Origin: Bacteroidota bacterium | GTDB lineage: Bacteria; Bacteroidota; Bacteroidia; B-17B0; Aurantibacillaceae | Length of the DNA: 64,000 bases | NCBI GenBank assembly: GCA_030684395.1 | Contig: JAUXTT010000011.1 | Span: 310,001 to 374,000 of the forward strand | Reading direction: 5' to 3' | In this document: piece after piece, positions 1-64,000 of the stretch | How positions within the stretch are numbered: the first letter of the stretch is position 1 | Layout: each line of letters begins with the position of its first letter | The notes under the pieces: model-generated | Told to the model about the DNA's origin: nothing | What the model saw: only the letters and a program-made list of their open reading frames with translations | The model's database searches: none | Made by a program: the position numbers and the translations under genes

Positions 1-402
1 AAAATTCCACACGCTATCGGCAATGTCCATTTTATAATGTCCGCTATACATTTTTTGACCATTGGCATGATAAACATTCGATTCACCATTCATTTTATCT
101 GAGCTAAAAAAAGCTTCGCTCCAAAGTAATCCATTCGGGTAAAAATACATCCACTTTCCACTTTTTTTCCCAAAGCGGAAATTACCTCTCACCTTGATAA
201 CACCGCTCGGATACTTTTCGAAATAATCACCGGTATAAGTTGAATCAGGTGGTTCAAATTTCCCTGACGAAACGTGTGCCGAATTAGCTTTCTTTACCGA
301 ATCAATGGATGATTTATCACCCATACTATCGCTTTGGTCCGGGCTACATGCATCCAACAATAAAACAAACCCTACTCCTATTATTGCAATAAACTTTAAC
401 AT
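1..402 (-). CDS. MORN/YwqK-like repeat lipoprotein (3' part outside window)
   Basis: The reading frame stays open from an ATG at 402 to the window edge (134 codons), so the C-terminus is missing. The N-terminus is a lipoprotein signal: a hydrophobic stretch followed by LLLDAC, with Cys near residue 19. The rest carries repeated segments of the type KSGKWMYFYPNG and YHANGQKMYSGHYK, as in MORN/YwqK-type repeat proteins. The ATG lies one base after the stop codon of the polyprenyl synthase gene, so translation is probably coupled. It is likely a membrane-anchored envelope protein; its molecular function is unknown. Confidence 0.75.
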   Translation of the reverse strand, partial: MLKFIAIIGVGFVLLLDACSPDQSDSMGDKSSIDSVKKANSAHVSSGKFEPPDSTYTGDYFEKYPSGVIKVRGNFRFGKKSGKWMYFYPNGLLWSEAFFSSDKMNGESNVYHANGQKMYSGHYKMDIADSVWNF

Positions 403-403
403 C

Positions 404-1378
404 CTATTTCTTTCTGTTTGTTGTATAAATTACTAACTGTCTCAATGAATTTTTTGCATCTGAATCAGGAAACCCACTCAATATTTCTAATGCTTGTTCC
501 TTGTATTCATTCATCCGTTTTTCCGCATATTGAATACCTCCCTTTTCAAACACAAAACTAACTACCTCCGCAACTTTTTTCGGGTTATCATTGTGATTTT
601 TTACAATATTTATGATTTTTCTTTTCTCCGATTCAGTAGATTGATTTAATGAATAGATCAAAGGCAAAGTCATTTTTTTCTCTTTAATATCAATGCCGGT
701 TGGTTTACCAATATCACTTCCATCACCGAAATCAAAAAGATCATCCTTTATTTGGAAAGCGATACCGGTAAGTGTTCCAAACTTACTCATAGCTTCAATT
801 TGAGTTTTATCACTGGTAACTGAAGCCGCTCCACAAGCACAACAAGCTGCAATCAAAGTAGCCGTTTTTTGGCGAATGATCTCAAAATAAATATCTTCCG
901 AAATATCCAGTTTACGAGCTTTTTCGATCTGCAACAATTCTCCCTCACTCATTTCCCTCACTGCATTACTTACTATTTTCAACAAATGAAAATCATCGTT
1001 ATCCAATGAAAGTAAAAGCCCGCGCGACAATAAATAATCACCAATTAAAACTGCAATTTTATTTTTCCAGAGGGCATTAACGGAGAAAAAACCTCTACGT
1101 TCATTACTATCATCAACCACATCATCATGAACCAGAGTAGCGGTGTGCAAAAGCTCTATCAAAGCCGCAGCTCTATACGTAGAGTCATTAAAGCCGCTCA
1201 TTGTTTTTGCAGCCAGAAACACAAACATAGGACGTAATTGTTTCCCCTTACGCTTTACAATATAGGTGGTTATTTTTTCGAGTAAAGGAACATTACTTCG
1301 CATGGAATCACGAAACCTTCTTTCAAAAATTTCTATGTTCTCTGCAATAGGAGCCTTTATTTTATCTACTTCCGACAA
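404..1378 (-). CDS. Polyprenyl (octaprenyl-type) diphosphate synthase
   Basis: This 324-residue all-helical isoprenoid synthase condenses isopentenyl diphosphate with an allylic diphosphate to make a long polyprenyl chain, probably the menaquinone side chain. Both aspartate-rich motifs are visible: DDVVDDS around residue 85 (first DDxxD) and DDLFDFGDG around residue 212 (second DDxxD), each binding Mg2+-diphosphate. Upstream of the first motif is the GKQLRP substrate motif. Length is normal for IspB-type enzymes. It is followed directly by the lipoprotein gene on the same strand. The exact chain length made cannot be read from sequence. Confidence 0.93.
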   Translation of the reverse strand: MSEVDKIKAPIAENIEIFERRFRDSMRSNVPLLEKITTYIVKRKGKQLRPMFVFLAAKTMSGFNDSTYRAAALIELLHTATLVHDDVVDDSNERRGFFSVNALWKNKIAVLIGDYLLSRGLLLSLDNDDFHLLKIVSNAVREMSEGELLQIEKARKLDISEDIYFEIIRQKTATLIAACCACGAASVTSDKTQIEAMSKFGTLTGIAFQIKDDLFDFGDGSDIGKPTGIDIKEKKMTLPLIYSLNQSTESEKRKIINIVKNHNDNPKKVAEVVSFVFEKGGIQYAEKRMNEYKEQALEILSGFPDSDAKNSLRQLVIYTTNRKK

Positions 1379-1506
1379 GTTTTAGTTTTGGATGAAGCCT
1401 TGACCCCATCAATTTCGCCGAAAGATACAAAACATAACGATTTGATGATTTGTTGAATGACTTAATTTATCGATTTTAAACTTTTTCCCAAATTACGTCA
1501 ATTAGG

Positions 1507-2232
1507 TTAAACTTTAGGATTATCCCAATCAGTAGAAGAAAATGTTTTACTTCTGCCAAAAACATAAAATATGGTAAAACCGGTTGCTAAAATTAACACA
1601 TGAAAAAAACAAGCTATTCGATACAACGAAAAATAACCGGCTCTTAAATCGGTTGTGAGGTATTTGTTTGGTAATATGAAAGTAACAGCAGCAGTAAACA
1701 AAATCACACATAAAAAAAGTGATTCAAAATTTCTCAGTGGAAAGCTTATCCATTTCCTTTTTGCAGGTAAAGAATCTCCCCAGCGATGGATAAGAAAGTA
1801 GTTTCCATAAATGGTTTGACAAAACAGCAATGCATCCTCATTTTTCTCAGGATCTCTTATTTTTTCTTTTGTAGTAAGAATTTTAAAATGCAGTAGATCC
1901 TTTCTCTGCAAGGCATTCAAGTCCTTGATCTTTAGTAGTGATTCGTAAGGAAACTCTCCTGTGTATAGTTGGCTATCAACAAAACGCAATCGATAACGTA
2001 CGCAAATATTTTTTATTTCACGGAGGGTAAAAATCAAATTGGGGTCTAAACCTTCTTCATTTAAAAATGTAAAGGACCTGTTATAAGATCTTAAATTGCT
2101 TAAAATATTTTTCTCATCAAATTGCTCTTCTAACAACAACTTATTCGCTTCAAAAAGCAAGGTTTCTTCCAAGTTTCTGATCTTTATCCGCTCTTTGCTT
2201 AATTCTTCTTGTATTTGAACCGGTTTGAACAT
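1507..2232 (-). CDS. Unknown protein with two C-terminal membrane helices
   Basis: A protein of about 241 residues that I do not recognise. The N-terminal two thirds are charged and probably cytoplasmic, with a helical, possibly coiled segment in the first 60 residues. Two hydrophobic segments follow near residues 165-190 and 205-225. The ATG at 2232 was chosen over an upstream TTG at 2271 because a promoter-like TAACTTTA (2241-2248, minus strand) lies 8 bases before it. It is transcribed divergently from the exbB operon. No function can be assigned. Confidence 0.7.
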   Translation of the reverse strand: MFKPVQIQEELSKERIKIRNLEETLLFEANKLLLEEQFDEKNILSNLRSYNRSFTFLNEEGLDPNLIFTLREIKNICVRYRLRFVDSQLYTGEFPYESLLKIKDLNALQRKDLLHFKILTTKEKIRDPEKNEDALLFCQTIYGNYFLIHRWGDSLPAKRKWISFPLRNFESLFLCVILFTAAVTFILPNKYLTTDLRAGYFSLYRIACFFHVLILATGFTIFYVFGRSKTFSSTDWDNPKV

Positions 2233-2395
2233 TTGTACGGTAAAGTTATGGCTAAATAAACAAAAGTTCAAGTCAATTATGCAACATTTCCTTAAAATCC
2301 TCGTTGAACTAACACCTTAGTGTTTAAAATTATCCTATGCAATAAAATTACTTCGCACACATCAGGCGTACTTTCGTAAAGTAAATTTTATAACT

Positions 2396-3142
2396 ATGAT
2401 TGGTATTTTATTGCAAACTACCGGAGCTGTTAGTACAGTTGCCGACACTCTTAATACTGCTTTAGCTGGAATGGCAACAACAGGAATCAATACGGGTGTT
2501 ACTCAGCAACCTGTAACTGAAGAGTCGTTTAACCTATTATCTATGATAATGAAGGGTGGTGTCATTATATACCCTTTGATTCTTATGCTCCTGCTGGCCA
2601 TTTATGTGTTAGTTGAACGACTCATTGTTATAAAAAGAGCTTCAAAAAGAAGTTCTAATATATTGAGCAACATTAAAGACTCTATTCATAAGGGGAATAT
2701 TGACTCCGCACGTACCATGTGTTCCAGCTTGAATACGCCGGAAGCTGTTATGTTGGAGAAGGGATTAAGTCGTATCGGGCAGCCTGTAAATGACATCCGT
2801 GAAGCGATGAACGAAGCTGCTACCATAGAAATTGGTCGTTTGGAAAAAAACATGGGCATACTAAATATCACAGGTCGTATAGCACCTATGTTCGGTTTCA
2901 TTGGTACTATCATTGGGGTTATCAAGATTTTTTATGATATCGCGTTGCAAGGTACTGTAGAAATCTCAGTTATCTCGACGGGTTTGTATGAAAAAATGGT
3001 TTCTTCATGTAGTGGTTTGGTAGTTGGTGTATTTGCCTTTATTGCTTATCACTGGATGAATACATTGATTGATAAGTTTGCTCACCGCATGGAAGAAACC
3101 CGCATGAACTTCCTTGACATTTTGAACGAACCTTCAAAATAA
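2396..3142 (+). CDS. exbB: MotA/TolQ/ExbB proton channel family protein
   Basis: A 248-residue inner-membrane protein of the ExbB/TolQ family, which with ExbD uses the proton gradient to drive a TonB-like transducer. Three hydrophobic segments are seen (about residues 52-75, 155-180 and 195-220). The conserved core GRIAPMFGFIGTIIGVIKIF resembles the family's TM2 signature with Gly-Thr pairs. The N-terminal extension before TM1 is typical of Bacteroidetes members. A -7-like TACTTTCG (2369-2376) precedes the start. The exbD and TonB-like genes follow on the same strand. Confidence 0.9.
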   Translation: MIGILLQTTGAVSTVADTLNTALAGMATTGINTGVTQQPVTEESFNLLSMIMKGGVIIYPLILMLLLAIYVLVERLIVIKRASKRSSNILSNIKDSIHKGNIDSARTMCSSLNTPEAVMLEKGLSRIGQPVNDIREAMNEAATIEIGRLEKNMGILNITGRIAPMFGFIGTIIGVIKIFYDIALQGTVEISVISTGLYEKMVSSCSGLVVGVFAFIAYHWMNTLIDKFAHRMEETRMNFLDILNEPSK

Positions 3143-3194
3143 TTCAGAACATCTTGTGGAAATAATTTAATTCTTCATCTAAACGACAATTAAA

Positions 3195-3602
3195 ATGGGC
3201 CTCAGAAAACGACATAGAGAAGCAGAAGTAAGTACCGATTCATTGAACGATATCATGTTTTTCCTGCTTTTATTCTTCCTTATACTCTCTACGATGATTA
3301 GCCCCAACGCAATGAAAGTAACACTGGCCAGTTCATCTAAAACAAAAGCTCCGGTTGAAGCAAAAAAGCCCTTGCATCTTGCTGTTACGAAAGACAGAAA
3401 ATTTTTTCTGGAAAATCAGGAATTGGAATTTAATAACCTGGAACCTGCAATAGCTGCATTAACAAACGGACAAGTTGATCCTTTAGTTATATTAAATATC
3501 GACAAAGATCTCAGCTGGCAGGATGCAATTGATGTTATGCAAATTGGAGATCGTTTGAAATGCAAAATGGTGGTTTCAACAAAAGCTGCAAATGCCAAGT
3601 AA
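3195..3602 (+). CDS. exbD: ExbD/TolR family biopolymer transporter
   Basis: A 135-residue single-pass membrane protein. After a short basic N-terminus (GLRKRHREAEVSTDSLNDIMFFLL) comes one membrane helix of about 20 residues. The Asp in SLNDIMFF near the start of the helix is the conserved proton-carrying acidic residue of ExbD/TolR. The periplasmic part ends with the usual alpha/beta fold (the ILNIDKDLSWQDAIDVM region). It lies 52 bases after exbB and 34 before the first TonB-like gene, so the three are probably one operon. Confidence 0.9.
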   Translation: MGLRKRHREAEVSTDSLNDIMFFLLLFFLILSTMISPNAMKVTLASSSKTKAPVEAKKPLHLAVTKDRKFFLENQELEFNNLEPAIAALTNGQVDPLVILNIDKDLSWQDAIDVMQIGDRLKCKMVVSTKAANAK

Positions 3603-3636
3603 TTTTAATAACTTTGATAGAGAATAAGTTTAAAGC

Positions 3637-4458
3637 ATGAATGCCAAAACAGAACATCCAGGAGACAGAATGATTGCCGGAACAATTTCGTTAATTATAG
3701 GAATTCTGTTGTTTTTATTCTTGTTCTTCTACACGATTACCACAAGAAATCCTCCCTTTGACTTAATAGGAGATGAGGGAATGGAAATGAATTTTGGAAC
3801 ATATAACGAAGGCACCGGCGAAGTAGAAAATAACGGGATTGGTGACGCAACCAACGTTGTAACCGAAGAATCTGTTAGCACTCCCCCACCTACTGAAAAT
3901 ACCGCCGCAGAAATTTTCGAAAATGGAGAACCAATTGTAAAAGCAGATCCAAAAACTCCAACACCAAAATCAGATAACGCTACAACCATTATTACCCCTG
4001 TAAAACCAACTAATACAAACAATTCTTTACTCAGTAACTTTGTAAAAGGCAATGTAAAACCCGGAACAAATGGTGGTGGAGATGGAAGCTCAGGAACCGC
4101 AGGAAATGACGGCGTACCTGATGGAAATCCAAATACAAACGGGTTAGGTGGTAACGGTAATAATCCAAATCAAATTGGTAATAGTGCCGGCGGTTCCGGA
4201 TTTAGTTTAGCAGGAAGAAAAGCCATTAGTTTACCTAAAGTAAACGATAGTAAAGAAGAAGGCATAGTGGTTGTAACAATTAAAGTTAACAAGGAAGGCA
4301 AAGTAATTGATGCAGAACCAAACGGAAGGGGCACAAACACTTCCAGCTCAGCACTTAAATCAAAAGCCCGTCAGGCAGCCCTGAGTGCTGTTTTCTCACC
4401 ATCTCCAAATGGATCTGATGAACAAATAGGAACTATTACTTTTAAGTTTGAGTTCTAA
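3637..4458 (+). CDS. TonB-like energy transducer, Gly/Pro-rich
   Basis: A 273-residue protein with one N-terminal membrane helix (about residues 13-33). Then follow an acidic and Pro/Thr-rich linker (TPPPTEN, PKTPTPKS), a Gly/Asn-rich stretch near residues 145-185, and a C-terminal domain of about 80 residues in which VVVTIKVNKEGKVIDAEPN is typical of TonB C-terminal folds. It ends in ITFKFEF. Position after exbB-exbD supports a role carrying energy across the periplasm. The client receptor is unknown. The next gene has a related C-terminal domain. Confidence 0.8.
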   Translation: MNAKTEHPGDRMIAGTISLIIGILLFLFLFFYTITTRNPPFDLIGDEGMEMNFGTYNEGTGEVENNGIGDATNVVTEESVSTPPPTENTAAEIFENGEPIVKADPKTPTPKSDNATTIITPVKPTNTNNSLLSNFVKGNVKPGTNGGGDGSSGTAGNDGVPDGNPNTNGLGGNGNNPNQIGNSAGGSGFSLAGRKAISLPKVNDSKEEGIVVVTIKVNKEGKVIDAEPNGRGTNTSSSALKSKARQAALSAVFSPSPNGSDEQIGTITFKFEF

Positions 4459-4531
4459 TTTAATTTTCTCCAATTAGTTTCTTCGCAATTTTTAATATAT
4501 ACCCACGTTAATAGAATAAAATATATTAACC

Positions 4532-5212
4532 ATGAGTACCCATTTGATTTTTTCAAAAGAAAGTAAATTGGCGATAGCTATTACTTCTACTATCAGTGCC
4601 TTGCTTATCACTTTTATTAGCTTGTATAAAATCGTTCCCTCTTCTCGTATGTATTCAGATGTAGAGACAATCATAGATCTCCCGGGTGTTTTTGTAACCT
4701 CTATTAGCTCTCCATATAATTCCGAAAGCAAAGGTTCCTTATCTTCCAAATTACCCTCCGGTATTTCTAAAAGCATTATAAAGATGGAAACAGAAATGTT
4801 CACCAACTCTTTCATCTCCTCGTTTTCACAAAGCACAGTTCTAAAATCATCTTCTTCTGCAGAAGCTGGTGCTGAAATGCCTGGCAAGGACCCAAATCAC
4901 AGTATTGGGAAAAACAGAAACAATCCTCATTTAACAAACGAAACAAGTTTTTTGGGAGGTAATCTTAAAAACAGAAAATTAATTTTTATTGATAAAGTCA
5001 AAAATGCAAATGAAGAAGGATCCGTTGTTGTAAAACTAAACGTTAACCCACAAGGAGAAGTTATAAGTGCAGAGATCGATCCCGAAAGAACAATAACGCT
5101 AAGTGCATCATTAAAATCAAATGCTCTTAACACTTCTCTTACCGCCATTTTCGAAGCAAGTCACTCCTCAGAAGAACAAACAGGGTTCATTACCTTTAAG
5201 TTCGAGTTTTAA
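4532..5212 (+). CDS. TonB-like paralogue of the preceding gene, Ser-rich linker
   Basis: A 226-residue protein with one N-terminal membrane helix (about residues 15-33), a Ser-rich linker without the proline-rich region usual in TonB, and a C-terminal domain of about 80 residues. That domain aligns with the preceding protein: VVVKLNVNPQGEVISAE against VVVTIKVNKEGKVIDAE, and the same ending ITFKFEF. It starts 73 bases after that gene. It is read as a diverged tandem duplicate. Whether it still works with ExbB/ExbD is unknown. Confidence 0.72.
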   Translation: MSTHLIFSKESKLAIAITSTISALLITFISLYKIVPSSRMYSDVETIIDLPGVFVTSISSPYNSESKGSLSSKLPSGISKSIIKMETEMFTNSFISSFSQSTVLKSSSSAEAGAEMPGKDPNHSIGKNRNNPHLTNETSFLGGNLKNRKLIFIDKVKNANEEGSVVVKLNVNPQGEVISAEIDPERTITLSASLKSNALNTSLTAIFEASHSSEEQTGFITFKFEF

Positions 5213-5406
5213 TTTTTTGTTCACATATGATATAAAATAATTTTAATTTAATTCTACAAAACGGGCGGTAAAAAATTTGCATAAATCTGCTTAATGTGAA
5301 CAGAAGGCAAACCGCAAAATTTCACAAAACTTCTTTCCATTTTTCCAAATTTTTCTTTAAAAATTTACTGCTTTTTAATGTCTTTTTTTAACAAATTGTT
5401 AGCAAG

Positions 5407-7462
<2,056 letters not shown>

Positions 7463-7485
7463 TGATTTAAGATTTTTGATCGTTG

Positions 7486-7503
7486 TCCCGATAGCTATCG
7501 GGA
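7486..7503. repeat. 18-bp perfect palindrome
   Basis: TCCCGATAGCTATCGGGA is perfectly self-complementary and lies between gyrB (stop 7462) and mdh (start 7567). The same core with one more base pair at each end occurs at 32241-32260. No T-run follows, so it is not an obvious intrinsic terminator. Its recurrence suggests a dispersed intergenic palindrome. Confidence 0.8.
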
Positions 7504-7566
7504 TCTGACTTTTAATTAACCCCAACTCGAAACAAGGAACTATTAATAAATAAAAATAAACAAAAC

Positions 7567-8505
7567 ATGAGTAAAGTAACTATTGTAGGTGCAGGAAACG
7601 TAGGAGCAACCTGTGCTGATGCAATCGCATTCAGAAAGATCGCAAGCGAAGTAGTATTATTAGACATTCGTGAAAATTTTGCAGAAGGAAAAGCATTGGA
7701 TATGATGCAAACTGCAACATTAAACGGGTTTGATACACGCGTTAGCGGAAGTACAAATGATTATGCTAAAACTGCAGGAAGTGATGTAGTTGTGATCACT
7801 AGTGGTATTCCACGTAAACCTGGTATGACTCGTGAAGAGTTAATTGGGATCAATGCAGGAATTGTAAAAGGTGTTACAGAAAACATTTTAAAGCATTCTC
7901 CTAACGCAATTATCGTTGTGGTAAGTAATCCAATGGATACAATGACTTTCTTAGCATTAACAGAAAGTAAATTACCTAAAAACCGTATCATCGGTATGGG
8001 TGGTATTTTAGATAGCGCTCGTTTCAAATGTTATTTATCTCTTGCACTTAACTGTTCTCCTAATGATGTAGAAGGAATGGTAATTGGCGGACATGGTGAT
8101 ACTACTATGATTCCTCTTACCCGTTTGGCTTCTTACAAAGGAGTTCCGGTTTCTCAGTTCTTAAGTGCAGAAGCTTTACAAAAAGTTGCTGCCGACACTA
8201 TGGTTGGTGGTGCTACTTTAACCGGAATGCTAGGTACATCTGCATGGTATGCTCCGGGAGCAGCAGTTGCTTCTTTGGTTGACAGTATCTTAAACGATCA
8301 GAAAAAATTATTTCCTTGCTGTGTTTCATTGAACGGAGAATACGGACAAAAAGATATTTGTTTAGGTGTTCCTGTTGTAATTGGCAAAAACGGTTGGGAA
8401 TCAATCGTTGACGTTAAATTAAACGCTGACGAACAAGCTGCATTCGCTAAAAGTGCAGAAGCTGTAAGAAACATGAATACAGTATTGAGTACGATTAACG
8501 CTTAA
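7567..8505 (+). CDS. mdh: Malate dehydrogenase
   Basis: NAD-dependent oxidation of malate to oxaloacetate in the TCA cycle. It has 312 residues, the length of the lactate-dehydrogenase-like bacterial MDH class. The Rossmann motif GAGNVGATC is at residues 7-15. The mobile loop Arg that favours malate lies in IPRKPGMTREEL near residue 80. The catalytic His is in GGHGDTTM near residue 175. Preceding palindrome and following terminator suggest it is transcribed alone or as the end of a gyrB readthrough message. Confidence 0.96.
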   Translation: MSKVTIVGAGNVGATCADAIAFRKIASEVVLLDIRENFAEGKALDMMQTATLNGFDTRVSGSTNDYAKTAGSDVVVITSGIPRKPGMTREELIGINAGIVKGVTENILKHSPNAIIVVVSNPMDTMTFLALTESKLPKNRIIGMGGILDSARFKCYLSLALNCSPNDVEGMVIGGHGDTTMIPLTRLASYKGVPVSQFLSAEALQKVAADTMVGGATLTGMLGTSAWYAPGAAVASLVDSILNDQKKLFPCCVSLNGEYGQKDICLGVPVVIGKNGWESIVDVKLNADEQAAFAKSAEAVRNMNTVLSTINA

Positions 8506-8528
8506 GAGTAAAACTATATTTTATAAGG

Positions 8529-8558
8529 ATCCTCGCTCACAAGGCGGGGATTTTTTTA
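8529..8558 (+). terminator. Intrinsic terminator after mdh
   Basis: ATCCTCGC (8529-8536) pairs with GCGGGGAT (8544-8551) with one G-T pair and a 7-base loop. It is followed by a run of seven T (8551-8557). It lies 24 bases after the mdh stop. Confidence 0.85.
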
Positions 8559-8629
8559 TTGAACTATTTCGTTTTAATTCCTAGTTGCTTTGATATTACG
8601 GAACAGACGAGTCTAAACATCTTAAACTC

Positions 8630-8907
8630 TTAATAATCTGCTGGCTGGATGTCTTTGTAACCAGAAACAAATATTGGTTGTGCGTTTTTGTCTTCTCCAA
8701 TTATAAATTATTCTCATTGTAACGATCCGCAAGCCATAACCCATAATTATTTGCAATTTGTCAGGAAACACCCACAACCGGATAATCCAGATATTTTGGA
8801 TTAAACATATAATCTTTTACAAATGGCTCACAGCAGCTTATGATCTTATTTATTTCAACACGGTTTTCACGTAATAAACTTTTAAGAGAATCCTCATTAA
8901 AACCAGG
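8630..8907 (-). pseudogene. Remnant of a GldJ/GldK-like (FGE-sulfatase domain) gene
   Basis: The region has no intact gene, but on the minus strand 8907-8704 reads as a protein-like frame with KDYMFNPKYLDYPVVGVS, a TGA (8761-8763), then QIANNYGLWLADRYNENN. The pattern YPVVGVSWxQAxxYxxWxxDRxNE is characteristic of the formylglycine-generating-enzyme-like domain of Bacteroidetes gliding lipoproteins GldJ/GldK. The TGA sits exactly where Trp is expected. A TAA follows at 8701-8703, after which another frame continues (8701-8633) with KNAQPIFVSGYKDIQ. No start codon or signal peptide remains. It is read as a decayed gene fragment; the family assignment is by motif memory. Confidence 0.55.
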
Positions 8908-8920
8908 AATACTTCATAAA

Positions 8921-8948
8921 AAAAGGGAGAACTTTCGTTCTCCCTTTT
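8921..8948 (-). terminator. Intrinsic terminator of the lipoprotein gene at 8971
   Basis: AAAAGGGAGAAC (8921-8932) pairs perfectly with GTTCTCCCTTTT (8937-8948) around a 4-base loop. On the minus strand it is followed by a T-run, as expected for a terminator about 20 bases beyond the stop codon of the minus-strand gene. Confidence 0.85.
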
Positions 8949-8970
8949 CATTAAATTATTTTATTTATTC

Positions 8971-9393
8971 TTAATATTTCAGGTAAACAGTCTTTTCGTT
9001 TGTTACGCCCTCTTCGAATTTTACAATAGCTTTACCAGTACAATATTTGCCCGGTACATAAGTTCCAGTTGAAGTATAAGTATGAGTTGTTATAGTACAA
9101 TTTGGTTTCTCTGCGCGGATATCCATAATTGCAGGTAGTTTTAATGTAAACTCAACTTTACCGCTTCCGTCAGTTGTGCCGGTTGCTTCAAGGTCTCCAA
9201 TTGCCGTTCCACTCGCAGTAGTAACCTGAGCATAAAGCTTCACAGTAACCCCAGCTTCTAAATTGGCACCAGTAGTATCCATCACCGTAATTATTGCTTT
9301 GCATGGTTTTGGCTTGTTACAAGAACCTGAAAGGATCATGATCCCTCCTAATACAATAACACTCAGAATCGTAAAAAAACTAAATTTCTTCAT
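8971..9393 (-). CDS. Small lipoprotein with Ig-like/regulatory-type domain
   Basis: A 140-residue protein with a signal peptide ending in the lipobox ILSGSC (Cys near residue 25). The mature part, ITVMDTTGANLEAGVTVKLYAQ then TTDGSGKVEFTLKL, looks like a beta-sandwich of the carboxypeptidase-regulatory or Ig-like kind, in which a variable ligand loop is described by 'G...V.L'. Two Cys late in the protein (PNCTITT and GKYCTG) could form a disulfide. The domain is recognisable but the function is not. A strong terminator follows. Confidence 0.75.
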   Translation of the reverse strand: MKKFSFFTILSVIVLGGIMILSGSCNKPKPCKAIITVMDTTGANLEAGVTVKLYAQVTTASGTAIGDLEATGTTDGSGKVEFTLKLPAIMDIRAEKPNCTITTHTYTSTGTYVPGKYCTGKAIVKFEEGVTNEKTVYLKY

Positions 9394-9461
9394 ATGGTAT
9401 CTTAGAATAAGTTAAATTTACACTTTACCTAATTCAAACAAAAATAGCATTATTTGTTAAT

Positions 9462-10388
9462 ATGTGCAAAAAAAAGTACCTTCTCTTCACCTTTCTAATC
9501 GGTATGCTTACTTTTTATAGCTGTAAAACGGGTAAAACGCTTACTTCTTCTAATAATTCAGGTTCCGAACCCCGTAAATTATCCGCTTCTACCCTAAAAG
9601 ATCTAAAAGAAAAGTACCCAACTGAAAACCTTATAATTATTTCCACCCCTTATGGTGAAATGATTGCCCGTTTATTTAATGAAACACCTCAGCACCGGGA
9701 TAATTTCCTGAAACTTACTGAAAAGAAATTTTATGACAGTTTATTGTTTCACCGTGTGATCAATAATTTTATGATACAGGGAGGTGATCCTGATTCTAAA
9801 ACTGCTAAAGCAGATAAGGTTTTGGGCGATGGGGACCTTGGTTATACCGTTCCGGCAGAATTTAAACCCGAACTTTTCCACAAAAAAGGAATGTTATGCG
9901 CTGCAAGAAATGGTGATGATGTTAACCCTGAAAAAGCTTCATCTGCTTGCCAGTTTTATATTGTACATGGAAAGGTGTTTACTGATGAAACTTTGAAAAA
10001 AGTAGAGTATCGGATCAACCGACCTATACTTCGAGAGTTAACCAAAACCTTTCTTGAAAAAACAGAAAATGAACAAATAAAAACAGAATACGAGCGTTAT
10101 ACTAAGGAAGGGAAAAAAGATAGTTTAGATTTATTAAAGAAAAAAATCGACAACCTCATTTTACCCGATTACGAAAAAACCACACATTACACTTTTAGTG
10201 AATCACAAAAAACTGCATACAAAACTATTGGAGGAACGCCTCATTTGGATGGTACCTATACAGTTTATGGAGAAGTCATTTACGGGTTAGGGGTAATTGA
10301 CAAAATAGCCGGTGTAACAACTAACGGTAACGACCGACCTGCAACTGATATTCGTATGACTGTAAGAGTGTTGAATAGAGTTAAATAA
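9462..10388 (+). CDS. Cyclophilin-type peptidyl-prolyl isomerase lipoprotein
   Basis: A 308-residue envelope protein with a lipoprotein signal ending FYSC (Cys near residue 21). The cyclophilin fold begins with TPYGEMIARLFNETPQHRDNF and has FHRVINNFMIQGGDP, the active-site strand containing the catalytic Arg. It also has SSACQFYIV. Between that strand and the terminal TYTVYGEVIYGLGVID segment there is an insertion of about 65 charged residues (roughly 185-250), which lengthens the usual fold of about 170 residues. It is probably a periplasmic folding helper. It is 6 bases upstream of lptB. Confidence 0.88.
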   Translation: MCKKKYLLFTFLIGMLTFYSCKTGKTLTSSNNSGSEPRKLSASTLKDLKEKYPTENLIIISTPYGEMIARLFNETPQHRDNFLKLTEKKFYDSLLFHRVINNFMIQGGDPDSKTAKADKVLGDGDLGYTVPAEFKPELFHKKGMLCAARNGDDVNPEKASSACQFYIVHGKVFTDETLKKVEYRINRPILRELTKTFLEKTENEQIKTEYERYTKEGKKDSLDLLKKKIDNLILPDYEKTTHYTFSESQKTAYKTIGGTPHLDGTYTVYGEVIYGLGVIDKIAGVTTNGNDRPATDIRMTVRVLNRVK

Positions 10389-10394
10389 AAAAAC

Positions 10395-11120
10395 ATGATT
10401 TTAAGATCAGAAAGTTTAATAAAAAAATACAAAAGCAGAACGGTTGCCAACAATGTTTCAATTGAAGTAAAACAAGGAGAAATTGTTGGATTGCTCGGGC
10501 CCAATGGTGCCGGAAAAACCACTTCGTTCTACATGATTGTTGGGATGGTGAAACCTAATTCCGGGAAAATATTTTTGGACGATGTTGATATAACTTCCTT
10601 ACCCATGTACAAAAGGGCTCAAATGGGAATTGGTTATTTACCACAGGAAGCATCTGTATTTAGAAAACTTAGCATAGAAGATAACTTAAAAGCTGTTTTG
10701 GAAATGACATCCCTTTCGAAACAAGAGCAACATGAGAAACTGGAATCCCTTATAGCGGAATTTAATCTGGGACATGTTCGTAAAAACCTGGGTGATCAAT
10801 TATCCGGAGGAGAACGTCGCAGAACGGAAATTGCTCGTTGCCTGGCCACTAACCCAAAATTTATTTTACTGGATGAACCTTTTGCCGGCGTAGATCCAAT
10901 TGCCGTTGAAGATATTCAGTTTGTTGTAAAAAAATTGAAAGAGAAAAACATTGGAATATTGATTACCGACCATAATGTACACGAAACACTAAGCATTACA
11001 GATCGTGCTTATTTATTATTTTCAGGAAGTGTAATCAAAGCAGGAAGTGCCGAAGATCTTGCCAACGATGAGCAGGTTAGAAGAGTTTATTTAGGACAGA
11101 ATTTTGAATTGAGAAAGTAA
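10395..11120 (+). CDS. lptB: LPS export ABC transporter ATP-binding protein LptB
   Basis: The cytoplasmic ATPase of the LptB2FG complex that extracts lipopolysaccharide from the inner membrane. It has 241 residues with Walker [10 protein letters not shown] near residue 37, the ABC signature LSGGERRR near residue 139 and Walker [14 protein letters not shown] near residue 158. PLDEP-like spacing and the [11 protein letters not shown] switch are typical of LptB. Six bases separate it from the cyclophilin gene, suggesting one message for two envelope-biogenesis genes. Confidence 0.94.
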
Positions 11121-11299
11121 CTATTTGTGAATTAGTATCTCATTCTTCTTTTCCTGACAGTCTTTCTCATTACCCTTCCAATGGAACTAAAACGATACAC
11201 AAAATAATTTAATTTGTCTTCTTAACAATTATTTGTTTAAAATCAATACCCAAATATAGTTTCTCAAAGCTTTTTAAACTATATATTTGCAGTATTAGT

Positions 11300-11578
11300 A
11301 TGAAAGGCTTAAGCAATCAAATAATTCAACGATTTTTTACCAAAAAAGATATTGGTGGGGAAGTGAGTATTAACGACTTACGTGAAAAGGAGTTTGGTGG
11401 TAATAAGTTATCTACCGAAGAAAAAAAGGCTTTATCTAATTTTGACTCATACCGTATCAATATCCTGAACTCTCAGGTAAACGAAGATGATTTCCATAAT
11501 GCTTACCGCCAATTGCAGGTGATTGCAAACCTTGGCGACTGGAAAGAATTTTTGAAGGAAGATTATTCAGCCTCTTAA
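11300..11578 (+). CDS. Small conserved-looking unknown protein
   Basis: A 92-residue soluble, helical, charged protein with no signal peptide or membrane segment, which I do not recognise. A good -7 element, TATATTTG (11282-11289), lies only 10 bases before the ATG, which supports a real gene and this start. It stands alone between lptB and the hairpin element. No function is proposed. Confidence 0.65.
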   Translation: MKGLSNQIIQRFFTKKDIGGEVSINDLREKEFGGNKLSTEEKKALSNFDSYRINILNSQVNEDDFHNAYRQLQVIANLGDWKEFLKEDYSAS

Positions 11579-11597
11579 ATTATCATTTATTTTTTTC

Positions 11598-12080
11598 CCG
11601 CTGATTCACGCTGATTTCACAGATTTGTGATAGAGGTTATGTGTTAGCTGTATAAAATTCTTCCGTTCTCTTCTATTTCTTTTAATTTTAAATAGTCGTC
11701 CCTCAAATACTACACAAACATTATTAATAAAGGAGATTCAGCCAAAATTATATTGTTTCGTATTGCAAGGAATCTTTGACCTGCTTTAAAATTCTTGCAG
11801 ATATTTACCGTACACAAAAATATTTGGCTACTCTGTAGCCTTAAAACTTTGATTGTTTGTAATATTATTGTTTTGCTCCTCTGGAGCAAATTCTTACAAA
11901 GCACGGCTCCAGCGGAGCCAAATATTAGTAATTTAATGTTAATAGATGAATGCTGGCCACAGCGTGGCCAAACAATTATGCGGGAAAAGATAGGTCTTTT
12001 ATATCGATAATTTAATGTGGATACTTTTTGAGGGACGACTAAATATAAAATAAGTGTAATCTGCTTGAATCTGCGACTAA
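11598..12080. repeat. Family A palindromic repeat, split by an inserted element
   Basis: Left arm 11598-11628 contains CGCTGATTCACGCTGATTTC and then ACAGATTTGTG. Right arm 12052-12080 contains GTAATCTGCTTGAATCTGCG. The arms are inverted relative to each other, as in the other family A copies (for example 31464-31570, 44244-44351, 57950-58082). Those copies are about 105-130 bp, whereas here the arms are about 420 bp apart because the four-hairpin element (11693-12041) sits between them. Confidence 0.6.
11693..12041. mobile_element. Non-coding element with 15-bp inverted ends and four hairpins
   Basis: TAGTCGTCCCTCAAA (11693-11707) is repeated perfectly inverted at 12027-12041, bounding 349 bp. 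Inside are four tight palindromes: GGCTAC-TCT-GTAGCC (11826-11840), TTTGCTCC-TCT-GGAGCAAA (11872-11890), GGCTCC-AGC-GGAGCC (11905-11919) and TGGCCAC-AGC-GTGGCCA (11954-11970). All have 3-base loops, TCT twice and AGC twice. No convincing coding region or transposase is present, so it may be a MITE-like, non-autonomous element or a structured RNA. A clear target-site duplication was not found. Confidence 0.6.
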
Positions 12081-12130
12081 ATGTTTTACATTGCAATTTC
12101 TTAGTAATTTTAGACAAAAATTAAATTCCT

Positions 12131-12595
12131 ATGCTATTAAATAATTCCGCTCCCGACTTTTCATTGTTTGATACAGAAAAGAAAAAAGTAACTCTTTCTG
12201 AGCTAAAAGGAAAAAATGTACTGCTCCTGTTTTTTCCCTTAGCATTTACTTCTACCTGTACTGCAGAATTATGCTCAATGCGTGATAACCTGGCGTTTTA
12301 TAATTCCATGAATGCTCAAGTACTCGGAATCTCAATTGATTCATTGTTTGTGTTAGCTAAGTTCAAAGAAGAACAAAGAATAAATTTCCCCTTACTTTCT
12401 GATTTTAATAAAGAGGCTTCAAAATCCTTTGGATGCTTATATGAAACATTTATTCATGAAATGCGCGGAGTAAGTAAGCGTTCAGCCTTTGTTATTGGCA
12501 AAGAGGGAATTATACGTTATGAAGAAATTCTTGAAAAAGCAGGTGATCTGCCAAATTTTGAAGCAATTAATACGGTGTTGAAAGATTTGAATTGA
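12131..12595 (+). CDS. Peroxiredoxin (AhpC/TSA, Bcp/AhpE-like)
   Basis: A 154-residue thiol peroxidase that reduces hydrogen peroxide and organic peroxides in the cytoplasm. It has the thioredoxin-like order LKGKNVLLLFFPLAFTSTCTAELCSMRD. The peroxidatic Cys is in TSTCT near residue 44, and a second Cys five residues on (AELC) is the usual position for the resolving Cys in Bcp-type enzymes. No signal peptide is present. It ends 2 bases from the end of the convergent kinase gene. Confidence 0.88.
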   Translation: MLLNNSAPDFSLFDTEKKKVTLSELKGKNVLLLFFPLAFTSTCTAELCSMRDNLAFYNSMNAQVLGISIDSLFVLAKFKEEQRINFPLLSDFNKEASKSFGCLYETFIHEMRGVSKRSAFVIGKEGIIRYEEILEKAGDLPNFEAINTVLKDLN

Positions 12596-12597
12596 AG

Positions 12598-13467
12598 TTA
12601 AGGCACAACAACATTTAAAGTCTGATCATAAACTTTTACACTCAGATCTTCTTCTACCTGAGTTGGTTCACCATCAAAATGAATAGGAGAAGGTTCTGAT
12701 ATCTTAACGCTGATGTCTTTTCCGGTAAAGGTTTCTACATATTTAGATAAATGTGTTCTTTTCTTAAAGGCTTTGTAGGCAAGTACCGGAGCCATAAACA
12801 AAGAAAAGGGTTTTACAATAGAGATGTGTAAGATCCCATCACGCATATCAGCCAAGGGTGCAATGTAAAAATCGTTTCCGTACTGCCCTGCATTTGCGAA
12901 GGTGATCAGAAAAGCCTCCCGTTTTATTTTTTCGCCATCAATAGTTAATTCGTAGGTCTTGGGTTTATAAGAAAAAAGTTCCCGCCGTATTATCTTAAAA
13001 TAAGTACTAAATCCACGAGTGGTACTACTTGCGAACAAATTTCCTATGTGCGCATCGAAACCTATGCCGCTGGTGCAGAAAAACGGGATGTTATTGATTG
13101 TCCCCGAATCGATCCTGTTTACTTTTCCTCTTTCTATTTGATTTAATGCAGCTTTAATATCCATCGGAACACCAATACTTCTGGCCAATCCGTTGCCCGA
13201 ACCAAAAGGCAAAATTCCCAATGCAATGTTTGTGTTGTTCAATGTAGCTGCCAACTGGTTCACAGTACCGTCTCCGCCAACCGCAACAGCAATGGTAAAG
13301 CCTCCGGTAAGAACACGCTCTTTAATACTTTCAAAATCATCTTTATTCTTCCACAAAATAATTTCCTTAGGAATAATTTTGGAAAAGTGTTCTTCAATGA
13401 ATGCAGGTACATCCATTTTCTTTTTTACTCCCGCTTTGGGATTTATGATGAAGGCCACTTTTTGCAT
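12598..13467 (-). CDS. Diacylglycerol/lipid kinase family protein
   Basis: A protein of 289 residues of the DAGK catalytic (LCB5/YegS-like) family, which phosphorylates a lipid hydroxyl with ATP. Motifs are INPKAG near residue 7, GGDGTVNQ near residue 60 (nucleotide loop) and LPFGSGNGLARS near residue 85. The C-terminal beta-sandwich ends HFDGEPT, also conserved. The ATG at 13467 was chosen because TATTTTCG (13473-13480, minus strand), a -7-like element, ends 5 bases before it. The lipid substrate is unknown. Confidence 0.86.
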   Translation of the reverse strand: MQKVAFIINPKAGVKKKMDVPAFIEEHFSKIIPKEIILWKNKDDFESIKERVLTGGFTIAVAVGGDGTVNQLAATLNNTNIALGILPFGSGNGLARSIGVPMDIKAALNQIERGKVNRIDSGTINNIPFFCTSGIGFDAHIGNLFASSTTRGFSTYFKIIRRELFSYKPKTYELTIDGEKIKREAFLITFANAGQYGNDFYIAPLADMRDGILHISIVKPFSLFMAPVLAYKAFKKRTHLSKYVETFTGKDISVKISEPSPIHFDGEPTQVEEDLSVKVYDQTLNVVVP

Positions 13468-13495
13468 TGATACGAAAATACGGATTTTATGCAAT

Positions 13496-13535
13496 GGAAC
13501 ACGGATGACACAGATTTAACTGATTGAAACGGATT
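13496..13535. repeat. Family A repeat, single arm
   Basis: GGAACACGGATGACACAGATTTAACTGATTGAAACGGAT is built of the same 9-10 base units (CGGATGACACAGATT) as the other family A copies but has no second inverted arm. It fills the gap between the HutD-like gene and the lipid kinase gene. Confidence 0.5.
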
Positions 13536-13537
13536 TT

Positions 13538-14107
13538 TTATGGGGTGTCGATTAAAACCAAGATATATTGGCAATCGCTGGTGGCGGCTAATTCTATTTT
13601 CTCATTGACCTTTTCCTGTTCTACCAAAACAAAATCTTTTTCATTGAGCTCTCTACCATTTATTGTCAGTAAGCCCGATAAAATATAAAAACCTGAAAAA
13701 TTAGCTGATCCAAGTATTTGTTTTTTATTTTTACTTAATTCAAACTTCTTTACTTCTGCCGTTTTTATTTTCCCGGAATAAATCACATTAAAATCCACGA
13801 CCATTCCTTCAGCAGTAGTTTCCCAACTTCCATCAAATGCATCAGTCTCAAAAGGCTTGAGTTTTTTTGTGTGATGTCCTTTATGATCGATCTTTAATTC
13901 ACCTTCCAGTATCATTAAAATACGCTGGAATCCGGGAAATTTTGAAAACAAAGAAGTTTCCGTTTCAACTGTTGCAGTACTGATCCGGAAAATAAAATCA
14001 CGCTCTTCTAAACTTGCATTAAAAGGGTAAATGGCTAACTGACGGGTAATCCCTCCACTCCATTTGTTTACAGGTTGCTCAGCAAAAGGAAAGAAATGAA
14101 TCTTCAT
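13538..14107 (-). CDS. HutD/Ves family protein (cupin-like)
   Basis: A protein of 189 residues of the HutD/Ves (DUF886) family, a double cupin-like fold. Conserved features are NKWSGGITRQLAIYPF near residue 16, FIFRISTATVETETSLFSKFPGFQRILMILEGE near residues 36-70, and LKPFETDAFDG. HutD proteins occur with histidine utilisation or as cold-induced proteins; no hut genes are here. Its ATG overlaps the TGA of the upstream flavoprotein gene (ATGA at 14107-14104), so the two are translationally coupled. An ATG 11 codons upstream lies inside the neighbour and was not chosen. Confidence 0.8.
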   Translation of the reverse strand: MKIHFFPFAEQPVNKWSGGITRQLAIYPFNASLEERDFIFRISTATVETETSLFSKFPGFQRILMILEGELKIDHKGHHTKKLKPFETDAFDGSWETTAEGMVVDFNVIYSGKIKTAEVKKFELSKNKKQILGSANFSGFYILSGLLTINGRELNEKDFVLVEQEKVNEKIELAATSDCQYILVLIDTP

Positions 14108-15591
14108 TGGTCCTGAATCAGCTTTTCTACCGGAGTACACACACCATTCTCACACACATAACATTTGAGTTTATCCTTAAAAATGGAAGACTTGTAAATG
14201 GATTTACCCAACAACATTCGCAAACACTCCTGCACACCTTCAATAATACTTGGATGTGGGTGCATCATATCTGCAAGGTCGCGAATTCCCTGATTGGTGT
14301 GTATTAAATAAGCAACCGCCTGAATAGCACTACTGGCATGCTCTCCAACGGCACGCATTCCCAAAATGCGCATACCGTTGTCGTTGGTAACCAAAATTTT
14401 AAAGAAGCCCCTTGTTTTTCGCATGGCTATGGCACGTGCATTTGTACTATAATCAAGCTTTACAACTTTATGCGGGATCCCTACTTTATTTAATTCTTGT
14501 TCACTCATTCCCACGCTTGCCACTTCCGGGCTCAGGAACATGATAGTTGAAATATTTTTATAAGAAAGCGGTTTAATAGGCGGGCCAAACATTCTTACCA
14601 CTGCATGCCTTGCTTCACGCTCACCTACGTTTACCAATGCCATATCAGTTGTTACATCCCCTGCAACGTATATATTGCTAACGTTGGTTTGGGTATCATC
14701 ATCCCACACACTTCCCTTATCATTCAGCTTCACACCTGCATTCTCCAAACTCAGGTTCTCTACATTTGGAATACGCCCAACAGAAACCAATGCTTTATCA
14801 ACATTAATTATTTCTGTTTTCCCGTCTTTATATTCCAATTCATATTCAACTTTTCCATTAATAATTTCCATTCGTTTCAGTGATGCACCGTGATGTACAG
14901 TTGCTCCCATCCGTTCCAGGTTTTCGCTAACCATTTCAGCTACATCTTCATCTTCGAAGGGTAAAATACGATCCGCTTTATCAATTAAATAAACTTTGGT
15001 TTGCCCGAAATTGGCAAAAATAGTTGCGAATTCACAACCAATAACCCCAGCTCCAAGTACAACTAAACTCTTTGGTATTTCGGTAAGGTTACGAATACCA
15101 TTACTGGTTAAAATAATCTGTTCATCAATTGGTATGTGTGACAAATAACGCGGGCGGCTTCCTGTTGCAATTAAAATTTTATCTCCATAAACTATTTTCG
15201 TCTCTTTCCCTTCTCTTTTAACCTGGATGGTATTTTTATCCAGAAAGCTTGCCTCGCCTTTCTCATACTCAAAAAGGTGGTCTTCGGTTGCACTCTCCAA
15301 TAACTGAAGATGCACTGTCATTTGAGTCTTACGCTCAAATACAGCTTCTTTCACTGTTTTATCTATTTGTTCAAATGAAATTTTATACTCGGGAGTCAAT
15401 TCCCTTATTGAGGATACCTTCTGCGAAAACTCCCATAAAGTTTTGGATGTTAATACCCCGTCATACACTCCCGCCCCACCTATTCTGTTCTTTTCGATCA
15501 ATAATACTTTTTTCTTAAAATCAAGGGCACGCATTGCGCCTGCATAACCACTTGGGCCACCGCCAATTACAATCAGATCGTATTTTTCCAT
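14104..15591 (-). CDS. Lpd/SthA-like flavoprotein without redox cysteines
   Basis: A 495-residue class-I pyridine nucleotide-disulfide oxidoreductase fold. It has an FAD-binding GGGPSGYAGA near residue 10, an NAD(P)-binding GAGVIGCEFATIFANFG near residue 180 and a second FAD motif YVAGDVTTD near residue 315. The dimerisation domain ends with HPHPSIIEG (HxxxxE active-site pair). The usual GGTCLNVGCIPSK is replaced by GGAGVYDGVLTSK (residues 38-50), so Gly and Val stand where both catalytic Cys belong. It is therefore not a dihydrolipoamide dehydrogenase; a transhydrogenase or other disulfide-free reaction is possible. It ends with a Cys-rich CYVCENGVC tail. Confidence 0.88.
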   Translation of the reverse strand: MEKYDLIVIGGGPSGYAGAMRALDFKKKVLLIEKNRIGGAGVYDGVLTSKTLWEFSQKVSSIRELTPEYKISFEQIDKTVKEAVFERKTQMTVHLQLLESATEDHLFEYEKGEASFLDKNTIQVKREGKETKIVYGDKILIATGSRPRYLSHIPIDEQIILTSNGIRNLTEIPKSLVVLGAGVIGCEFATIFANFGQTKVYLIDKADRILPFEDEDVAEMVSENLERMGATVHHGASLKRMEIINGKVEYELEYKDGKTEIINVDKALVSVGRIPNVENLSLENAGVKLNDKGSVWDDDTQTNVSNIYVAGDVTTDMALVNVGEREARHAVVRMFGPPIKPLSYKNISTIMFLSPEVASVGMSEQELNKVGIPHKVVKLDYSTNARAIAMRKTRGFFKILVTNDNGMRILGMRAVGEHASSAIQAVAYLIHTNQGIRDLADMMHPHPSIIEGVQECLRMLLGKSIYKSSIFKDKLKCYVCENGVCTPVEKLIQDQ

Positions 15592-15666
15592 ACCCGTAAA
15601 AATACTAATATTTTACAGGAATGCATAATTGCAATATTTTTCCGAAATTAGCGTTCTAATTAATCA

Positions 15667-16512
15667 ATGAAAAAAAAACTCTTTATACTGTTTGTTTGTT
15701 TTCAAAGCATTATTGGATTTGCCCAAAGCAATAACCATAAGGACTTTTATTCACATGATGTGGGATTGTTTTTGGGCGGAAGTTATTACATAGGTGATCT
15801 AAACCCACGTGGTCATTTTGCCTTATCACAACCTGCCGGGGGAGTATTTTATCGTTTCAACTACAGTCATCGCTTTGCCTTCAGAGGCGGGGTTAATATG
15901 GGTAGTGTTATGGCGGATGATTCGCAATCGGATAATGAAGATCAGTTAGAAAGGAACCTGAACTTTAAATCACGTATTTATGAACTTTATGCAAAGAGCG
16001 AATTTAACTTTATGGAATATCAAATTGGGCATAGTAAGTTTTTCTTTTCTCCTTATGTTTTTCTCGGTCTTGATGTTTTTTATTTCAATCCCCAGGGAAA
16101 TGTAAACAACAGCTGGGTAAACCTGAAACGGTTGAGCACAGAGGGGCAGAAAACTTCGCAAAACCCGGATCAAAAACCATATAAACTTATTCAACCTGCT
16201 ATTCCTTTTGGTTTAGGCTTTAAATTAAATATTGCCAAAAGCATGGGGCTGGGATTTGAATGGGGACCGAGAAAAACGTTCACCGATTATATTGATGATG
16301 TAAGCAACAAATATGTTGACCCTGCTTTGCTCGCTGCAGAAAAAGGTGCTACCGCCGCACAAATGAGTAACAGAAGTGAAGATCCGTTGACTTATGCAAA
16401 TAACACCGGAAAACTACGAGGCAATCCTAATACAAAAGACTGGTTCTTTTTTTATGGTGTTACACTAAGTATTAAGCTCAAACAAAAACCAAAAGAGTGC
16501 AGAGGCAGGTAA
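15667..16512 (+). CDS. DUF6089 family outer-membrane beta-barrel protein
   Basis: A 281-residue protein with a signal peptide (cleavage after GFAQ, about residue 20). The mature part begins with SHDVGLFLGGSYYIGDLNP, the hallmark of DUF6089 proteins, and contains alternating hydrophobic beta strands ending in YGVTLSIKLK. PorG of the type IX secretion system is a DUF6089 member, and porT occurs in this window, but nothing here shows this copy is PorG rather than a paralogue. It is transcribed divergently from the Lpd-like gene. Confidence 0.8.
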   Translation: MKKKLFILFVCFQSIIGFAQSNNHKDFYSHDVGLFLGGSYYIGDLNPRGHFALSQPAGGVFYRFNYSHRFAFRGGVNMGSVMADDSQSDNEDQLERNLNFKSRIYELYAKSEFNFMEYQIGHSKFFFSPYVFLGLDVFYFNPQGNVNNSWVNLKRLSTEGQKTSQNPDQKPYKLIQPAIPFGLGFKLNIAKSMGLGFEWGPRKTFTDYIDDVSNKYVDPALLAAEKGATAAQMSNRSEDPLTYANNTGKLRGNPNTKDWFFFYGVTLSIKLKQKPKECRGR

Positions 16513-16522
16513 ATACCTGAAT

Positions 16523-19500
16523 CTAATTCATATCAATAACCTTCACTTTCATGTTATCAATTACTGCTTCCTTGTCAGTATTGTTCCAGTAGAATAGTGT
16601 GATTTTATCTGTTTCCTTAACAAATTCAGGAAGTCTCATAAAAAAACCTGTCATTCCTTTTACATTCTTTTTTAAATGAAGGTTTCCGTAGGTATAAAAC
16701 CCTTTGTTTACTCCATCCCTATCAATGCTCATACACATACCGGGCATATTATTTTCATTGGTTAATATCTCGCATTCTGCATAAACCAAATCGCGTGCTT
16801 TGGCTCCAATATCCTTAAGTATAAAATCAACGCCACCACCATATTCGTTTCCCTTCATTACTTTCAAGCTCTTGTTCCCAAGCGAATCCTTTGTAAACCA
16901 TTCGTTTTCTCCATTATTAAAATCATCTTCCCTTGAAAATAATACAGGTTGTGGTACCGGATTGCGTTTATACACTCTGATAAATCCATCTTCCATTTTC
17001 CTTTCTTCAATCGCATTTCCAAAGTTCAGTTCGATTAACTTTTCGATTTCCATCGAGTGAATGGATTTATAACAGGTATATACCATTATATCATTGGTAC
17101 TGTTATGTAAAACACTCATCAAACCTGCAAGATCTTCATTGAACATAAGATTGTAATATTCATATGTATTGTTTTGCTTTGACACGTATGCATCCTTAGT
17201 ATTCACAATCCTTAAGCTTTTTGGAAATTGTTCCATTAAATCCTTATTCGCAGAAAGTTCTTTATCCAGATTACAATTTGCGATTCTTGTTCCTGTAGTA
17301 AAGAAAACAAAAAGGCCGTACGCAATAATAGCTGCGTAACATAAAAACACCAATGTTTTTTTAGTTTTGCCCTTTACAAGGAGTAGAATTAAAATGCCAA
17401 TTAATATAAATGCCAGCAATAATGAAAATGTAAAAAGTACATGAAAATATTTTACTTCATATACGAATTCCACTTTATTAACTCCACCTTCCAGTATCAA
17501 ACAAGGAAAGGAATAATAACTTATTAAGGGAGTAACCTCTTTGCCATTGAGCTTTACTTTCCAAAATTTCGTATAATTCTGTTGAAGCAGAAACGCCACC
17601 CTGTTTTTGTTTGTTATATTAAACACAACATGTTGAGGTAAAAATTTCTCGCAGTGAATGTTGTCTTCTATACTCGTTTTCAACTGTAGTGATGCCATCT
17701 TCACGTAATCATTTTGCTCTACCGTTGCAATTGCTTTTCTTTTTAGTGTATCCGTCTTAAAATTTTTATGCTCTACCAAAGAATCTGCTAAAAAATAAAG
17801 CGGTTGATCGATAAAGTAATTCAGTTCTTCTTTATGATCATTCATCAACTTCATATAATTGGTAAGCTCAAAATTATTATCATTTAAATAAGAGGGTTGC
17901 TGCAAAAAGGTGGAGCTATTCATCCAAAAAGCGCTTAAACGGGATGATAAACAGGCCACTTTATTATTCCTGATATTATCCGGCACCCCAAATCCTGTTG
18001 GAAGCCCCGACATAAAATCGTTGGAAAACTTTGCAGTGCCTTGCCCCATAACCCTTGCAATAGCCCCAATATTATAATTAATACCTGCATCAATAAGAAC
18101 AAGTACCATCAAAGCTTTGTAATTTTGTTTTTTTACAAGAATCCATCCTGCAAATAATACCAACACCGCAAAGAGAAGAGATATACCTATTTTTCTTGTT
18201 TGAGATGCCGTCCATAAAAAAGAATGGATACTGGAATAATCGGTTACGTAGTTTTTACCATTTTCAGGGTAGCCATAGTTGAAATAAATCACGCCTGCCG
18301 ATAATATGGATACGGTTACTAATGCAAAGATCAAATAGGATTTCATCCTAATCTTATTCTTCAAAATGTACAAAAAACCAAGCGCAGACATCAGACATAG
18401 GTACATTAAGGTATATATAAAAATAAGGTTTGGCATCCTGAACACATTAAAAAATGGCAGGTATGAATGAAAAAATTTAAATAGTGGAGTTTGCAATCCT
18501 AAGGAAAGCAGGAATGCAAGGATGGCAATAACAGAAAGAACATTGATCCAAAACGAACGAAGTTTTCTTATTCCAAAAAAGGCGAATAATAAAGTAGGTA
18601 TTCCGATATACAGATCATAAATAGGGGCTTCCGCACCAATGCGTATTTCTCTTTCAATACATGTTATAGAGGAAAAAAATGAGAAAATATTCCTCCAAAG
18701 TATGCTTTCCTCAGCAGCCCATTCGGCCGAAATACCTCCCGCCCTTGAAGTGTATGGAAACACATAATATGCGTTTAAAAAAACCGGAGCCGAAAGTACA
18801 ATCGTTAGCAGAGCTGCAAAACCAACAGTAAAAAAAATCTTTTTATTTTGACCTGATTGTTTTTTTATAAAATTGTAAATCACTCTCCACACAAAAGCTA
18901 TGATCAAAAAATAAAATGAAACAATAATGAAAGAAGGGTTTCCGGCCGTTATTTGCCACCAGATAACTAAAGCCAGTTTTATTGCATCGAGCCAATGTGG
19001 TTGTTGCAAAATTCTGAAAAAGTAATAATAGACCCAGGGAATTAAACAGGCACTAATAGTAATGTACAAATAATGTCCGTGCCATGCATTATAACCACAA
19101 AGTCCGTAAACTACACCTGCTATGGCAGCAACATAAGAAAGTACATTCCGGTTGGTTTCAATAAGTTCTTTGTTTGGTAAGGTTTCCACAAAAAACAGTA
19201 TCAACTTGTATAATCCGTAAGCACCAACTATTAAATAAAAGATATAGAGATAATTCAGGAAATAAACATTTATAGGTGTAAGAAAAGAAGTAGCTATGGC
19301 TTCCAAACTATAAGCCGGCCCCTGAAGATCTCCGTGAATAGGGTACCCTGCCTGAGAATAAGGATTCCATAATGGCACAATTCCGTTTCTATAACACTCT
19401 GCAATATAATACCTCCAAGGCAACCAAAAATTGATCATATCCCATTGTGTCGCTTTTATTCCAAAAAGTAGTTGCCAGTTGGAAAGAGAAACAAAAAGGC

Positions 19501-19552
19501 TAATAATTGCCAGAGGTGATCTCTTAAGTTTAGAAAAAAAAGCTGTGAGCAT
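16523..19552 (-). CDS. YfhO family multipass membrane protein
   Basis: A 1009-residue protein with about a dozen hydrophobic segments in the first 500 residues and another group near 700-760. The early motif QWDMINFWLPWRYYIAECYRNGIVPLWNPY matches the YfhO family, which is related to GT-C membrane glycosyltransferases and in some bacteria is needed for glycosylating cell-surface polymers. The C-terminal 230 residues are periplasmic and beta-rich. Its 3' end meets the convergent DUF6089 gene. The substrate is unknown. Confidence 0.82.
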   Translation of the reverse strand: MLTAFFSKLKRSPLAIISLFVSLSNWQLLFGIKATQWDMINFWLPWRYYIAECYRNGIVPLWNPYSQAGYPIHGDLQGPAYSLEAIATSFLTPINVYFLNYLYIFYLIVGAYGLYKLILFFVETLPNKELIETNRNVLSYVAAIAGVVYGLCGYNAWHGHYLYITISACLIPWVYYYFFRILQQPHWLDAIKLALVIWWQITAGNPSFIIVSFYFLIIAFVWRVIYNFIKKQSGQNKKIFFTVGFAALLTIVLSAPVFLNAYYVFPYTSRAGGISAEWAAEESILWRNIFSFFSSITCIEREIRIGAEAPIYDLYIGIPTLLFAFFGIRKLRSFWINVLSVIAILAFLLSLGLQTPLFKFFHSYLPFFNVFRMPNLIFIYTLMYLCLMSALGFLYILKNKIRMKSYLIFALVTVSILSAGVIYFNYGYPENGKNYVTDYSSIHSFLWTASQTRKIGISLLFAVLVLFAGWILVKKQNYKALMVLVLIDAGINYNIGAIARVMGQGTAKFSNDFMSGLPTGFGVPDNIRNNKVACLSSRLSAFWMNSSTFLQQPSYLNDNNFELTNYMKLMNDHKEELNYFIDQPLYFLADSLVEHKNFKTDTLKRKAIATVEQNDYVKMASLQLKTSIEDNIHCEKFLPQHVVFNITNKNRVAFLLQQNYTKFWKVKLNGKEVTPLISYYSFPCLILEGGVNKVEFVYEVKYFHVLFTFSLLLAFILIGILILLLVKGKTKKTLVFLCYAAIIAYGLFVFFTTGTRIANCNLDKELSANKDLMEQFPKSLRIVNTKDAYVSKQNNTYEYYNLMFNEDLAGLMSVLHNSTNDIMVYTCYKSIHSMEIEKLIELNFGNAIEERKMEDGFIRVYKRNPVPQPVLFSREDDFNNGENEWFTKDSLGNKSLKVMKGNEYGGGVDFILKDIGAKARDLVYAECEILTNENNMPGMCMSIDRDGVNKGFYTYGNLHLKKNVKGMTGFFMRLPEFVKETDKITLFYWNNTDKEAVIDNMKVKVIDMN

Positions 19553-19614
19553 TCACAAATGTATTTAATGTAAATTAATTTCGTTATACTTGAACAAGAA
19601 ATTATACAGATACT

Positions 19615-20526
19615 ATGTTCAAGAACTTAACAGGTGTTTTTTTACTTTTCTTTTCCTTCACCATTTATGCTCAGGAAAAAGAATACAATGATGGGCATGG
19701 CGGAAAAGTGAAGTTGCCCCTGGGAGATATTTCTTTCACCGATAAAGTAGTAAGTTTTAAAATTGGAAATCCAAAACCTGTTCCTGAAAACTCAATTGCG
19801 AAAGATGCCATTGGTACCCCCAATTTTAATGATACAACAGTGACCGGGTTTGTTTCTCTTGGAACCGGAGGAGAACTGGTGTTAGCTTTTACAGATAATG
19901 CATTAGTAAATATAGACGGACCGGATCTGTATGTTTTTGAGATGGGCAAATATGTAGAAGAAACCTTTTTGTATGTATCCAAGGATGCTAAAAAATGGAT
20001 TAGTGTAGGAAAAATAAGTGGTGGTAATGCGTTGGTTGATATTGGCGACTCAACTAAAGTGGGTGAAATATTTACTTACATAAAATTACAGGATGCAAAA
20101 ACGCCAACCAAAGATAAATCGTGGCCCGGAGCAGATATTGATGCAGTTGCTGCAATAGGCTCTGCAAAGCAGTTATCTCTAAATGCCCTTTATCTTTTTA
20201 ATACCAATGAAGCGAAAATAAAACCAGCCGCAAAACCCGATCTCGATAAAATTGTTACCGAATTAAAAGCAAACCCTTTATATGAAGTGGTAATTAACGG
20301 ACATACTGACAGCACAGGGAATAAGAAATTGAACCAAAAGCTCTCGTTGGATCGTGCAAACGCTATTAAAACCTATATTGTCACAAAAGCACCTGCATTA
20401 AAAACAAAGATCAAAATAAAAACAAATGGTTACGCTGATGATTATCCGGTGGCAAGCAACAATAATGCGGAAGGCAGGGAATTAAACCGCCGCGTTGAAG
20501 TATTTTTTATTCCAATCAAGAAGTAG
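19615..20526 (+). CDS. OmpA-family cell-envelope protein with N-terminal beta domain
   Basis: A 303-residue secreted protein (signal peptide to FTIYAQ). Residues about 25-185 form a beta-sandwich-like domain with FVSLGTGGELVLAFTDNAL and PDLYVFEMG, as in extracellular galactose-binding-like domains. Residues about 190-303 are an OmpA C-terminal domain that binds peptidoglycan: LNALYLFNTNEAKIKP, NGHTDSTGNKKLNQKLSLDRA and RELNRRVEVFF are diagnostic. It probably links the outer surface to the cell wall. It is transcribed divergently from the YfhO gene. Confidence 0.85.
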   Translation: MFKNLTGVFLLFFSFTIYAQEKEYNDGHGGKVKLPLGDISFTDKVVSFKIGNPKPVPENSIAKDAIGTPNFNDTTVTGFVSLGTGGELVLAFTDNALVNIDGPDLYVFEMGKYVEETFLYVSKDAKKWISVGKISGGNALVDIGDSTKVGEIFTYIKLQDAKTPTKDKSWPGADIDAVAAIGSAKQLSLNALYLFNTNEAKIKPAAKPDLDKIVTELKANPLYEVVINGHTDSTGNKKLNQKLSLDRANAIKTYIVTKAPALKTKIKIKTNGYADDYPVASNNNAEGRELNRRVEVFFIPIKK

Positions 20527-20530
20527 CTTT

Positions 20531-20622
20531 TGTTTCTGATTTTAAGTTTCTAGTTGTTTGTACATGGGATGAAAAATATCCTTCTAATCCGAAACTAGAA
20601 ATAATTAACCTGAAACCAGAAA
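20531..20622. repeat. Family B palindromic repeat
   Basis: Left arm GTTTCTGATTTTAAGTTTC and TAGTTG (20532-20556) and right arm GAAACTAGAAATAATTAACC then TGAAACCAGAAAT (20591-20622) are degenerate inverted copies made of TTTCTRG-like units. Related copies lie at 24060-24120 and 26263-26386. Confidence 0.6.
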
Positions 20623-20713
20623 TAGGCGATATGAACTTTTGTCAGTTAATAAAGCAATTTGCACAATTGGTATAAGTTTGGTTAATTTGAATAAACATCT
20701 AAAAAACAAAATT

Positions 20714-21385
20714 ATGTTCGATAACAATGAATTCAGAAAATACGCTGTAAAACACCGTGGCATTAACGGGCTTGTTTATGATAGCTACCAAAATCACATT
20801 ACTTCATCTTTAACTCCATATATTATTGAAGAGCGTCAGTTGAACGTTGCTCAAATGGATGTGTTCTCTCGTTTAATGATGGACCGTATCATTTTTCTTG
20901 GAACAGGAATTAATGATCAGGTTGCAAACATCGTTCAGGCTCAGTTGTTATTCTTAGAATCAGTTGATGCTAAAAAAGACATTCAAATCTATTTAAACTC
21001 TCCGGGCGGATCGGTTTACGCAGGTTTAGGTATTTATGATACCATGCAAATTGTAGGACCGGATGTAGCAACTATCTGTACTGGTATGGCTGCTTCTATG
21101 GGTGCTGTATTGATGTGTGCAGGTCAAAAAGGAAAACGTACTGCATTAAAACATGCCCGTGTTATGATTCACCAACCATTAGGTGGTGCTGAAGGACAAG
21201 CCTCAGATATCGAAATCACTGCACGTGAGATCCAGAAATTGAAAAAAGAATTGTATGAGATCATCGCACTACACAGTGGACAAACTTATGAGAAAGTTTG
21301 GGCTGACAGTGATCGTGACTACTGGATGATAGCTGAAGAAGCAAAAGCTTATGGTATGATTGATGAAGTTCTTTTGAAAAAATAA
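20714..21385 (+). CDS. clpP: ATP-dependent Clp protease proteolytic subunit
   Basis: The serine protease that forms the double-ring chamber used with ClpX/ClpA-type ATPases. It has 223 residues from the ATG at 20714. The catalytic Ser is in CTGMAASMGAVLM (about residue 124), the His in RVMIHQPLGG (about residue 150) and an Asp follows near 200. An earlier ATG-less reading start at 20639 was rejected because a -7-like TAAGTTTG (20673-20680) lies within that extension. It is followed by a strong terminator. Confidence 0.95.
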   Translation: MFDNNEFRKYAVKHRGINGLVYDSYQNHITSSLTPYIIEERQLNVAQMDVFSRLMMDRIIFLGTGINDQVANIVQAQLLFLESVDAKKDIQIYLNSPGGSVYAGLGIYDTMQIVGPDVATICTGMAASMGAVLMCAGQKGKRTALKHARVMIHQPLGGAEGQASDIEITAREIQKLKKELYEIIALHSGQTYEKVWADSDRDYWMIAEEAKAYGMIDEVLLKK

Positions 21386-21407
21386 ACTTTGATAAATAAC
21401 TGATAAA

Positions 21408-21439
21408 AGTCCGCTGATTAATTCAGCGGACTTTTTTTT
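21408..21439 (+). terminator. Intrinsic terminator after clpP
   Basis: AGTCCGCTGA (21408-21417) pairs perfectly with TCAGCGGACT (21423-21432) around TTAAT, followed by seven more T. It lies 22 bases after the clpP stop. The next promoter's -7 element (TACCTTTG, 21445-21452) begins directly after it. Confidence 0.93.
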
Positions 21440-21469
21440 GATACTACCTTTGTAATTCAAGACCCATAC

Positions 21470-22885
21470 ATGTTCAACTTCAATAAAATAAATCAGGAAT
21501 TTATACATCAGCTACAAACTATTTGTGGCAATGAAAATGTTTTTACTGATACAGAAAAAACAAAACCTTACGCAAGTGATGAAACTGAGCGTTTGGTGTA
21601 TATGCCGGAAGTAGTTGTGAAACCAGGAACTCCTGAAGAAATTGCTTCTATTCTGAAATTGTGTAACACTCATTTAATTCCGGTAACTCCACGTGGTGCA
21701 GGTACAGGTTTGAGTGGTGGTGCATTGCCAATTTATGGTGGTGTACTTTTATCGATGGAGCGTTTTAATAAAATCCTTGAAATTGACGAACGTAATTTAC
21801 AAGCTACTGTTGAGCCGGGTGTTATCAATCAGGTGTTTCAGGAAACAGTTGCTAAACAAGGTTTGTTTTATCCACCCGATCCTGCAAGTAAAGGAAGTTG
21901 TATGTTAGGTGGAAATGTGGCTGAAAGCAGCGGAGGACCAAGATGCGTGAAGTATGGAACAACTAAAGATTATATTTTAAACCTGGAAGTAGTTTTACCA
22001 ACCGGAGAAATTATTAAGACAGGCGCTAATACTTTAAAAAACTCAACAGGCTACAACCTTACGCAATTAATGGTTGGAAGTGAAGGTACGCTTGGTGTTG
22101 TAACGAAAATAATTGTAAAGCTAATTCCTCTTCCGAAACATGATTTATTAATGTTAGTCCCTTTTCGCTCATTGGACGAAGCTTGCAAAGCAGTAAGTGA
22201 AGTATTCAGGGCAGGGTTTATTCCAAGTGCATTAGAGTTAATGGAACGTGATGCATTAGATTGGGTGAGCAAATACGTAGAGAGTACTGTAGTGAAGATA
22301 GCTGATGATATTCAGGCACATTTGTTAATTGAAGTTGACGGTAGCGATACGGATGTGTTGATGAAAGAAATGGAACAGATAGCTGAACTCGTTTCCAAAT
22401 TTGATATTGATGAAATTTTATTTGCCGACTCAGCAGCACAAAAACAAGAGCTTTGGAAATTGCGCAGAAAAATAAATGAGGCAGTTACTTCTAATGCAAT
22501 AAGTAAAGAACAAGATACCGTAGTTCCGCGGGCCGAATTACCTCAACTCGTAAAAGGTGTAAAAGACATCGGAAAAAAATACAATTTCAGAAGCGTTTGT
22601 TATGGTCATGCCGGAGATGGAAATTTACATATCCGTTTTATAAAAGATGAAATGTCGGATGAGCTTTGGCATGGTGACCATATTAAAAAAGCAATAGCAG
22701 AACTATTTACACTTTGCCATCAGTTAAACGGCACCATTAGTGGTGAGCATGGAATTGGTTTGGTTCAACAATCCTTTATGCCTATTGTGTTTCACGAAAA
22801 AGCTCTTGAGCTGCAACGACAGATCAAAAAAACCTTTGATCCTAATATGATCTTGAACCCTGGGAAGATGTTTTACGGTAAATAA
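21470..22885 (+). CDS. FAD-linked oxidase (glycolate oxidase/D-lactate dehydrogenase type)
   Basis: A 471-residue flavoenzyme of the GlcD/D-lactate dehydrogenase family, oxidising a 2-hydroxyacid to the 2-oxoacid. The N-terminal FAD-binding (PCMH) domain shows PVTPRGAGTGLSGGALPIYGG near residues 75-95 and GGNVAESSGGPRCVKYGTT near residue 145. The C-terminal domain has YGHAGDGNLHIRF near residue 380 and ISGEHGIGLVQ near residue 425, typical of the family. It is probably cytoplasmic. The actual substrate cannot be read. Its -7 element is TACCTTTG at 21445. Confidence 0.9.
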   Translation: MFNFNKINQEFIHQLQTICGNENVFTDTEKTKPYASDETERLVYMPEVVVKPGTPEEIASILKLCNTHLIPVTPRGAGTGLSGGALPIYGGVLLSMERFNKILEIDERNLQATVEPGVINQVFQETVAKQGLFYPPDPASKGSCMLGGNVAESSGGPRCVKYGTTKDYILNLEVVLPTGEIIKTGANTLKNSTGYNLTQLMVGSEGTLGVVTKIIVKLIPLPKHDLLMLVPFRSLDEACKAVSEVFRAGFIPSALELMERDALDWVSKYVESTVVKIADDIQAHLLIEVDGSDTDVLMKEMEQIAELVSKFDIDEILFADSAAQKQELWKLRRKINEAVTSNAISKEQDTVVPRAELPQLVKGVKDIGKKYNFRSVCYGHAGDGNLHIRFIKDEMSDELWHGDHIKKAIAELFTLCHQLNGTISGEHGIGLVQQSFMPIVFHEKALELQRQIKKTFDPNMILNPGKMFYGK

Positions 22886-22905
22886 TATACCGCAAGCACA
22901 AATTT

Positions 22906-22934
22906 TTAGACGGCTCAGGCTTTATCCCGTCTAA
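22906..22934 (+). terminator. Weak hairpin after the FAD-linked oxidase gene
   Basis: TTAGACGG (22906-22913) pairs with CCGTCTAA (22927-22934) across a 13-base loop, 21 bases after the stop. There is no T-run after it, so it may slow or end transcription inefficiently or be only an RNA-end structure. Confidence 0.4.
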
Positions 22935-22999
22935 TTTAACACTATCCCCTATTCTAAAAACATTCAAATTCACTATCTTAGCTGCATTCTTTTAATAAA

Positions 23000-23752
23000 A
23001 TGAAGATGCTTAATCTGATCAAAAATATTTTCCTTTTACTTTTTTCACTTGTTCTTTTTACTACCTGTAAAAAAGAAAACATGTGCGATTGTTTTAAAGG
23101 AACAGGTTCTGAAACATCCGAAACAAGAGAACTGGGTGCCTTTGATGAAATACTTGTTCAGGACAAAATGGATGTTCATATTTCAAAAGGCACTAACTAT
23201 TCAGCCAAAATTGAAGGTGGGAAAAACGTGATCAAATTGATTAAAACAAAAATTGAAAACGGTGTACTGACTCTATCAGACGATAACCGTTGTGATTTTA
23301 CCCGCAGCTATAAAAAGAAGATAACTGTTTACATTACGGTTCCCAACCTAAACAGAATACAGCAGGATGGCTTAGGAGATGTTTACATGGATACTAATTT
23401 TGTTTGCGACACATTCAGGTATGCCATTTCTAATTCAGGCAATTTACATCTGGATATTAACTCAACTATTGTGTTTGGAGGCATGCATGGAAACGGAGAT
23501 ATTTTCATGAAGGGAATTGTAGGCGAAAACGTTGTACACGCTATAGGTCAGGGTTTTTATCATGGTTATGATGTAACGGCAAACAATGTAATTTTAACTC
23601 TCCGAACATCCGGTAAAATGGAAGTGAATGTAAATTCCTTCCTTAAAATTGATATGCTTAATCGTTCTACTGGTGATATTTTGTACAAAGGCTACCCAAC
23701 ATCTATCTACAAAAATATTCAGGGAACAGGAAAACTGGTTGAACAGAACTAA
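23000..23752 (+). CDS. DUF2807 (head-GIN) lipoprotein
   Basis: A 250-residue lipoprotein (lipobox LFTTCK, Cys near residue 23). The mature part is a right-handed beta-helix-like repeat of the DUF2807 head-GIN family: FDEILVQDKMDVHISKGTNY near residue 50, ITVYITVPNLNRIQQDGLGDV near residue 112 and a Gly/Asn-rich C-terminal half. These proteins are common on Bacteroidetes surfaces and have been called putative adhesins, without firm proof. It is monocistronic and convergent with atpC. Confidence 0.82.
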   Translation: MKMLNLIKNIFLLLFSLVLFTTCKKENMCDCFKGTGSETSETRELGAFDEILVQDKMDVHISKGTNYSAKIEGGKNVIKLIKTKIENGVLTLSDDNRCDFTRSYKKKITVYITVPNLNRIQQDGLGDVYMDTNFVCDTFRYAISNSGNLHLDINSTIVFGGMHGNGDIFMKGIVGENVVHAIGQGFYHGYDVTANNVILTLRTSGKMEVNVNSFLKIDMLNRSTGDILYKGYPTSIYKNIQGTGKLVEQN

Positions 23753-23755
23753 AAA

Positions 23756-23785
23756 AAAACGTTCTGCATAAATGCAGAACGTTTT
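23756..23785. terminator. Bidirectional terminator between DUF2807 gene and atpC
   Basis: AAAACGTTCTGCAT (23756-23769) and ATGCAGAACGTTTT (23772-23785) are perfectly complementary. On the minus strand the hairpin is followed by a run of nine or more T, so it should end the atpDC message efficiently. On the plus strand only TTTT follows. Confidence 0.88.
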
Positions 23786-23807
23786 CTATAATTCAATTCT
23801 TTTTAAA

Positions 23808-24044
23808 TTACTCAGCTAAAACAATAACCTTATTTTTTAATACCTCAACTACTCCGCCTTTAATTTCAAATTTTTGCACTTGAGATGCTGCGTCTGTAAT
23901 TTTCACCGTTCCTTTTTTCAAAGAAGCGATCATAGGAGCGTGATTGTCTAAAATTCCTAAAGAACCTTCCGACCCCGGAACTGTAAGCGATTTTGCTTCG
24001 CCTTCAAACAATTTTTTATCGGGTGTTACTATTTCTAATTTCAT
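23808..24044 (-). CDS. atpC: ATP synthase epsilon subunit
   Basis: A 78-residue epsilon subunit of F1Fo ATP synthase, the central-stalk protein. It contains only the N-terminal beta-sandwich (LEIVTPDKKLFEGEAKSLTVPGSEG and GILDNHAPMIASL). The C-terminal helical hairpin that inhibits ATP hydrolysis in many bacteria is absent, which is usual for this phylum. It follows atpD on the same strand, 79 bases away, with a family B repeat in the gap. The other ATP synthase genes are not in the window. Confidence 0.93.
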   Translation of the reverse strand: MKLEIVTPDKKLFEGEAKSLTVPGSEGSLGILDNHAPMIASLKKGTVKITDAASQVQKFEIKGGVVEVLKNKVIVLAE

Positions 24045-24059
24045 TTTATCTATTTATTA

Positions 24060-24120
24060 TTTCTGGTTCTTAGTTTCTAGTTGAATAGTTCCTAACCAGA
24101 AACTTGAAACCAAAAACAAG
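24060..24120. repeat. Family B palindromic repeat inside the atpDC operon
   Basis: TTCTGGTTCTTAGTTTCTAG and TTG (24061-24083) face CCAGAAACTTGAAACC with AAAAACAAG (24097-24120). The two arms are degenerate inverted copies of TTTCTRG-type units. It occupies almost the whole gap between atpD and atpC, so it must be transcribed. Confidence 0.6.
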
Positions 24121-24123
24121 TAA

Positions 24124-25677
<1,554 letters not shown>

Positions 25678-25817
25678 TTAAAATTACAAAGAATGTCTGT
25701 CGTCTAAATGCATAGTTATTAACGATATTTCAACGGAATCTATCGAAAAAAATAAATTTCACTCATCCAAAATATGCTTTTACCTTTGTGGTCTTAAAAA
25801 TTATAGATTTTAGCTTT

Positions 25818-26261
25818 ATGATTCAACGTATTCAGACCGTATTTTTGTTATCAGTAGCCATTATTGCAGCGTTATTGTTCGTTTTCCCTGCTGAAGTATA
25901 CGCTTCTTCAACCGAAACCATTTTTTACACCCTTTTACCTTTTGGAGTAAAAGAGGGAACTTCTCCCATTATTTATGGTTTGTTTGCAACCAACATAGGC
26001 TTGATTATACTGGCATTTGTAAGTATTTTCCAATACAAAAACCGTAAAAAACAACTAAAAACCAGTCGTTTATTGATGTTACTTTCTGCAATGCAGGTAA
26101 GCTTAATGTTTGTTTTTAGCTTGTACAACAAAGAAGGCTACACAAAAGACTATACCTGGGCAGCTTACCTTCCATTGGCTATGATCGTTTTTTCTCTTTT
26201 AGCGGGAATCTTTATTAAGAAGGATGAGGAATTGGTGAGGTCAGCGGATAGGATTCGGTAA
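25818..26261 (+). CDS. DUF4293 family membrane protein
   Basis: A 147-residue inner-membrane protein with four hydrophobic segments, starting MIQRIQTVFLLSVAIIAALLF, which is the characteristic start of the Bacteroidetes DUF4293 family. It ends in a basic and acidic cytoplasmic tail. Start at 25818 is chosen because a -7-like TACCTTTG (25781-25788) overlaps the only upstream alternative. It is divergent from atpD. Function is unknown. Confidence 0.82.
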   Translation: MIQRIQTVFLLSVAIIAALLFVFPAEVYASSTETIFYTLLPFGVKEGTSPIIYGLFATNIGLIILAFVSIFQYKNRKKQLKTSRLLMLLSAMQVSLMFVFSLYNKEGYTKDYTWAAYLPLAMIVFSLLAGIFIKKDEELVRSADRIR

Positions 26262-26262
26262 T

Positions 26263-26386
26263 TATTTCTGGTCATTTATTTCTAGTTTCTAGTTGGGTCG
26301 GAATTAAATAACAAATTTTTTCCGAAATATATTTCTTGTTAAGGAAAAGTGCCAACCAGAAATAAAAAACAAGAAACTTGAAACAA
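26263..26386. repeat. Family B palindromic repeat
   Basis: Left arm TTTCTGGTCATTTATTTCTA and GTTTCTAGTTG (26265-26295), right arm CCAACCAGAAATAAAAAACA and AGAAACTTGAAAC (26352-26384). The left arm contains two exact TTTCTAG units in tandem (period 7). It fills the gap between convergent genes. Confidence 0.6.
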
Positions 26387-26387
26387 A

Positions 26388-26939
26388 TTAATCCAACAAC
26401 TCCTCAATGGCATCCATTTTTTTCTGGGAGAATTTCCCGGATTCTACGTGAACAATTTTTCCAGCCGTATCTAATACAAAGAAGTATGGCACTTTTGAAT
26501 CTTCAATAGCGAAATCTTCTTTGTAAGGTTTTATCGCACCGTTATAAAATAATAAGTATGGCCAAAATTCTTTATCGGTACCACTCCTAATCTTTTCTTT
26601 ACTCCCCTTTTCAAAGATTTGATTTACTTTATTCAACATAGGAATGAAATAAAAATACGCATCGTAATTCACAGCTGCACTAAAAAACTCTGTAGTATCC
26701 TTTTTCTCTACAAAGGTATTGTACATTGGGTTTAACCAGGTCTTCAGATCCTCTTCAGCGGCCTTACTAAAACATACTCCGATAACAGTCATTTTTCCCT
26801 TGGTATCTTTCGGAAGATTTACTGTTTTACCGGCAAAAGATTCTCCTGTAAGATCAGGGAACACTTTACCTTTTGCATTTTGTGCATTTACCGCAACTGT
26901 TACTAACAGTGCTAAAACGGCAATAAAAATATTTTTCAT
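26388..26939 (-). CDS. Secreted thioredoxin-fold-like protein without CxxC
   Basis: A 183-residue protein with a signal peptide ending NAQ near residue 20. It reads as a thioredoxin-like fold: KVFPDLTGESFAGKTVNLPKDTKGKMTVIGVCFSKAAEED near residues 25-65 and later VPYFFVLDTAGKIVHVESGKF. The position where a redox CxxC would be has a single Cys (GVCFS). It is therefore unlikely to be a disulfide oxidoreductase and may bind a partner. Weak resemblance to ATP10-type assembly factors is possible but unproven. Confidence 0.7.
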   Translation of the reverse strand: MKNIFIAVLALLVTVAVNAQNAKGKVFPDLTGESFAGKTVNLPKDTKGKMTVIGVCFSKAAEEDLKTWLNPMYNTFVEKKDTTEFFSAAVNYDAYFYFIPMLNKVNQIFEKGSKEKIRSGTDKEFWPYLLFYNGAIKPYKEDFAIEDSKVPYFFVLDTAGKIVHVESGKFSQKKMDAIEELLD

Positions 26940-26996
26940 AATGTATATTTATAGATTAAAACTACTGATTAATTGAATGCAATAAGAACAATTTTC

Positions 26997-27767
26997 TTAC
27001 CATTTTCCACCGCTACCGCCGCCGCCAAAACTTCCACCACCAAAGCCGCCAAAGCCACCTCCGGAAGAACGACCACTACTCCATCCGCCTCCACCAAAAC
27101 CTCCGTAACTTCTGTAACCACCACTACCAAAAGTTCCGCCTCCACCGCCACTTGATCTCGCAAATAAAAACCATAAAATAGCAATACCAATAAGTGCAGC
27201 TAAAATTGGGTGACGTTTAATCCAATCACCAATACCATTTTCACTATTATTTTTAATATTATACTCGCCCTTTGCGGCAAGCATCAATGCTTTGCAACCC
27301 CTGTATAAACCCTCGTAGTTTTTTCCCTCCTTAAAATAGGGATTCATTTCAGTCTCGCGTATGTGCTTGGTATGTAAGTCGGTGATAGCACCTTCCAAAC
27401 CATAACCCACTGCAATAAAAAGATCACGGGTATTGGGTTTTACAAGAATGACCAGGCCATTATCAAATTCTTTTTGCCCCACTTTCCATGCTGTGCCCAG
27501 TTCAGTAGCATACTGAGCCGGTTCCATGCCGTTAAGGTCGTCTACAATAACTATACAGATCTGATTGGAAGTGCTTCTGTTGAATGCATCAAGTGTGTCT
27601 TCCAATTGCTTTTGTTCGGAAGCCGATAAGAAGTTAGTTGATTCTTTTGAAAGGTTATTTACTAAACGCTGTGGCCATGGACGATCTGCTACCTGCGACT
27701 TAACTATGAAGTCACAAAATAAAAATACGAGTACTAAAACGAACCTAGGAAAAAGTGATCTCATCAT
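26997..27767 (-). CDS. TPM domain membrane protein with Gly-rich tail
   Basis: A 256-residue YgcG-type protein: signal peptide (about 1-24), a TPM domain beginning RPWPQRLVNNLSKESTNFLS with ICIVIVDDLNGMEPAQYATELG near residue 80 and VGYGLEGAITDLHTKHI near residue 130, one membrane helix near residue 190, and a C-terminal tail of about 50 residues made almost only of Gly, Ser, Phe and Tyr. TPM proteins act at the membrane; one (TPM of plants/cyanobacteria) helps photosystem repair, but the bacterial role is open. It overlaps the next upstream TPM gene by 23 bases. Confidence 0.86.
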   Translation of the reverse strand: MMRSLFPRFVLVLVFLFCDFIVKSQVADRPWPQRLVNNLSKESTNFLSASEQKQLEDTLDAFNRSTSNQICIVIVDDLNGMEPAQYATELGTAWKVGQKEFDNGLVILVKPNTRDLFIAVGYGLEGAITDLHTKHIRETEMNPYFKEGKNYEGLYRGCKALMLAAKGEYNIKNNSENGIGDWIKRHPILAALIGIAILWFLFARSSGGGGGTFGSGGYRSYGGFGGGGWSSGRSSGGGFGGFGGGSFGGGGSGGKW

Positions 27768-28182
27768 TCAGTTCGTTTATATCATCACGATTAACAGGGA
27801 AATATGTTTTTAATTGTCGGCCACACTCCAAAATAGCCTCCTCCAATCCTTCAGCAAACTTACTTTGTTTGAAGTTATCTATAGCTTTATCTTTTATTTT
27901 GTCCCAAAACTCCGCACCTACTTTTTCATGAATACCTTTATCACCCACAACAGCAAAGTCCTTACTATCAACTGCCATATAAAATAAAATCCCGTTTCTT
28001 AATTCGGTTTTATGCATTCCTAAGTTCTCAAACACAGCGTTTGCACGTTCTATGGGAGAATCTTTACATTTATCTTCTAAATGAACACGAATTTCTCCTG
28101 AAGTTTTCAGCTCTGCTCTTTTTATAGCATACACTATATCTGCTTGCTGTTTGGTATTAAAAAATTTCTTAGAAGAGGCCAT
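27745..28182 (-). CDS. Cytoplasmic TPM domain protein
   Basis: A 145-residue soluble TPM-fold protein without signal peptide: IVYAIKRAELKTSGEIRVHLEDKCK, RNGILFYMAVDSKDFAVVGDKGIHEKVG and AEGLEEAILECGRQLKTYFP. It is the upstream partner of the membrane TPM gene; the coding regions overlap, indicating coupled translation. In many Bacteroidetes such pairs follow a lemA gene, which is absent here. Function is unknown. Confidence 0.85.
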   Translation of the reverse strand: MASSKKFFNTKQQADIVYAIKRAELKTSGEIRVHLEDKCKDSPIERANAVFENLGMHKTELRNGILFYMAVDSKDFAVVGDKGIHEKVGAEFWDKIKDKAIDNFKQSKFAEGLEEAILECGRQLKTYFPVNRDDINELNDEITFS

Positions 28183-28285
28183 AGGTTTTTGATGCTGAAT
28201 TCAGTTACGAATTTAAAAATTATTTTGCTACCTAAACGTTTATTGTAATGGCTTTATTCCTAATTTTACCCAAAATTTTAAACAT

Positions 28286-29368
28286 ATGTCAAAGATCCAC
28301 AATTTCAGCGCAGGTCCCGGAATTTTACCACAGGAAGTATTAAAACAAGCATCCGAAGCTTGTATCAATTTTGATAACATGAATCTTTCTTTACTGGAAA
28401 TCTCTCACAGAAGTAAGAATTATGTTGCGGTAATGGATGAGGCAAGACAATTGGTGAAAGACCTGTTTGAAGTAGGTGACGAATACGAAGTGTTTTATTT
28501 AGGTGGGGGGGCAAGTTTACAATTTGGCATGGTTCCAATGAACCTGTTAACTGAAACCGGTTATGCTGCTTACGTAAATACAGGAGTGTGGGCAAGTAAA
28601 GCAATTAAAGAAGCGAAGATTGTTGGTAACACAAAGGTGATAGCTTCTTCAGAAGATAAAAAATTCTCTTACGTTCCTAAAGGATATGAGATTCCAAGTG
28701 ATGCTGATTATTTTCACATCACATCAAACAATACCATTTACGGAACACAAATGAAAGCTTTTCCAAAATCACCTGTTCCAATGGTATGTGATATGAGTTC
28801 GGATATTTTTAGCAGAAGGGTGAACGCAAAAGATTTCGCTTTGATCTATGCGGGTGCACAAAAAAATATGGGGCCTGCAGGAAGTACTATGGTGATGGTA
28901 AGAAAAGATGTATTAGGAAAAACAACCCGTAAAATGTTGTCGATGCTGGATTACAGTGTTCACATTAAAGGAGAAAGCATGTACAATACTCCTCCTGTAT
29001 TCCCTGTGTATGTGAGTATGCTTACTTTACGTTGGTTAAAACAAAATGGTGGAGTTGATTGGATAGAAAAGATAAATCAACAAAAAGCAGATTTATTATA
29101 CGCTGAAATTGACAGAAACTCTTGTTTTGAAGGAACCGTTGCAAAAGAAGACAGAAGTAATATGAATGCTTGTTTCCTTCCAACTAAACCGGAGTTTGAA
29201 GCTGAGTTTGATAAATTAGCAAAAGAATATAACTTGAGCGGATTGAAAGGACATCGTGATGTTGGTGGATACCGTGCATCTATGTACAATGCATTACCAT
29301 TGGAAAGCGTTCAGGTTTTGGTAGAAGCAATGAAAGAGTTTGAAAAGAAAAGCGTGATGATCGCTTAA
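28286..29368 (+). CDS. serC: Phosphoserine aminotransferase
   Basis: The PLP enzyme that converts 3-phosphohydroxypyruvate and glutamate to phosphoserine in serine (and pyridoxine) synthesis. It has 360 residues. It starts with HNFSAGPGILP, has the phosphate-binding LGGGASLQFGMVP near residue 75 and the PLP Lys in YAGAQKNMGPAG near residue 194. The terminal GLKGHRDVGGYRASMYNA is diagnostic of SerC. It is monocistronic, followed by a terminator. Confidence 0.96.
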   Translation: MSKIHNFSAGPGILPQEVLKQASEACINFDNMNLSLLEISHRSKNYVAVMDEARQLVKDLFEVGDEYEVFYLGGGASLQFGMVPMNLLTETGYAAYVNTGVWASKAIKEAKIVGNTKVIASSEDKKFSYVPKGYEIPSDADYFHITSNNTIYGTQMKAFPKSPVPMVCDMSSDIFSRRVNAKDFALIYAGAQKNMGPAGSTMVMVRKDVLGKTTRKMLSMLDYSVHIKGESMYNTPPVFPVYVSMLTLRWLKQNGGVDWIEKINQQKADLLYAEIDRNSCFEGTVAKEDRSNMNACFLPTKPEFEAEFDKLAKEYNLSGLKGHRDVGGYRASMYNALPLESVQVLVEAMKEFEKKSVMIA

Positions 29369-29401
29369 TAAGATTTAACTTATAACGTTTATAGATATTA
29401 G

Positions 29402-29424
29402 AGCGGGCGAGAGTCCGCTTTTTT
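29402..29424 (+). terminator. Intrinsic terminator after serC
   Basis: AGCGGGC pairs with GTCCGCT (one G-T pair) around a GAGA tetraloop, followed by six T (29419-29424). It is 33 bases after the serC stop. Confidence 0.88.
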
Positions 29425-29469
29425 ATTAGGCAGCCTAGAAATTTCCCACTCTAATTATTAAACAAACTC

Positions 29470-29500
29470 TTTGAACATCGTTTAGAATTTAGTACATTTG
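29470..29500 (+). promoter_or_regulatory. Bacteroidetes promoter of the toxin-antitoxin pair
   Basis: TTTG (29470-29473), 19 bases, then TACATTTG (29493-29500) matches the -33 TTTG and -7 TAnnTTTG elements with normal spacing. The antitoxin ATG is at 29505, 4 bases after the -7 element, so the start site should fall on or beside the ATG and the mRNA would be leaderless. Confidence 0.75.
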
Positions 29501-29504
29501 ATTT

Positions 29505-29732
29505 ATGAAAACTTTAACGATTAATATCCCGGATTCTTTAGATGTTGATAACAGGGCACTTGCTATGTTAGTTTCTACGCGTCTATATGAACAAGGTAAG
29601 CTTTCATTGGGACAAGCCGCAGAGATTGCAGGCTTAACAAAAAGAACTTTTGTTGAACTACTGGGTTCATATAATATTTCTATATTTAATTTCCCTCCAA
29701 CAGATATATCCAACGACGTAAAAAATGCATAA
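29505..29732 (+). CDS. UPF0175 family antitoxin
   Basis: A 75-residue protein of UPF0175. After a short beta-strand start (KTLTINIPDSL) comes a helical region with YEQGKLSLGQAAEIAGLTKRTFVELLGSYNI, the typical UPF0175 core that resembles a helix-turn-helix and recognises DNA. Such proteins are antitoxins to PIN-like toxins of the DUF3368 type, and the next gene is one. The two coding regions overlap by 8 bases. It should bind and repress its own promoter at 29470-29500. Confidence 0.88.
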   Translation: MKTLTINIPDSLDVDNRALAMLVSTRLYEQGKLSLGQAAEIAGLTKRTFVELLGSYNISIFNFPPTDISNDVKNA

Positions 29733-30180
29733 GACCATTATTTCAGACACCAGTTGTTTTATTATTCTGGCGAATATTGGCGAGTTGGAAATTCTTCATA
29801 AAGTTTACGAACAAATTATTACAACAATTGATATTGCCTCTGAATTTGGAGAGCCCTTGCCTGAATGGGTCAAAATTGTCTCTGTAACAGACAAATACAA
29901 ACAGCAACTTTTAGAAATGCAACTTGACAAAGGTGAATCTAGTGCAATTGCACTTGCCTTAGAGATTCCCAATAGTACAATAATTCTTGATGATTATAAA
30001 GCTCGTAAAATAGCAGAACAACTTAATATTAAATACACTGGAACAATAGGTGTAATTATTAAAGCAAAACTCAAAGGGGTTATTCCATCAATTAAACCCT
30101 TATTAGAAAAAATAAAACAAACTGATTTTAGATTATCGCCTGAAATTGAATTATTGGCATTAAAAGAAGCTCACGAATAA
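29725..30180 (+). CDS. DUF3368 PIN-like toxin
   Basis: A 151-residue PIN-domain-like protein. Acidic residues expected for a Mg2+ ribonuclease are the Asp in IISDTSCFIILANI (residue 8), Glu in LDKGESSAIALAL (about residue 73) and the Asp pair in IILDDYKARKIAEQL (about residue 91). C-terminal GTIGVIIKAKLKGVI is typical of DUF3368. With the upstream UPF0175 gene it forms a type II toxin-antitoxin module; toxicity is inferred from family only. Confidence 0.87.
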   Translation: MHKTIISDTSCFIILANIGELEILHKVYEQIITTIDIASEFGEPLPEWVKIVSVTDKYKQQLLEMQLDKGESSAIALALEIPNSTIILDDYKARKIAEQLNIKYTGTIGVIIKAKLKGVIPSIKPLLEKIKQTDFRLSPEIELLALKEAHE

Positions 30181-30197
30181 ATCAATACTCTTACAAC

Positions 30198-30923
30198 ATG
30201 CAGCTATCCAAAACAGCAACCACAGCACCTAAATCCTTCGACAAAGAAAAAACAAAAATTGAAACGCTTAAACTTGTTGAAGAGATTTCTTCACTGCAAA
30301 AAATTCTTTATGCACAAGGAAAGTATAAAGTGCTCATTATTCTTCAAGGTATGGATGCATCGGGAAAAGATGGGACAGTATCAACTGTTTTTAAGGGTGT
30401 AAATCCACTTGGATGCAGAGTTCAGGCTTTTAAAGCACCTACTTCCGAAGAATTGGCTCATGACTTTTTGTGGAGAATTCATCCGCATGTTCCCGGAAAA
30501 GGTTGGATACATATTTTTAACCGCTCTCATTATGAAGATATTTTGGTTCCTAGTGTGAACAAACTAGCTCCTAAAGAAGAAATTAAAAAACGTTTTACAC
30601 ACATCAATAATTTTGAAAAACTTTTGGTGGATAATAACACCCTGATCTTAAAATTCTTTCTTCACATTTCTAAAGAAGAACAGGCTGGAAGATTGGAAGA
30701 AAGAAAAACCAATCCTAAAAAATTCTGGAAACACAATGATCAGGATGCGGTGGTAGCGAAATCATGGGATAAATACATGGAGGTTTATCAGCAGGTTTTT
30801 GAAGAATGTGATAAATTCGCCGAATGGCACATTATTCCGGCAGATCAAAACTGGTACAGAGACTATCTGGTTGCAAAAACAATTGTGAAAGAAATGAAAA
30901 AACTGGATTTGAAATACGAGTAA
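30198..30923 (+). CDS. Polyphosphate kinase 2 family protein
   Basis: A 241-residue single-domain PPK2. It transfers phosphate between polyphosphate and nucleotides. Walker A is GMDASGKDGTVS near residue 50, followed by the PPK2 signature FKGVNPLGCRVQAFKAPTSEE and the lid Arg in FNRSHYEDIL near residue 110. EERKTNPKKFWKHNDQD is the usual later motif. Whether it makes nucleotides or polyP cannot be read; members of this short class usually phosphorylate AMP or ADP. It starts 18 bases after the toxin gene, with no separate promoter seen, so it may be read from the toxin-antitoxin promoter. Confidence 0.9.
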   Translation: MQLSKTATTAPKSFDKEKTKIETLKLVEEISSLQKILYAQGKYKVLIILQGMDASGKDGTVSTVFKGVNPLGCRVQAFKAPTSEELAHDFLWRIHPHVPGKGWIHIFNRSHYEDILVPSVNKLAPKEEIKKRFTHINNFEKLLVDNNTLILKFFLHISKEEQAGRLEERKTNPKKFWKHNDQDAVVAKSWDKYMEVYQQVFEECDKFAEWHIIPADQNWYRDYLVAKTIVKEMKKLDLKYE

Positions 30924-30944
30924 TGGTTCAATAAACTTCACTCA

Positions 30945-30973
30945 TTGTAGTTGAATCAATTATCCTACCTTTG
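30945..30973 (+). promoter_or_regulatory. Bacteroidetes promoter of the gene at 30979
   Basis: TTG (30945-30947), 18 bases, then TACCTTTG (30966-30973). The ATG is 5 bases further on, so the transcript is predicted to be leaderless or nearly so. Confidence 0.65.
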
Positions 30974-30978
30974 TCGAG

Positions 30979-31458
30979 ATGAAATCGTCGAGCCTCAACG
31001 AAGTAAAAAAAGAATTACAAACACTTTCTCCAAAAGAATTGGCTGAAATGTGTATTGCATTGGCTAAGTACAAAAAAGATAACAAAGAATATTTAGATTA
31101 CTTACTATTTGAAGCACACGGCAAAGAAGATTATATTGCGCGCATAAAAGAAGAAATAGACGAAGCCTTTATTTTAATGAAAGGTCAGGGCAATTTATAT
31201 TACAACAAAAAAAGTCTGCGAAAAGTACTTCGGATGATAAGTAAATACAGCAAATACATTGGAGAAAAAACTGCCAGCATTGAACTTCTGATCTATTTCT
31301 GTCTGAAACTAAAAAAATCAGGAATTCCATTCCACGAAAGCAAGTTGATCGTGAATATGTATGAGCAGCAAATAAAAAAAATCACCACGCTTATTAATTC
31401 ATTACATGAAGATATAAGGCAGGATTATGCTGATGATCTGGAGCAAATAACTGGCTGA
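30979..31458 (+). CDS. Unknown all-helical protein
   Basis: A 159-residue soluble protein predicted by eye to be all helical, with many Lys, Glu and Leu: LKKELQTLSPKELAEMCIALAKYKKDNKEYLDYLLFEAHGKEDY near the N-terminus. I do not recognise a domain; it resembles small conserved proteins of this phylum. Its own promoter lies just upstream. It ends 6 bases before a family A repeat. No function proposed. Confidence 0.72.
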   Translation: MKSSSLNEVKKELQTLSPKELAEMCIALAKYKKDNKEYLDYLLFEAHGKEDYIARIKEEIDEAFILMKGQGNLYYNKKSLRKVLRMISKYSKYIGEKTASIELLIYFCLKLKKSGIPFHESKLIVNMYEQQIKKITTLINSLHEDIRQDYADDLEQITG

Positions 31459-31463
31459 GTATA

Positions 31464-31570
31464 GAACGCAGATGACGCAGATGATTATGATTATCACTGA
31501 TCTCTTCTTATTTAAATAAAGCAATCAAAAAATCATAAAAAATCTGCCTGATCCGCGTCCTCTGCGTTCC
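31464..31570. repeat. Family A palindromic repeat
   Basis: Left arm GAACGCAGATGACGCAGATG (31464-31483) and inverted right arm CTGCCTGATCCGCGTCCTCT then GCGTTCC (31544-31570). Each arm holds tandem 9-base units of CGCAGATGA type. It fills the gap between convergent genes and could form a long imperfect hairpin. Confidence 0.75.
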
Positions 31571-31574
31571 ATTT

Positions 31575-32201
31575 TTAATTCACTTTCACTTTAAACCTCA
31601 CCTCCACATCAGTTTCCCCGGGAGGAAACGTACCGTCTTTTGCACCTGGTTGATGACGTAAAGTGATGGTGAATGGATGCTGATTTCCTGCAGTATTGGA
31701 ATTAGTCCTTATTTTAAATTGCTGCCCTATTCCCCTGTTATTTGCGTCCAGATCTAAGTAGGTGATTTCTATTCCTGACCCCGAAAGAATCGTTGAATAA
31801 GGATTTCCAACAGGATTTGTTTGTTCGAAAAAGAACATATGGTCCTGGCCTTCTTCTACTACTTCGTTCGAGATGGTATCAACAGGATTTTTTGTTTCGT
31901 CCAATAAAAATAATTCAGCCAGGTAAGTAGTAGAGTCGTTTAAGGTAATCAATGAATCTACGGCTAAAGGCAAGTAAGTTCCAATATTCCCTCCATCACC
32001 ATCTGCATCTTTAAATATAAATGGCGAACCGATAATATAATTTCCACTGACTGAATCTTTAATATAGATCTTCATTGTAGTAATGATCTCACCGCTATTG
32101 GTTGGGCTAAGTGGATTGTTTGCAGAAGGCTCTTCATTCTTTTTCTTTAAGCACGAAGAAACAGCCAGTGCGAATAAAAATAATATAATTATACTTTTCA
32201 T
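31575..32201 (-). CDS. Small lipoprotein of a TonB-receptor operon
   Basis: A 208-residue lipoprotein (lipobox AVSSC, Cys near residue 17). The mature part has KDADGDGGNIGTYLPLAVDSLITLNDSTTYLAEL and HPFTITLRHQPGAKDG, a beta-rich domain often encoded beside TonB-dependent receptors in this phylum. It follows the receptor gene 69 bases downstream, with a 20-bp palindrome between. It probably binds the receptor's substrate or helps assemble it; evidence is context only. Confidence 0.75.
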   Translation of the reverse strand: MKSIIILFLFALAVSSCLKKKNEEPSANNPLSPTNSGEIITTMKIYIKDSVSGNYIIGSPFIFKDADGDGGNIGTYLPLAVDSLITLNDSTTYLAELFLLDETKNPVDTISNEVVEEGQDHMFFFEQTNPVGNPYSTILSGSGIEITYLDLDANNRGIGQQFKIRTNSNTAGNQHPFTITLRHQPGAKDGTFPPGETDVEVRFKVKVN

Positions 32202-32240
32202 GTCTATTGATTTAGTAATTTAATTTATCTGTCGGCATCA

Positions 32241-32260
32241 ATCCCGATAGCTATCGGGAT
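32241..32260. repeat. 20-bp perfect palindrome
   Basis: ATCCCGATAGCTATCGGGAT, perfectly self-complementary, between the receptor and lipoprotein genes. It contains the 18-bp palindrome core seen at 7486-7503. Confidence 0.85.
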
Positions 32261-32270
32261 ACTTCGTGGA

Positions 32271-34592
32271 TCATTTTTTATCAAATACTGTAAATGGCAC
32301 ATTTAACCTGAATTGAATATTTGTTCCAACTGCATCTGTATAATATCTAAAGCGATCCAAATAATCCCTGTAAATTTTATTAGTTACGTTGCTTCCGCTA
32401 ACTCCAATTCCGATCTCCTGATTCTTAACTTTAATTTTAGTTGCAACATCAAAGCCTATCAAATAATATCCTTTGGGAGGTGGCGCGTAATCGCTATTTT
32501 GTGGAATGCGCCATTGTTTAGTAACATATTCCAATGAAGCCGACACATAAGTGCTTTTTAATTTCTTTGTTTCTTTGAGCTTATACGTTAAGCTTGCTTC
32601 TACTCTGTCAGAAGGCATCCATACCAACCAATCATTATTACTAAGATCTTGTCCACGCAAAAACATTCCTTTTACCTGAACAAATGTATTCTTCATAAAT
32701 TCCACATTGATCTTATAATCAATTCCTGAGATCAGTGCATCCGTTTGCTTGTAATAAAACACCGGAAATGCTCCTTTAATAGTAAGCTCAGGTTCAGTAC
32801 CCGGACTCAGGTATATAAAGCCTTTGAAATAATTGGAATAAGCAGTTACATCCGCTTCAATCCTTTCATTCTTAAAACTTCCGGTTGTAATAAAACTATA
32901 ACAACGCTCTTGTTTTATTTTTTCATCACCCTTTTCTATAGAAGCAGAGCCATGATGCAAACCGTTTGAGTATAATTCATTCACTGCAGGTGCTCTCCAG
33001 GCAGTGCTCAGGTTTGTAAATAAATGAAATTGCTGTGTGGGTTTGTAAATCCATCCGGTATTCACACTCACATTTTTAAATTTCAGGAAAGGTGATTGCA
33101 ATACATTGTTCGAATAATAATAGCTATGCAAATATTTCTCGTCGTACCTCGCGCCCAGTTCTAATTCATATTTATGTTTCACATAACGTTCAATGGCAAA
33201 AGCACCCCATGTGTTGTTTTCAAAATTTGGGATCAAATACCTTCCCAAATAAACATTGGTTTGATTCATATAACTTGCTCCATAGGTTCCTCTGAATGAA
33301 TTAATGTTATCATGTTCCCATGCTAAATCAATTGTTTTAGAAGTGATACGATAATCTAAGTCAGCTTTCGTAGTATCGTACGAAGTGGAGTTTTTTGGAA
33401 TATGTTTATCAAATTCTTTTCGGATATTATATTGATAAGCAGCCGTAACATATAAGCGCGAACGTAAACCCGTATGAATATGCATTTTTGTTTTCACCAA
33501 TTCATGTGCAATGTTTTGTTTTGGCCTGCCTATGTAATAAGAAAACGCAGCTAAACTATCCTGTGGCTTAGCACTTGCAAATGCTGAAGTAAGATCGGTA
33601 AGATTTCCAATGTGCGCGCCACTAAATACTCCTATGGTAGAATGAAACTGAGAGTAGAAAAATTCAACTCCCAATTTTTTTCGGTGATATCCTAAAGCGT
33701 AAGAGAAGTTTTTTTCCAACATACCCGTGTTCTTCAAATAGTATTCAGGTGTTTTCATATTCCCACCCTGTTTCATTGTTCCCTGAACTCTCCAGGCAAA
33801 ACCTCTTATTTTTTCAAAAGACCCCTGCATTATTCCAGACACTACTCCTGCCCTGCCATTCGTAAATCCAATTGCGTTGAACTCCCCTGTAATTGCAGCT
33901 GTATCAGGTAAGGTTTCCGGCTCTAACAAAATAGCACCTGCAATTGCATCACTTCCATATCTTACACTTGCTGCCCCTTTTACAACACTAATATTCTTCG
34001 CCATAAAAGGGTCGATCTCGGGAGCGTGTTCATTTCCCCATTGTTGTCCTTCCTGCCTGATGCCATTGTTCAATATCAAAATACGGTAGCCTTGCATACC
34101 ATGGATCATAGGCTTGGAAATGGTAGCACCTGTATTTAATGTTGTTACTCCCGAACTACTTTTTAGGGCATCAGCTAAGGTCTTTCCTTTTGCTTTGTCG
34201 ATCTCTTCTTGTTTGATATTATCAATAGTTTGGGTCGGCTTGTAATCAACCCGCTCCACAATTTCCACATCAGCTAATTCGTGCAAACTATGAGGTAGTT
34301 TAAAATTAACGAGTGTGTTTTTTGTTACGCTTACTTTTATTGAGGTATCGGCGCAACCAAGGTGAATGATGCGCAGGGTATAATCACCGGCACATAATTT
34401 TTCTATCTTAAATTCGCCTTTATCATTAGAATTGGTACTGAAATTAATTTCCTTTACCGAAACTATAGTAAACTCAAGCGGTTCTCCATCATCCTTATCG
34501 GTTATTTTCCCGAGTAAAGTAAAATTACATTCCTGGGCAAAGCCATTTGCCAGCAATAAAAAGAAAAGAAATGTTTGTATTGTTTTTCGCAT
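32271..34592 (-). CDS. TonB-dependent outer-membrane receptor
   Basis: A protein of 773 residues that imports a scarce ligand through the outer membrane using TonB energy. Order: signal peptide (to FAQEC, about residue 21), an N-terminal carboxypeptidase-regulatory domain (LLGKITDKDDGEPLEFTIVSV), a plug domain near residues 110-225 (LADALKSSSGVTTLNTGATISKPMIHGMQGYRILILNNG, PEIDPFMAKNISVVKGAASVRYGSDAIAG), then a 22-strand-type barrel. The ATG at 34592 gives the signal peptide; a longer frame would run into yidD. Neighbours suggest a metal ligand, not proven. Confidence 0.93.
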   Translation of the reverse strand: MRKTIQTFLFFLLLANGFAQECNFTLLGKITDKDDGEPLEFTIVSVKEINFSTNSNDKGEFKIEKLCAGDYTLRIIHLGCADTSIKVSVTKNTLVNFKLPHSLHELADVEIVERVDYKPTQTIDNIKQEEIDKAKGKTLADALKSSSGVTTLNTGATISKPMIHGMQGYRILILNNGIRQEGQQWGNEHAPEIDPFMAKNISVVKGAASVRYGSDAIAGAILLEPETLPDTAAITGEFNAIGFTNGRAGVVSGIMQGSFEKIRGFAWRVQGTMKQGGNMKTPEYYLKNTGMLEKNFSYALGYHRKKLGVEFFYSQFHSTIGVFSGAHIGNLTDLTSAFASAKPQDSLAAFSYYIGRPKQNIAHELVKTKMHIHTGLRSRLYVTAAYQYNIRKEFDKHIPKNSTSYDTTKADLDYRITSKTIDLAWEHDNINSFRGTYGASYMNQTNVYLGRYLIPNFENNTWGAFAIERYVKHKYELELGARYDEKYLHSYYYSNNVLQSPFLKFKNVSVNTGWIYKPTQQFHLFTNLSTAWRAPAVNELYSNGLHHGSASIEKGDEKIKQERCYSFITTGSFKNERIEADVTAYSNYFKGFIYLSPGTEPELTIKGAFPVFYYKQTDALISGIDYKINVEFMKNTFVQVKGMFLRGQDLSNNDWLVWMPSDRVEASLTYKLKETKKLKSTYVSASLEYVTKQWRIPQNSDYAPPPKGYYLIGFDVATKIKVKNQEIGIGVSGSNVTNKIYRDYLDRFRYYTDAVGTNIQFRLNVPFTVFDKK

Positions 34593-34615
34593 CCTGATTG
34601 GTGCGAAGCATTTAT

Positions 34616-34825
34616 TTATGGAACCGGATCGTGGCCATGTGGCCCCCAAGGGTGACATTTGGCAAACCTTTTTAAACCCAACCATCCTCCTTTTAATGCC
34701 CCGTATTTTTGCAATGCTTCAATGGTATATTGCGAACACGTTGGCTGAAATCTGCACGAAGCCGGTAAATGAGGTGATATAGCTTTTTGGTAAAAACGTA
34801 CCAGTAGTATAAATAAAAACTTCAC
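34616..34825 (-). CDS. yidD: Membrane protein insertion efficiency factor YidD
   Basis: A 69-residue YidD protein: [34 protein letters not shown]-like sequence with the invariant SCRFxPTCSxY motif near residues 23-33 and [13 protein letters not shown] at the end. YidD helps YidC insert membrane proteins and in most bacteria sits by rnpA-yidC. Here it is 23 bases upstream of the TonB-receptor gene on the same strand, away from yidC. Confidence 0.93.
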
Positions 34826-34866
34826 TTATTAATTTTGTTTAATACTAATTGAATTGAACCGTGGTA

Positions 34867-35202
34867 TTAAACAGCGGGCGGGCCACGAAGGGTAATCGTG
34901 TCTGCATTTTTTCTGTCAGGAAATCTTTCCTGATAATTATCAGAAACAGTTTCTCCCGTTCTGCGGAAAGGGGAGCAATTAAGAATAAATTTAAAAATGG
35001 TAAAATATACAGGCGTTTCAAATTTTTCGAGTCCGCAATTTTGAGTGTTGTTGTCGGAAGCAAAATTATCTTCCCCCGTAAGATTTTGTTCAATAACGTG
35101 TGTATGTCCCATCAGTTTATGCAAATACACTTTCGGAAGTGCTGTAAACAACACAACGGCTAGCATCACAAAACTTATTATTACACGTACCTTCTTAGAC
35201 AT
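34867..35202 (-). CDS. Small membrane-anchored protein with His-rich motif
   Basis: A 111-residue protein with an N-terminal hydrophobic segment (about 7-24) and then KVYLHKLMGHTHVIEQ, a His-containing motif often seen in short proteins that precede metal-related TonB receptors in Bacteroidetes. It ends RGPPAV. Two Cys occur in the middle part. It is the first gene of the yidD-receptor-lipoprotein run on the minus strand. Metal binding is inferred. Confidence 0.6.
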   Translation of the reverse strand: MSKKVRVIISFVMLAVVLFTALPKVYLHKLMGHTHVIEQNLTGEDNFASDNNTQNCGLEKFETPVYFTIFKFILNCSPFRRTGETVSDNYQERFPDRKNADTITLRGPPAV

Positions 35203-35362
35203 AACTGAAACAAATGTATAAAATAATTCCTTAAAGCAAAGTTATTAAACAATTTTTGCATCTACCGCAGCAAAAAGGGTCTTTTTGATTGGCACAATGG
35301 AAGGTGCCAAATGTTTTTTCAAAGGCTTTACTAATTCCTTACATTTGCATAACAATTGAGCC

Positions 35363-36670
35363 ATGACAGCAAGTATTTCAGAAATCCACCAATTATTTAT
35401 AGCAGCCGGGCAAAAGATTTGTACCGATACCCGTAAACTTGAAAAGGGAGCAATTTTCTTTGCATTAAAAGGCCCTAACTTTAACGCAAATGAATTAGCT
35501 GAAAAAGCTATTGAGCAGGGTTGCAGTTATGCTATTATTGATGATGCTGCTTTCTCTTCAGTCGCAAAGACCATTATAGTGAAAGATGTTTTAGAAACAT
35601 TGCAGGCATTAGCCAACTTCCATAGAAAAACATTTTCCATTCCATTTTTAGGAATCACCGGAAGCAACGGAAAAACTACCAGTAAAGAATTGATAAATGC
35701 AGTGCTATCGAAAAAATTCAGAACACTTGCTACCGAAGGCAATCTCAACAATCATATTGGAGTTCCATTAACCCTACTAAAAGTAACTAAAGAACATGAG
35801 TTTGCCATTATTGAAATGGGGGCCAATCACCAGGGCGAAATTGATATGCTATGCCGAATTGCTGAGCCTGATTTTGGTGTGATCACTAATATCGGAAAAG
35901 CTCATTTGGAAGGTTTTGGCGGAATGGAAGGTGTTAAAAAAGGGAAAAGCGAATTGTATAAATACATTGCAGAAAAGAAGGGTAAAATATTTTTACACGG
36001 TGATGATGAAATATTATCAGAATTAAGCTCAGCAAATGATAAAGTAACATACGGTACAAACAAATTGTATGATGTGGTTGGTAAGATCAACACTTCTTCC
36101 GAACAGGTTGAGTTTGCATGGAAAACCAAAGAGAAAGCAGGTGATTTAGCAAAATGTACTTTCATTAAAACAAACATTATTGGGGTTTATAATTATCATA
36201 ATTTGTTATGTGCTGCCTGTATAGGAAATTATTTTGGAGTGAATGAAGTTGATATTAATAATGCATTGGCAAATTATCAGCCAACCAACAATCGTTCGCA
36301 ATTACAATTAACAGCCAACAATAAATTAATATTGGATTATTACAATGCTAACCCTACAAGTATGCGGGCCGCTATTGAAAATTTTGCCAACATAGATGCA
36401 AAAAACAAAATGCTGATTTTGGGAGATATGTTGGAATTAGGTGCAGATGCTGCAAAAGAGCACACACAAATTGTAGAGCTGCTGCATGAAAAAAAATTAG
36501 ATTCGTATTATTTAGTAGGGCCTATTTTCAGCAGTGTTACCAACACTAAAACTTTTAAAAATTCGGAAGAGGCTGCCGGCTTTTTAGGTAAAGAACAGTT
36601 AAAAGAAAGAATCATCCTGATAAAAGGATCAAGGGGTATTAAACTGGAATTAGTTTTGCCGGTTTTATGA
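35363..36670 (+). CDS. murF: UDP-N-acetylmuramoyl-tripeptide-D-Ala-D-Ala ligase
   Basis: A Mur ligase of 435 residues that adds D-Ala-D-Ala to the UDP-muramoyl-tripeptide in peptidoglycan synthesis. The ATP-binding loop is ITGSNGKTTSKEL near residue 97. Conserved later segments are TEGNLNNHIGVPLTLL, EMGANHQGEID and NPTSMRAAIENF, which distinguish MurF from MurE and MurC. It is not part of the dcw cluster at 59 kb, as is common in this phylum. Its -7 element is TACATTTG (35340-35347). Confidence 0.95.
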   Translation: MTASISEIHQLFIAAGQKICTDTRKLEKGAIFFALKGPNFNANELAEKAIEQGCSYAIIDDAAFSSVAKTIIVKDVLETLQALANFHRKTFSIPFLGITGSNGKTTSKELINAVLSKKFRTLATEGNLNNHIGVPLTLLKVTKEHEFAIIEMGANHQGEIDMLCRIAEPDFGVITNIGKAHLEGFGGMEGVKKGKSELYKYIAEKKGKIFLHGDDEILSELSSANDKVTYGTNKLYDVVGKINTSSEQVEFAWKTKEKAGDLAKCTFIKTNIIGVYNYHNLLCAACIGNYFGVNEVDINNALANYQPTNNRSQLQLTANNKLILDYYNANPTSMRAAIENFANIDAKNKMLILGDMLELGADAAKEHTQIVELLHEKKLDSYYLVGPIFSSVTNTKTFKNSEEAAGFLGKEQLKERIILIKGSRGIKLELVLPVL

Positions 36671-36813
36671 GATAAAAGAGAATACCCGAAGATTGAAATT
36701 GATAATCGACCTTTCGACTACAATCAGGATCCAAAGACAAATAATTAAAATGTGGTTAGAATTCTAAAATTTAAGCTTTTCATTCCGATAGATTTCTATC
36801 TGGATTCATTTAT

Positions 36814-36842
36814 CAATTAAACATTTTAGTTGAGTTTAATTG
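36814..36842. repeat. 9-bp inverted repeat upstream of menG
   Basis: CAATTAAAC (36814-36822) and GTTTAATTG (36834-36842) are perfectly inverted with an 11-base gap, about 22 bases before the presumed -33 element of menG (TTG 36864-36866; -7 GACCTTTG 36888-36895). The 242 bases between murF and menG contain nothing else that I can call. Confidence 0.4.
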
Positions 36843-36912
36843 AATAATAAAGCCCTTATTATATTGGCTAAAACCAAAAATCTTTACGACCTTTGCGACC
36901 AATAAAAATTAC

Positions 36913-37641
36913 ATGTCTCAGGAGCCAGTAACACCTTACCATTCTAAAACCGAAAGTAAAAAGCAACAGGTTGCAACTATGTTCAACAACATTGCTAATA
37001 GTTACGACAGGCTCAATCAGGTAATGTCGGTTGGAATCCACCATAAATGGCGAAGAAAAGCGGTGAAAGAATTCATCAACAGCAAACCGGAGCAGGTATT
37101 GGACATAGCTACAGGTACAGGAGACTTTGCTATTGAAGCTTTAAAAGCCAATCCTAAAAAAGTAACAGGTGTAGATATTTCTGAAGGCATGTTAAAGTTT
37201 GGAAAAGAAAAGATCATTAAAGCAGGGCTTCAGGATAAAATTGAGCTTGACTTGGGCGATGCAGAAAATCTAAAATTTGCAGACAATACCTTTGATGTGA
37301 TAACTGTTGGTTTCGGTGTTCGTAATTTCGAAAACCTCGAATTAGGTTTAAGCAATATGCTTCGTGTATTAAAACCTGGTGGAAAAGTGGTGGTACTTGA
37401 GTTTTCCAAACCCCGTGGCTTTTTTAAATACATGTATAACATTTATTTCAAAGGCATTTTACCACTTATTGGCAAGCTGTTTTCTAAAGACAATGCTGCC
37501 TACACGTATCTTCCCGAATCTGTTCAGGCTTTCCCTGATTTCGAGAATTTTACTGCCATTTTAGACAAAGTTGGATATAAAAACACCAAATACAAGTCTT
37601 TGACCTTTGGTGTAGCATGCATTTACACTGCTACAAAATAA
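36913..37641 (+). CDS. menG: Demethylmenaquinone methyltransferase
   Basis: The SAM-dependent last step of menaquinone synthesis (UbiE/MenG family), 242 residues. The SAM site is VLDIATGTGDFAIEAL near residue 57. Family motifs are FNNIANSYDRLNQVMSVGIHHKWRR near residues 22-46 and VGFGVRNFENLELGL near residue 135. The gene usually sits next to porT in this phylum, as here. Confidence 0.95.
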   Translation: MSQEPVTPYHSKTESKKQQVATMFNNIANSYDRLNQVMSVGIHHKWRRKAVKEFINSKPEQVLDIATGTGDFAIEALKANPKKVTGVDISEGMLKFGKEKIIKAGLQDKIELDLGDAENLKFADNTFDVITVGFGVRNFENLELGLSNMLRVLKPGGKVVVLEFSKPRGFFKYMYNIYFKGILPLIGKLFSKDNAAYTYLPESVQAFPDFENFTAILDKVGYKNTKYKSLTFGVACIYTATK

Positions 37642-37707
37642 TTTCGTATTTTTAGCGTTCTAATTTCCTTTGAACTGTAAGTGTTATTTCGTCTACATAC
37701 CCATTTT

Positions 37708-38460
37708 ATGCGCGTTGCAATCATAGCATTTATATTATTGATTAGTTCCGGTGCTTATGCACAGTTTGGCAGAGGCGATCAAGGCGGTAACTTACCCCGT
37801 TTCTACAAACAACACATTCATTTCGGATTCAGCATTGGAGTAAATCGTACTGATTTCAGAGTTCATACGGTTCCAAATTCGGAACTTTATACCAATCATT
37901 ACGATTCTATTGTTTACCCGGATGATACATTGAGCTTAAAATCCATTTCTACAAAACCGGAAACAGGTTTTAACCTTGGTATCATTTGCGATGTACGTTT
38001 GCAGGAATATATTCGCTTGCGTTTTTTACCCAATATTGCTTTTGGTTCCCGTCAGTTGATCTATACTTTTTCCAAACCTTATCATAATGACACCACTTTC
38101 ACTACCACAAAAAAAATAGAATCCACCTTTATTAATTTTCCTATCGATTTAAAAATTCAATCTAAACGTATTGGCAACTTTGGCGCCTATGTTGTGGGTG
38201 GTGGAAATTATAGTATTGATCTTGCATCACAAAAAAAACAAAAAGCGGATGACCTTGTGGTGCGTTTAAAATCAAACGATATTTATTATCAGGCAGGTGG
38301 CGGTGTTGATTTCTATCTCCCTTATTTCAAGCTTTCATTAGAAGGAAAAGTAATGGTAGGTGTAAAAAACATTCTGATACAAGATGATAAGTACTACACC
38401 AAACCAATCGACAAATTAAACTCACATATATTTTTATTTTCCATAACATTTGAAGGATAA
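37708..38460 (+). CDS. porT: PorT-like type IX secretion outer-membrane protein
   Basis: A protein of 250 residues with a signal peptide (to AYAQF, about residue 20) and an eight-strand-type beta barrel. FYKQHIHFGFSIGVNRTDFRV near residue 32 and a terminal LNSHIFLFSITFEG match PorT, a component of type IX secretion. The menG-porT order supports it. A GTG nine codons upstream is possible, but the ATG at 37708 gives a clean signal peptide. Confidence 0.85.
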   Translation: MRVAIIAFILLISSGAYAQFGRGDQGGNLPRFYKQHIHFGFSIGVNRTDFRVHTVPNSELYTNHYDSIVYPDDTLSLKSISTKPETGFNLGIICDVRLQEYIRLRFLPNIAFGSRQLIYTFSKPYHNDTTFTTTKKIESTFINFPIDLKIQSKRIGNFGAYVVGGGNYSIDLASQKKQKADDLVVRLKSNDIYYQAGGGVDFYLPYFKLSLEGKVMVGVKNILIQDDKYYTKPIDKLNSHIFLFSITFEG

Positions 38461-38475
38461 TACCCTTCCTGAATT

Positions 38476-40065
38476 ATGATAAAAGAACTTACCCTGGTTG
38501 CAGAGCCTAATGTGGCTTTCACCGAAGATCTGCTTAAAGAATTTGTTGCACAGGAATTAGCTCTAAGCTCAAAAGATTCTTTCTCTATTAAACTGCTCAA
38601 ACGTTCTATTGATGCGCGTAACAGAAGAATAAAGATTAATGTAAAAGTGCAGGCTTTTATTAATGAGCCTATGAAACCAACTGAGCTTGGGGTTCAGTAT
38701 TTAAACGTAGAAAGTAAACCCCTTATTCATATTATCGGTGCCGGTCCTGCAGGATTATTTGCAGCATTACGTTGCATTGAGCTTGGATTTAAACCTGTTA
38801 TTTTTGAAAGAGGAAAAGATGTGAAAGCAAGAAGAAGAGATCTTGCTGCCATTAATAAAGATCACATTGTAAATCCTGAATCCAATTATTGTTTTGGAGA
38901 AGGTGGAGCCGGAACCTATAGTGATGGTAAGCTTTATACACGTTCAGGAAAAAGGGGTAACATTGATAAAGTATTAAAAACATTTGTGTATCACGGAGCA
39001 AAAGAAGAAATCCTCGTAGATGCACATCCACATATCGGCACAAATAAACTTCCTGATATTATCACTGCAATACGAGAAACCATTATCAAACAAGGTGGTG
39101 AAGTGCATTTTAATACCAGGTTGATAGATATTGAATCGAAAGGCAACGAGTTGAAAGCTATCACAGTTTCAAATGATAAAGGTGAAACAAAAACAATTGA
39201 AGTTGCTAAACTCATACTTGCAACCGGGCATTCAGCTCGCGACATCTTTGAGTTACTTCATGCAAAAAACATTACCATAGAAGCAAAAGCATTTGCAATG
39301 GGTGTGAGAGCAGAACATCCACAGGAAATAATTGATACCGTTCAATACCATTGCGGAACGCACGATGAATTAATTGCAAAAAGGGAATATCTCCCGGCTG
39401 CATCTTACAGTTTAGTTCATCAGGTTGGAGACAGAGGTGTGTATTCGTTTTGCATGTGCCCCGGCGGAATTATAGCTCCATGTGCAACCGGCCCTGAACA
39501 GGTGGTTACAAATGGATGGAGCCCGTCCAAAAGAAATAATCCTTATGCCAATTCTGGGATTGTTACCGAAATAAAATTAACCGACCTGAAAGAAGATCCG
39601 ATCAAAAATCCTTTGGCTGCATTAAACTTTCAGAAAGAACTGGAGCATACAGCATGGTTAAGTGGAGGAAAAACTCAAACTGCCCCGGCACAACGTTTAA
39701 TGGATTTTTTGAATCAGCGAATCAGTAATGATCTTCCTGATTGTTCTTATCAACCGGGGATTAAATCTATGCCAATGGAAATTGTTTTGGGACCACTAAT
39801 TGCCAAAGCTTTGAAACAAGGGTTTAAAGGTTTTGGAGAGAAAATGAGACCTTATTTAACAAATGAAGCCGTTATTGTTGGAGTAGAATCCAGAACCTCT
39901 ACACCGGTAAGAATTCCCAGAAACATTGATACTTTAGAGCACACACAACTTAAAGGTCTTTACCCGTGCGGAGAAGGAGCCGGTTATGCGGGTGGAATCG
40001 TTTCTGCCGCTATAGATGGAGAACGTTGTGCTGAAATGGCAATTGCTGCTTTCCCGAAAATTTAA
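38476..40065 (+). CDS. FAD-dependent dehydrogenase of COG2509 type
   Basis: A 529-residue flavoprotein with FAD motif HIIGAGPAGLFAALRCIELGFKPVIFERG near residues 92-120, and FGEGGAGTYSDGKLYTR near residue 140. Further conserved parts are ATGHSARDIFELL near residue 253, MGVRAEHPQ and YPCGEGAGYAGGIVSAAIDG near residue 495. These fit the uncharacterised COG2509 family, found near respiratory or quinone genes. Substrate unknown. It starts 15 bases after porT. Confidence 0.9.
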   Translation: MIKELTLVAEPNVAFTEDLLKEFVAQELALSSKDSFSIKLLKRSIDARNRRIKINVKVQAFINEPMKPTELGVQYLNVESKPLIHIIGAGPAGLFAALRCIELGFKPVIFERGKDVKARRRDLAAINKDHIVNPESNYCFGEGGAGTYSDGKLYTRSGKRGNIDKVLKTFVYHGAKEEILVDAHPHIGTNKLPDIITAIRETIIKQGGEVHFNTRLIDIESKGNELKAITVSNDKGETKTIEVAKLILATGHSARDIFELLHAKNITIEAKAFAMGVRAEHPQEIIDTVQYHCGTHDELIAKREYLPAASYSLVHQVGDRGVYSFCMCPGGIIAPCATGPEQVVTNGWSPSKRNNPYANSGIVTEIKLTDLKEDPIKNPLAALNFQKELEHTAWLSGGKTQTAPAQRLMDFLNQRISNDLPDCSYQPGIKSMPMEIVLGPLIAKALKQGFKGFGEKMRPYLTNEAVIVGVESRTSTPVRIPRNIDTLEHTQLKGLYPCGEGAGYAGGIVSAAIDGERCAEMAIAAFPKI

Positions 40066-40145
40066 AATAAAAGCGAACCTTTTTCCGATTCCTTCGTAGG
40101 AATTATGTACTTGTGTAAACATGTTGCATATTAAATTCTAAGGTC

Positions 40146-40616
40146 ATGAAAAAAATTATCTCCCTTCTTATACTTGTACCGATTTTACTTTCCTCCTTTA
40201 TTATTGATGATAAAACCTGTTTGGAAGTGAAAGGTTTTCTTTTAGACGCAAAAGATAAAAAACTGGATAAAGTCAACGTCTCTTTAATGGAAAACGGTAA
40301 AGAGATAAAAAATATGGAAGCTAAAATTCCTTTTAAATTAGAATTGCCCCGTGACCATTATTATAGTTTGGTTGTTACCAAAGAAGGATATTTGCCCGCA
40401 GTTATTATGGTTGATACCAATGTGCCAAAAACTCATGATGAATGTGGTTTTCATTTTGAATTTCATTACAATATGGTTCCTGAAAACAACACTTATAACA
40501 AAGAGTTTATTGACTTTCCTGCGGCCCTGGTAAAGTATACAAAATCCGGAGATGAGTTTGTTATCAGCGAGAAGTACAATACCCACATTAAGGGTTTGAT
40601 TGGCGCGAATAAGTAA
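40146..40616 (+). CDS. Secreted protein with carboxypeptidase-regulatory-like domain
   Basis: A 156-residue protein with a signal peptide (to about residue 20). CLEVKGFLLDAKDKKLDKVNVSLMENGKEIKNMEAKIPFKLELPRDHYYSLVVTKEGYLP is a CarboxypepD_reg/Ig-like fold, common in envelope proteins of this phylum. The end of the protein is helical or disordered. Function unknown. Confidence 0.72.
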   Translation: MKKIISLLILVPILLSSFIIDDKTCLEVKGFLLDAKDKKLDKVNVSLMENGKEIKNMEAKIPFKLELPRDHYYSLVVTKEGYLPAVIMVDTNVPKTHDECGFHFEFHYNMVPENNTYNKEFIDFPAALVKYTKSGDEFVISEKYNTHIKGLIGANK

Positions 40617-40621
40617 TATAC

Positions 40622-41041
40622 TTAATCAATAGTTGCAATAACCTTTAGCTCAATAGCAATTGGTGTTGGCAAGCAATTAATTTCTATTGTTGTTCTGCAA
40701 GGAGGGTTTTCTTTAAAGTATTCAGCCCACAGTTTATTGTATTTAGGGAAATCATCTTTCATGTTGGTTAAAAAAACCTGTACATCTACTATCTTGTCCC
40801 AGCTACTTCCTGAATCTTCTAAAATATATTTGATGTTACGAAACACGCTGTGACATTGCGCTTCTATATCGTACGAAGTAATATTTCCCTTTTCATCCAA
40901 CTCTACTCCCGGAATTTTTTTTGTACCACGCTCACGCGGGCCAACCCCCGAAAGAAATAATAAATTCCCTACTCTCCTTGCATGAGGGTACAAGCCAACA
41001 GGCTCAGGTGCTTTTGATGATTCTATTGAATTATTGTCCAT
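40622..41041 (-). CDS. RidA family enamine/imine deaminase
   Basis: A 139-residue YjgF/YER057c/UK114-family protein. It has the start PVGLYPHARRVGNLLFLSG near residue 14 and a C-terminal PPCRTTIEINCLPTPIAIELKVIAT with the substrate-binding Arg. RidA hydrolyses reactive enamines formed in amino acid metabolism. The N-terminus is a little longer than the shortest members. It converges with the CarboxypepD_reg gene. Confidence 0.88.
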   Translation of the reverse strand: MDNNSIESSKAPEPVGLYPHARRVGNLLFLSGVGPRERGTKKIPGVELDEKGNITSYDIEAQCHSVFRNIKYILEDSGSSWDKIVDVQVFLTNMKDDFPKYNKLWAEYFKENPPCRTTIEINCLPTPIAIELKVIATID

Positions 41042-41170
41042 ATATTGAAATTCTAAATTTTACTACCCAAATTTTAAAACTACTACAAAATACTATGCTT
41101 TATAATTCCAATGCCAATTATTTTTCAAAAATTCGTCTTGGCTCTTGCGTCTATTAGTCTTATGCTTATA

Positions 41171-43420
41171 TTACTTCCCGAATTTTTGTTTTAAGGCCGC
41201 CAATGCAGAGCCCATATCGTTAGCGTCGTATTTTATTTCTTCCTTTTTAGGTGCAGAACTTCCTTTAATGGGAACTGAATCCGGGTCACTCTTCATTGAT
41301 AAAGCAATTCTGTTTCTTTTCAGATCCAACTCTGTTACCGTAACAGTTACCTGCTGCGCAACCTTTACCACTTTATTAGGGTCATCCACAAATGTATCTG
41401 ATAATTGAGAAATATGTACCAATCCATCCTGATGAACTCCAACATCTACAAAGGCCCCAAAATTAGTGACGTTGGTTACAATTCCAGGCAGTTTCATTCC
41501 TATCCTCAGGTCTTCCGGTTTTTCAATTCCATCTGCAAAAGCAAAAGCTTCGAAACTTTTACGCGGATCACGCCCCGGTTTCTCCAACTCCTTCATAATG
41601 TCTTGAAGTGTAGGCAACCCAACAGTATCTGTTACATAGTTCACTAATTTGATCCCTTTACGCAATTCTTTATTTTGCATTAACTCTTCAATTCCACAAC
41701 CTGCATCTGTAGCCATTTTCTCTACTACGTGATAACTCTCGGGGTGGACAGAACTTTTATCTAGTGGATGAACTCCATCGCGAATACGTAAGAAACCAGC
41801 TGCCTGCTCAAATACTTTTTCTCCCATACGCCCAACCTTCATCAATTCTTTTCTTGATTTGAAAGGCCCGTTCTCATTTCTGTATTCAACAATGTTTTGT
41901 GCTAATGCAGGTCCAAGACCTGAAACGTAAGTCAACAATTGTTTACTTGCAGTATTTAATTCAACACCTACTGCATTTACACAACTACTCACAACTTCAT
42001 CCAATTTATTTTTCAAAAGTGTTTGATCTACATCGTGCTGGTACTGCCCTACTCCAATTGATTTCGCATCTATCTTCACCAACTCGGCCAATGGATCAGC
42101 CAAACGGCGGCCAATACTAACAGAGCCTCTTACTGTAAGATCGTAATCAGGGAACTCTTCACGGGCAACATCCGATGCAGAATACACCGACGCACCGCTT
42201 TCGTTTACCATAATCACATGAATTTCTTTTGGCAATACATCTATTTTACGAACAAATGCTTCGGTTTCTCTACCTGCTGTTCCGTTACCGATTGCAATGG
42301 CTTCAATATCATGTTTAGCACACATTGCCATGATAACATGTTGTGCATCTACTACTTTTCTTTGAGGTTCGTGCGGGTAAATTACTGCATCTTCCAATAA
42401 CTTACCTTGCTTGTTTAAAGCAACAACTTTACATCCTGTTCTGAATCCCGGATCAATCGCCAATATCGCTTTTTGTCCGAGAGGTGCTGCCAATAACAAT
42501 TCTCTTATGTTATCCGCGAATACCTGAATTGCTTTTGTATCGGCCAGCTCTTTATGCATCATTCTAGTTTCCGCTTCAATAGAAGGTTGTAGCAAACGAT
42601 GATAAGAATCTTCAATAGCTTCTATTACTTGTTTAGAACATTCGTTATTTGAAGTGACAAATTGTTTATTCAATAAACGGATAGCATCTTCATCTTCCGG
42701 TTTAATATCCAAAATCAAAAAATCTTCCTTCTCTCCTCTGCGCATAGCAAGCATACGGTGCGACGGGCATTGAGCAATAGGTTCTTCCCATTCAAAATAA
42801 TCTTTGAATTTTTCTCCTTCTTCCTCTTTACCTTTTATTACACGACTTTTTATGATGGCAGTGCGTTTAAATAAATTACGCATCTGTTCGCGCGCTTCAG
42901 CCTGCTCACTTACCATCTCCGCAATAATATCACGTGCTCCCTGGAAAGCTTCTTTCGGATTCTTCACTTCTTTCTCTTCACTTACAAAAGCCATTACCTC
43001 AGTATCAAGATCAATATTCTTTTGTTCGAATATCATCAAAGCAAGTGGCTCCAACCCTTTCTCACGGGCAATGGTTGCTTTTGTTCTGCGTTTTGGTTTA
43101 TATGGCAAATACAGATCTTCGAGTTTACTAATTGTATCTGCCTCTTCTATCTTTTCTTTTAACTCTTCGGTTAATTTCCCTTGTCCTTCAATACTTTTTA
43201 AGATTGCAGCTCTACGTGATTCTAATTGACGTAAACGTTCTATCTCATCACGGATCTGCATTACCTGTACCTCATCTAAACTTCCGGTAACTTCTTTTCT
43301 GTACCGGGAAATAAAAGGAATAGTTGCTCCTTCATCTAACAATCCAACAGTTGCTGTAACCTGCTTTGAATCTATATTCAGCCTATCAGCTATTTTAAAA
43401 AATAATCTTACATCGCTCAT
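41171..43420 (-). CDS. tex: Tex family transcription-accessory RNA-binding protein
   Basis: A 749-residue Tex protein. Order: N-terminal Tex helices (VTATVGLLDEGATIPFISRYRKEVTGSLDE), a YqgF nuclease-like domain (AILAIDPGFRTGCKVVAL near residue 325), tandem helix-hairpin-helix (VSGLGPALAQNIVEYR near residue 500) and a C-terminal S1 domain (LPGIVTNVTNFGAFVDVGVHQDGLVHISQL near residues 645-675). It binds RNA/DNA and affects transcription. It is a single gene. Confidence 0.95.
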   Translation of the reverse strand: MSDVRLFFKIADRLNIDSKQVTATVGLLDEGATIPFISRYRKEVTGSLDEVQVMQIRDEIERLRQLESRRAAILKSIEGQGKLTEELKEKIEEADTISKLEDLYLPYKPKRRTKATIAREKGLEPLALMIFEQKNIDLDTEVMAFVSEEKEVKNPKEAFQGARDIIAEMVSEQAEAREQMRNLFKRTAIIKSRVIKGKEEEGEKFKDYFEWEEPIAQCPSHRMLAMRRGEKEDFLILDIKPEDEDAIRLLNKQFVTSNNECSKQVIEAIEDSYHRLLQPSIEAETRMMHKELADTKAIQVFADNIRELLLAAPLGQKAILAIDPGFRTGCKVVALNKQGKLLEDAVIYPHEPQRKVVDAQHVIMAMCAKHDIEAIAIGNGTAGRETEAFVRKIDVLPKEIHVIMVNESGASVYSASDVAREEFPDYDLTVRGSVSIGRRLADPLAELVKIDAKSIGVGQYQHDVDQTLLKNKLDEVVSSCVNAVGVELNTASKQLLTYVSGLGPALAQNIVEYRNENGPFKSRKELMKVGRMGEKVFEQAAGFLRIRDGVHPLDKSSVHPESYHVVEKMATDAGCGIEELMQNKELRKGIKLVNYVTDTVGLPTLQDIMKELEKPGRDPRKSFEAFAFADGIEKPEDLRIGMKLPGIVTNVTNFGAFVDVGVHQDGLVHISQLSDTFVDDPNKVVKVAQQVTVTVTELDLKRNRIALSMKSDPDSVPIKGSSAPKKEEIKYDANDMGSALAALKQKFGK

Positions 43421-43489
43421 AAAGCAAATATAAAGTTTGTCTGAAAGCTTTGCTATATCAAGTTTTCAACAGAAAGTTGATAAATATAA

Positions 43490-43530
43490 TGGCACGCTAA
43501 TGACGCTGATTAGTATGATTTTAGCTGATT
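43490..43530. repeat. Family A repeat, single arm
   Basis: TGGCACGCTAATGACGCTGA and TTAGTATGATTTTAGCTGATT show the CGCTGATT units of family A without a second arm. It lies between tex and the DinB-like gene. Confidence 0.5.
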
Positions 43531-43593
43531 TTTCATTTGTTAAGGCGTCCGGAAATAAAAATAAAATCAACTAATAAAGCTTAAAATTGGGAA

Positions 43594-44190
43594 TTAATCT
43601 TTCTTCAACTTTTTTAACTCTTCTTCTGTAAAATGTTTGGTTGATTTTTCTTGTGAGAATTTTTGAGTATTGTAGTCGCCCGATTTATTTTTTGGAATAG
43701 ATAAGCTGTCCCAGGAAGTTTTCTTCAGCATTTTAGCTATATAAACCATTTGGCCAATATGATATGGATAATGTGCTAACTGGCGATTGATCGCTTCCAT
43801 AACGGTGTGCCCTTCGTTGCGGATATAAATCATTTTTGAAAGATCTTCTTCTGTCAGCGAATCAAGTGTTTTGAATAAACAATCCCAGCCTTCGTTCCAC
43901 CACTTCATAACTTCTGTCTTATTCAGTTGGTTGTTGAGCGTAGTCGAAACATCGAATTCCTCATCACGTTTTCTCCATGGTTTTTCCCCATCAGTAGTTA
44001 AAAAATCCGTCCAGCGAGAAAGCATGTTGCCCCACAAGTGTTTTACTATAATAGCAATGCTGTTTGAATCTTCGTTAGGAACCGTAAATAATTGTTCGGG
44101 TTCCAGTTGATCTATCGCTTTTTCGCCTAATGCTTTGTAATAATTGAATTGGCGTATGGCACTTGTAAGGTATGATTGATTCGTTTCCAT
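43594..44190 (-). CDS. DinB/DUF1572-like protein
   Basis: A protein of 198 residues with the four-helix DinB/DUF1572 fold: IRQFNYYKALGEKAIDQLEPEQLF near residue 12, IAIIVKHLWGNMLSRWTDFLT near residue 45 and LAHYPYHIGQMVYIAKMLKK near residue 152. The three His residues (KHLWGN, and HYPYH) match the metal site of the superfamily. The role is unknown; some members are thiol transferases. The ATG at 44190 was chosen since TATATTTG (44209-44216, minus strand) is a -7 element upstream. Confidence 0.8.
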   Translation of the reverse strand: METNQSYLTSAIRQFNYYKALGEKAIDQLEPEQLFTVPNEDSNSIAIIVKHLWGNMLSRWTDFLTTDGEKPWRKRDEEFDVSTTLNNQLNKTEVMKWWNEGWDCLFKTLDSLTEEDLSKMIYIRNEGHTVMEAINRQLAHYPYHIGQMVYIAKMLKKTSWDSLSIPKNKSGDYNTQKFSQEKSTKHFTEEELKKLKKD

Positions 44191-44243
44191 ATCGAAAGTA
44201 TTGATATACAAATATACTACTCTGCATAAATATCATCTAACAC

Positions 44244-44351
44244 TTTTAGCCGCAGATTACACAGATTTAAAGATAGGATTAATTAATCATTTTAAATCCG
44301 ACACAATTTCACAAAATTCATCTGCGTAATCCGCGTGAATCCGCGGCTAAA
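44244..44351. repeat. Family A palindromic repeat overlapping the end of the AsmA-like gene
   Basis: TTTTAGCCGCAGATTACACA and GATTT (44244-44268) face the inverted CATCTGCGTAATCCGCGTGA and ATCCGCGGCTAAAA (44320-44353 region). The right arm carries the TAG stop codon (44347-44349) of the AsmA-like gene. Confidence 0.75.
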
Positions 44352-46971
44352 AATCCTCGTCCTCTTCTTCTTTCTTTTTCTTTGCCTCTAACTTTTTATT
44401 CCCGTTATCAATAATAAATTTTTGATCTGATTTCTTTTGATCGTTGGTCTTAACTAAGGTTGTGTCTTTTTTAAAGAAACCGAATTCTTCTTTCAAAATA
44501 CTCTTCAGGTTTTGTTTCTCTGCTTTGATATCTTCTTTTACCTTCTCCTTCATTGCTTTGCGATCGTATTTAATCACAGGATCACTTATATTGCCCGTCA
44601 TTAATAAGAAAACACAGCGTTTATTTTCAGGATCATTTTCTACAAAACTCAATTCATCATCCAATTGTTTGCTCTTTCCCGGTTTTTTTGCAAGAACTTC
44701 GCTCAACAATAACTTGATATGGTAATCGATCATATTATCAAATGTATGTGTTCCATAAAATTCGAGATTTAATGCGGAATTTTGGATCGAGGTTTTAGAA
44801 ATGGTGATCACCCTGTTCTTAACTTCTAAATGACTTTGAAGGGTACTGAACCTTATTTTTTGTAAGTCTTTTAACTCAACATACTTTGCCAAACTTTCCA
44901 GCGGTTTGTAATCCACTAACTCTCCCCTTTCTACAGTAAGATCAGAAATTACATTTACACTATTCATATCGCAATTCCATTTTCTGTCCCAAAGCGTAGA
45001 AAAATCAAATGATATATTTCCTTCTCCTTTTAGGTGTTTGTCTGTAATTTCATTCTGACTGAAATTATTCATTTCATACATCATTCGGGTAATATCAATT
45101 CCTATAAGTTTGGTTGTTCCCTTTAATTTTATCTTTTCTTGTGTGGCGTCTAAAATGCCCGAGAGTGCTACATCACCTCCCATGCTTTCGAAGGAAAGGT
45201 TTTCGCTAAAAAACTGCTTGTTCTTCATGGTAATTTTTCCTGCGAGATCCTTTGCTGTAAATTTCCCAAGTGTAGTTTTGGCAACGTTCAAATTTAATTG
45301 CATGGAAATATCTTCAGGCAAAGAAAACTCTGAAGAGCCGGAAGAAGATGTGTTCTCATCCGAAGCCATCAATTCGTCCAGAGAAATATTGACAGAACTA
45401 CTATTTGCAATGATTCCCAAAGACTCTTTCTTTTTCAGGACCCATGGGATAAAGTTTACAAGCTCTCCAGAGATAGTTGCGTCACTTGCTCCTAATTTCA
45501 CTTGCAAACTATCAGCTACAACATCTCTTCCTCTTAATGTAAACGAGCCGGATGGAATACTTACTTCTTTCTTGTCATTTTTGAACTGCAAAACCACATC
45601 CTCAAATTTAGCTGTTCCTTTTGCATAATTAGCAGTGCTGGTAAAGTCTTTCTTCAGTTCATCCAGTTTGCCTTTTATCTCCGCTTCCATGTTTACTTTA
45701 CCCAAAAGTTTTGAGATCGTGTCAATAGGATAAAACGAAATAACATCAGCTAAATCAGCATTTGTTTTAAAATTCATATTCAAATATGGATCCGAGAAAT
45801 TAATCATACTGTAATTCCCTTCGATCTTATTACTTTTTAATGAGGCATTGATTCCTTTTAACTCTAAACTTTCTTCACCGTTCATATTCTTATAACTACC
45901 GGTAAAGTTCACCTGTTCGAGTGTTACATTATTAGGCTTGTAGGTGATCTTTGCATTCTTCACCCCAAAGTCAGCGGTTATTTCCGGCGTTTCATCTGCA
46001 TTCAGAATTCCTTTTAAAATTCCATCGGCATAAAATTCTCCTTCACTTTCATAATCTTTTATTTTTCCCTGTGCACTCTCCGGCAATAAAGACATAGCAG
46101 TTTTAATATCCAGATTCTTTCCTTTAAATGATACATCAGCAAAGAACAAGGAGTCAATGGTCCAGAATTTTCCCTGAGTCTTTAAAAGAACTTCATTAAT
46201 CTTTACCTCAGCAGTTTTTATGATGTATTGTTTTTTTCCAACATCCACATTAAATGCGTAAGTGAGTTTTTTATTGTTTAGGTAGTTTCGATCTTTAAAG
46301 ATCAAAGTTTCCGCATTCAAAACTCCTTCGCTTTCTAAAAGGTAGCTGCTCTCGTTAAACTTTCCGGAGAAAACAGCTTCATCCAGAACAAAAATCAGTT
46401 TGGTTTTATTCTGCCGGTTTTTATAAGATACTTTAATATTATTCAGCGTGATCTTTTCAAGGGCAAACTTAACCGCTGTTTCCGAAGTACTTACTGTATC
46501 TTCCTTCCAGATGATGTAATTTTCATTTCCTTTTTTATCTACTTTTAATCTCAGATCCAGATCGCTTAAATCAATTTTTTGAATATCGTATTTTTTATTG
46601 AAAAGGTCCATCAAATTAAATTGCAATGCTATAAGGCCAGCAGTAAACAAAGTATCCCGCTTTTCCTTTTTACTCACCTCATAACACATTGCATCTTTAA
46701 AATCTACAGAAGCCTTTGGAAATGTTCGGATCACCGTAAGGTCTATATTTTGAGGATCGATCTTTATTTCAGCATTGAGATGTTTGTTTAATTCGGCTAC
46801 CATCGCATCTTTCACATCATCTTCGTAAATAAAAACCAAAGCAATAGCAGTTACAACCAAAACAACAAGAGATACACAAATCCACAAAATCGTTTTCAGT
46901 AAAAAACGGAAGATGTTGATCCCGGTAGCTGTTGGGATTTTCTTTTCTATTGGTATATCGGGTGCATCCAT
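44347..46971 (-). CDS. AsmA-like large membrane-anchored protein
   Basis: An 874-residue protein with one N-terminal membrane helix (about residues 28-50), followed by a very long periplasmic beta-rich region of AsmA/TamB type: VDFKDAMCYEVSKK near residue 88, DVADVISFYPIDTISKLLGKVNMEAEIKGKLDELK near residue 395 and LKGEGNISFDFSTLWDRKWNCDMNSVNV near residue 650. AsmA-like proteins are bridge-like lipid carriers or envelope assembly factors. The C-terminus is a charged Glu/Lys tail. Its stop codon lies in a family A repeat. Confidence 0.88.
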   Translation of the reverse strand: MDAPDIPIEKKIPTATGINIFRFLLKTILWICVSLVVLVVTAIALVFIYEDDVKDAMVAELNKHLNAEIKIDPQNIDLTVIRTFPKASVDFKDAMCYEVSKKEKRDTLFTAGLIALQFNLMDLFNKKYDIQKIDLSDLDLRLKVDKKGNENYIIWKEDTVSTSETAVKFALEKITLNNIKVSYKNRQNKTKLIFVLDEAVFSGKFNESSYLLESEGVLNAETLIFKDRNYLNNKKLTYAFNVDVGKKQYIIKTAEVKINEVLLKTQGKFWTIDSLFFADVSFKGKNLDIKTAMSLLPESAQGKIKDYESEGEFYADGILKGILNADETPEITADFGVKNAKITYKPNNVTLEQVNFTGSYKNMNGEESLELKGINASLKSNKIEGNYSMINFSDPYLNMNFKTNADLADVISFYPIDTISKLLGKVNMEAEIKGKLDELKKDFTSTANYAKGTAKFEDVVLQFKNDKKEVSIPSGSFTLRGRDVVADSLQVKLGASDATISGELVNFIPWVLKKKESLGIIANSSSVNISLDELMASDENTSSSGSSEFSLPEDISMQLNLNVAKTTLGKFTAKDLAGKITMKNKQFFSENLSFESMGGDVALSGILDATQEKIKLKGTTKLIGIDITRMMYEMNNFSQNEITDKHLKGEGNISFDFSTLWDRKWNCDMNSVNVISDLTVERGELVDYKPLESLAKYVELKDLQKIRFSTLQSHLEVKNRVITISKTSIQNSALNLEFYGTHTFDNMIDYHIKLLLSEVLAKKPGKSKQLDDELSFVENDPENKRCVFLLMTGNISDPVIKYDRKAMKEKVKEDIKAEKQNLKSILKEEFGFFKKDTTLVKTNDQKKSDQKFIIDNGNKKLEAKKKKEEEDEDF

Positions 46972-47058
46972 CCTTACAAAGTTGATGAATATATGAACGG
47001 TTTCGGAGAAGGTTTAGTGCGTGATTTAAACAAACAGACTTTAATAACTATGTTAACA

Positions 47059-47093
47059 TTTGCCAAAAGCAAGCCAAGGCTAAACTACTTTTG
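47059..47093 (+). promoter_or_regulatory. Bacteroidetes promoter of the UPF0316 gene
   Basis: TTTG (47059-47062), 23 bases, then TACTTTTG (47086-47093). The ATG at 47101 is 7 bases beyond, supporting that start over the upstream ATG at 46993. Confidence 0.6.
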
Positions 47094-47100
47094 TATACAA

Positions 47101-47676
47101 ATGGAAAATTTCGATTATTTCAGCTGGATCATATTACCGCTCCTTATTTTTATTTCCCGTTTAGGAGATGTAACTTTAGCTACACTCCGGCACATCTTTG
47201 TTTCAAAAGGTTTCAGAAAAATTGTTCCCTTCTTAGGTTTTGTAGAAGTATTAATCTGGCTAATTGCTATGCGGCAGGTATTCAGCAACCTCAACAATGT
47301 AGCCTGTTTTCTGGCATGGGCAAGTGGTTTTGCGATGGGAACTTATTGCGGAATGTTGATAGAAGAAAAGCTGGCTTTAGGAACACAGATCATTCGTATA
47401 ATAACTGATAAGGATCCAAGTGAGATGATACAATCATTTAAGAAACTGCAGCAAGGAATTACAGTTGTTGACGGCGAAGGAGCGCAAGGACCGGTTAAAC
47501 TCATTTTTACCATTGTAAACAGAAGTAATAAAAAACAAATTCTGGAAATTATCCATGATCACAGTCCGAATGCGTTTTATAGTATAGAAGATGTGAAGAG
47601 CACCAGTCACGGTGTGTTTAGTGATAAAGAACAATCATCTATTTTAAGAAGATTACTTTTGGATAAGATAAAGTGA
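47101..47676 (+). CDS. UPF0316/DUF2179 membrane protein
   Basis: A protein of 191 residues with three membrane segments in the first 100 residues (SWIILPLLIFISRLGDVTLATLRHIF, KIVPFLGFVEVLIWLIAM, ACFLAWASGFAMGTYCGMLI) and a cytoplasmic DUF2179-type domain (GITVVDGEGAQGPVKLIFTIVNR). This is the UPF0316 family, function unknown, sometimes linked to nucleotide signalling. An ATG 36 codons upstream was rejected because the promoter lies inside that extension. Confidence 0.87.
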   Translation: MENFDYFSWIILPLLIFISRLGDVTLATLRHIFVSKGFRKIVPFLGFVEVLIWLIAMRQVFSNLNNVACFLAWASGFAMGTYCGMLIEEKLALGTQIIRIITDKDPSEMIQSFKKLQQGITVVDGEGAQGPVKLIFTIVNRSNKKQILEIIHDHSPNAFYSIEDVKSTSHGVFSDKEQSSILRRLLLDKIK

Positions 47677-47683
47677 TTCAATT

Positions 47684-47754
47684 AAACCATATAAGGCATT
47701 TAAGAACATTTAAGAGTGCTATTCTTTTATGAACTTATAAGCCTTATATGGTTT
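47684..47754. repeat. 71-bp imperfect palindrome between convergent genes
   Basis: AAACCATATAAGGC (47684-47697) is exactly inverted at 47741-47754. The 43-base middle also pairs imperfectly, since CATTTAAGAACATTTAAGAG faces CTTTTATGAACTTATAAG. The left arm consists of about 10-base units CATWTAAGR in tandem. It lies between the UPF0316 and DUF4159 genes and may end both messages. Confidence 0.7.
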
Positions 47755-47775
47755 CAGTAAGTTGGAAGCCCATTT

Positions 47776-48465
47776 TCATTTTTTTCCTAAATTCCCGAAA
47801 GCGTAACTTACCATATTAGCTCCCATTTTCAAAGCTCTCTGACGGGCTTCTTCCGAATCTTTATGTATCTCAGGATTTTCCCAGCCATCTCCCAAATCGC
47901 ATTCGAAGTCATAAAAACAAACCAAACGACCTTTGTAAATAATACCAAATCCTTGTGGTGGTTTATTATCGTGCTCATGCACTTTTGGCAATCCTTTAGG
48001 AAAATCATATTTCTGATGATAGATGGGATGATCAAAAGGCAACTCTACAAATTCTGATTCCGGAAAAATTTTTTTCATTTCTGTACGAATAAATTTATCC
48101 ATTCCATAGTTATCCGATATGTGTAAAAAACCGCCTGCTATCATATACTTTCTAAGGTTCTGTGCTTCTTCATAATTAAAAACCACATTCCCATGCCCTG
48201 TCATATGAATAAATGGATAATTAAAAATATCAGTACTGCCCGCTTCAACAATTCCCTGTTCAGGGTTGATGTTCATTTTAAGATTATCGTTACAGAATTT
48301 AATAAGATTTGGTAAGGAAGTTTCCAAATTAGCATACCAATCTCCACCTCCGCTGTATTTTAAAACTGCAAACTGATACGTAGGTAATACCTTTTTAAAT
48401 GAGAATGCGCTTATGAGAACACATAAAACACTGAGAAAAATAAAACCTGATTTTTTTAAGCTCAT
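47776..48465 (-). CDS. DUF4159 domain protein
   Basis: A 229-residue exported protein (hydrophobic N-terminus about 5-22). The DUF4159 fold, ThuA/glutamine-amidotransferase-like, is seen in FAVLKYSGGGDWYANLETSLPNLIKFCNDNL, YPFIHMTGHGNVVFNYEEAQNLRKYMIAGGFLHISDNYG and FELPFDHPIYH-like VELPFDHPIYHQ. Its start overlaps the stop of the upstream TPR/PD40 gene by 4 bases, so the two are coupled. Function unknown. Confidence 0.85.
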   Translation of the reverse strand: MSLKKSGFIFLSVLCVLISAFSFKKVLPTYQFAVLKYSGGGDWYANLETSLPNLIKFCNDNLKMNINPEQGIVEAGSTDIFNYPFIHMTGHGNVVFNYEEAQNLRKYMIAGGFLHISDNYGMDKFIRTEMKKIFPESEFVELPFDHPIYHQKYDFPKGLPKVHEHDNKPPQGFGIIYKGRLVCFYDFECDLGDGWENPEIHKDSEEARQRALKMGANMVSYAFGNLGKK

Positions 48466-50027
48466 TTTTTGAGAATATAATCTTTTACATTTTCAGGTTT
48501 TACAGGAAAATCAAAAACCAAAATATCCTCTTTCACTTCTTTAAATCCGTCACAGGAAATAACTACTGAGTATTTTCCCGGAACTAAAGCCATAATATAA
48601 TTTCCTGTTATTGGATTGGGTTTAAAATAGTATTCCTGATTTGTTTTTTTATCCGTTACTGTGATATTAACATTTAGGCAAACTTTATTAAGCGTGTCAG
48701 CATTGGCAACAGCGCCTCTGTAAATAGTATATTTAGGTTCTGCATCTTCAAATTTAATCCGGTAAATATCAAGATCACCTACTCCACCGGGGCGATAAGC
48801 ACTGTAGTACCCTGCACTGTTATCCTTAAGCATACAAATTTGTTCTTCATCATCAGGTGTATTAATTGGGTAACCTAAATTCTGTGGTTTACCCCAGGTT
48901 TGGTTTTCTTCATCCCATACAGCTTTAAACAAATCAAATCCACCAATACTGCTATGCCCTTCTGAGGAGAAGAAGAGTGTTTTCCCATCAGGAGCGAGAT
49001 AAGGAAAATCTTCTTTATACTTTGTATTGATATTGGGTCCTAAATTAGTAGGTAAACCCCATTGTCCGTTTGGTATTTTTTTTGAAGTATATATATCCGA
49101 TTCACCAATTGAGTTTTCATCGTGCCGGCTAAAATAAAGTATAGGCCCCTCTTCTGTTTCAAAAATTGTTCCTGCAAATTCCTTAGCATTGGTGACACTT
49201 TCGCTCAATAATTCCAATTTGGTGTATGCATTCATTCTCTTGTGTGTTGCATACAAGTTCTCTACTTTGTCAGCGTCTATATGATCGATGTATATAATTA
49301 ATTCGCTTCCATCAGGTCTTAATCCAACAATCTCTTCATCGAGAACAGTGTTTATTGGAGCGCCCAAATTTTTAGCCTTTTCCCAATGCCCGTCTCCGGC
49401 TTTGCAGTAAAAAATATCTGAAGAATAATATCCATCTGTTTCAACGCTTGTCGCATGTCCGCCTTTACGTCGGGATGTATAGAAAAGAGTTTGTTCATCG
49501 GCAGTGATAAATGGAAAGTAATCAGGAAATTCTGAATTCACTTCGGGACCCAAATTGGTGAAGGTAATGTTTACCGGAAATTTCACCAGCTCTATTGCGT
49601 TGTTACACATCTCAATATGGTGATCAACCTTTTCAACCTCTTTTTTATCCTTTATTACCAGTGTTTTATATTTTGCATAATTCTTTATTGCGTCATCATA
49701 TTTCCCTGCGAGGTGGTACGCTCTTCCTAAAAAAAACCAGGTATCAATATGACATTTAGGATCTTTAGATGCTGTTTCAAAATACTTAACAGATTCTGCT
49801 TTATTCAGATGTGTGCGTAAATAACAAATTCCTAATCTGTAATTATACTCCATATTCTTTGGCTCTTTAGCAATCAAACTTTTATAGATTGGCATAGCCA
49901 TAAGATAGTTGTAATGCTTAAAATGTTCCTTGGCTTCTTCCGGATCACCCACAACTTTTTTCTGTGGCTGAGAAAAGGCTGCCACAGACATAAAAAACAA
50001 ACATAGTATGGAAAAAAAGGCTTTCAT
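48462..50027 (-). CDS. TPR/PD40 protein, PorE-like without OmpA domain
   Basis: A protein of 521 residues. Order: signal peptide (to AFSQP, about residue 20), TPR helices near residues 28-135 (EEAKEHFKHYNYLMAMPIYKSLI, AYHLAGKYDDAIKNYAKYKTL), PD40/WD40-like repeats near residues 165-400 (PFITADEQTLFYTSRRKGG, YLAPDGKTLFFSSEG) and a terminal beta domain near 440-521. PorE and other type IX proteins have TPR, WD40 and a regulatory domain but end in an OmpA domain; here the protein stops before any OmpA domain. The ATG at 50027 gives the signal peptide. Confidence 0.84.
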   Translation of the reverse strand: MKAFFSILCLFFMSVAAFSQPQKKVVGDPEEAKEHFKHYNYLMAMPIYKSLIAKEPKNMEYNYRLGICYLRTHLNKAESVKYFETASKDPKCHIDTWFFLGRAYHLAGKYDDAIKNYAKYKTLVIKDKKEVEKVDHHIEMCNNAIELVKFPVNITFTNLGPEVNSEFPDYFPFITADEQTLFYTSRRKGGHATSVETDGYYSSDIFYCKAGDGHWEKAKNLGAPINTVLDEEIVGLRPDGSELIIYIDHIDADKVENLYATHKRMNAYTKLELLSESVTNAKEFAGTIFETEEGPILYFSRHDENSIGESDIYTSKKIPNGQWGLPTNLGPNINTKYKEDFPYLAPDGKTLFFSSEGHSSIGGFDLFKAVWDEENQTWGKPQNLGYPINTPDDEEQICMLKDNSAGYYSAYRPGGVGDLDIYRIKFEDAEPKYTIYRGAVANADTLNKVCLNVNITVTDKKTNQEYYFKPNPITGNYIMALVPGKYSVVISCDGFKEVKEDILVFDFPVKPENVKDYILKK

Positions 50028-50087
50028 CAACGGTCGTGTTCTGAGGCACAATGTATAAATTTCATGCCAAATTATCAAGAAACAAGC

Positions 50088-50918
50088 CTATTGTTTTTTC
50101 GATAAGCGATGCAAGGTTTCTTTTTCACTCTTACTTAGGCTATCGTAGCCCGATTTATGGATTTTTTCAAGCAATTCATCCAGGCTTTTTTGTTCTTCTT
50201 TACGACCCTGATTGTACTCGTAATCACTTACACGGGTATTATGAACTACTTTTAGTTTTGACCTCTTTTTCCCTAAACCGATAAACCATGCTCCTATATC
50301 ATTACGGTTCTTAAGCTGTAAACCGTATATCATTCCAAACAAGCCTCCTCCTATATGCGAGATTTTTCCGCCTGTATTGTAGGAAAGGTCTATCACGGAA
50401 GAAAGAATAAATACAGCAGTTACCACCCATTTTAATTTCACCTCACCAAACAAAAACAGATGTACAGGCATATTAGGTGCATAAAATCCTATAGCTGCAC
50501 CAATGGCCATAACGGATGCAGAGGCTCCAATAAGTTTTCCTCCTATTCCGGGAATTATCATTGCCGAAATGAAGAATAATAGAGCTCCACAAATTCCACC
50601 AAACAGGTAAACAAAGAATAGGCGCTGGCCTCCGATTACAGAAACAAAGATCTGGCTCATAAAAAAGAGCATGAGCATGTTATAAAAAATATGTGCAAGC
50701 TCTGTATGTGTGAACATATAAGTAAGAACGCCCCATAGATGAGTTAAAAACTCCATTGGATCTGAATATGTGGCAGTGTAATCGGCAAGGGATATAGTTT
50801 TTCCGGAGAGGTGGTAGGTAAGATTAAACACTAAAAATACCACCACATTTACAATGATGAGCTTGGTCATTACACCACTTGCTTTAAAGCTATTTGATAT
50901 TTGATCGAGAAATGACAT
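50088..50918 (-). CDS. Rhomboid family intramembrane serine protease
   Basis: A 276-residue membrane protease with six hydrophobic segments. HTELAHIFYNMLMLFFMSQIF near residue 70 is the H-x-x-x-N region. The catalytic Ser is in KLIGASASVMAIGAAIGF near residue 130 and the His in KISHIGGGLFGMIYG near residue 190. A soluble C-terminal tail with helices follows. Gene order rhomboid, rhomboid, mutL is seen; the second rhomboid is 10 bases upstream. Confidence 0.92.
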   Translation of the reverse strand: MSFLDQISNSFKASGVMTKLIIVNVVVFLVFNLTYHLSGKTISLADYTATYSDPMEFLTHLWGVLTYMFTHTELAHIFYNMLMLFFMSQIFVSVIGGQRLFFVYLFGGICGALLFFISAMIIPGIGGKLIGASASVMAIGAAIGFYAPNMPVHLFLFGEVKLKWVVTAVFILSSVIDLSYNTGGKISHIGGGLFGMIYGLQLKNRNDIGAWFIGLGKKRSKLKVVHNTRVSDYEYNQGRKEEQKSLDELLEKIHKSGYDSLSKSEKETLHRLSKKQ

Positions 50919-50927
50919 TTGCTAAAA

Positions 50928-51782
50928 TTAATAAAAATGAGTTCTATCCTTTTTCCAAAGCATGATCATTATAAAGCCAAATAACATGCCACCCAAATGA
51001 GCAAAGTGAGCTACGTTATCTTGTGGATTATTAGAAATTGCCGAATAAATTTCAATTATACCATAAAGAATCACAAAATACTTCGCTTTAATCGGAATGA
51101 AGAAATATATGTTCAGGTATGTGTTAGGGAACATCATTCCAAATGCCAACAACAATCCAAACAATGATCCCGAAGCGCCAACTATAACATTAGCATTCAG
51201 GTAATCCGCTTTAAACTGATCTAAATAATTATGGGCCAGTAATAAAGCTCCTGAAGGGTCTGCGGGCAACAATGAATTATATTTGTCCGCAAAAGAATTG
51301 AATGCGCTTGATGTTTCGTAAGACAAACTACCACGAAATTGAATACTATTAACAAATGTTTCGAAGCTACCGATTGTCATTCCATTATGCACTTCTGATA
51401 TGGAATTCATAAGAGGAGTGATCTCAAAGTAATAAACCACGTATTGAGTGAGTGCTGCTCCCATTCCTGTTATCAGATAAAATATTAGAAATCGTTTTGA
51501 GCCCCAAACGTTCTCTAACACCGAGCCGAAAGTCCAAACAGCAAACATATTGAAGAAAATATGCATGAAATTACCATGCATAAAAATGTAGGTTATAAAT
51601 TGATAAGGTTTGAAATAGTCCGCAGAATAATAATGCAAACCAAGATAGTTCTCCAGTCTAAAATTCATTTTATACTCAAGAATAACCTGCGCAAGAAACA
51701 ATATCCCACTGATAATTAAAATATTTTTAACTACCGGTGGCAATATTTGAAAACTCCTTGGTCTAAATTCCTGCTGACTCAT
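50928..51782 (-). CDS. Rhomboid family intramembrane serine protease (second copy)
   Basis: A 284-residue rhomboid. MHGNFMHIFFNMFAVWTFG near residue 70 supplies the conserved His and Asn. The active Ser is in VIVGASGSLFGLLLAFG near residue 200 and the His in VAHFAHLGGMLFGFIM near residue 260. It has an insertion of about 80 residues between the second and third membrane segments that the neighbouring copy lacks. Its ATG directly abuts the mutL stop codon. Confidence 0.92.
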   Translation of the reverse strand: MSQQEFRPRSFQILPPVVKNILIISGILFLAQVILEYKMNFRLENYLGLHYYSADYFKPYQFITYIFMHGNFMHIFFNMFAVWTFGSVLENVWGSKRFLIFYLITGMGAALTQYVVYYFEITPLMNSISEVHNGMTIGSFETFVNSIQFRGSLSYETSSAFNSFADKYNSLLPADPSGALLLAHNYLDQFKADYLNANVIVGASGSLFGLLLAFGMMFPNTYLNIYFFIPIKAKYFVILYGIIEIYSAISNNPQDNVAHFAHLGGMLFGFIMIMLWKKDRTHFY

Positions 51783-53624
51783 CTACCTCTTTTTAAAAAG
51801 TTTATCTATATCCGAAATGCTGATCAAGGAAACAATTGCTTTACCTGAAGGAGAAAACGAATAATTTTCCAGAGAAAATAAATGCTCTACCAACAACAGC
51901 ATTTCATTTGCACTCAAATCTTTCCCATACTGAATGCAGGTTTTCTTTGCAATCGAACGGCAAAGGTTTTCCCGAACTTCCAACTTCACATCAATATTAT
52001 TCAATTTGTAATTTTCCAAGATTCCTTCTATCATTTCAATACTATTTTGCCCGGTAAGATCGGCGGGAACACCATGCACTACAATGCTGGTCTTTCCGAA
52101 ATTCTCAATTTCAAAACCTAAATATTTTAATTCTTCTTTTAGTTCCTGGATCAAATTAAAATCGATTGGGCTCAGATCAACCGTTTGCGGAAACAAGTCC
52201 TGCTGCGAATAAATAGCGTTACTTCCAAATGCTTTCAGGTAATGTTCGTACAATACACTTTCGTGCGCCCGATGCTGATCAACCAGCATCAATCCTTCCG
52301 ATGTTTCGGTAACAATGTATTTGTTATGAAGCTGAAAGAGCTTTCCAATCTTTACTTCGTTCTTGTTTTGCTCAAACAATTGCTCTTGTTCCTGCTCTGT
52401 TTCAAAAATATGTTCAATTGGATTAGTATGTGTTTGATAGAGTTCTTGCCAGTTTTCTTTATTATTTTTATAAAGTGAACTCTCGTAATTTTTAGTTGAA
52501 CCTCCACTGCTATTACTCTTGAAAGGATTGTAGTCTGGATTGTAAGAAATCTGCGGAGCTTTTATTTCCTCTTTTGGTTTAGAATAATCTATTTCAAAAG
52601 ATTGTTCCGTATCAAAATCCAAACTTGGTGCAAGGTTTGCTTTTCCAAGGGCGCGTTTTACTGCAGTCTTAAGAATCACAAACAATGTTTTTTCGTCCTC
52701 AAATTTTATTTCTGTTTTTGTAGGGTGAATATTTATATCAATGGTATTTGGCGGAAGGTCAATAAAAATAAAGTATGCAGGGAATTCATCTCCGTTGATC
52801 AGATCAGTATATGCATCTGAAACCGCATAATTCAAATACGGACTTTTAATAAAACGGTTATTTACAAAAAAATACTGTTCACCTCTTTTTTTCTTGGCTG
52901 CCGATGGTTTCCCAACATAACCTTTTATAGAAAATCCGGGAGTAACTTCATTTACTGCAACCAAATTCCCTTTAATAGAAGAGCTGAATAAACTCTCAAT
53001 CCTAACGATCAATTGCGATGCCTGCAGATGATACATTTCATGATTGTTGTTGAACAGGCTGAAAGAAACTTCCGGATGGGCCAAAGCAACACGCTCAAAT
53101 TCATCAACTATGTGTTTCAATTCAATATTATCATTTTTCAAAAAATTTCTTCGTGCCGGAATATTAAAGAAAATATTTTTCACCGAAAAAGATGTGCCAA
53201 CTGCACAACTGCATGGTTCTTGTTTCACAATTTTATTCCCTTCGTTTTCAATGAGTATTCCTACGGAAGAATCAACAGTTCTGGTTTTCAGTTCTACCTG
53301 TGCAACCGCAGATATAGCAGCCAATGCTTCACCTCTGAAACCTTTGGTCAGGATATTAAAAAGATCTTCGGCCGTTTTTAATTTGGAAGTAGCATGCCGT
53401 TCGAAACACATGCGTGCATCCGTTTCGCTCATCCCTTTCCCGTTATCAATTACCTGAACCAGTGTTTTACCACCATCCTTTACAATAAGTTTAATTGAAC
53501 TTGCACCGGCATCAACCGAATTCTCCAACAATTCTTTCACAATAGAAGCTGGACGTTGCACAACTTCCCCTGCCGCTATTTGATTGGCAACATTTTCGGG
53601 CAATAATGATATAATATCAGGCAT
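51783..53624 (-). CDS. mutL: DNA mismatch repair protein MutL
   Basis: A 613-residue MutL, the ATPase and coordinator of mismatch repair. The GHKL ATPase is NQIAAGEVVQRPASIVKELLENSVDAG near residues 12-40, with GFRGEALAAISAVA near residue 95. The C-terminal endonuclease motif DQHRAHESVLYE near residue 445 is close to the consensus DQHA(X)2E(X)4E, with Arg for Ala. An incising MutL fits organisms lacking MutH. The two rhomboid genes follow without a gap. Confidence 0.95.
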   Translation of the reverse strand: MPDIISLLPENVANQIAAGEVVQRPASIVKELLENSVDAGASSIKLIVKDGGKTLVQVIDNGKGMSETDARMCFERHATSKLKTAEDLFNILTKGFRGEALAAISAVAQVELKTRTVDSSVGILIENEGNKIVKQEPCSCAVGTSFSVKNIFFNIPARRNFLKNDNIELKHIVDEFERVALAHPEVSFSLFNNNHEMYHLQASQLIVRIESLFSSSIKGNLVAVNEVTPGFSIKGYVGKPSAAKKKRGEQYFFVNNRFIKSPYLNYAVSDAYTDLINGDEFPAYFIFIDLPPNTIDINIHPTKTEIKFEDEKTLFVILKTAVKRALGKANLAPSLDFDTEQSFEIDYSKPKEEIKAPQISYNPDYNPFKSNSSGGSTKNYESSLYKNNKENWQELYQTHTNPIEHIFETEQEQEQLFEQNKNEVKIGKLFQLHNKYIVTETSEGLMLVDQHRAHESVLYEHYLKAFGSNAIYSQQDLFPQTVDLSPIDFNLIQELKEELKYLGFEIENFGKTSIVVHGVPADLTGQNSIEMIEGILENYKLNNIDVKLEVRENLCRSIAKKTCIQYGKDLSANEMLLLVEHLFSLENYSFSPSGKAIVSLISISDIDKLFKKR

Positions 53625-53761
53625 AATTGAGCCTACGAATGTACAAAATAAAGCAAGGAAAAGAAAGCCGGAAATCGCTAAAAAGTATTAAGAATTGCTA
53701 CATTCTATAGCCGAAATGCTCGCAAATTTCACTGAAATTGCATTATCAAATGCATCAATCT

Positions 53762-55057
53762 ATGAACGAAGACTTTTTACACTATGTTTGGAAGTTCGGT
53801 CTTTTTGACAAAACCGGCCTTAAAACGACTTCCGGAGAACCTCTTAGTATTACTAAACCGGGAGAGCACAACTATGATAGCGGGCCTGATTTTTTCAACT
53901 CCAAAATTCAGTTAAATGATACACTTTGGTTTGGAAACGTAGAGATCCATATCAATTCTTCTGACTGGAACAAACACCTTCATCAAAATGATAAAGCTTA
54001 CAATAATGTTGTTTTACATGTGGTTCTTAATCATGACAAAGAAATTAAAAACGAAATAGGTGAAATACTCCCCGTGCTTGAATTAAAATTCAGAATTCTT
54101 CCTAATGTTCAGCGAAATTATGAATTACTCGAGAGTTCTAAGAAAGCAATTGCGTGTACCAATATGTTGGATGGTGTAAAAGAACACACTTCATCAGCAT
54201 GGCTGCAACGTATGGCAATTGAGCGTTTGGAAGAAAAAATGGAGGCGATCAAATCCATTTTTATTAACAACAATAAAGACTGGCAAGAAACATTTTATCA
54301 GCTATTGGCCAGGAATTTTGGTTTTCAAATAAACGGTGATGCTTTTTATTTGCTTGCCAAACATCTGCCTTTGCAAATTATATACAAACACCGAAGCAGC
54401 CTCTTTCAGTTGGAGAGTTTGTTGTTTGGGCAATCGGGTTTACTGGAAGACCAACTCGAAGAACCCTATGCACAAAAACTTCAAAACGAATACGAGTTTT
54501 TACGCAAAAAATACTCACTGATTCCGCTCAAAAAAGAAAACTGGAAATACCTGCGGATGCGTCCGGTAAATTTTCCCACCATTCGAATTGCCCAATTTGC
54601 CGCACTTTTACATACTTCCTCACATTTATTCTCCAAAATAGTGGAAAGTAATTCTATCACAGAAACCAAACGATTATTTACTGCCGAACCGTCGGAGTTT
54701 TGGAATACACATTACTCTTTTACCTCCTTATCAAAGTCTTCTACAAAAGCAATTGGTGATTCAACAGCTTCTAATATTCTAATTAATACCGTTGCCCCTT
54801 TATTGTTTTTTTACGGAAAGGAAAAAGAAGATGACAGATACACTGAACGAACGGTTGAATTACTTTTTTCAATAGAGCCGGAAGATAACAAGATCACGCG
54901 GGAATACTCGGATTCAGGGCTCATGCCCAAAAATGCAGGTGAATCTCAGGGAATGATAAATCTCCATAAAAATTATTGTAAAAAATTTGCTTGCCTGAAT
55001 TGTACAATTGGTAACAGTATCTTAAGACAAGAATCCTATACAATTGTAGATAATTGA
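53762..55057 (+). CDS. DUF2851 family protein
   Basis: A protein of 431 residues beginning MNEDFLHYVWKFGLFDKTGL, the standard start of the Bacteroidetes DUF2851 family. Other parts are GPDFFNSKIQLNDTLWFGNVEIHINSSDWNKH near residues 48-80 and NKDWQETFYQLLARNFGFQINGDAF near residue 175. Function unknown. Two earlier start codons lie 4 and 8 codons upstream. It is divergent from mutL. Confidence 0.85.
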   Translation: MNEDFLHYVWKFGLFDKTGLKTTSGEPLSITKPGEHNYDSGPDFFNSKIQLNDTLWFGNVEIHINSSDWNKHLHQNDKAYNNVVLHVVLNHDKEIKNEIGEILPVLELKFRILPNVQRNYELLESSKKAIACTNMLDGVKEHTSSAWLQRMAIERLEEKMEAIKSIFINNNKDWQETFYQLLARNFGFQINGDAFYLLAKHLPLQIIYKHRSSLFQLESLLFGQSGLLEDQLEEPYAQKLQNEYEFLRKKYSLIPLKKENWKYLRMRPVNFPTIRIAQFAALLHTSSHLFSKIVESNSITETKRLFTAEPSEFWNTHYSFTSLSKSSTKAIGDSTASNILINTVAPLLFFYGKEKEDDRYTERTVELLFSIEPEDNKITREYSDSGLMPKNAGESQGMINLHKNYCKKFACLNCTIGNSILRQESYTIVDN

Positions 55058-55075
55058 AAAAAAATCTTATTTTTG
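55044..55075 (+). promoter_or_regulatory. Bacteroidetes promoter of the gene at 55095
   Basis: TTG (55044-55046), 21 bases, then TATTTTTG (55068-55075). The ATG is at 55095. The -33 element overlaps the end of the DUF2851 coding region. Confidence 0.55.
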
Positions 55076-55094
55076 TATGTAAATCGTCAAATTT

Positions 55095-55553
55095 ATGATG
55101 CGAGCCTTTTATCTTACTGCCCTTGTACTAACGGTAATATTTATTGTTATTTCTTTCGTCTATATTGAGAAGGTTCACTCAGCAAGAATGGATGCAATTT
55201 ATAACAGTTTGAGTTATGATTCGTATGATTCTTACGGCTCATCTTCTTATTACGATTCAGACAGAGATAATGAAATGACGCAAGAAATGGGCTTTATTTC
55301 TTTGTTTTTCTTTTTTGTTTACCTCGCAGTTGAAATTTTGACATTTGTAAAATTAAAGACGAAAACCATGAAGGTTCTTACTATTATTGGGATCTCGTTC
55401 ACCGGCATCATGCTTGCATGGGACGCATTAATGATTAGCAGTCCGGGAGGAGTTTCCTTTGACGAAGTTGGTCCGATTTGGGTTTTATTTGGAATTATTC
55501 AGTTGGCATTTTGTATCGTAGGAGTTATTCACGCATTCAGAAAAAAAGCATAA
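55095..55553 (+). CDS. Unknown four-helix membrane protein
   Basis: A 152-residue membrane protein with four hydrophobic segments (about 5-24, 68-86, 95-113, 128-146). A loop between the first two is rich in Tyr, Ser and Asp (SYDSYDSYGSSSYYDSD). Not recognised. Its stop codon abuts the ATG of the PspC-like gene, so they are one operon, suggesting a membrane stress or maintenance role by association. Confidence 0.7.
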   Translation: MMRAFYLTALVLTVIFIVISFVYIEKVHSARMDAIYNSLSYDSYDSYGSSSYYDSDRDNEMTQEMGFISLFFFFVYLAVEILTFVKLKTKTMKVLTIIGISFTGIMLAWDALMISSPGGVSFDEVGPIWVLFGIIQLAFCIVGVIHAFRKKA

Positions 55554-55784
55554 ATGATAAACAAGGTAATTGTATGGTTTGAGCAGCAAGCTTTCGGGGT
55601 TTGCGAATGGTGGGGAAAAAGTCTCGGCATCAAAACTACTCATATCCGTATGTATTTTATTTATCTATCTTTCTTTACAATCGGGTCCCCTGTAATTGTG
55701 TACTTCATTATGGCATTTATCCTTGAACACAAAGAGTTCTTTAAGCCACGTAAATTCAGAAGAAGAAGCGTTTGGGATCTTTGA
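55554..55784 (+). CDS. PspC-domain protein
   Basis: A 76-residue protein of the PspC type. FGVCEWWGKSLGIKTTHIRMYFIYLSFFTIGSPVIVYFIMAFIL carries the domain's GVC...LG...IRxxFI pattern and its single long membrane helix. The tail is basic (RKFRRRS). PspC domains sense or transmit membrane stress. It is translated directly after the preceding membrane protein. Confidence 0.82.
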   Translation: MINKVIVWFEQQAFGVCEWWGKSLGIKTTHIRMYFIYLSFFTIGSPVIVYFIMAFILEHKEFFKPRKFRRRSVWDL

Positions 55785-55789
55785 TTTTC

Positions 55790-55893
55790 TGCCACAGGTT
55801 CCACAGATTTTCACTGATTTATAAATTTCTATTTTACTTCATTTAAGTATTATTACAAAAATAATCCACGCAATCCGTGTAATCTGCGGCGAC
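55790..55893. repeat. Family A palindromic repeat
   Basis: Left arm TGCCACAGGTTCCACAGATT and TTCACTGATT (55790-55819), right arm AATCCACGCAATCCGTGTAA and TCTGCGGCG (55863-55891). It separates the PspC-like gene and ispH. Confidence 0.65.
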
Positions 55894-55916
55894 TTTTATC
55901 TACCTTTATCCCCTAA

Positions 55917-57137
55917 ATGAAAACCTTTAACATACCCGAATTTTATAGAAGTCCACTTATCTCTTCTATCAAACAAATTCGTAAAGTAAATGATCCTCGT
56001 AAAAAAGATTTTTCTCCAACTTATATAGATTTTGGTCCAGTTGCTTTTTATATTGCACGTCATTTTGGATTTTGTTATGGTGTAGAAAACGCAATCGAGA
56101 TTTCTTTCAGGGCAATTGATGAAAACCCGGGGAAGAACATCTACTTATTGAGTCAGATGATCCACAATCCTGAAGTGAACAAGGATCTAGAAGAAGCGGG
56201 GGTAAAATTTTTACAGGATACTTATGGAAACCAATTGATTCCTTTTAATGCATTAACTGCAAACGATGTGGTTCTTATTCCCGCTTTCGGCACAACACTG
56301 GAAATAGAAAAAATGCTGGAAGAAAAAAACATTGAGATCCAAAAATACAATACTACCTGTCCCTTTGTTGAACGTGTATGGAAACGTGCTGAGCAAATAG
56401 GAACTGAAGATTATACGATTATCATTCACGGAAAAAATAACCACGAAGAAACGCGCGCTACTTTTTCACACAGCAAATATTACAGTAAAGCTATTGTAGT
56501 AAAAGATCTTGAGGAATCAAAAAAACTGGCTGCTTATATTTCAGGAACAAAAAACGTTTCAGAATTCTATAAAGAATTTGAAGGTAAATTTTCTGAAGGA
56601 TTTGATCCGGCAAAAGATCTTTCTAAAATCGGAGTAATCAATCAAACTACCATGCTTGCCACAGAAACCCAGGAGATCGCAGATTACTTTAAAAAGATAA
56701 TAACTGAAAAATACGGAGAAGCAGAATTAAAAAAACATTTTGCCGATACGCGCGATACTTTATGTTACGCTACTAATGAAAATCAGGATGCCACTTACGG
56801 TTTACTGGAATCAAACGCTGATATGGCAATCGTAGTTGGCGGTTACAATAGCTCCAATACTTCTCATTTAGTAGAACTACTCGAAAGAAAATTCAAAACT
56901 TATTTTATTTCTTCCGAAAAAGAAATTACGGATAAGAACGAAATTCATCATTTCGATTATCCGAATCACAAACACCTTGTTTCACAAAATTATTTTCCGG
57001 ATCGGGAAAAAATAAACATTATACTTACCAGCGGTGCTTCCTGCCCCGATGCTGTTGTAGAAAAAGTAATGAATAAGATAGTTTCTTTTTTTCCTGATGC
57101 AAAAACAAAAGAAGAAGTACTCACTCAACTGAACTAA
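55917..57137 (+). CDS. ispH: 4-hydroxy-3-methylbut-2-enyl diphosphate reductase
   Basis: The last step of the MEP isoprenoid pathway, a 4Fe-4S enzyme. It has 406 residues, the long form. The three cluster Cys are in FGFCYGVENAI near residue 52, TTCPFVERVWKR near residue 148 and SGASCPDAVVEKVM near residue 377. HGKNNHEETRATFSH carries the substrate-binding His region. It fits with the polyprenyl synthase at the window start in isoprenoid supply, though they are not linked. The exonuclease gene follows 3 bases later. Confidence 0.95.
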   Translation: MKTFNIPEFYRSPLISSIKQIRKVNDPRKKDFSPTYIDFGPVAFYIARHFGFCYGVENAIEISFRAIDENPGKNIYLLSQMIHNPEVNKDLEEAGVKFLQDTYGNQLIPFNALTANDVVLIPAFGTTLEIEKMLEEKNIEIQKYNTTCPFVERVWKRAEQIGTEDYTIIIHGKNNHEETRATFSHSKYYSKAIVVKDLEESKKLAAYISGTKNVSEFYKEFEGKFSEGFDPAKDLSKIGVINQTTMLATETQEIADYFKKIITEKYGEAELKKHFADTRDTLCYATNENQDATYGLLESNADMAIVVGGYNSSNTSHLVELLERKFKTYFISSEKEITDKNEIHHFDYPNHKHLVSQNYFPDREKINIILTSGASCPDAVVEKVMNKIVSFFPDAKTKEEVLTQLN

Positions 57138-57140
57138 ACC

Positions 57141-57953
57141 ATGCAATTAAATCTCACCAAACCTATCGCGTTCATTGATCTTGAAACTACCGGAATAAAT
57201 GTTGCTTCCGATCGAATAGTAGAAATCTCCATTTTAAAAATTCATCCGGGCGGAAAAGAAGAAGTAAAAACCTTGCGTGTAAATCCGGAAATGCCAATTC
57301 CAGCTGAATCTTCAGCTATACATCACATTTTTGATGGAGATGTGAAAGATTGCCAAACCTTTAAACAATTAGCCACTCAACTTTCTTCTTTTATTGACGG
57401 TTGTGATCTGGCAGGGTACAACTCCAATAAATTTGATATTCCGTTATTGGCCGAAGAATTTTTACGTGCGGATGTTGATTTTGATCTGCGAAACAGAAGA
57501 CTGGTGGATGTACAAAACATCTTCCACATCATGGAGCAACGTACTTTAAGTGCTGCTTACAAATTTTATTGCAACAAAGAAATTGAAAACGCTCACAGTG
57601 CAGAAGCGGATATAAAAGCCACTTATGAAGTATTTTTAGCACAACTCGAAAAATACAAAGAAGTTGAAATAGCGGATGAAAAAGGAAACAAATACATTCC
57701 GGTTACCAACAATATAGAGGCACTCAGTAAACTAACTGCAAGAGGAAGAAATGCTGACTTAGCAGGTAGAATACAATTCAATGTAAAAGGTGAAGAGGTT
57801 TTTGCTTTCGGAAAACACAAGGATAAATCAGTGGAAGAAATTTTCGAAAAAGAACCTTCGTATTATAAGTGGATGATGGATAATGAATTTCCGCTTTATA
57901 CAAAAAAGATCATTACTCAGATCAGGTTACGAATGAAGACAAGTAAGGGATAG
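57141..57953 (+). CDS. DEDDh 3'-5' exonuclease with DUF3820-like tail
   Basis: A 270-residue DNA polymerase III epsilon-like exonuclease. Exo I is IAFIDLETTGINVASDRIVEIS near residues 9-30, Exo II has LAGYNSNKFDIPLL near residue 91 and Exo III has NAHSAEADIKATYEV near residue 150, with the DEDDh His. The C-terminal FGKHKDKSVEEIFEKEPSYYKWMM near residue 220 is a DUF3820-like extension. Its TAG stop is the first part of the family A repeat. Confidence 0.92.
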   Translation: MQLNLTKPIAFIDLETTGINVASDRIVEISILKIHPGGKEEVKTLRVNPEMPIPAESSAIHHIFDGDVKDCQTFKQLATQLSSFIDGCDLAGYNSNKFDIPLLAEEFLRADVDFDLRNRRLVDVQNIFHIMEQRTLSAAYKFYCNKEIENAHSAEADIKATYEVFLAQLEKYKEVEIADEKGNKYIPVTNNIEALSKLTARGRNADLAGRIQFNVKGEEVFAFGKHKDKSVEEIFEKEPSYYKWMMDNEFPLYTKKIITQIRLRMKTSKG

Positions 57954-58082
57954 AACGCAGATGACACTGATTTGTTAAGATTAACGCTGATTCTTTAGAT
58001 TTATAAGAATCATGCAATTTATCTGCTACGAAGAAAATTAGAATTCATAATAAATCTGCTTAATCTGTGTCGTCTGCGTTCC
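57950..58082. repeat. Family A palindromic repeat supplying two stop codons
   Basis: Left arm ATAGAACGCAGATGACACTG and ATT (57950-57972); right arm CTTAATCTGTGTCGTCTGCG and TTCC (58059-58082). The left edge, ATAGAACGCAGATGAC, matches the copy at 31462. The TAG in it stops the exonuclease gene. Read on the minus strand the right arm encodes the last residues of the PlsC gene and its TAA stop. Confidence 0.8.
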
Positions 58083-58941
58083 ATCTTTTCACAAATTCTT
58101 CGAAACTCAACTTGGTTCCTTTTCCTAATTCATACACATAAGCCTTCACTAACTGCGCCCAGTCTCTGTGGCTGTGCCTTTTATCAAACACTCCATAGCT
58201 AAAAGGTTTCCCGAATTTTACATGAATGGTTTTGTTCCTTTGTTTTACCATTTCATCAGCAAGAAAAAACATTTCAATATTTCCTTTTATTCTTAAACGC
58301 TTGCGCCATAATGCAATGTTGTAAAACAATTTTGAATTTCTTCCGTCAATATAAACAGGCACTATCATCCGTTCGTGTTTAATTGCTTGAGTGATGAAAC
58401 TCTTCTTCCACTCCAAATCTTTTATTTCTCCCTTTTGTTTTCTAGAAACCATCCCTGCAGGAAAAACCAATACTGCTTGTTCCGAAGAATAAATTGCATC
58501 AATAACCTTTAATGCATCCCCAGCGGTTTTTCCCACTTTATTTACACCCACAAATAGACTTCTAAAGTTCACCAGTTTCAATAAAATATCATTCACCAAA
58601 AACCGTACATCCTTCCTTATATTACTCACAGCATTTATTAACGCCAAACCATCCAATCCACCAAGCGGGTGATTGCTGGCAATGATGAGTCCTCCCTCCT
58701 TTGGTATATTTTCCAATCCTTCCCAACTAATCTTGGCTCCCAAATACTTTATGGCCGAATCATTAAAATCATGTTCGTAGTCATTTTTGTAAAGCTCAAT
58801 TCCGGCATTAACAAAATCCTGGTGTAACTTTTTCTTTATCCAATTGAGAACAAATTGGGGCAAAAACTTATATAAACGAGGATTTTTCTCCCGAATAACA
58901 CCCTCAACATCAATAAATTTCTTCGTTTTTGACTCTTCCAT
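58060..58941 (-). CDS. PlsC-type lysophospholipid acyltransferase family protein
   Basis: A 293-residue acyltransferase that transfers an acyl chain to a phospholipid precursor. The catalytic motif is SNHPLGGLDGLAL near residue 90, where His and Asp are separated by five residues rather than the usual four. A later motif FPAGMVSRKQKGEIKDLEWKKSFI near residues 160-180 resembles the family's FPEGTRS block. IPKEGGLIIASNHP shows the usual approach. The last residues, WNADDTD, are encoded by the family A repeat. Acceptor unknown. Confidence 0.83.
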   Translation of the reverse strand: MEESKTKKFIDVEGVIREKNPRLYKFLPQFVLNWIKKKLHQDFVNAGIELYKNDYEHDFNDSAIKYLGAKISWEGLENIPKEGGLIIASNHPLGGLDGLALINAVSNIRKDVRFLVNDILLKLVNFRSLFVGVNKVGKTAGDALKVIDAIYSSEQAVLVFPAGMVSRKQKGEIKDLEWKKSFITQAIKHERMIVPVYIDGRNSKLFYNIALWRKRLRIKGNIEMFFLADEMVKQRNKTIHVKFGKPFSYGVFDKRHSHRDWAQLVKAYVYELGKGTKLSFEEFVKRWNADDTD

Positions 58942-59103
58942 GCAAAATTTCTTTGTTCAAAACGTGTTAATAGCTTCACCCTTCAAAACTCGCTTTCCAT
59001 CTATTGAAAATCAACACAAAGCAATAATTATAAGCATTCCCACACTACAAAGCACTAAAAAATAATTGAATAAAAAAACAGGGCCAAAAACTGAGTTTTC
59101 AAC

Positions 59104-59159
59104 AAAGTGGTAAAAAATGGGTCAAAGTGGTAAATAGTGGTAAAATTTATCTATTTTTG
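59104..59159 (+). promoter_or_regulatory. MraZ-type operator and -7 element of the dcw cluster
   Basis: Four half-sites AAAGTGG, AAAATGG, AAAGTGG and ATAGTGG start at 59104, 59114, 59124 and 59134, exactly 10 bp apart. They end 11 bases before a -7 element TATTTTTG (59152-59159). MraZ in other bacteria binds (A)AAGTGG/TGGG boxes spaced by 10 bp in front of mraZ. The array covers the -33 position, so binding should block the promoter. Confidence 0.82.
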
Positions 59160-59184
59160 ACCTTGTCTTTCGAAAGATAATTTT

Positions 59185-59652
59185 ATGGCAAGCCTGATTG
59201 GTGAATTTGATTGTAAGGTTGACGCAAAGGGGCGTTTTATGTTCCCTGTCAATTTGAAAAAGCAACTTGAAGATGCTTTCGAGAAGGGATTTGTCATAAA
59301 CCGAAACCTGCACCAGAAGTGTTTAGTTCTTTATCCGGTTGCAGAGTGGGAGAAATTGAATAAGAAGTTGAGCAAACTCAATCGCCTTATAAAAGCGAAT
59401 GATGTATTTGTAAGAAAATTTGCCGGTGGTGCCACAAGTTGTGATGCCGATAATGCCGGAAGGATCTTACTTCCAAAAGCATTGAATGATTATGCGGATA
59501 TTAAATCTGACATAAAGATTTTAGGAAGTAATAATGTGATTGAAATTTGGGATAAGAAAATGTATGAAGAATTCTTAAACCAGGATATTAATATAGAGAA
59601 GTTGGCTGAAGATGTGTTAGGCAGTTTGAATTTTAATGATGACAACGAATGA
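59185..59652 (+). CDS. mraZ: Transcriptional regulator MraZ
   Basis: A 155-residue double AbrB-fold protein, ring-forming DNA-binding repressor of the dcw cluster. First half has GEFDCKVDAKGRFMFPVNLKKQLEDA, second half CDADNAGRILLPKALNDYADI, each with the conserved K(D/N)AxGR(F/I) motif. It stops 4 bases into rsmH (ATGA overlap). It should regulate itself through the four-box operator at 59104-59140. Confidence 0.95.
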   Translation: MASLIGEFDCKVDAKGRFMFPVNLKKQLEDAFEKGFVINRNLHQKCLVLYPVAEWEKLNKKLSKLNRLIKANDVFVRKFAGGATSCDADNAGRILLPKALNDYADIKSDIKILGSNNVIEIWDKKMYEEFLNQDINIEKLAEDVLGSLNFNDDNE

Positions 59653-60548
59653 CCTATCACAACCCCGTTCTTTTAAAAGAGTGTATTGAAGGGCTGAATA
59701 TTAAGGCAGACGGAATTTATGTTGATGTAACATTTGGAGGAGGCGGGCATTCGAGAAAAATTCTTGAACACTTAGGCGAAAAAGGAAAACTTATAGCTTT
59801 TGATCAGGATAAAGAAGCTCAGTTGAATGTTCCCGATGACAAACGCGTAATTTTTGTCAATCAGAATTTTATGTATCTGCAAAACTTTTTGCGTATGCAC
59901 GGAATAACGAAAGTTGACGGAATCCTCGCTGACCTTGGAGTTTCATCGCATCAGTTCGATACCGGAGAAAGAGGTTTCTCTATTCGATACGAAGGTGCAT
60001 TAGACATGCGAATGAACCAACAAGCAGAATTAACAGCTGCAAAAGTGGTAAATGAGTACGAAGGTTATGTGTTGTCAAAGATCTTTCGCTTGTATGGTGA
60101 GATCGAGAATTTCAGAAAACTCTCTGACTTGATAGTAAGTGCAAGAGCCCTGGGGCCAATTGAAACAACACTTCAGTTAAAAGAGTTGATCACAACCATT
60201 GCACCGAAACATGCAGAGCATAAGTATTTTGCAAGAGTGTTTCAGGCTTTGAGAATAGAAGTGAACAAAGAATTAGAAGTGTTGGAAGAGTTTTTAAAAC
60301 AAACATTAACTGTTTTAAATCCGGGCGGAAGATTGGTAGTGATCAGTTATCACTCATTGGAAGACAGATTAGTAAAGAATTATATAAAAACCGGGAATAT
60401 AGAAGGAAAAATTGAAAAAGATTTTTTCGGAAAGATTACCAAACACTTTGAGCAGGTAAATAAAAAACTCATAGTGCCTGACGAAAAAGAAATTGAAGAG
60501 AACAACCGAGCAAGAAGCGCTAAACTGCGGATTGCCGAGAAGATATAA
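59649..60548 (+). CDS. rsmH: 16S rRNA (cytosine(1402)-N(4))-methyltransferase
   Basis: A 299-residue methyltransferase (MraW) that modifies C1402 of 16S rRNA. The SAM site is YVDVTFGGGGHSRKILEHLG near residues 24-43. DGILADLGVSSHQFDTGERGFSIRYEGALDMRMN near residues 93-125 and VISYHSLEDRLVKNYIK near residue 237 are signatures. It overlaps mraZ by 4 bases. Confidence 0.96.
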   Translation: MTYHNPVLLKECIEGLNIKADGIYVDVTFGGGGHSRKILEHLGEKGKLIAFDQDKEAQLNVPDDKRVIFVNQNFMYLQNFLRMHGITKVDGILADLGVSSHQFDTGERGFSIRYEGALDMRMNQQAELTAAKVVNEYEGYVLSKIFRLYGEIENFRKLSDLIVSARALGPIETTLQLKELITTIAPKHAEHKYFARVFQALRIEVNKELEVLEEFLKQTLTVLNPGGRLVVISYHSLEDRLVKNYIKTGNIEGKIEKDFFGKITKHFEQVNKKLIVPDEKEIEENNRARSAKLRIAEKI

Positions 60549-60606
60549 GATTTATGAATGGCGATTTTTAAACATCAGAAATCGTACATTATAAATCAAA
60601 GATTAA

Positions 60607-61044
60607 ATGGCGAATAAGTTTAAGGAAATACAAGTTGAAGAGGAAGAAGTTATAGAGCAGGTTGAAAAACCGAAAGCTCAGGCAAAACCTACCTCGCCGA
60701 AAAAGAAAAGTGGAGTTGTAAAATCCTTGAATAGCGTGTTTAGCGGAACATTCCTTAGTAATGATTTTGTTTTAAAACGCATACCATTTGTTTTGTTTCT
60801 CTCGGTAGTAGCGGTGTTCTACATCTCCTACAATTATTGGGCTGACGACAAACTTAGACAACAGTCGAAGATAACTTCGCAATTGAAAGAATTGCGCAGC
60901 GAATATATTGCAAGCAAATCGGACTTAATGTTCGTTAGTAAACAGAGTGAAGTGGCTAAAGCTGTAGAAAGCATGGGACTAAAGGAGCCGGTGGTTCCTC
61001 CAATGAAGATAGTAGTACAACAAGACTCTGTTAATCAAAAGTAA
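60607..61044 (+). CDS. ftsL: FtsL-like division protein
   Basis: A 145-residue bitopic protein: an acidic and basic cytoplasmic N-terminus of about 55 residues, one membrane helix near residues 62-80 (RIPFVLFLSVVAVFYISYNYW), then a short coiled-coil-like periplasmic segment (LRQQSKITSQLKELRSEYIASKSDLMF). Position between rsmH and ftsI matches FtsL, part of the FtsQLB complex that activates septal wall synthesis. The N-terminus is longer than in the model FtsL, as usual for this phylum. Confidence 0.85.
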   Translation: MANKFKEIQVEEEEVIEQVEKPKAQAKPTSPKKKSGVVKSLNSVFSGTFLSNDFVLKRIPFVLFLSVVAVFYISYNYWADDKLRQQSKITSQLKELRSEYIASKSDLMFVSKQSEVAKAVESMGLKEPVVPPMKIVVQQDSVNQK

Positions 61045-61165
61045 TTATCAGACATAGCATACGCTGTATGTAAATGTCAAGTTGAAAGCGAAAGCTGACA
61101 GCAATGGAAAAAGTGTCCGTTGTTGCCGGAGAGGGAATGAACTGTTTAAAAAAGAAATAAAAAAA

Positions 61166-63280
61166 TTGGACCACAAAAAAGACATACTTTGGAGAACCTA
61201 TTTGGTTTACATCTTTATGTTGGTGTTTGCTATTGCGATCGTTTATCGCATTGTAAACGTTCAATTTATTGAAGGAGATAAGTGGCGCGAAAAAGCAAAA
61301 CAACTTACCATGGTGTATGTTGATATAGAAGCTGCACGCGGAAACATTTTTGATGCAAACGGAAACCTATTGGCTACTTCCCTGCCCTATTACGAAGTTG
61401 GAATGGATGTAAACGCACCTTCAATTGTTTCGGATACATTTAAAAAATATGCATCTCCTTTAGCTGAAGAGTTGGCAAATCTATTTAAAGATAAAACTGC
61501 AAAAGAATACAAACGTATGTTGCAGAAAGCAAGAAACAAAAATGACAGGTACATTGTGTTGCATCGTAATGTTTCCTATCGCGATTTGCAAACCATGAAA
61601 AAATTTCCGATTCTCAAAAAAGGGAGGCGTGGCGGACTCGTGACATTACAAACCAATAAGCGGGAACGGCCTTTCAAAATGCTGGCAGCGCGAACCATTG
61701 GTTATACACAAAACAAACTGAAAGTAGGCATCGAAGGTGCCTACGATTCTACATTAAAAGGAGTTAGCGGAAAACGTTTGATGCAAAAAATCGCCGCTGA
61801 TGTTTGGAGGCCAATTAATGATGAAAACGAAATTGAGCCGAAAGACGGTAATGACATTTACACAACCATCGACATCAATATTCAGGATGTTGCAGAAAAT
61901 GCATTGATGAAAGCACTCATCAAAAACAATGCAAGTCATGGTTGCGCAGTATTAATGGAAGTAAAAACCGGAGAGATAAAAGCTGTTGCTAATCTTACAC
62001 GTACTGATTCAGGAATGTACAGCGAGCGTTTCAATTATGCGATGGGATATTCTTCTGAGCCGGGTTCAACATTTAAACTAGCTTCTTTACTAACCGCATT
62101 GGATGATGGTTATATAGATCTGAATGATGAATTTACAGTAGGAAATGGTACTTGTCAATATTACGACAGAACAATGAAAGACTCTCACGAACCTGAGACT
62201 CCTAAATTAACGGTACAAAGAATATTCGAAACATCTTCTAATGTTGGAACAAGTCAGATCATTACAAAGTACTATTCTAAAGATCCAAAAAAGTTTGTTG
62301 ACAAATTAAAATCCTTCAACCTCGACAAACCATTAGGATTAGGAATCGCAGGGGAAGGAAAACCGAAAATTAAAAAAGTAGGATCGGATGAATGGTACGG
62401 AACAACTCTGCCCTGGATGTCTATTGGTTATGAATCTTCTATCACACCACTACAAACATTAACGCTTTATAATGCGGTTGCAAATAATGGAACTATGGTT
62501 AAACCAAGGTTCATTAAGGAGATTCAACGCAATGGGAAAACCATTCGAAAATTTGAACCGGAGATCATCAATGAACAAATAGTTAAGCCGAGTACTATTA
62601 AAATGGCAAAAAAATTATTAGAAGGTGTTGTAGAAAATGGTTCAGGTAAAGGATTAAACATTACAGCTTTTAAAGTTGCAGGAAAAACCGGAACTGCCCA
62701 GATAGCGGTTGGAGGAAAAAGTTATGGAACTTATGGAAATCGCTCTTATCAAGCTTCTTTTGTTGGATACTTCCCTGCTGATAAACCCCTTTACACTTGC
62801 ATTGTGATTATTTATAATCCATCTGCAGGAAACTATTATGGTGGTTTGGTTGCAGGACCTGTGTTCAAAGAGATAGCTGAGAAAGTATATTCAAATAGTT
62901 TAGACTTCCAGCAGGAGATCAACAGCAAAAAAATGTTGCTGACCAAAAATCCTGAAATGATAAAAACAAAAAGGGAAGATGCGGTAACTGTTCTTTCCGA
63001 ATTGAATATTGCTCACAAAATAGTAAACAATGAAGCTGTATGGGTTGGAAAAACAGCCGACTCTACCGGATTAAAATTAGGTGCCATAAATATTGAAGGC
63101 TCACTAAAAAAAGGGTTGGTCCCTAATTTATACGGCATGTCGGCAAAAGATGCCATGTACATTTTAGAGAACAACGGGATCAATGTGAAATTACAAGGAA
63201 TTGGGAGTGTGAAAAAACAATCAATCGAAGCGGGAACAAAATTTTACAAAGGTTCACTTATAACATTAATACTGGGTTGA
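61166..63280 (+). CDS. ftsI: Penicillin-binding protein, septal transpeptidase FtsI
   Basis: The class B PBP that cross-links septal peptidoglycan. About 704 residues from a TTG at 61166, which gives the family-typical start (DHKKDILWRTYLVYIFMLVF); no ATG is available in frame before residue 16 of that version, and a more upstream TTG (61082) is possible. The active site Ser is in SEPGSTFKLAS near residue 298, SxN in FETSSNVGTS near residue 357 and KTG in GKTGTAQ near residue 507. A PASTA domain closes the protein (LVPNLYGMSAKDAMYILENNG). Confidence 0.9.
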   Translation: MDHKKDILWRTYLVYIFMLVFAIAIVYRIVNVQFIEGDKWREKAKQLTMVYVDIEAARGNIFDANGNLLATSLPYYEVGMDVNAPSIVSDTFKKYASPLAEELANLFKDKTAKEYKRMLQKARNKNDRYIVLHRNVSYRDLQTMKKFPILKKGRRGGLVTLQTNKRERPFKMLAARTIGYTQNKLKVGIEGAYDSTLKGVSGKRLMQKIAADVWRPINDENEIEPKDGNDIYTTIDINIQDVAENALMKALIKNNASHGCAVLMEVKTGEIKAVANLTRTDSGMYSERFNYAMGYSSEPGSTFKLASLLTALDDGYIDLNDEFTVGNGTCQYYDRTMKDSHEPETPKLTVQRIFETSSNVGTSQIITKYYSKDPKKFVDKLKSFNLDKPLGLGIAGEGKPKIKKVGSDEWYGTTLPWMSIGYESSITPLQTLTLYNAVANNGTMVKPRFIKEIQRNGKTIRKFEPEIINEQIVKPSTIKMAKKLLEGVVENGSGKGLNITAFKVAGKTGTAQIAVGGKSYGTYGNRSYQASFVGYFPADKPLYTCIVIIYNPSAGNYYGGLVAGPVFKEIAEKVYSNSLDFQQEINSKKMLLTKNPEMIKTKREDAVTVLSELNIAHKIVNNEAVWVGKTADSTGLKLGAINIEGSLKKGLVPNLYGMSAKDAMYILENNGINVKLQGIGSVKKQSIEAGTKFYKGSLITLILG

Positions 63281-63364
63281 TTTTTATATGACTTATCCAT
63301 ACCCAAAAATAAAAAAAACGTATAGGATATACCATATGGCAACCAGTAAAAACAATGTCTGCAT

Positions 63365-64000
63365 ATGAAATTACTTAAAGACATATTATACAAAGCAGGA
63401 CTTGAAGAAGTTCAGGGAACAACTAACCTTGCTGTTTCCGGAATTGTATTTGACTCACGTAAAGTAAAAAAAGACTCATTATTTGTTGCAACGCGCGGAA
63501 ACAATGTAGATGGTCACGCGTATATCAACACCGCTATTGAAGCAGGTGCTAATGCAATTGTGTGCGAAGAATATCCAGATCAAACATTTGAACACATCAC
63601 TTATGTAAAAGTAAAAGACACTTCATTTGCATTAGGAATAATTGCTTCTAACTTCTTCGATAATCCTTCAGAAAAATTAAAACTGGTTGGTGTAACAGGA
63701 ACAAATGGCAAAACCACAACCGTTACTCTATTATTTAATCTGTTCAAACAATTAGGTTATACAGTTGGTTTATTATCAACAGTAAAAAACCAAATTCAGA
63801 ACGAAGTTATTCCTGCAACTCACACCACACCTGATGCTGTAGCTTTAAACGAGTTACTCCTTAAGATGGTTGAGAGAGGTTGCCAGTATGCTTTTATGGA
63901 AGTAAGCTCGCATGCAGTTGTTCAACACAGAATTACAGGTATTACTTTTTCAGGTGGAGTATTCACCAACATCACTCACGATCATTTAGATTACCACAAA
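63365..64000 (+). CDS. murE: UDP-N-acetylmuramoyl-tripeptide synthetase MurE (partial)
   Basis: First 212 codons of MurE, which adds the third peptide residue to UDP-MurNAc-L-Ala-D-Glu; the frame is open at the window edge. VSGIVFDSRKVKKDSLFVATRG near residues 24-45 is the uridine/muramoyl binding start, and VGVTGTNGKTTTV near residue 108 the ATP loop. TTPDAVALNEL and MEVSSHAVVQHRI follow. Which diamino acid it uses cannot be told, as the specificity motif is outside. It continues the dcw order after ftsI. Confidence 0.94.
   Translation, partial: MKLLKDILYKAGLEEVQGTTNLAVSGIVFDSRKVKKDSLFVATRGNNVDGHAYINTAIEAGANAIVCEEYPDQTFEHITYVKVKDTSFALGIIASNFFDNPSEKLKLVGVTGTNGKTTTVTLLFNLFKQLGYTVGLLSTVKNQIQNEVIPATHTTPDAVALNELLLKMVERGCQYAFMEVSSHAVVQHRITGITFSGGVFTNITHDHLDYHK

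Follow-up and report, generated by a model that had tools for sequence, protein, structure and literature searches.

BrickBuilt and MITE464/PgRS of P. gingivalis are among the described elements that come closest to the present one. According to the accessible part of PMC4596501, both are MITEs of the Bacteroidota that have IS5-family inverted repeats and carry repeats of another kind inside, and both are present in around 10-20 copies, BrickBuilt being without a transposase remnant. An IS982-derived MITE of Cardinium, as presented in the available part of PMC9769881, is likewise a Bacteroidota MITE that spread within one lineage. The REP and REPIN sequences of the RAYT/TnpA-REP system are short-loop hairpins that are dispersed, paired, and located beside HuH/Y1 genes (PMC6006769, PMC3733652, available parts). 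In the same parts of this survey literature (PMC6006769 / PMC3733652), subclass 1.2 of the Y1 proteins has the motif Y---Q--HH, a median length of 148 aa, and a distribution in Bacteroidetes or Cyanobacteria, and it is listed there without REP or terminal hairpins.

The window, that is, the whole stretch of 64,000 nucleotides that was analysed, contains an element of 349 bp at 11693..12041 (no strand assigned), which is an IS5-type MITE with REP-like hairpins in its interior. The element was compared with its own genome, with the genomes of relatives, and with known families of transposases and RNAs, and its hairpins appear to be REP-like DNA hairpins of the kind associated with genes for Y1 transposases.

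Structure, copies, and target sites of the element

The element is short and non-coding, and it is bounded by a perfect 15-bp terminal inverted repeat, whose left arm TAGTCGTCCCTCAAA (11693..11707, plus strand) pairs perfectly with the right arm (12027..12041, minus strand). Both arms were located exactly where a preceding sequence-only reading of this DNA had placed them. The hexamer TAAATA is found on both sides of the MITE, at 11689..11694 and 12040..12045 (junction comparison, no strand assigned). Since the outer TA of the inverted repeat is also part of the junction TAAATA, the core spans 11695-12039 when the terminal TA is assigned to the target, and 11693-12041 when it is included in the element. 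The filled sites fit a TA that belongs to the element (2-bp target repeat) as well as one that belongs to the target (6 bp), and cannot decide between the two.

Copies were searched with a 551-base query around the MITE against the own assembly, and with a pattern search for the end sequence. The query gave 20 matches in the own genome including the MITE itself, with 17 further places at E <= 1.6e-54, and the last two of the 20 matches were short and restricted to the hairpins. Seven copies, including this one, are complete, measuring 347-368 bp with a pairwise identity of 90-97%. Among the incomplete ones, a copy on C26 is truncated within that contig and ten are pieces cut by contig ends; a 109-bp deletion copy, in which only the two end regions are left, was found through the end-pattern search. 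The 15-base end occurred at 23 places of the own genome with at most one mismatch, compared with one place for the reversed control. The assembly consists of 44 contigs, many of which are broken at MITE copies, and because ten pieces stop at contig ends, these counts describe the assembly and may differ from the true copy number. The copies lie at unrelated loci, and the six additional complete ones contradict the absence of a second copy, which the earlier reading had named as a ground for giving up its proposal. The element was found in none of the 99 other genomes searched, four of which matched it over short stretches that fall mainly in the region of the hairpins. In the complete copy that diverges most (1816-2183 of locus L036, own contig C37), a G+C-rich palindrome of 20 nt, CCCGCC...GGCGGG, is inserted where hairpin 3 has its loop.

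Target repeats were counted at 25 elements with the core taken as GTCG...CGAC, the elements from other genomes being among the matches listed. L144 and L162 (poor second end), L161 (contig end), and L097 and L151 (left flank unusable) were left out of this count, and L116 (Phycisphaerae) was retained and gave no match. Exact repeats of 6 or 7 bp, mostly of the form TANNTA, flanked 15 of the 25 elements among the matches listed (14 with 6 bp, and one own copy with 7 bp), against exact 6-bp agreement in 70/600 control pairings of left flanks with the right flanks of other elements. By group, they were found at 5/8 own copies, 9/13 same-end elements elsewhere, and 1/4 elements of transposase length, and were missing at the other 10/25, including three of the four transposase-length ones (among the matches listed). 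The orthologous spacer is 552 bp long here, whereas in two genomes of the same genus it measures 78 bp (G001) and 46 bp (G002), too short for the MITE. An exact empty site was not seen in the two same-genus relatives, whose flanking genes are only ~72-80% identical.

The element had further been described as nested between the arms of a second repeat, named family A. Arm-like sequence was indeed present at ~11600-11627 and 12056-12079, as judged by eye, and these flanks resemble, also by eye, the repeats at 13494, 31461-31576, 43489, and 57950-58088. The MITE appears to sit between two degenerate arms of one GCAGATGACGCAGAT-type copy. As a separate observation, repeats of the GCAGATGACGCAGAT type form a family in the window (13494-13515, 31461-31576, 43489-43510, and 57950-58088, in addition to the MITE flanks).

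The ends and an IS5-family transposase

Scanning bacterial and archaeal genome contigs with the exact 15-base end yielded at least 112 stretches, many from Ferruginibacter, further Chitinophagaceae, and other Bacteroidota, with single scattered matches in other phyla. Among the matches listed, 22 had a properly oriented second end within 3.5 kb, a count that admits as many as three mismatches at one of the two ends and was made without a control, and some of these paired-end elements were ~1.45 kb long. Three of them, L151, L097, and L112, have a single long open reading frame inside their ends, and the encoded proteins, with DUF772 and DDE_Tnp_1 domains (Pfam), scored 431, 430, and 449 bits against the NCBIfam family NF033578 (IS5 family transposase), which has a cut-off of 275. 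The MITE therefore has its ends in common with an autonomous IS5-family element, and L094 and L166 contain broken relatives.

The own assembly gave no match to the L151 protein, and one partial match of 26 bits to the NF033578 family (cut-off 275). In the same genus, G002 has five short transposase fragments, three of them with stops. Full-length IS5-type transposase genes are present in two relatives from the family, G024 and G036, and the ends on either side of the G036 gene differ from that of the MITE at 2-3 positions. Since the own assembly is without a matching transposase, present mobility is doubtful; the helper may have been lost here or may be hidden at contig breaks. Its absence lowers present mobility and leaves MITE membership untouched, because a MITE may outlive its helper. 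The many copies, the repeated target, the relatives without room for the element, and the ends common to transposase-encoding elements bear out the earlier proposal of a non-autonomous mobile element.

Hairpins with a 3-nt loop above the cut-off given below were absent from 16 same-end elements of other genomes among the matches listed. Because other MITEs with these ends have no such hairpins, those of the present element look like cargo. Further same-end MITE families, each with its own interior, were seen at L063:6480-6888 and L076:4442-4676 (Ferruginibacter MAG), L092, and L129, and a long hairpin TCCACTTTTGT...ACAAAAGTGGA is common to L063 and L076.

Overall, the locus is very probably explained by transposition of the MITE by an IS5-family transposase, with the hairpin array as passive cargo. 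An IS5-family DDE transposase of the NCBIfam NF033578 group, acting in trans, would have recognised the GTCGTCCCTCAAA ends and moved the element into AT-rich TANNTA sites, each of which would then have been repeated on both sides. We infer the kind of transposase from the shared ends, and its gene would since have been lost or be concealed at contig breaks. Most likely, the hairpin array lay in, or entered, an element ancestral to the MITE, with which it later multiplied in the genome as a passenger.

Hairpin doublets and Y1 transposase genes

The four hairpins were re-measured, and their 3-base loops (TCT, TCT, AGC, and AGC) and spacings (48, 31, and 50) agreed with the earlier description. 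Hairpin 1 (11826..11840, minus strand) reads GGCTAC-AGA-GTAGCC followed by the tail AAATATT, and hairpin 2 (11872..11890, minus strand) reads TTTGCTCC-AGA-GGAGCAAA followed by ACAATAAT, their centres being 48 nt apart. Hairpin 3 (11905..11919, plus strand) reads GGCTCC-AGC-GGAGCC with the tail AAATATTA, and hairpin 4 (11954..11970, plus strand) reads TGGCCAC-AGC-GTGGCCA with the tail AACAATTA, at a centre distance of 50 nt. When oriented, all four share the order stem, AGA or AGC, stem, and A-rich tail (e.g., AAATATT or AACAATTA). The pair read on the minus strand (hairpins 1 and 2, pitch 48 nt) and the pair read on the plus strand (hairpins 3 and 4, pitch 50 nt) thus make up two doublets that diverge from each other.

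With a cut-off that required a 3-nt loop and a stem of 6 bp or longer with four or more G/C, 11 hairpins were found in 464 kb of the own genome (the 64-kb window plus 400 kb from four contigs), and four of the 11 are those of the MITE, within 145 bp. In three Markov controls, 10, 8, and 9 hairpins were counted per 464 kb; the overall number is therefore unremarkable, and what stands out is that four of them fall within 145 bp. The idea that the hairpins are a common genome-wide repeat was rejected, since the 400 kb sampled from the own genome contained no hairpin with an AGA or AGC loop above the cut-off. The exact pattern GGCTMC-AGM-GKAGCCAAA occurred 23 times in the own genome, with 19 occurrences within MITE copies and four elsewhere (C20, C26, C31, and C37). 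It was also found in 4/60 other genomes of the family, and its reversed control gave no match. Among 11 loci of this hairpin type outside MITEs, six have another hairpin of like orientation 42-52 nt away.

A relative, G026, has a HuH/Y1 transposase gene (L236) whose start codon is directly preceded by two GGCTCC-AGA-GGAGCC hairpins, 49 nt apart, and the genome carries hairpins of the GGCTAC/GGCTCC type at two further places, C28 and C94, so that they occur both at a Y1 gene and elsewhere in the same genome, as REP-like sequences do. In G041 (L212), the contig opens inside what is apparently the same hairpin, 35 nt before the Y1 start codon. At L058 (G026, C94), a GGCTAC-AGA hairpin was seen shortly 5′ of an IS3-like transposase frame, the frame being named by eye.

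The Y1 genes of the family were sampled at 53 loci, including the four of the own genome, out of 103 Y1 matches in 61 genomes. The motif Y[IVL]xxQxxHH was found in 44 ORFs, 129-168 aa long, which were assigned to subclass 1.2 by this motif alone, without a tree. In 29 of these 44 genes, a hairpin rich in G+C and with a loop of 3-4 nt ended within 50 nt of the start, in contrast to the hairpin-free listing of the subclass in the survey, whereas this was the case for 4/268 control ORFs of the own genome and for a mean of 0.2/44 after shuffling. Against ORFs of the same loci, the proportions were 29/42 and 6/41 (P=5e-7), two genes with a start within 100 nt of the locus start having been set aside. 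In other families of the class (48 loci among the matches listed), the near hairpin was present at 15/39 genes and 6/51 controls (P=0.005). The near hairpin was missing in 13/42 genes of the family, and its excess is less pronounced in the wider class. Upstream hairpin spacings fell at 46-54 nt in 19/29 cases in the family and at 50-53 nt in 6/15 cases in the wider class (among the matches listed). The stems vary widely between genes, with pairing, loop size, and often position kept; because the hairpins were picked as hairpins, this is no independent test of covariation. At three loci of relatives (L210, L213, and L231), subclass 1.2 genes have upstream hairpins as well as additional ones that lie 17-86 nt past the stop codon, the latter with the loop sequence inverted.

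The four Y1 matches of the own genome were not seen beside this hairpin type. As a source of the MITE hairpins they were rejected, all four having other hairpins or none nearby. Because its subclass 1.2 genes on C11 and C12 adjoin different hairpins, a cognate gene for the MITE hairpins is not established in the own genome. A Y1 gene of another type (Y...NP motif; L180, own C40:151600) lies amid four long GTTGGTG-NNNN-CACCAAC hairpins in a REPtron-like arrangement.

We tentatively suggest that the doublets with a pitch of ~50 nt could be the cognate DNA of subclass 1.2 TnpA-Y1 proteins, cut and joined as single strands, in which case the MITE would be a chimera of two transposition systems; the reading is a possible one, still short of being probable. 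If true, an IS5-type transposase would have spread arrays of Y1 recognition sites, with four exact sites outside the MITE and 19 more in its copies.

The same neighbourhood could also reflect a gene-specific leader or attenuator that controls the transposase gene and is not a DNA substrate, the MITE having acquired such a leader. The many near hairpins that lie 8-17 nt 5′ of the start codon are what a leader would show, but the doublets with their ~50-nt pitch, the inverted form on the downstream side at L210, L213, and L231, and hairpins at L313, L316, and L293, loci in which no Y1 gene was seen, argue against it and make it unlikely. Less likely still is that the element is a structured non-coding RNA, or regulates its flanking genes as an RNA, with hairpins under selection. 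Relative to shuffled sequence, both strands fold far more stably (z -7.46 and -7.06), yet this excess is expected from the inverted ends plus the hairpins. The copies differ in fewer cells at stem positions (8/685) than at the ends (17/390) or in the rest (97/3372), a figure that is weak because the copies are few, related, and non-independent. In the Rfam scan, on which this candidate was rejected, nothing came near threshold, the best scores being 20.9 and 19 bits where the gathering scores are 100 and 65.3. The 16 same-end elements elsewhere are free of these hairpins (among the matches listed), one own copy has the 20-nt insert together with mismatches in hairpin 3, and another is without nearly all of the interior. 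The covarying structured RNA offered by the sequence-only reading is therefore not supported, and its own caveat, hairpins not conserved in homologues, came out divided, with the hairpins absent in elements of other species and kept in most own-genome copies. Finally, a decayed coding gene, or a small one carried by the MITE, is very unlikely despite a 109-codon stop-free stretch on the minus strand that was matched in 16/5000 simulations and stays open for more than 100 codons in 5/7 complete copies, since the stretch is reduced to at most 71 codons in two copies, the changes by codon position (23/28/18) and the synonymous share (12/52 versus 22% expected by chance) are as without selection, and neither a Pfam family at E <= 1 nor a meaningful match to the L151 transposase was found; this refuting case, also named by the earlier reading, thus finds no support.

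Comparison with described systems

The IS5-family insertion sequences of the NF033578 group (L151, L097, and L112) share the terminal inverted repeats and TA-rich junctions of the MITE, but they carry a transposase gene, are ~1.45 kb long, and have little in common with it beyond the ends. The literature searched contained, by title or opening lines, no matching description of a MITE with REP, TANNTA targets, or hairpin repeats in this part of the Bacteroidota, and did not print the end sequence. For subclass 1.2 together with TnpA, IS200, or REP, a single survey was found, and no report of the hairpin link appeared in the literature searched, most subscription journals lying outside it.

Compared with the present element, the Cardinium MITE derives from another IS family and has intact parent copies in the same genome (PMC9769881, available part). 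BrickBuilt and MITE464/PgRS have other end sequences and a like-ended IS in the same genome, whereas no parent is present in the assembly here, and their cargo consists of tandem direct repeats of 23 or 41 nt instead of hairpin doublets (PMC4596501, accessible part). Unlike the REP and REPIN sequences in the available parts of PMC6006769 and PMC3733652, the MITE hairpins occur as same-direction doublets with a ~50-nt pitch, and the genes concerned fit subclass 1.2, which is listed without REPs. The GTAG/GTGG foot within 0-2 nt 5′, part of the canonical definition in PMC6006769 as far as available, is absent from all four hairpins. The copies are few, with the 23 exact GGCTMC-AGM matches, the one stem pattern counted genome-wide, falling short of the high copy number of canonical REPs.

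The MITE itself is ordinary, and it is the cargo that matters: pairs of hairpins ~50 nt apart, one of them near a start codon, beside a HuH class that is listed without REPs. The question of which DNA the subclass 1.2 proteins act on becomes directly testable, and one family of mobile elements is seen to spread what may be the recognition sites of another. IS5-ended MITEs with other repeats are already known; of greater interest is the link between the hairpins and subclass 1.2.
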